Positions 1-6,261 of a stretch of DNA of 6,261 nucleotides are shown here, in pieces. Under the pieces are notes generated by a model, which saw nothing but the letters and a program-made list of their open reading frames with translations, did no database searches and had not been told where the DNA came from. Positions within the stretch are counted from its first letter, which is position 1. Every line of letters starts with the position of its first letter. The translations under genes and the position numbers were made by a program. The stretch is from positions 1 through 6,261 of the forward strand of contig CBDUXZ010000128.1 in the NCBI GenBank assembly GCA_965371325.1. The letters run 5' to 3'. This DNA is from CBDUXZ01 sp965371325 [NCBI: uncultured bacterium]. Lineage in GTDB: Bacteria > JAUYMQ01.

Positions 1-1
1 C

Positions 2-265
2 GCCGTGATCAACATCAGCGGTGGGTTCGCCTGCGAGCCGGTGCTCGACATCGAGGTCCCCGCGACGATCACGTTTGCGGGGGTGGACTCCCACACGGGA
101 CTTCCGTCGACCGAGGGTGAGGGGGAAGCAGGCAACACCATTTTCGAAGTTTACAAGCAGGGGCAGGAGCCGCCCGCGCGACGTGAAGGATCCGAGGATG
201 CCTCCTACACGGCCGGCCCGCCAAGGCCACCCCCCGTCGACTTCTTCAGGCGCGACTATCGGTAG
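2..265 (+). CDS. 3' end of an unrecognised protein (partial)
   Basis: This is the C-terminal end of a reading frame that enters from the left edge of the window and stops at TAG 263-265. The frame is open from base 2. A GTG at 5-7 could be read as a start, but no upstream sequence is visible to judge it, so I treat the gene as 5'-truncated. About 87 residues can be read. The first half (INISGGFACEPVLDIEVP...) has alternating hydrophobic residues like beta strands and strong G/C bias at third codon positions, which supports real coding. The last 35 residues are rich in Pro, Arg and Glu and look disordered. One Cys is present. I do not recognise the family and assign no function. It runs in the same direction as the nuclease gene that follows 88 nt later, but the dispersed repeat between them argues against a tight operon. 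Confidence 0.5.
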   Translation, partial: AVINISGGFACEPVLDIEVPATITFAGVDSHTGLPSTEGEGEAGNTIFEVYKQGQEPPARREGSEDASYTAGPPRPPPVDFFRRDYR

Positions 266-267
266 TT

Positions 268-337
268 ACCCTCCCTCCCTGCAATGACAGGCGCTAAATC
301 GGGGGACTGCTTCGTCGCGGCTCTCCTCGCAATGACA
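268..337. repeat. Dispersed intergenic repeat ('CHCEERSDEAI' type), one copy plus a fragment
   Basis: Bases 305-337 (ACTGCTTCGTCGCGG, then CTCTCCTCGCAATGACA) closely match a short dispersed repeat found between genes in many bacterial genomes. It is often mis-annotated as coding because it translates as DCFVAALLAMT on this strand and CHCEERSDEAI on the other. The ends (TTGC-like and GCAA) form an imperfect dyad. A second fragment, CCCTGCAATGACAGGC, lies at 277-292 and repeats the GCAATGACA end, so the locus may hold a decayed double insertion. The repeat fills the gap between the partial gene and the nuclease gene and ends only 6 nt before the nuclease ribosome binding site. The identification is from memory of the motif. 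No mobility gene is visible here. Confidence 0.6.
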
Positions 338-343
338 AAGTTC

Positions 344-348
344 GGAGG
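344..348 (+). promoter_or_regulatory. Ribosome binding site of the nuclease gene
   Basis: GGAGG at 344-348 lies five bases before ATG 354-356. This is the strongest Shine-Dalgarno sequence in the window. It fixes the start of the small nuclease, because the frame has an in-frame TGA at 333-335 and no other start in between. Confidence 0.75.
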
Positions 349-353
349 AAGCC

Positions 354-746
354 ATGGCGGGAAAGAAAACGGCGCCGGCAACCGGTCGATCGCTGGAGGC
401 CGAGGTCGCGGCCATCGGCCGCAAACTCGACTTGAAGGTGCAGAGTCAGGTCAAGGTGGGGCGGCGGCTCTGGGGAGCCGTGCGGAGGATCGATATCGTC
501 CTGACCCACCCCGATACGCGAAAGAGCCTCGGCATCGAGTGCAAGGCGCAGGCGACCAAGGGAACCGCCGAGGAGAAAATCCCCGCCACGATCGACGACA
601 TCGATGCATGGCCGATTCGCGGCCTCGTTGTTTTCGCCGGCGAAGGCTTCTCGACGAATATGGAGAATTACCTGTTCTCCACGGGAAAGGCCGTCGCCCT
701 CGAGGATCTGGAAACGTGGCTCAGGCTCTATTTCGGGCTGGCGTAG
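354..746 (+). CDS. Small PD-(D/E)XK superfamily nuclease-like protein
   Basis: A 130-residue soluble protein with no signal peptide or membrane segment. A PD-(D/E)XK core can be traced: an N-terminal helix with acidic residues (GRSLEAEVAAIGRKL, about 12-26), a strand with Asp47 (RRIDIVL), then the metal-binding E-x-K pair Glu62/Lys64 in GIECKAQ, a helical stretch (75-87), and a hydrophobic strand GLVVFAGEGF (90-99). In this superfamily Asp, Glu and Lys coordinate the metal and catalyse phosphodiester cleavage. The IECKAQ form with a Gln after the Lys is common among restriction-type and Mrr-like members. The ATG at 354 is set by a strong ribosome binding site. The gene converges on a Dam-type methyltransferase with only 8 nt between stop codons, so it may be the nuclease of a small restriction-modification pair. 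At 130 residues it has little room for a separate DNA-recognition domain. It could instead be a repair nuclease or a partner subunit. The fold call is fairly firm; the role is inference. Confidence 0.7.
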   Translation: MAGKKTAPATGRSLEAEVAAIGRKLDLKVQSQVKVGRRLWGAVRRIDIVLTHPDTRKSLGIECKAQATKGTAEEKIPATIDDIDAWPIRGLVVFAGEGFSTNMENYLFSTGKAVALEDLETWLRLYFGLA

Positions 747-754
747 CGGTGAGT

Positions 755-1585
755 TCAGGGGACCCGGGCGTGAGAGCGCACGAGGAGTTCCGAGATCGGC
801 CCGCGGCGATCCGGTCGGGAATTGATTCGCCGGTTCACCTGGACGGTATCGCGGAAAAACTTCCGGTACAGGCGCCGCGTGAGAGGCACATCGGAGTTTG
901 AAAGAAGCGCATAGACCCCGCGTTTTTTCAGCCGCCGCATCACCTTCGCGAGCCGTTCCTGCTCGGCGTCGTCGAAGGGGAGCCTGTCATAGGATGTGAA
1001 GCTGGCGGTGCTGGAAACGGGGGAGTAAGGCGGATCGAAATAAACGGCATCACCCGGATCCGCCTTCTCGACCAGCGTTTCGAAGTCATCCCCGCGGACG
1101 ATTCGCGCGGACTGGAGCGTGCGTGAGGCCGCACGCAGGTTATCGCGGTCGAGAATGCGGGGGTTCTTGTAGCTTCCGAAGGGCACGTTGAACTGTCCCG
1201 CGCGGTTGACGCGGTAGAGGCCGTTGTAGCAGGTGCGGTTGAGGTAAATGATGCGTGCCGACCGCTGGATGAGGGTGAGTTTCGCGGGATCCTGGGCACG
1301 AATACGATAGTAAGTCTTTTCATGGTGGCGCAGGCGCGCAAGCCGGGCGATCACCCCCTCGACGTCGTCGTGCAGACCGAGATAGGCGTCGATAAGATCG
1401 CGGTTTCGATCGCAGATCACCGCCCGCTTGAACGCACCCTCGGCCGCCAGCGCAAAGAAAACGGCGCCGCCGCCCAGGAACGGCTCGTAGTAGGTGTTGA
1501 TCGCGCCGGGCAGCCGCTTCAGGATTTCCGGAACAAGCTGGCGCTTCCCGCCCGCCCATTTCAGAAAGGGCAGTGCCTCTTTCAC
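755..1585 (-). CDS. Dam-family DNA adenine-N6 methyltransferase (D12 class), probably GATC-specific
   Basis: The protein transfers a methyl group from S-adenosylmethionine to adenine N6 in DNA. Motifs in order, numbered from the chosen GTG start: motif X FLKWAGGK near residue 7, the SAM-binding motif I EPFLGGGAVFF near 34, the Dam hallmark NRTCYNGLYRVN near 116-127 followed by FNVPFG, and the catalytic motif IV YFDPPY near 182-187. The downstream SFTSYDRLPF stretch is also typical. Residues matching E. coli Dam Lys9, Tyr119, Leu122, Arg124, Asn126 and Pro134, which contact or insert into GATC, are all present, so GATC is the likely target. I chose GTG 1583-1585 because it places motif X near the N-terminus, as in relatives, with a G-rich stretch just before it. 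The frame stays open to another GTG at 1619-1621, which would add 12 residues (MVVCRLFKRGGE) and has only a weak AGG upstream. The length of 276-288 residues is normal for Dam. It may be a restriction partner of the convergent nuclease or an orphan epigenetic methylase. Confidence 0.92.
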   Translation of the reverse strand: MKEALPFLKWAGGKRQLVPEILKRLPGAINTYYEPFLGGGAVFFALAAEGAFKRAVICDRNRDLIDAYLGLHDDVEGVIARLARLRHHEKTYYRIRAQDPAKLTLIQRSARIIYLNRTCYNGLYRVNRAGQFNVPFGSYKNPRILDRDNLRAASRTLQSARIVRGDDFETLVEKADPGDAVYFDPPYSPVSSTASFTSYDRLPFDDAEQERLAKVMRRLKKRGVYALLSNSDVPLTRRLYRKFFRDTVQVNRRINSRPDRRGPISELLVRSHARVP

Positions 1586-1649
1586 TTCCCCCCCACGTTT
1601 GAACAGACGGCAGACTACCACGCACCTGCGACAGCGCGAATTATTTTTC

Positions 1650-1668
1650 GAACCTCGGGGACAGGTTC
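1650..1668. repeat. REP-like hairpin between two minus-strand genes
   Basis: GAACCT (1650-1655) and AGGTTC (1663-1668) form a perfect 6-bp stem around the 7-nt loop CGGGGAC. An overlapping alternative pairs GGGAC 1658-1662 with GTCCC 1674-1678. The CGGGGACAGGTTC core resembles REP-type sequences scattered in proteobacterial genomes near RAYT transposases, but that likeness is from memory. The hairpin lies between the stop of the large exported protein and the start of the methyltransferase. On the minus strand it is followed by an A-run rather than a T-run, so it does not look like an intrinsic terminator for the gene upstream of it. Confidence 0.4.
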
Positions 1669-1721
1669 AGTTCGTCCCGCATGCCACCCGCCCCGCTGAT
1701 GCTGCCGCAGACCGCCCCGCC

Positions 1722-4007
1722 TCAGGGGAAGGCGCCGTTATTGGGGATGTTCGTATCGTCCGGCACCACGGCGCCGGGCGCAACCACCGCGTTCTTCCCG
1801 ATCGTGACCCGGGCGCCGATGTCCGCGCCGGCCCCGATGACAGCATCCTGTTTGACGAGCGTGTCGTTGCCGATGGACCCATCCACGCCGATGAACACAT
1901 TCCGCTGAATGTTCACGTTATTCCCGATGACGACGTTCTCGCCAATAGCGCCGGGCGCGATGGTTACGAACTTCCCCACCGTAACCCCGGTGCCGATGAA
2001 CGCACCGTCACCGATGACGGAGCCTTGCTTGATGATCGTGCCGGCGCCGACGGTCACGTTCGAACCGATTGTCACATCGTTCTGAACGGTCACGTCATCG
2101 CCGAGATTGACATTGTCGCCGATCGTCGCGTTGTTCTTGATGATGACGTTGTTGCCGAAGACCGCGTTATCGCCGATAGATAATACGCCGGATTTGATTG
2201 TGACCCCATTGCCGAAGACCGGATTGTCGCCGACAACCACGCCGGACGGGATCGTACCCGGCGGCACGCAGGCATCCCCGAAACCGTCCGTGTCCGTGTC
2301 TACCTGCCCGGGGTTCGGGATCGTCGGGCAGTTGTCCACATCGTCGGCCACCCCATCGCCGTCACTGTCTGCAACCGGGTCGAAGGAAGCGAGAAAGACC
2401 CCTTCGGAGCCGTCCGCGAAAATCGCGGCGAAGGCCACCTGCCCCAGATCGTTGAACGCGCTTCGTTGGCCGTCTTCATTTCCGGTGGTATCGCCGTCCA
2501 CACTGCCCAAGGCGGTCTGCGTACGCGTAAACGCAACCGAAAGGAGCGAAACCGTCCTGAAACTCACCAATCCCCCCGCCGTGACTCCAATCGTGTCACC
2601 CTCGCGCGCGATCAGGGTCAGCGTGCCCGAGGGGCTCTCGGCCCAGAGCCCCTCATCGTTTGAGGCATTGACGCTCGGGCCCCGCAGGCTACCGGTGAAG
2701 ATCACATGCCCCGCCCCGTTCATGGTGGCCGAACTGCGGACGCCGTCGAAGACCACCCCAGCGGGCGTCCCCGGCGCTGGGTCTCCCGCGCGGACGGCAA
2801 GCGCCAGGGCGCCGGGAGGGCCCGCCCAGATACCGGTATCGTTCACATCCAGGACGACGCCCGTCCCCGTAATCGCGGCCCAAAAGCTGACGTGGCCCGC
2901 ACCATTCAGAACCGGCGTGTCCACTTCCGTGAAGGTCGCCCCGAGGGGCGTATCCGGCGCCTGATCGCCCATTCGGGCGACGAGGCCGGGACTAGCCGGC
3001 GGCAGAGCTGCCCAGTTGCCCTGGTTATTCACGCCGTCGACGATGCCCGGGCCCGTGAGAAATCCGGCAAAGGCGATTTCCCCCGCGTTGTTGAACGCGG
3101 GGGAGCGGAAGCCAAAGCTGACGAAATTGACACCCGCGGGCGTCCCGGGGGCCTGGGTTCCGCTCCGGACGGCCAGTACCAGGCCGCCGGGCGGCCCCAC
3201 CCATATGCCGAAGTCGTTCTGGAACGCCACGATGCCCGGGCCCGTGAGCCGTCCCCGAAACCCCAAGGCGCCCGCACCGTTGATGGCGAGCTTTGACACC
3301 TCCTCGGAAAAATTCACGCCCGCCGGGGTGCCCGGAGCCGGGGAACCCTCCCGGGCAACGAGCGCCACGCTCCCCGGAACACCCGCCCACACACCGCTGT
3401 TGTTGGCTGCAGTGATACCGGTGCCCGTGAGGCGTGAGCGGAATGCCACGGCGCCCGCCGCGTTCAGCACCCGATCGGAAGGGTTAGAAAAAGTAGTGCC
3501 GACGGGGGTCCCTGGCGCCTGGGTGCCATTTCTCGCGACCAAGGCAAGGCTGCCGGGGTTTCCGGCCACGAGGCCACCAGGAAAGGACTGGAAAACTATC
3601 TCGCCGCTCGCGTTCAAACCCGGACTGGTGTGGAAGCTGCCGAATACAGAGCCTGGGGGTGGGCCCGGCGCGGGGCTCCCTTCCCGGGCGGCCATGACAA
3701 GGCTGCCCGGGCTCCCCGCCCAGAGGGCGAGGTCATTGGCACTGGTAACCCCCGCGCCCCCCAGGAAGCCCGTGAAACCCACCTGGCCACTGATGTTCAG
3801 ACCGGGTTGCGTCAAAGCGATAGCGTTTGTGGTCGGATGATGGAAGAAGGCGAGGTACGTGACGCCGGCGGGAGCGCCGGGGGCCTGTACCCCGGTGAGC
3901 GCGACGGTTTCGATGCTCACACCCAGGGCTTCCGCCGAATGAACGCCGCAAACCGTTGCCGTAAAACACAACATGCTGGTCAGGATAGAATTCCGAACGC
4001 GCGACAT
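1722..4007 (-). CDS. Exported NxxGxxxAF-repeat protein with TSP3 segment and C-terminal left-handed beta-helix
   Basis: A 761-residue secreted protein. Residues 1-27 form a Sec signal peptide (Arg3/Arg5, hydrophobic core, A-E-A cleavage site before Leu28). No lipobox is seen. Residues 38-540 hold eight repeats of about 60 residues, each pairing an R-x-G-(S/T/D)-x-APGTPAG segment with an N-x-x-G-x-x-x-F motif. These motifs start at Asn71, 132, 182, 243, 306, 368, 430 and 519, and the last spacing is longer. This is the NxxGxxxAF tandem-repeat type known from surface proteins with varied anchors, and it may form a beta-propeller. Residues 547-580 are a thrombospondin type 3 calcium-binding segment (DSDGDGVADDVDNC to GDAC). 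From about 588 to 752 there are roughly 26 hexapeptides such as VTIGSN and AVFGNN, giving about nine turns of left-handed beta-helix. That helix contains no His, Cys, Trp or Tyr, so an acyltransferase or carbonic anhydrase active site is unlikely. There is no C-terminal anchor or sorting tail. The start is backed by AGAGGTGA just upstream. A structural or adhesive role is inferred. Confidence 0.88.
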   Translation of the reverse strand: MSRVRNSILTSMLCFTATVCGVHSAEALGVSIETVALTGVQAPGAPAGVTYLAFFHHPTTNAIALTQPGLNISGQVGFTGFLGGAGVTSANDLALWAGSPGSLVMAAREGSPAPGPPPGSVFGSFHTSPGLNASGEIVFQSFPGGLVAGNPGSLALVARNGTQAPGTPVGTTFSNPSDRVLNAAGAVAFRSRLTGTGITAANNSGVWAGVPGSVALVAREGSPAPGTPAGVNFSEEVSKLAINGAGALGFRGRLTGPGIVAFQNDFGIWVGPPGGLVLAVRSGTQAPGTPAGVNFVSFGFRSPAFNNAGEIAFAGFLTGPGIVDGVNNQGNWAALPPASPGLVARMGDQAPDTPLGATFTEVDTPVLNGAGHVSFWAAITGTGVVLDVNDTGIWAGPPGALALAVRAGDPAPGTPAGVVFDGVRSSATMNGAGHVIFTGSLRGPSVNASNDEGLWAESPSGTLTLIAREGDTIGVTAGGLVSFRTVSLLSVAFTRTQTALGSVDGDTTGNEDGQRSAFNDLGQVAFAAIFADGSEGVFLASFDPVADSDGDGVADDVDNCPTIPNPGQVDTDTDGFGDACVPPGTIPSGVVVGDNPVFGNGVTIKSGVLSIGDNAVFGNNVIIKNNATIGDNVNLGDDVTVQNDVTIGSNVTVGAGTIIKQGSVIGDGAFIGTGVTVGKFVTIAPGAIGENVVIGNNVNIQRNVFIGVDGSIGNDTLVKQDAVIGAGADIGARVTIGKNAVVAPGAVVPDDTNIPNNGAFP

Positions 4008-4011
4008 CGTT

Positions 4012-4019
4012 CACCTCTC
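4012..4019 (-). promoter_or_regulatory. Ribosome binding site of the large exported protein
   Basis: On the minus strand, AGAGGTGA lies four bases before ATG 4007-4005. This good Shine-Dalgarno match supports the chosen start, which also opens directly onto the signal peptide. Confidence 0.65.
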
Positions 4020-4107
4020 TCGTTCAGCCTGGCTCCGCCCAATTCCTCCGATATTAGGCCAAGCGGCTTGCTGGTAAGGGGGTCAAACGGGGGCACCTTC
4101 ATCGCTG

Positions 4108-4123
4108 TGCAAGTTTCAGGCCA
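4108..4123 (-). promoter_or_regulatory. Candidate sigma-54 (RpoN) promoter for the large exported protein
   Basis: The minus strand reads TGGCCTGAAACTTGCA. The sigma-54 consensus is TGGCACG-N4-TTGCW. Here TGGC, the G at the seventh position and TTGCA all match, and the spacing between the -24 GG and -12 GC is exactly ten bases. Transcription would begin near 4098, giving a leader of about 90 nt before the ATG at 4007. The site is intergenic, points the right way, and belongs to an exported repeat protein. Sigma-54 with a PrsK/PrsR-type two-component system is known to drive PEP-CTERM surface proteins in some bacteria, so the biology fits, although this protein has no PEP-CTERM tail. No activator gene is in the window. 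Confidence 0.65.
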
Positions 4124-4144
4124 CTCGGGCCGGACCATACAGAG

Positions 4145-4213
4145 GTGTAAATATGAATGTTTTTTGGAGATCGAATCCGGGGGGAGGAAAAATTTTACAC
4201 TTAATGGGTAAAA
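4145..4213. promoter_or_regulatory. AT-rich inverted repeats upstream of the sigma-54 site
   Basis: An AT-rich island in GC-rich surroundings. GTGTAAA (4145-4151) and TTTACAC (4194-4200) are a perfect 7-bp inverted pair. TTTTAC (4193-4198) and GTAAAA (4208-4213) form a second, 6-bp inverted repeat with a 9-nt loop. Both lie about 20 to 90 bp upstream of the candidate -24 element and just after the stop of the neighbouring gene. They could be binding sites for an enhancer-binding activator. The inner pair could also form a weak hairpin at the end of the upstream transcript. The choice between these roles is open. Confidence 0.4.
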
Positions 4214-4220
4214 CTTTCGC

Positions 4221-5204
4221 TCAGTCGCCCTTCGGCGCCACCGACTCCGGCACGCCGAAGGGGCCCTTGAGCTCGCTTTCGGCCAGCCGCTCGACGAGTT
4301 CGTCGAAGAGGGGCTTTCGCTTTTCTGCGCGGTCGGGACGGTCGAAATAGGTCACCCGAAGGGTAGCCTCCGGATAGCGGATAACGGCGCCGGTCACAAC
4401 GAAGCGCTCATCGATGGTCTGCTGAAACGCGAGCACCGGGCGCCTGCCGGCGCGCGTCTCGACGCCACTCGTACGAATGCGCTCGGCCCCCCGCGCACGC
4501 GCAAGCGCGTCGAGCCCGCCCAGCACCGCGTCAAGCGTCGGCTCGAGCGAGCGCGGGAGAAGCTCGTAGTTGATGGAACCCGGCGGACCCTTCTCTTCAG
4601 GATCTGGTGCCACCACCTTCGCGGTCAGCGTGGCCCCCTTCGTCTGGCGGGGCGTCCAGTTCGCAGGTCCGACAATGCCCGGCGGCGCGCCGGGAATGGG
4701 GAAGAACGTCGCCGTCGACGCGATGCTGACACCCCGGGCGATCTTCTCGGCGATCGCGCGCGCGGGCGCGCTGTCGCTCCCGTTCATCAGGACCGACACG
4801 GGGATCATCCGGGTTCCTCTCCAGACGAAGAAAGTCGCCTGTGACAACGTGTCGTCGCCGAGCCTCGCCCCACCCCAGATTTCAACGACCGCATATCCGT
4901 CGAGTAACGCCTTTCTGCCCGATTGCTCCCCCACTTTCGCCCCCTCGGGAAAGACCGCCCGTGCGAGCGGCTTCAGCGCGTCGACTTCCCGGGAGAGAAG
5001 AAGCGTGAGGTTGAAGATCGCGGCGTCACGAAAGGGGGAGCCGGGAGGAGGTTTGAGTACAAAGGCGTCGGGCGCGCGCCCCGCCTTCGTCCATCCTTCG
5101 GGCGGTCGAATGTCGAGGCTGCCCGCCGCAGACGCGCCCATGAAAAACGCGCCCGATATCAGAACAAGGAGAAGCAGGCGGCGCACGGTCGCTTTGTCAG
5201 CCAT
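4221..5204 (-). CDS. Exported protein with two PsbP/DcrB-like domains, function unknown
   Basis: A 327-residue protein with a clear Sec signal peptide: Lys4, Arg8 and Arg9, a Leu-rich core, and an A-S-A cleavage site near residue 26. It has no lipobox, and the sequence contains no cysteine. After the signal, residues about 32-165 begin IRPPEGWTKAG and end in a helix. This resembles the PsbP/DcrB/Mog1 alpha-beta fold, in which a P-x-GW start is followed by a beta sheet. Residues about 180-315 appear to repeat the plan: NWTP start, LDALARARGA helix, FVVTGAVIRYP and TLRVTYFD strands, final amphipathic helix. I chose ATG 5204 because GAAGGTGG lies about eight bases upstream. A GTG at 5214-5216 would add four residues but has its Shine-Dalgarno bases too close. 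It is probably periplasmic. It is divergent from moaA and is followed by the sigma-54 gene, which likely has its own promoter. No enzymatic role is assigned. Confidence 0.75.
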   Translation of the reverse strand: MADKATVRRLLLLVLISGAFFMGASAAGSLDIRPPEGWTKAGRAPDAFVLKPPPGSPFRDAAIFNLTLLLSREVDALKPLARAVFPEGAKVGEQSGRKALLDGYAVVEIWGGARLGDDTLSQATFFVWRGTRMIPVSVLMNGSDSAPARAIAEKIARGVSIASTATFFPIPGAPPGIVGPANWTPRQTKGATLTAKVVAPDPEEKGPPGSINYELLPRSLEPTLDAVLGGLDALARARGAERIRTSGVETRAGRRPVLAFQQTIDERFVVTGAVIRYPEATLRVTYFDRPDRAEKRKPLFDELVERLAESELKGPFGVPESVAPKGD

Positions 5205-5222
5205 GAAAATTTCCACCTTCCT

Positions 5223-5261
5223 TGAATCGGCCGCCGCGGTTTACACGCCCCGGCCGATTCA
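5223..5261. promoter_or_regulatory. Perfect 11-bp inverted repeat in the divergent intergenic region
   Basis: TGAATCGGCCG (5223-5233) and CGGCCGATTCA (5251-5261) are exact reverse complements separated by 17 bases. The repeat lies between the divergent starts of the exported protein and moaA and overlaps the candidate promoters of both. It could be an operator for a dimeric regulator acting on both genes. It could also form a stable RNA hairpin in the leader of the minus-strand gene, about 20 nt before its start. The repeat is certain; its function is inferred. Confidence 0.6.
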
Positions 5262-5268
5262 GTAGCTT
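5240..5268 (+). promoter_or_regulatory. Candidate sigma-70-type promoter of moaA
   Basis: TTTACA (5240-5245) matches five of six bases of the -35 consensus. It is followed after 17 bases by TAGCTT (5263-5268), a weak -10 with three matches. The right arm of the 11-bp inverted repeat lies in the spacer, which would suit repression by a bound protein. On the opposite strand TATAAG (5271-5266) matches five of six -10 bases and could serve the divergent gene, but no good -35 stands in front of it. Confidence 0.35.
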
Positions 5269-5299
5269 ATATGACAGGCGCGCCAACAGAAAGAGCATC

Positions 5300-6261
5300 A
5301 TGCTTCGAGAAGAGTTCGCTGAAAGCCTCCCGCTTCCCCTCGTCGACACCTTCGGACGAGAGCACGATTATCTTCGCATCTCCATCACCGATCGCTGCAA
5401 CCTGCGCTGCCAGTACTGCATGCCGGAGCACATGGCGTGGATGGAACGCGTGGACATCCTCACTTTCGAGGAGATCGTCCGGTTCACGCGGGTTGCCATC
5501 TCGGCCGGGGTGACGAAGGTTCGCATCACCGGCGGCGAGCCCCTTGTGCGAAGAGACGCGGTGAGCCTCATCGAGGGGCTGGGTTCCCTCGACGGGCTCA
5601 CCGATCTCTCTCTCACAACGAACGGTGTCCTGCTGCGCAAACTCTCCGAGCCGCTCTACAAGGCGGGGCTGCGCCGCGTGAACATCTCTCTCGATTCACT
5701 CCGCCCCGAGCGTTACCACACGCTCACCCGCCGCGACACGCTTCCCGCGGTGCTCGATGGGATCGAAGCGGCCCTCGATGCCGGTTTCTCTCCTGTCAAA
5801 ATCAACGCCGTCATGATGAAAGACGTGAACGTCGACGAGGCGCTCGACTTCGCGAAGCTTACCCGGAGCCGCCCCTTTCATGTGCGCTTCCTCGAGTACA
5901 TGCCCCTCGACGGACAGGGGCGCTGGAAGCGTGAGGACGTGGTGACCGGCGAGCAGATCCTGGCGCGCATCCGCTCGGCCGGCGAGGTCGAGCCCGTGGC
6001 CGGCGACGACCCTTCGGAAGTTGCTCGCCGCTGGCGTTTCAAGGACGGGATGGGCGAAATCGGCTTCATCAATCCGGTCAGCGAGCCATTCTGCGACACC
6101 TGCTCCCGCGTCCGTCTCACCGCCGACGGCATGATCAAGAACTGCCTGCTCGGAAACGACGAGTTCAACGTGAAGAGCATCATGCGTACGGGCGGCTCCG
6201 ACGAGCAGATCGCCGGTCTCATCCACCTGGCCGTCCGGATGAAGGCCGAGCACCACGGGAT
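5300..6261 (+). CDS. moaA: MoaA, GTP 3',8-cyclase of molybdenum cofactor biosynthesis (3' end beyond window)
   Basis: A radical SAM enzyme that converts GTP to 3',8-cyclo-7,8-dihydro-GTP, the first step of molybdopterin synthesis. MoaC takes the product to cyclic pyranopterin monophosphate. 320 residues are visible, and only about the last 10-20, including the usual C-terminal GG, lie past the window. The N-terminal 4Fe-4S cluster that binds SAM uses Cys33, Cys37 and Cys40 (CNLRCQYC). TGGEP, the SAM-binding stretch, is at 77-81. The C-terminal GTP-binding cluster uses Cys265, Cys268 and Cys282 in the family spacing CX2CX13C. Arg20 in FGRE and Arg270/Arg272 in CSRVR match arginines that bind GTP in characterised MoaA. 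ATG 5300 has a modest AAGAG five bases before it, and no other in-frame start is near. It is divergent from the exported two-domain protein. All key residues visible are intact, so the enzyme should be functional. Confidence 0.96.
   Translation, partial: MLREEFAESLPLPLVDTFGREHDYLRISITDRCNLRCQYCMPEHMAWMERVDILTFEEIVRFTRVAISAGVTKVRITGGEPLVRRDAVSLIEGLGSLDGLTDLSLTTNGVLLRKLSEPLYKAGLRRVNISLDSLRPERYHTLTRRDTLPAVLDGIEAALDAGFSPVKINAVMMKDVNVDEALDFAKLTRSRPFHVRFLEYMPLDGQGRWKREDVVTGEQILARIRSAGEVEPVAGDDPSEVARRWRFKDGMGEIGFINPVSEPFCDTCSRVRLTADGMIKNCLLGNDEFNVKSIMRTGGSDEQIAGLIHLAVRMKAEHHG

What the first reader, a model, noticed from the sequence alone, without database searches (positions are those of the whole stretch)
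4108..4123. Near-consensus sigma-54 promoter in front of an exported repeat protein
The minus strand reads TGGCCTGAAACTTGCA, with exact GG-N10-GC spacing. It is intergenic, correctly oriented and about 100 bp upstream of a gene for a secreted NxxGxxxAF-repeat protein. Sigma-54 control of surface proteins is known for PEP-CTERM genes under PrsK/PrsR. Here a protein with a different C-terminal module may belong to a similar regulon, linking it to biofilm or matrix production.
Basis: partly seen in the sequence, partly recalled or inferred. Interest (0 to 1): 0.62.

Follow-up and report, generated by a model that had tools for sequence, protein, structure and literature searches.

The report
Likely sigma-54 promoter, exported repeat protein
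A stretch of DNA in front of a gene for an exported repeat protein looks like a real genetic switch of the well-known sigma-54 type, but the suggested tie to the PEP-CTERM control system is not supported.

Summary
The minus strand at 4123-4108 reads TGGCCTGAAACTTGCA, 11 of 12 positions of the sigma-54 consensus with exact GG-N10-GC. It lies in a 213-nt gap, 100 nt before the ATG (4007) of a 761-aa protein (NxxGxxAF/DUF7453 repeats, TSP3 repeat, hexapeptide beta-helix). Shuffles of the gap reach this score in 5 of 5000. The window's own genome is not held. In it 29 sites fit TGGCMYRN4TTGCW against 9 for the reversed pattern; 20 of 29 lie within 250 bp upstream of a gene, including pilins, pilM, amtB, lpxC, SpvB-domain proteins and activators. 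A sigma-54 promoter is therefore likely. PrsK/PrsR control is not supported: no PrsR over the cut-off among G062's five scored candidates, no TTTACA at the published distance, no PEP-CTERM tail. The repeat gene is missing at that spot in G062, so conservation could not be tested. DUF7453 genes in seven distant genomes show no such site (0 of 9 loci), and the excess of exported proteins among G062 targets is not significant. New member of a known kind.

The parts
4108..4123 (-). sigma-54 -24/-12 promoter-like element TGGCCTGAAACTTGCA
4008..4097 (-). predicted 5' leader, with a ribosome-binding-site-like GAGAGGTG before the ATG (read by eye)
   Evidence: inferred from the spacing of the element; no start mapped
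1722..4007 (-). 761-aa protein: N-terminus like a signal peptide (by eye), NxxGxxAF/DUF7453 repeats, TSP type 3 repeat, C-terminal hexapeptide beta-helix
   Evidence: beta-helix also the only confident part of the structure model
4184..4222 (.). A+T-rich inverted repeat (arms 4184-4198 and 4208-4222, 80% complementary, 9 nt between): possible activator site, or terminator of the 331-aa gene
4145..4151 (.). GTGTAAA, reverse complement of TTTACAC at 4194-4200; contains TTTACA on the minus strand, 22 nt from the element
4221..5216 (-). 331-aa gene upstream on the same strand, no family found; conserved next to moaA in G062

Best explanation
The element is a sigma-54-dependent promoter for the 761-aa exported repeat protein. 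RNA polymerase with RpoN would bind -24/-12 as a closed complex; an enhancer-binding protein bound upstream (perhaps at the A+T-rich inverted repeat centred near -106) would remodel it with ATP so that transcription starts near 4097. The gene would be silent unless a signal reaches that activator. In this lineage sigma-54 seems to serve a mixed set (pili, envelope, some exported proteins, ammonium transport, its own activators), and the repeat protein would be one more member, through an activator other than PrsR. Shown: the sequence, its place and rarity; RpoN and activators in a relative; placement of such sites upstream of genes there. Inferred: RpoN in the window's own genome, the activator, the start site and the signal.
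For: 11 of 12 consensus positions, 5 of 5000 gap shuffles; right strand, 100 nt before the ATG, intergenic; no sigma-70-type site in the gap. Relative G062: rpoN 212.4 bits, many NtrC-type activators. In 106 contigs not chosen for their genes, 14 sites of >=11 of 12, 7 of them well placed; six wrong-spacing controls gave 25 sites, 4 well placed in all. In all 111 contigs 11 of 18, against a mean of 0.57 and a largest of 3 in 60 permuted patterns. Whole genome: 29 matches against 9 for the reversed pattern, 20 of 29 well placed. Runs of A are commoner upstream of G062 sites (AAAAA in 11 of 23 against 52 of 539 regions), and the window has such runs at 4160-4165 and 4188-4192. Francke et al. report that well-placed sites in genomes with sigma-54 are highly likely to be genuine (PMC3162934, section 7 read).
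Against: The window's own genome is not held, so its rpoN is inferred. The mismatch is at -22, where 19 of the 20 well-placed G062 sites keep A (pattern allowed A or C only). Conservation could not be tested: G062 lacks the gene at this place. DUF7453 genes of seven distant genomes have no site of >=11 of 12 upstream (0 of 9 loci), six of those seven genomes having rpoN over the cut-off. No activator site is established.
Confidence: 0.75

Rival explanations
1. Chance match: the gene is transcribed from another kind of promoter or by read-through from the 331-aa gene 213 nt upstream on the same strand, and the element does nothing.
For: The -22 position departs from the consensus; a reader who looks for many motifs will find some. 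DUF7453 genes elsewhere have no such site (0 of 9 loci). In G062, 9 of 29 pattern matches are not well placed.
Against: 5 of 5000 gap shuffles; for one-mismatch sites in G062, 6 well placed where controls give about 0.6; no sigma-70-type site in the gap.
Confidence: 0.2
2. PrsK/PrsR-controlled PEP-CTERM box: motif 1 bound by PrsR plus the sigma-54 site.
For: TTTACA occurs upstream on the right strand (22 nt), and an inverted repeat with TTTTAC/GTAAAA arms lies 60 nt upstream, near the published mean of 62.8 nt. G062 has an exosortase, 225.8 bits. Site to ATG, 100 nt, fits the published 71 +/- 38.5.
Against: TTTACA is nearer than the published minimum of 32 nt; the repeat at 60 nt does not end in TTTACA; no PrsR over the cut-off among the 5 of 58 candidates scored in G062, and none of three activators passes it in a full scan; PrsR carriers and DUF7453 carriers do not overlap; no PEP-CTERM tail.
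Confidence: 0.05
3. The inverted repeat at 4184-4222 is the transcription terminator of the 331-aa gene and has nothing to do with activation. (This concerns the role of the repeat only and can be true together with the best explanation.)
For: It begins at the stop codon; as RNA on that gene's strand it folds at -10.6 kcal/mol, z -5.05, and less well relative to shuffles on the other strand, z -2.00.
Against: The stem is A+T-rich, the T run lies inside the stem, and the terminator scan did not report it.
Confidence: 0.5

Closest known systems
sigma-54 (RpoN) -24/-12 promoters (Francke et al. 2011, PMC3162934; ProPr54, PMC11704786)
   Same: Consensus at 11 of 12 positions, exact GG-N10-GC, intergenic, right strand, 100 nt from the start codon
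   Different: C instead of A at -22; activator, start site and RpoN dependence unknown
PEP-CTERM box with PrsK/PrsR (Haft et al. 2006, PMC1569441; Xia et al. 2023, PMC9850573)
   Same: sigma-54 site before a gene for an exported protein; similar distance to the start codon; an A+T-rich repeat about 60 nt upstream
   Different: No TTTACA-ending motif at 32-92 nt, no PEP-CTERM tail, no PrsR over the cut-off found in the relative
Choice-of-anchor NxxGxxAF-repeat proteins (TIGR05002, DUF7453)
   Same: Eight repeat stretches, 299.9 bits against a cut-off of 50; exported by its N-terminus
   Different: Ends in a TSP3 repeat plus hexapeptide beta-helix, no known sorting tail seen; how common this is was not tested

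Membership tests
sigma-54 promoter | GG-N10-GC within TGGCAYRN4TTGCW | tested here: met
   11 of 12, GG and GC exact
sigma-54 promoter | Upstream of a gene, same strand, within about 200-300 nt | tested here: met
   100 nt before the ATG at 4007
sigma-54 promoter | rpoN and sigma-54 activators in the genome | tested here: inconclusive
   Met in relative G062; the window's own genome is not held
sigma-54 promoter | Transcript start about 12 nt downstream of GC, dependent on RpoN and an activator | not testable with these tools
   needs an experiment
sigma-54 promoter | Conservation of the site in orthologous upstream regions | not testable with these tools
   Gene missing at this place in G062; phylum of G062 holds one genome
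PEP-CTERM box (PrsR regulon) | 17-nt motif ending in TTTACA, 32-92 nt upstream of the sigma-54 motif | tested here: not met
   Minus-strand TTTACA only at 4151-4146, 22 nt upstream; the full motif was only seen in words, not as a logo
PEP-CTERM box (PrsR regulon) | PrsR (TIGR02915) in the genome | tested here: inconclusive
   Own genome not held; in G062 best 437.8 bits against 502.6, 5 of 58 candidates scored
PEP-CTERM box (PrsR regulon) | PEP-CTERM tail on the protein | tested here: not met
   C-terminus ...PDDTNIPNNGAFP, no PEP motif, membrane segment or basic end by eye; no such family in the 25 of 46 shown
NxxGxxAF repeat family (TIGR05002/DUF7453) | Score over the curated cut-off | tested here: met
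   TIGR05002 299.9 bits (cut-off 50); PF24251 360.5 bits (cut-off 26.2)

The most novel reading that the evidence does not exclude
In a sparsely sampled bacterial lineage, sigma-54 governs a surface and pilus regulon through activators other than PrsR, and the NxxGxxAF-beta-helix gene entered the moaA-dam locus as a cassette that carries its own sigma-54 promoter, so that a structural surface protein comes under activator control by gene transfer.
Probability: 0.2. Interest if true: 0.5.

Novelty: new member of a known kind. Interest (0 to 1): 0.3.

Why it matters
If true, it gives a regulatory lead for the NxxGxxAF (DUF7453) family, for which the library held no paper under the name DUF7453, and adds a poorly sampled lineage to the known tie between sigma-54 and the cell exterior, here apparently without PrsR. 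Otherwise it is an ordinary promoter.

Tried and rejected
Own-genome scan for rpoN, prsK and prsR: not possible, no genome held. The one genome-contig scan found only an acetyltransferase-like gene that matches the beta-helix (L001), and neither its genome nor the other 5 held of its phylum has DUF7453. Plasmids gave six records, beta-helix part only, and phages none. Two viral-contig scans with proteins found no relative, and a 19-base promoter pattern had no match there.

A conserved site across the DUF7453 family: looked for in nine loci of seven distant genomes, from 300 nt before to 120 nt after the opening of the frame; none of >=11 of 12. Two loci have a site of 9 upstream, one has a site of 10 inside the frame.

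The near-identity of the window site with one before an exported peroxidase in G062 (TGGCCTGAAAATTGCA, 15 of 16) was not counted as evidence: by my own arithmetic, from no call, about 0.2 such coincidences are expected among 29 sites.

A shared activator site in G062: k-mer counts upstream of 23 sites showed mainly runs of A. An excess of exported proteins among G062 targets: 8 of 20 against 138 of 533, p = 0.13 at the threshold 1.8, and 0.08-0.27 at the others; not significant. Two target starts (L175, L198) are probably called too far inside, which lowers the count. The C-terminal module in other G062 proteins: 8 weak matches, at most 30.5 bits. Structure prediction from the single sequence was poor outside the beta-helix (mean pLDDT 39.3), so no fold search was made.

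Limits: the gene caller is home-made. Five of 111 G062 contigs (L055, L065-L068) were chosen for their genes; they are left out of the unbiased count but are. G062 is in many contigs and its completeness is not told. One target (L200) was added by eye.

Full report
What is there. The minus strand at 4123-4108 reads TGGCCTGAAACTTGCA, which fits TGGCAYRN4TTGCW at 11 of 12 positions; the exception is C for A at -22. It is the only site of 10 or more in the window and the only exact hit to TGGCN7TTGCW. The consensus agrees with the one printed in the ProPr54 paper (PMC11704786, passages seen). It lies between a 331-aa gene (5216-4221) and a 761-aa gene (4007-1722), both on the minus strand. Dinucleotide shuffles of the 213-nt gap reach this score in 5 of 5000. 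By count the transcript would start at about 4097, with a leader of about 90 nt. The simple scan shows no sigma-70-type site in the gap.

The protein. It has TIGR05002 repeats (299.9 bits, 8 stretches; 'choice-of-anchor tandem repeat NxxGxxAF-containing protein'), over the same stretch as DUF7453, then a TSP type 3 repeat and a C-terminal hexapeptide beta-helix. The N-terminus looks like a signal peptide by eye. No paper in the library holds 'DUF7453'. One holds 'choice-of-anchor' with 'repeat' and 'exported'; only its listing was seen, and it concerns a type IX secretion system.

Finding a relative. No genome is held for the window. Its phylum holds only that genome. It has the 331-aa gene next to moaA (56% identity), followed directly by the dam-type methylase gene. 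The repeat gene is missing there: the flanks align (69.7% and 82.1% identity over 132 and 84 columns), with about 2.5 kb more between them in the window. 7 of 290 spread genomes have DUF7453, and G062 is not one of them; I infer from its handle number that it was in that set, since the non-matching genomes are not all listed. So the gene with its promoter is an insertion or a loss relative to G062, and conservation of the site could not be tested.

Is sigma-54 at work in this lineage? G062 has rpoN (212.4 bits) and 58 first-look candidates for NtrC-type activators. In 106 contigs not chosen for their genes (660 kb), 14 sites of >=11 of 12 were found, 7 of them intergenic and within 250 bp upstream of a start on the same strand; six wrong-spacing controls (-3 to +3) gave 25 sites in all, 4 so placed. 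With all 111 contigs the numbers are 11 of 18, against a mean of 0.57 (largest 3) in 60 permuted patterns; 4.7% of strand positions are in that class. Over the whole genome TGGCMYRN4TTGCW matches 29 times, the reversed pattern 9 times. Of the 29, 20 are well placed (19 by the gene caller; L200 by eye), 4 are intergenic but further away, 3 lie inside genes and 2 have no called start. Targets by Pfam: four SpvB-domain proteins, two with type IV pilin methylation motifs, PilM, AmtB, LpxC, a sigma-70-family factor, an animal-haem-peroxidase-like protein, a DUF5666 protein, a radical SAM protein, a CBS protein and an activator (L203); two more are activators (L194 and L199, the genes scanned as L065 and L067). 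The sampled contigs add an Flp pilin, a subtilase and a multicopper oxidase with one-mismatch sites. This agrees with the theme that sigma-54 controls the bacterial exterior (PMC3162934; outline with abstract and section 7 read). But a crude count of exported targets is not significantly raised (8 of 20 against 138 of 533, p = 0.13).

How sure. Of 11 sites with exactly one mismatch in the G062 sample, 6 are well placed, where controls give about 0.6 for all sites of >=11. So a well-placed one-mismatch site has a good chance of being real. The window's mismatch is at -22, where 19 of 20 well-placed G062 sites have A (the pattern allowed A or C); this lowers the estimate. DUF7453 genes in other phyla lack such a site (0 of 9 loci), so the control is not a family trait. 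I put the promoter at 0.75.

The PrsR idea. Haft et al. 2006 (PMC1569441; section 7 and passages read) describe a 17-nt motif 1 ending in TTTACA, on average 62.8 nt (SD 10.6, range 32-92) upstream of a sigma-54 motif, before 99 of 167 proteobacterial PEP-CTERM genes. Xia et al. 2023 (PMC9850573; [quoted passage not shown] The window has a minus-strand TTTACA only 22 nt from the site. An inverted repeat with TTTTAC/GTAAAA arms (4184-4222) is 60 nt away but does not end in TTTACA. In G062 the best PrsR match is 437.8 bits against a cut-off of 502.6, with 5 of 58 candidates scored; three activators scanned in full pass neither the PrsR cut-off nor any other cut-off among the 25 models shown for each. 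14 of 290 spread genomes have PrsR over the cut-off; none is among the 7 with DUF7453 (the two sets of 290 differ slightly). In 398 genomes of the phylum of the best PrsR carrier, 3 have weak TIGR05002 matches and none is rated over the cut-off, though one 853-aa frame in G688 has three stretches (41.4, 25.6 and 22.9 bits). Against my reading: G062 has an exosortase (225.8 bits), so PEP-CTERM-like sorting may exist in the lineage. PrsK and the PEP-CTERM tail were not searched for in G062.

The inverted repeat. It is somewhat unusual: 8 of 400 shuffles are as good with 15-nt arms and 18 of 400 with 10-nt arms. Its centre, about -106, is where activator sites often sit (general knowledge). It also folds well as RNA just after the upstream gene's stop (z -5.05). 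I leave its role open, about even. Runs of A are enriched upstream of G062's sites (AAAAA in 11 of 23 against 52 of 539), and the window shares that feature.

Conclusion. A likely, ordinary sigma-54 promoter for an exported protein of a family of unknown function, in a poorly sampled lineage. The PrsK/PrsR part of the reading should be dropped unless the source genome shows otherwise.

Noticed in passing
window about 296-342: A dispersed repeat (TGCTTCGTCG...CTCCTCGCAATGACA). Its 15-base core CTCCTCGCAATGACA occurs 26 times on 16 of the 111 sampled G062 contigs.
   Followed up: partly
window 354-1621: A PD-(D/E)XK nuclease-like protein (354-746, +) faces a Dam-family adenine methylase (1621-755, -), possibly a restriction-modification-like pair. 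Gene calls of the same size and order lie beside the methylase gene in G062 (L055); the nuclease homology there was not tested.
   Followed up: partly
window 1722-4007 against L055: The repeat gene and its promoter lie between two genes that are neighbours in G062: a clean insertion or loss of about 2.5 kb.
   Followed up: partly
L175, L184, L187, L198: Four SpvB-domain proteins in G062 each have a sigma-54-like site 78-246 nt upstream of the called start.
   Followed up: no
L181 (1225-1431, -) and L193 (730-909, +): Two short open frames with alike ends (...ELYDLVD......TLYGLVD...) follow sigma-54-like sites at 69 and 48 nt in G062: perhaps an undescribed small-protein family.
   Followed up: no
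window 1725-2375, -: The exported repeat protein ends in a TSP3 repeat plus a hexapeptide beta-helix, a fold usual in acyltransferases; it may serve as stalk or anchor.
   Followed up: no
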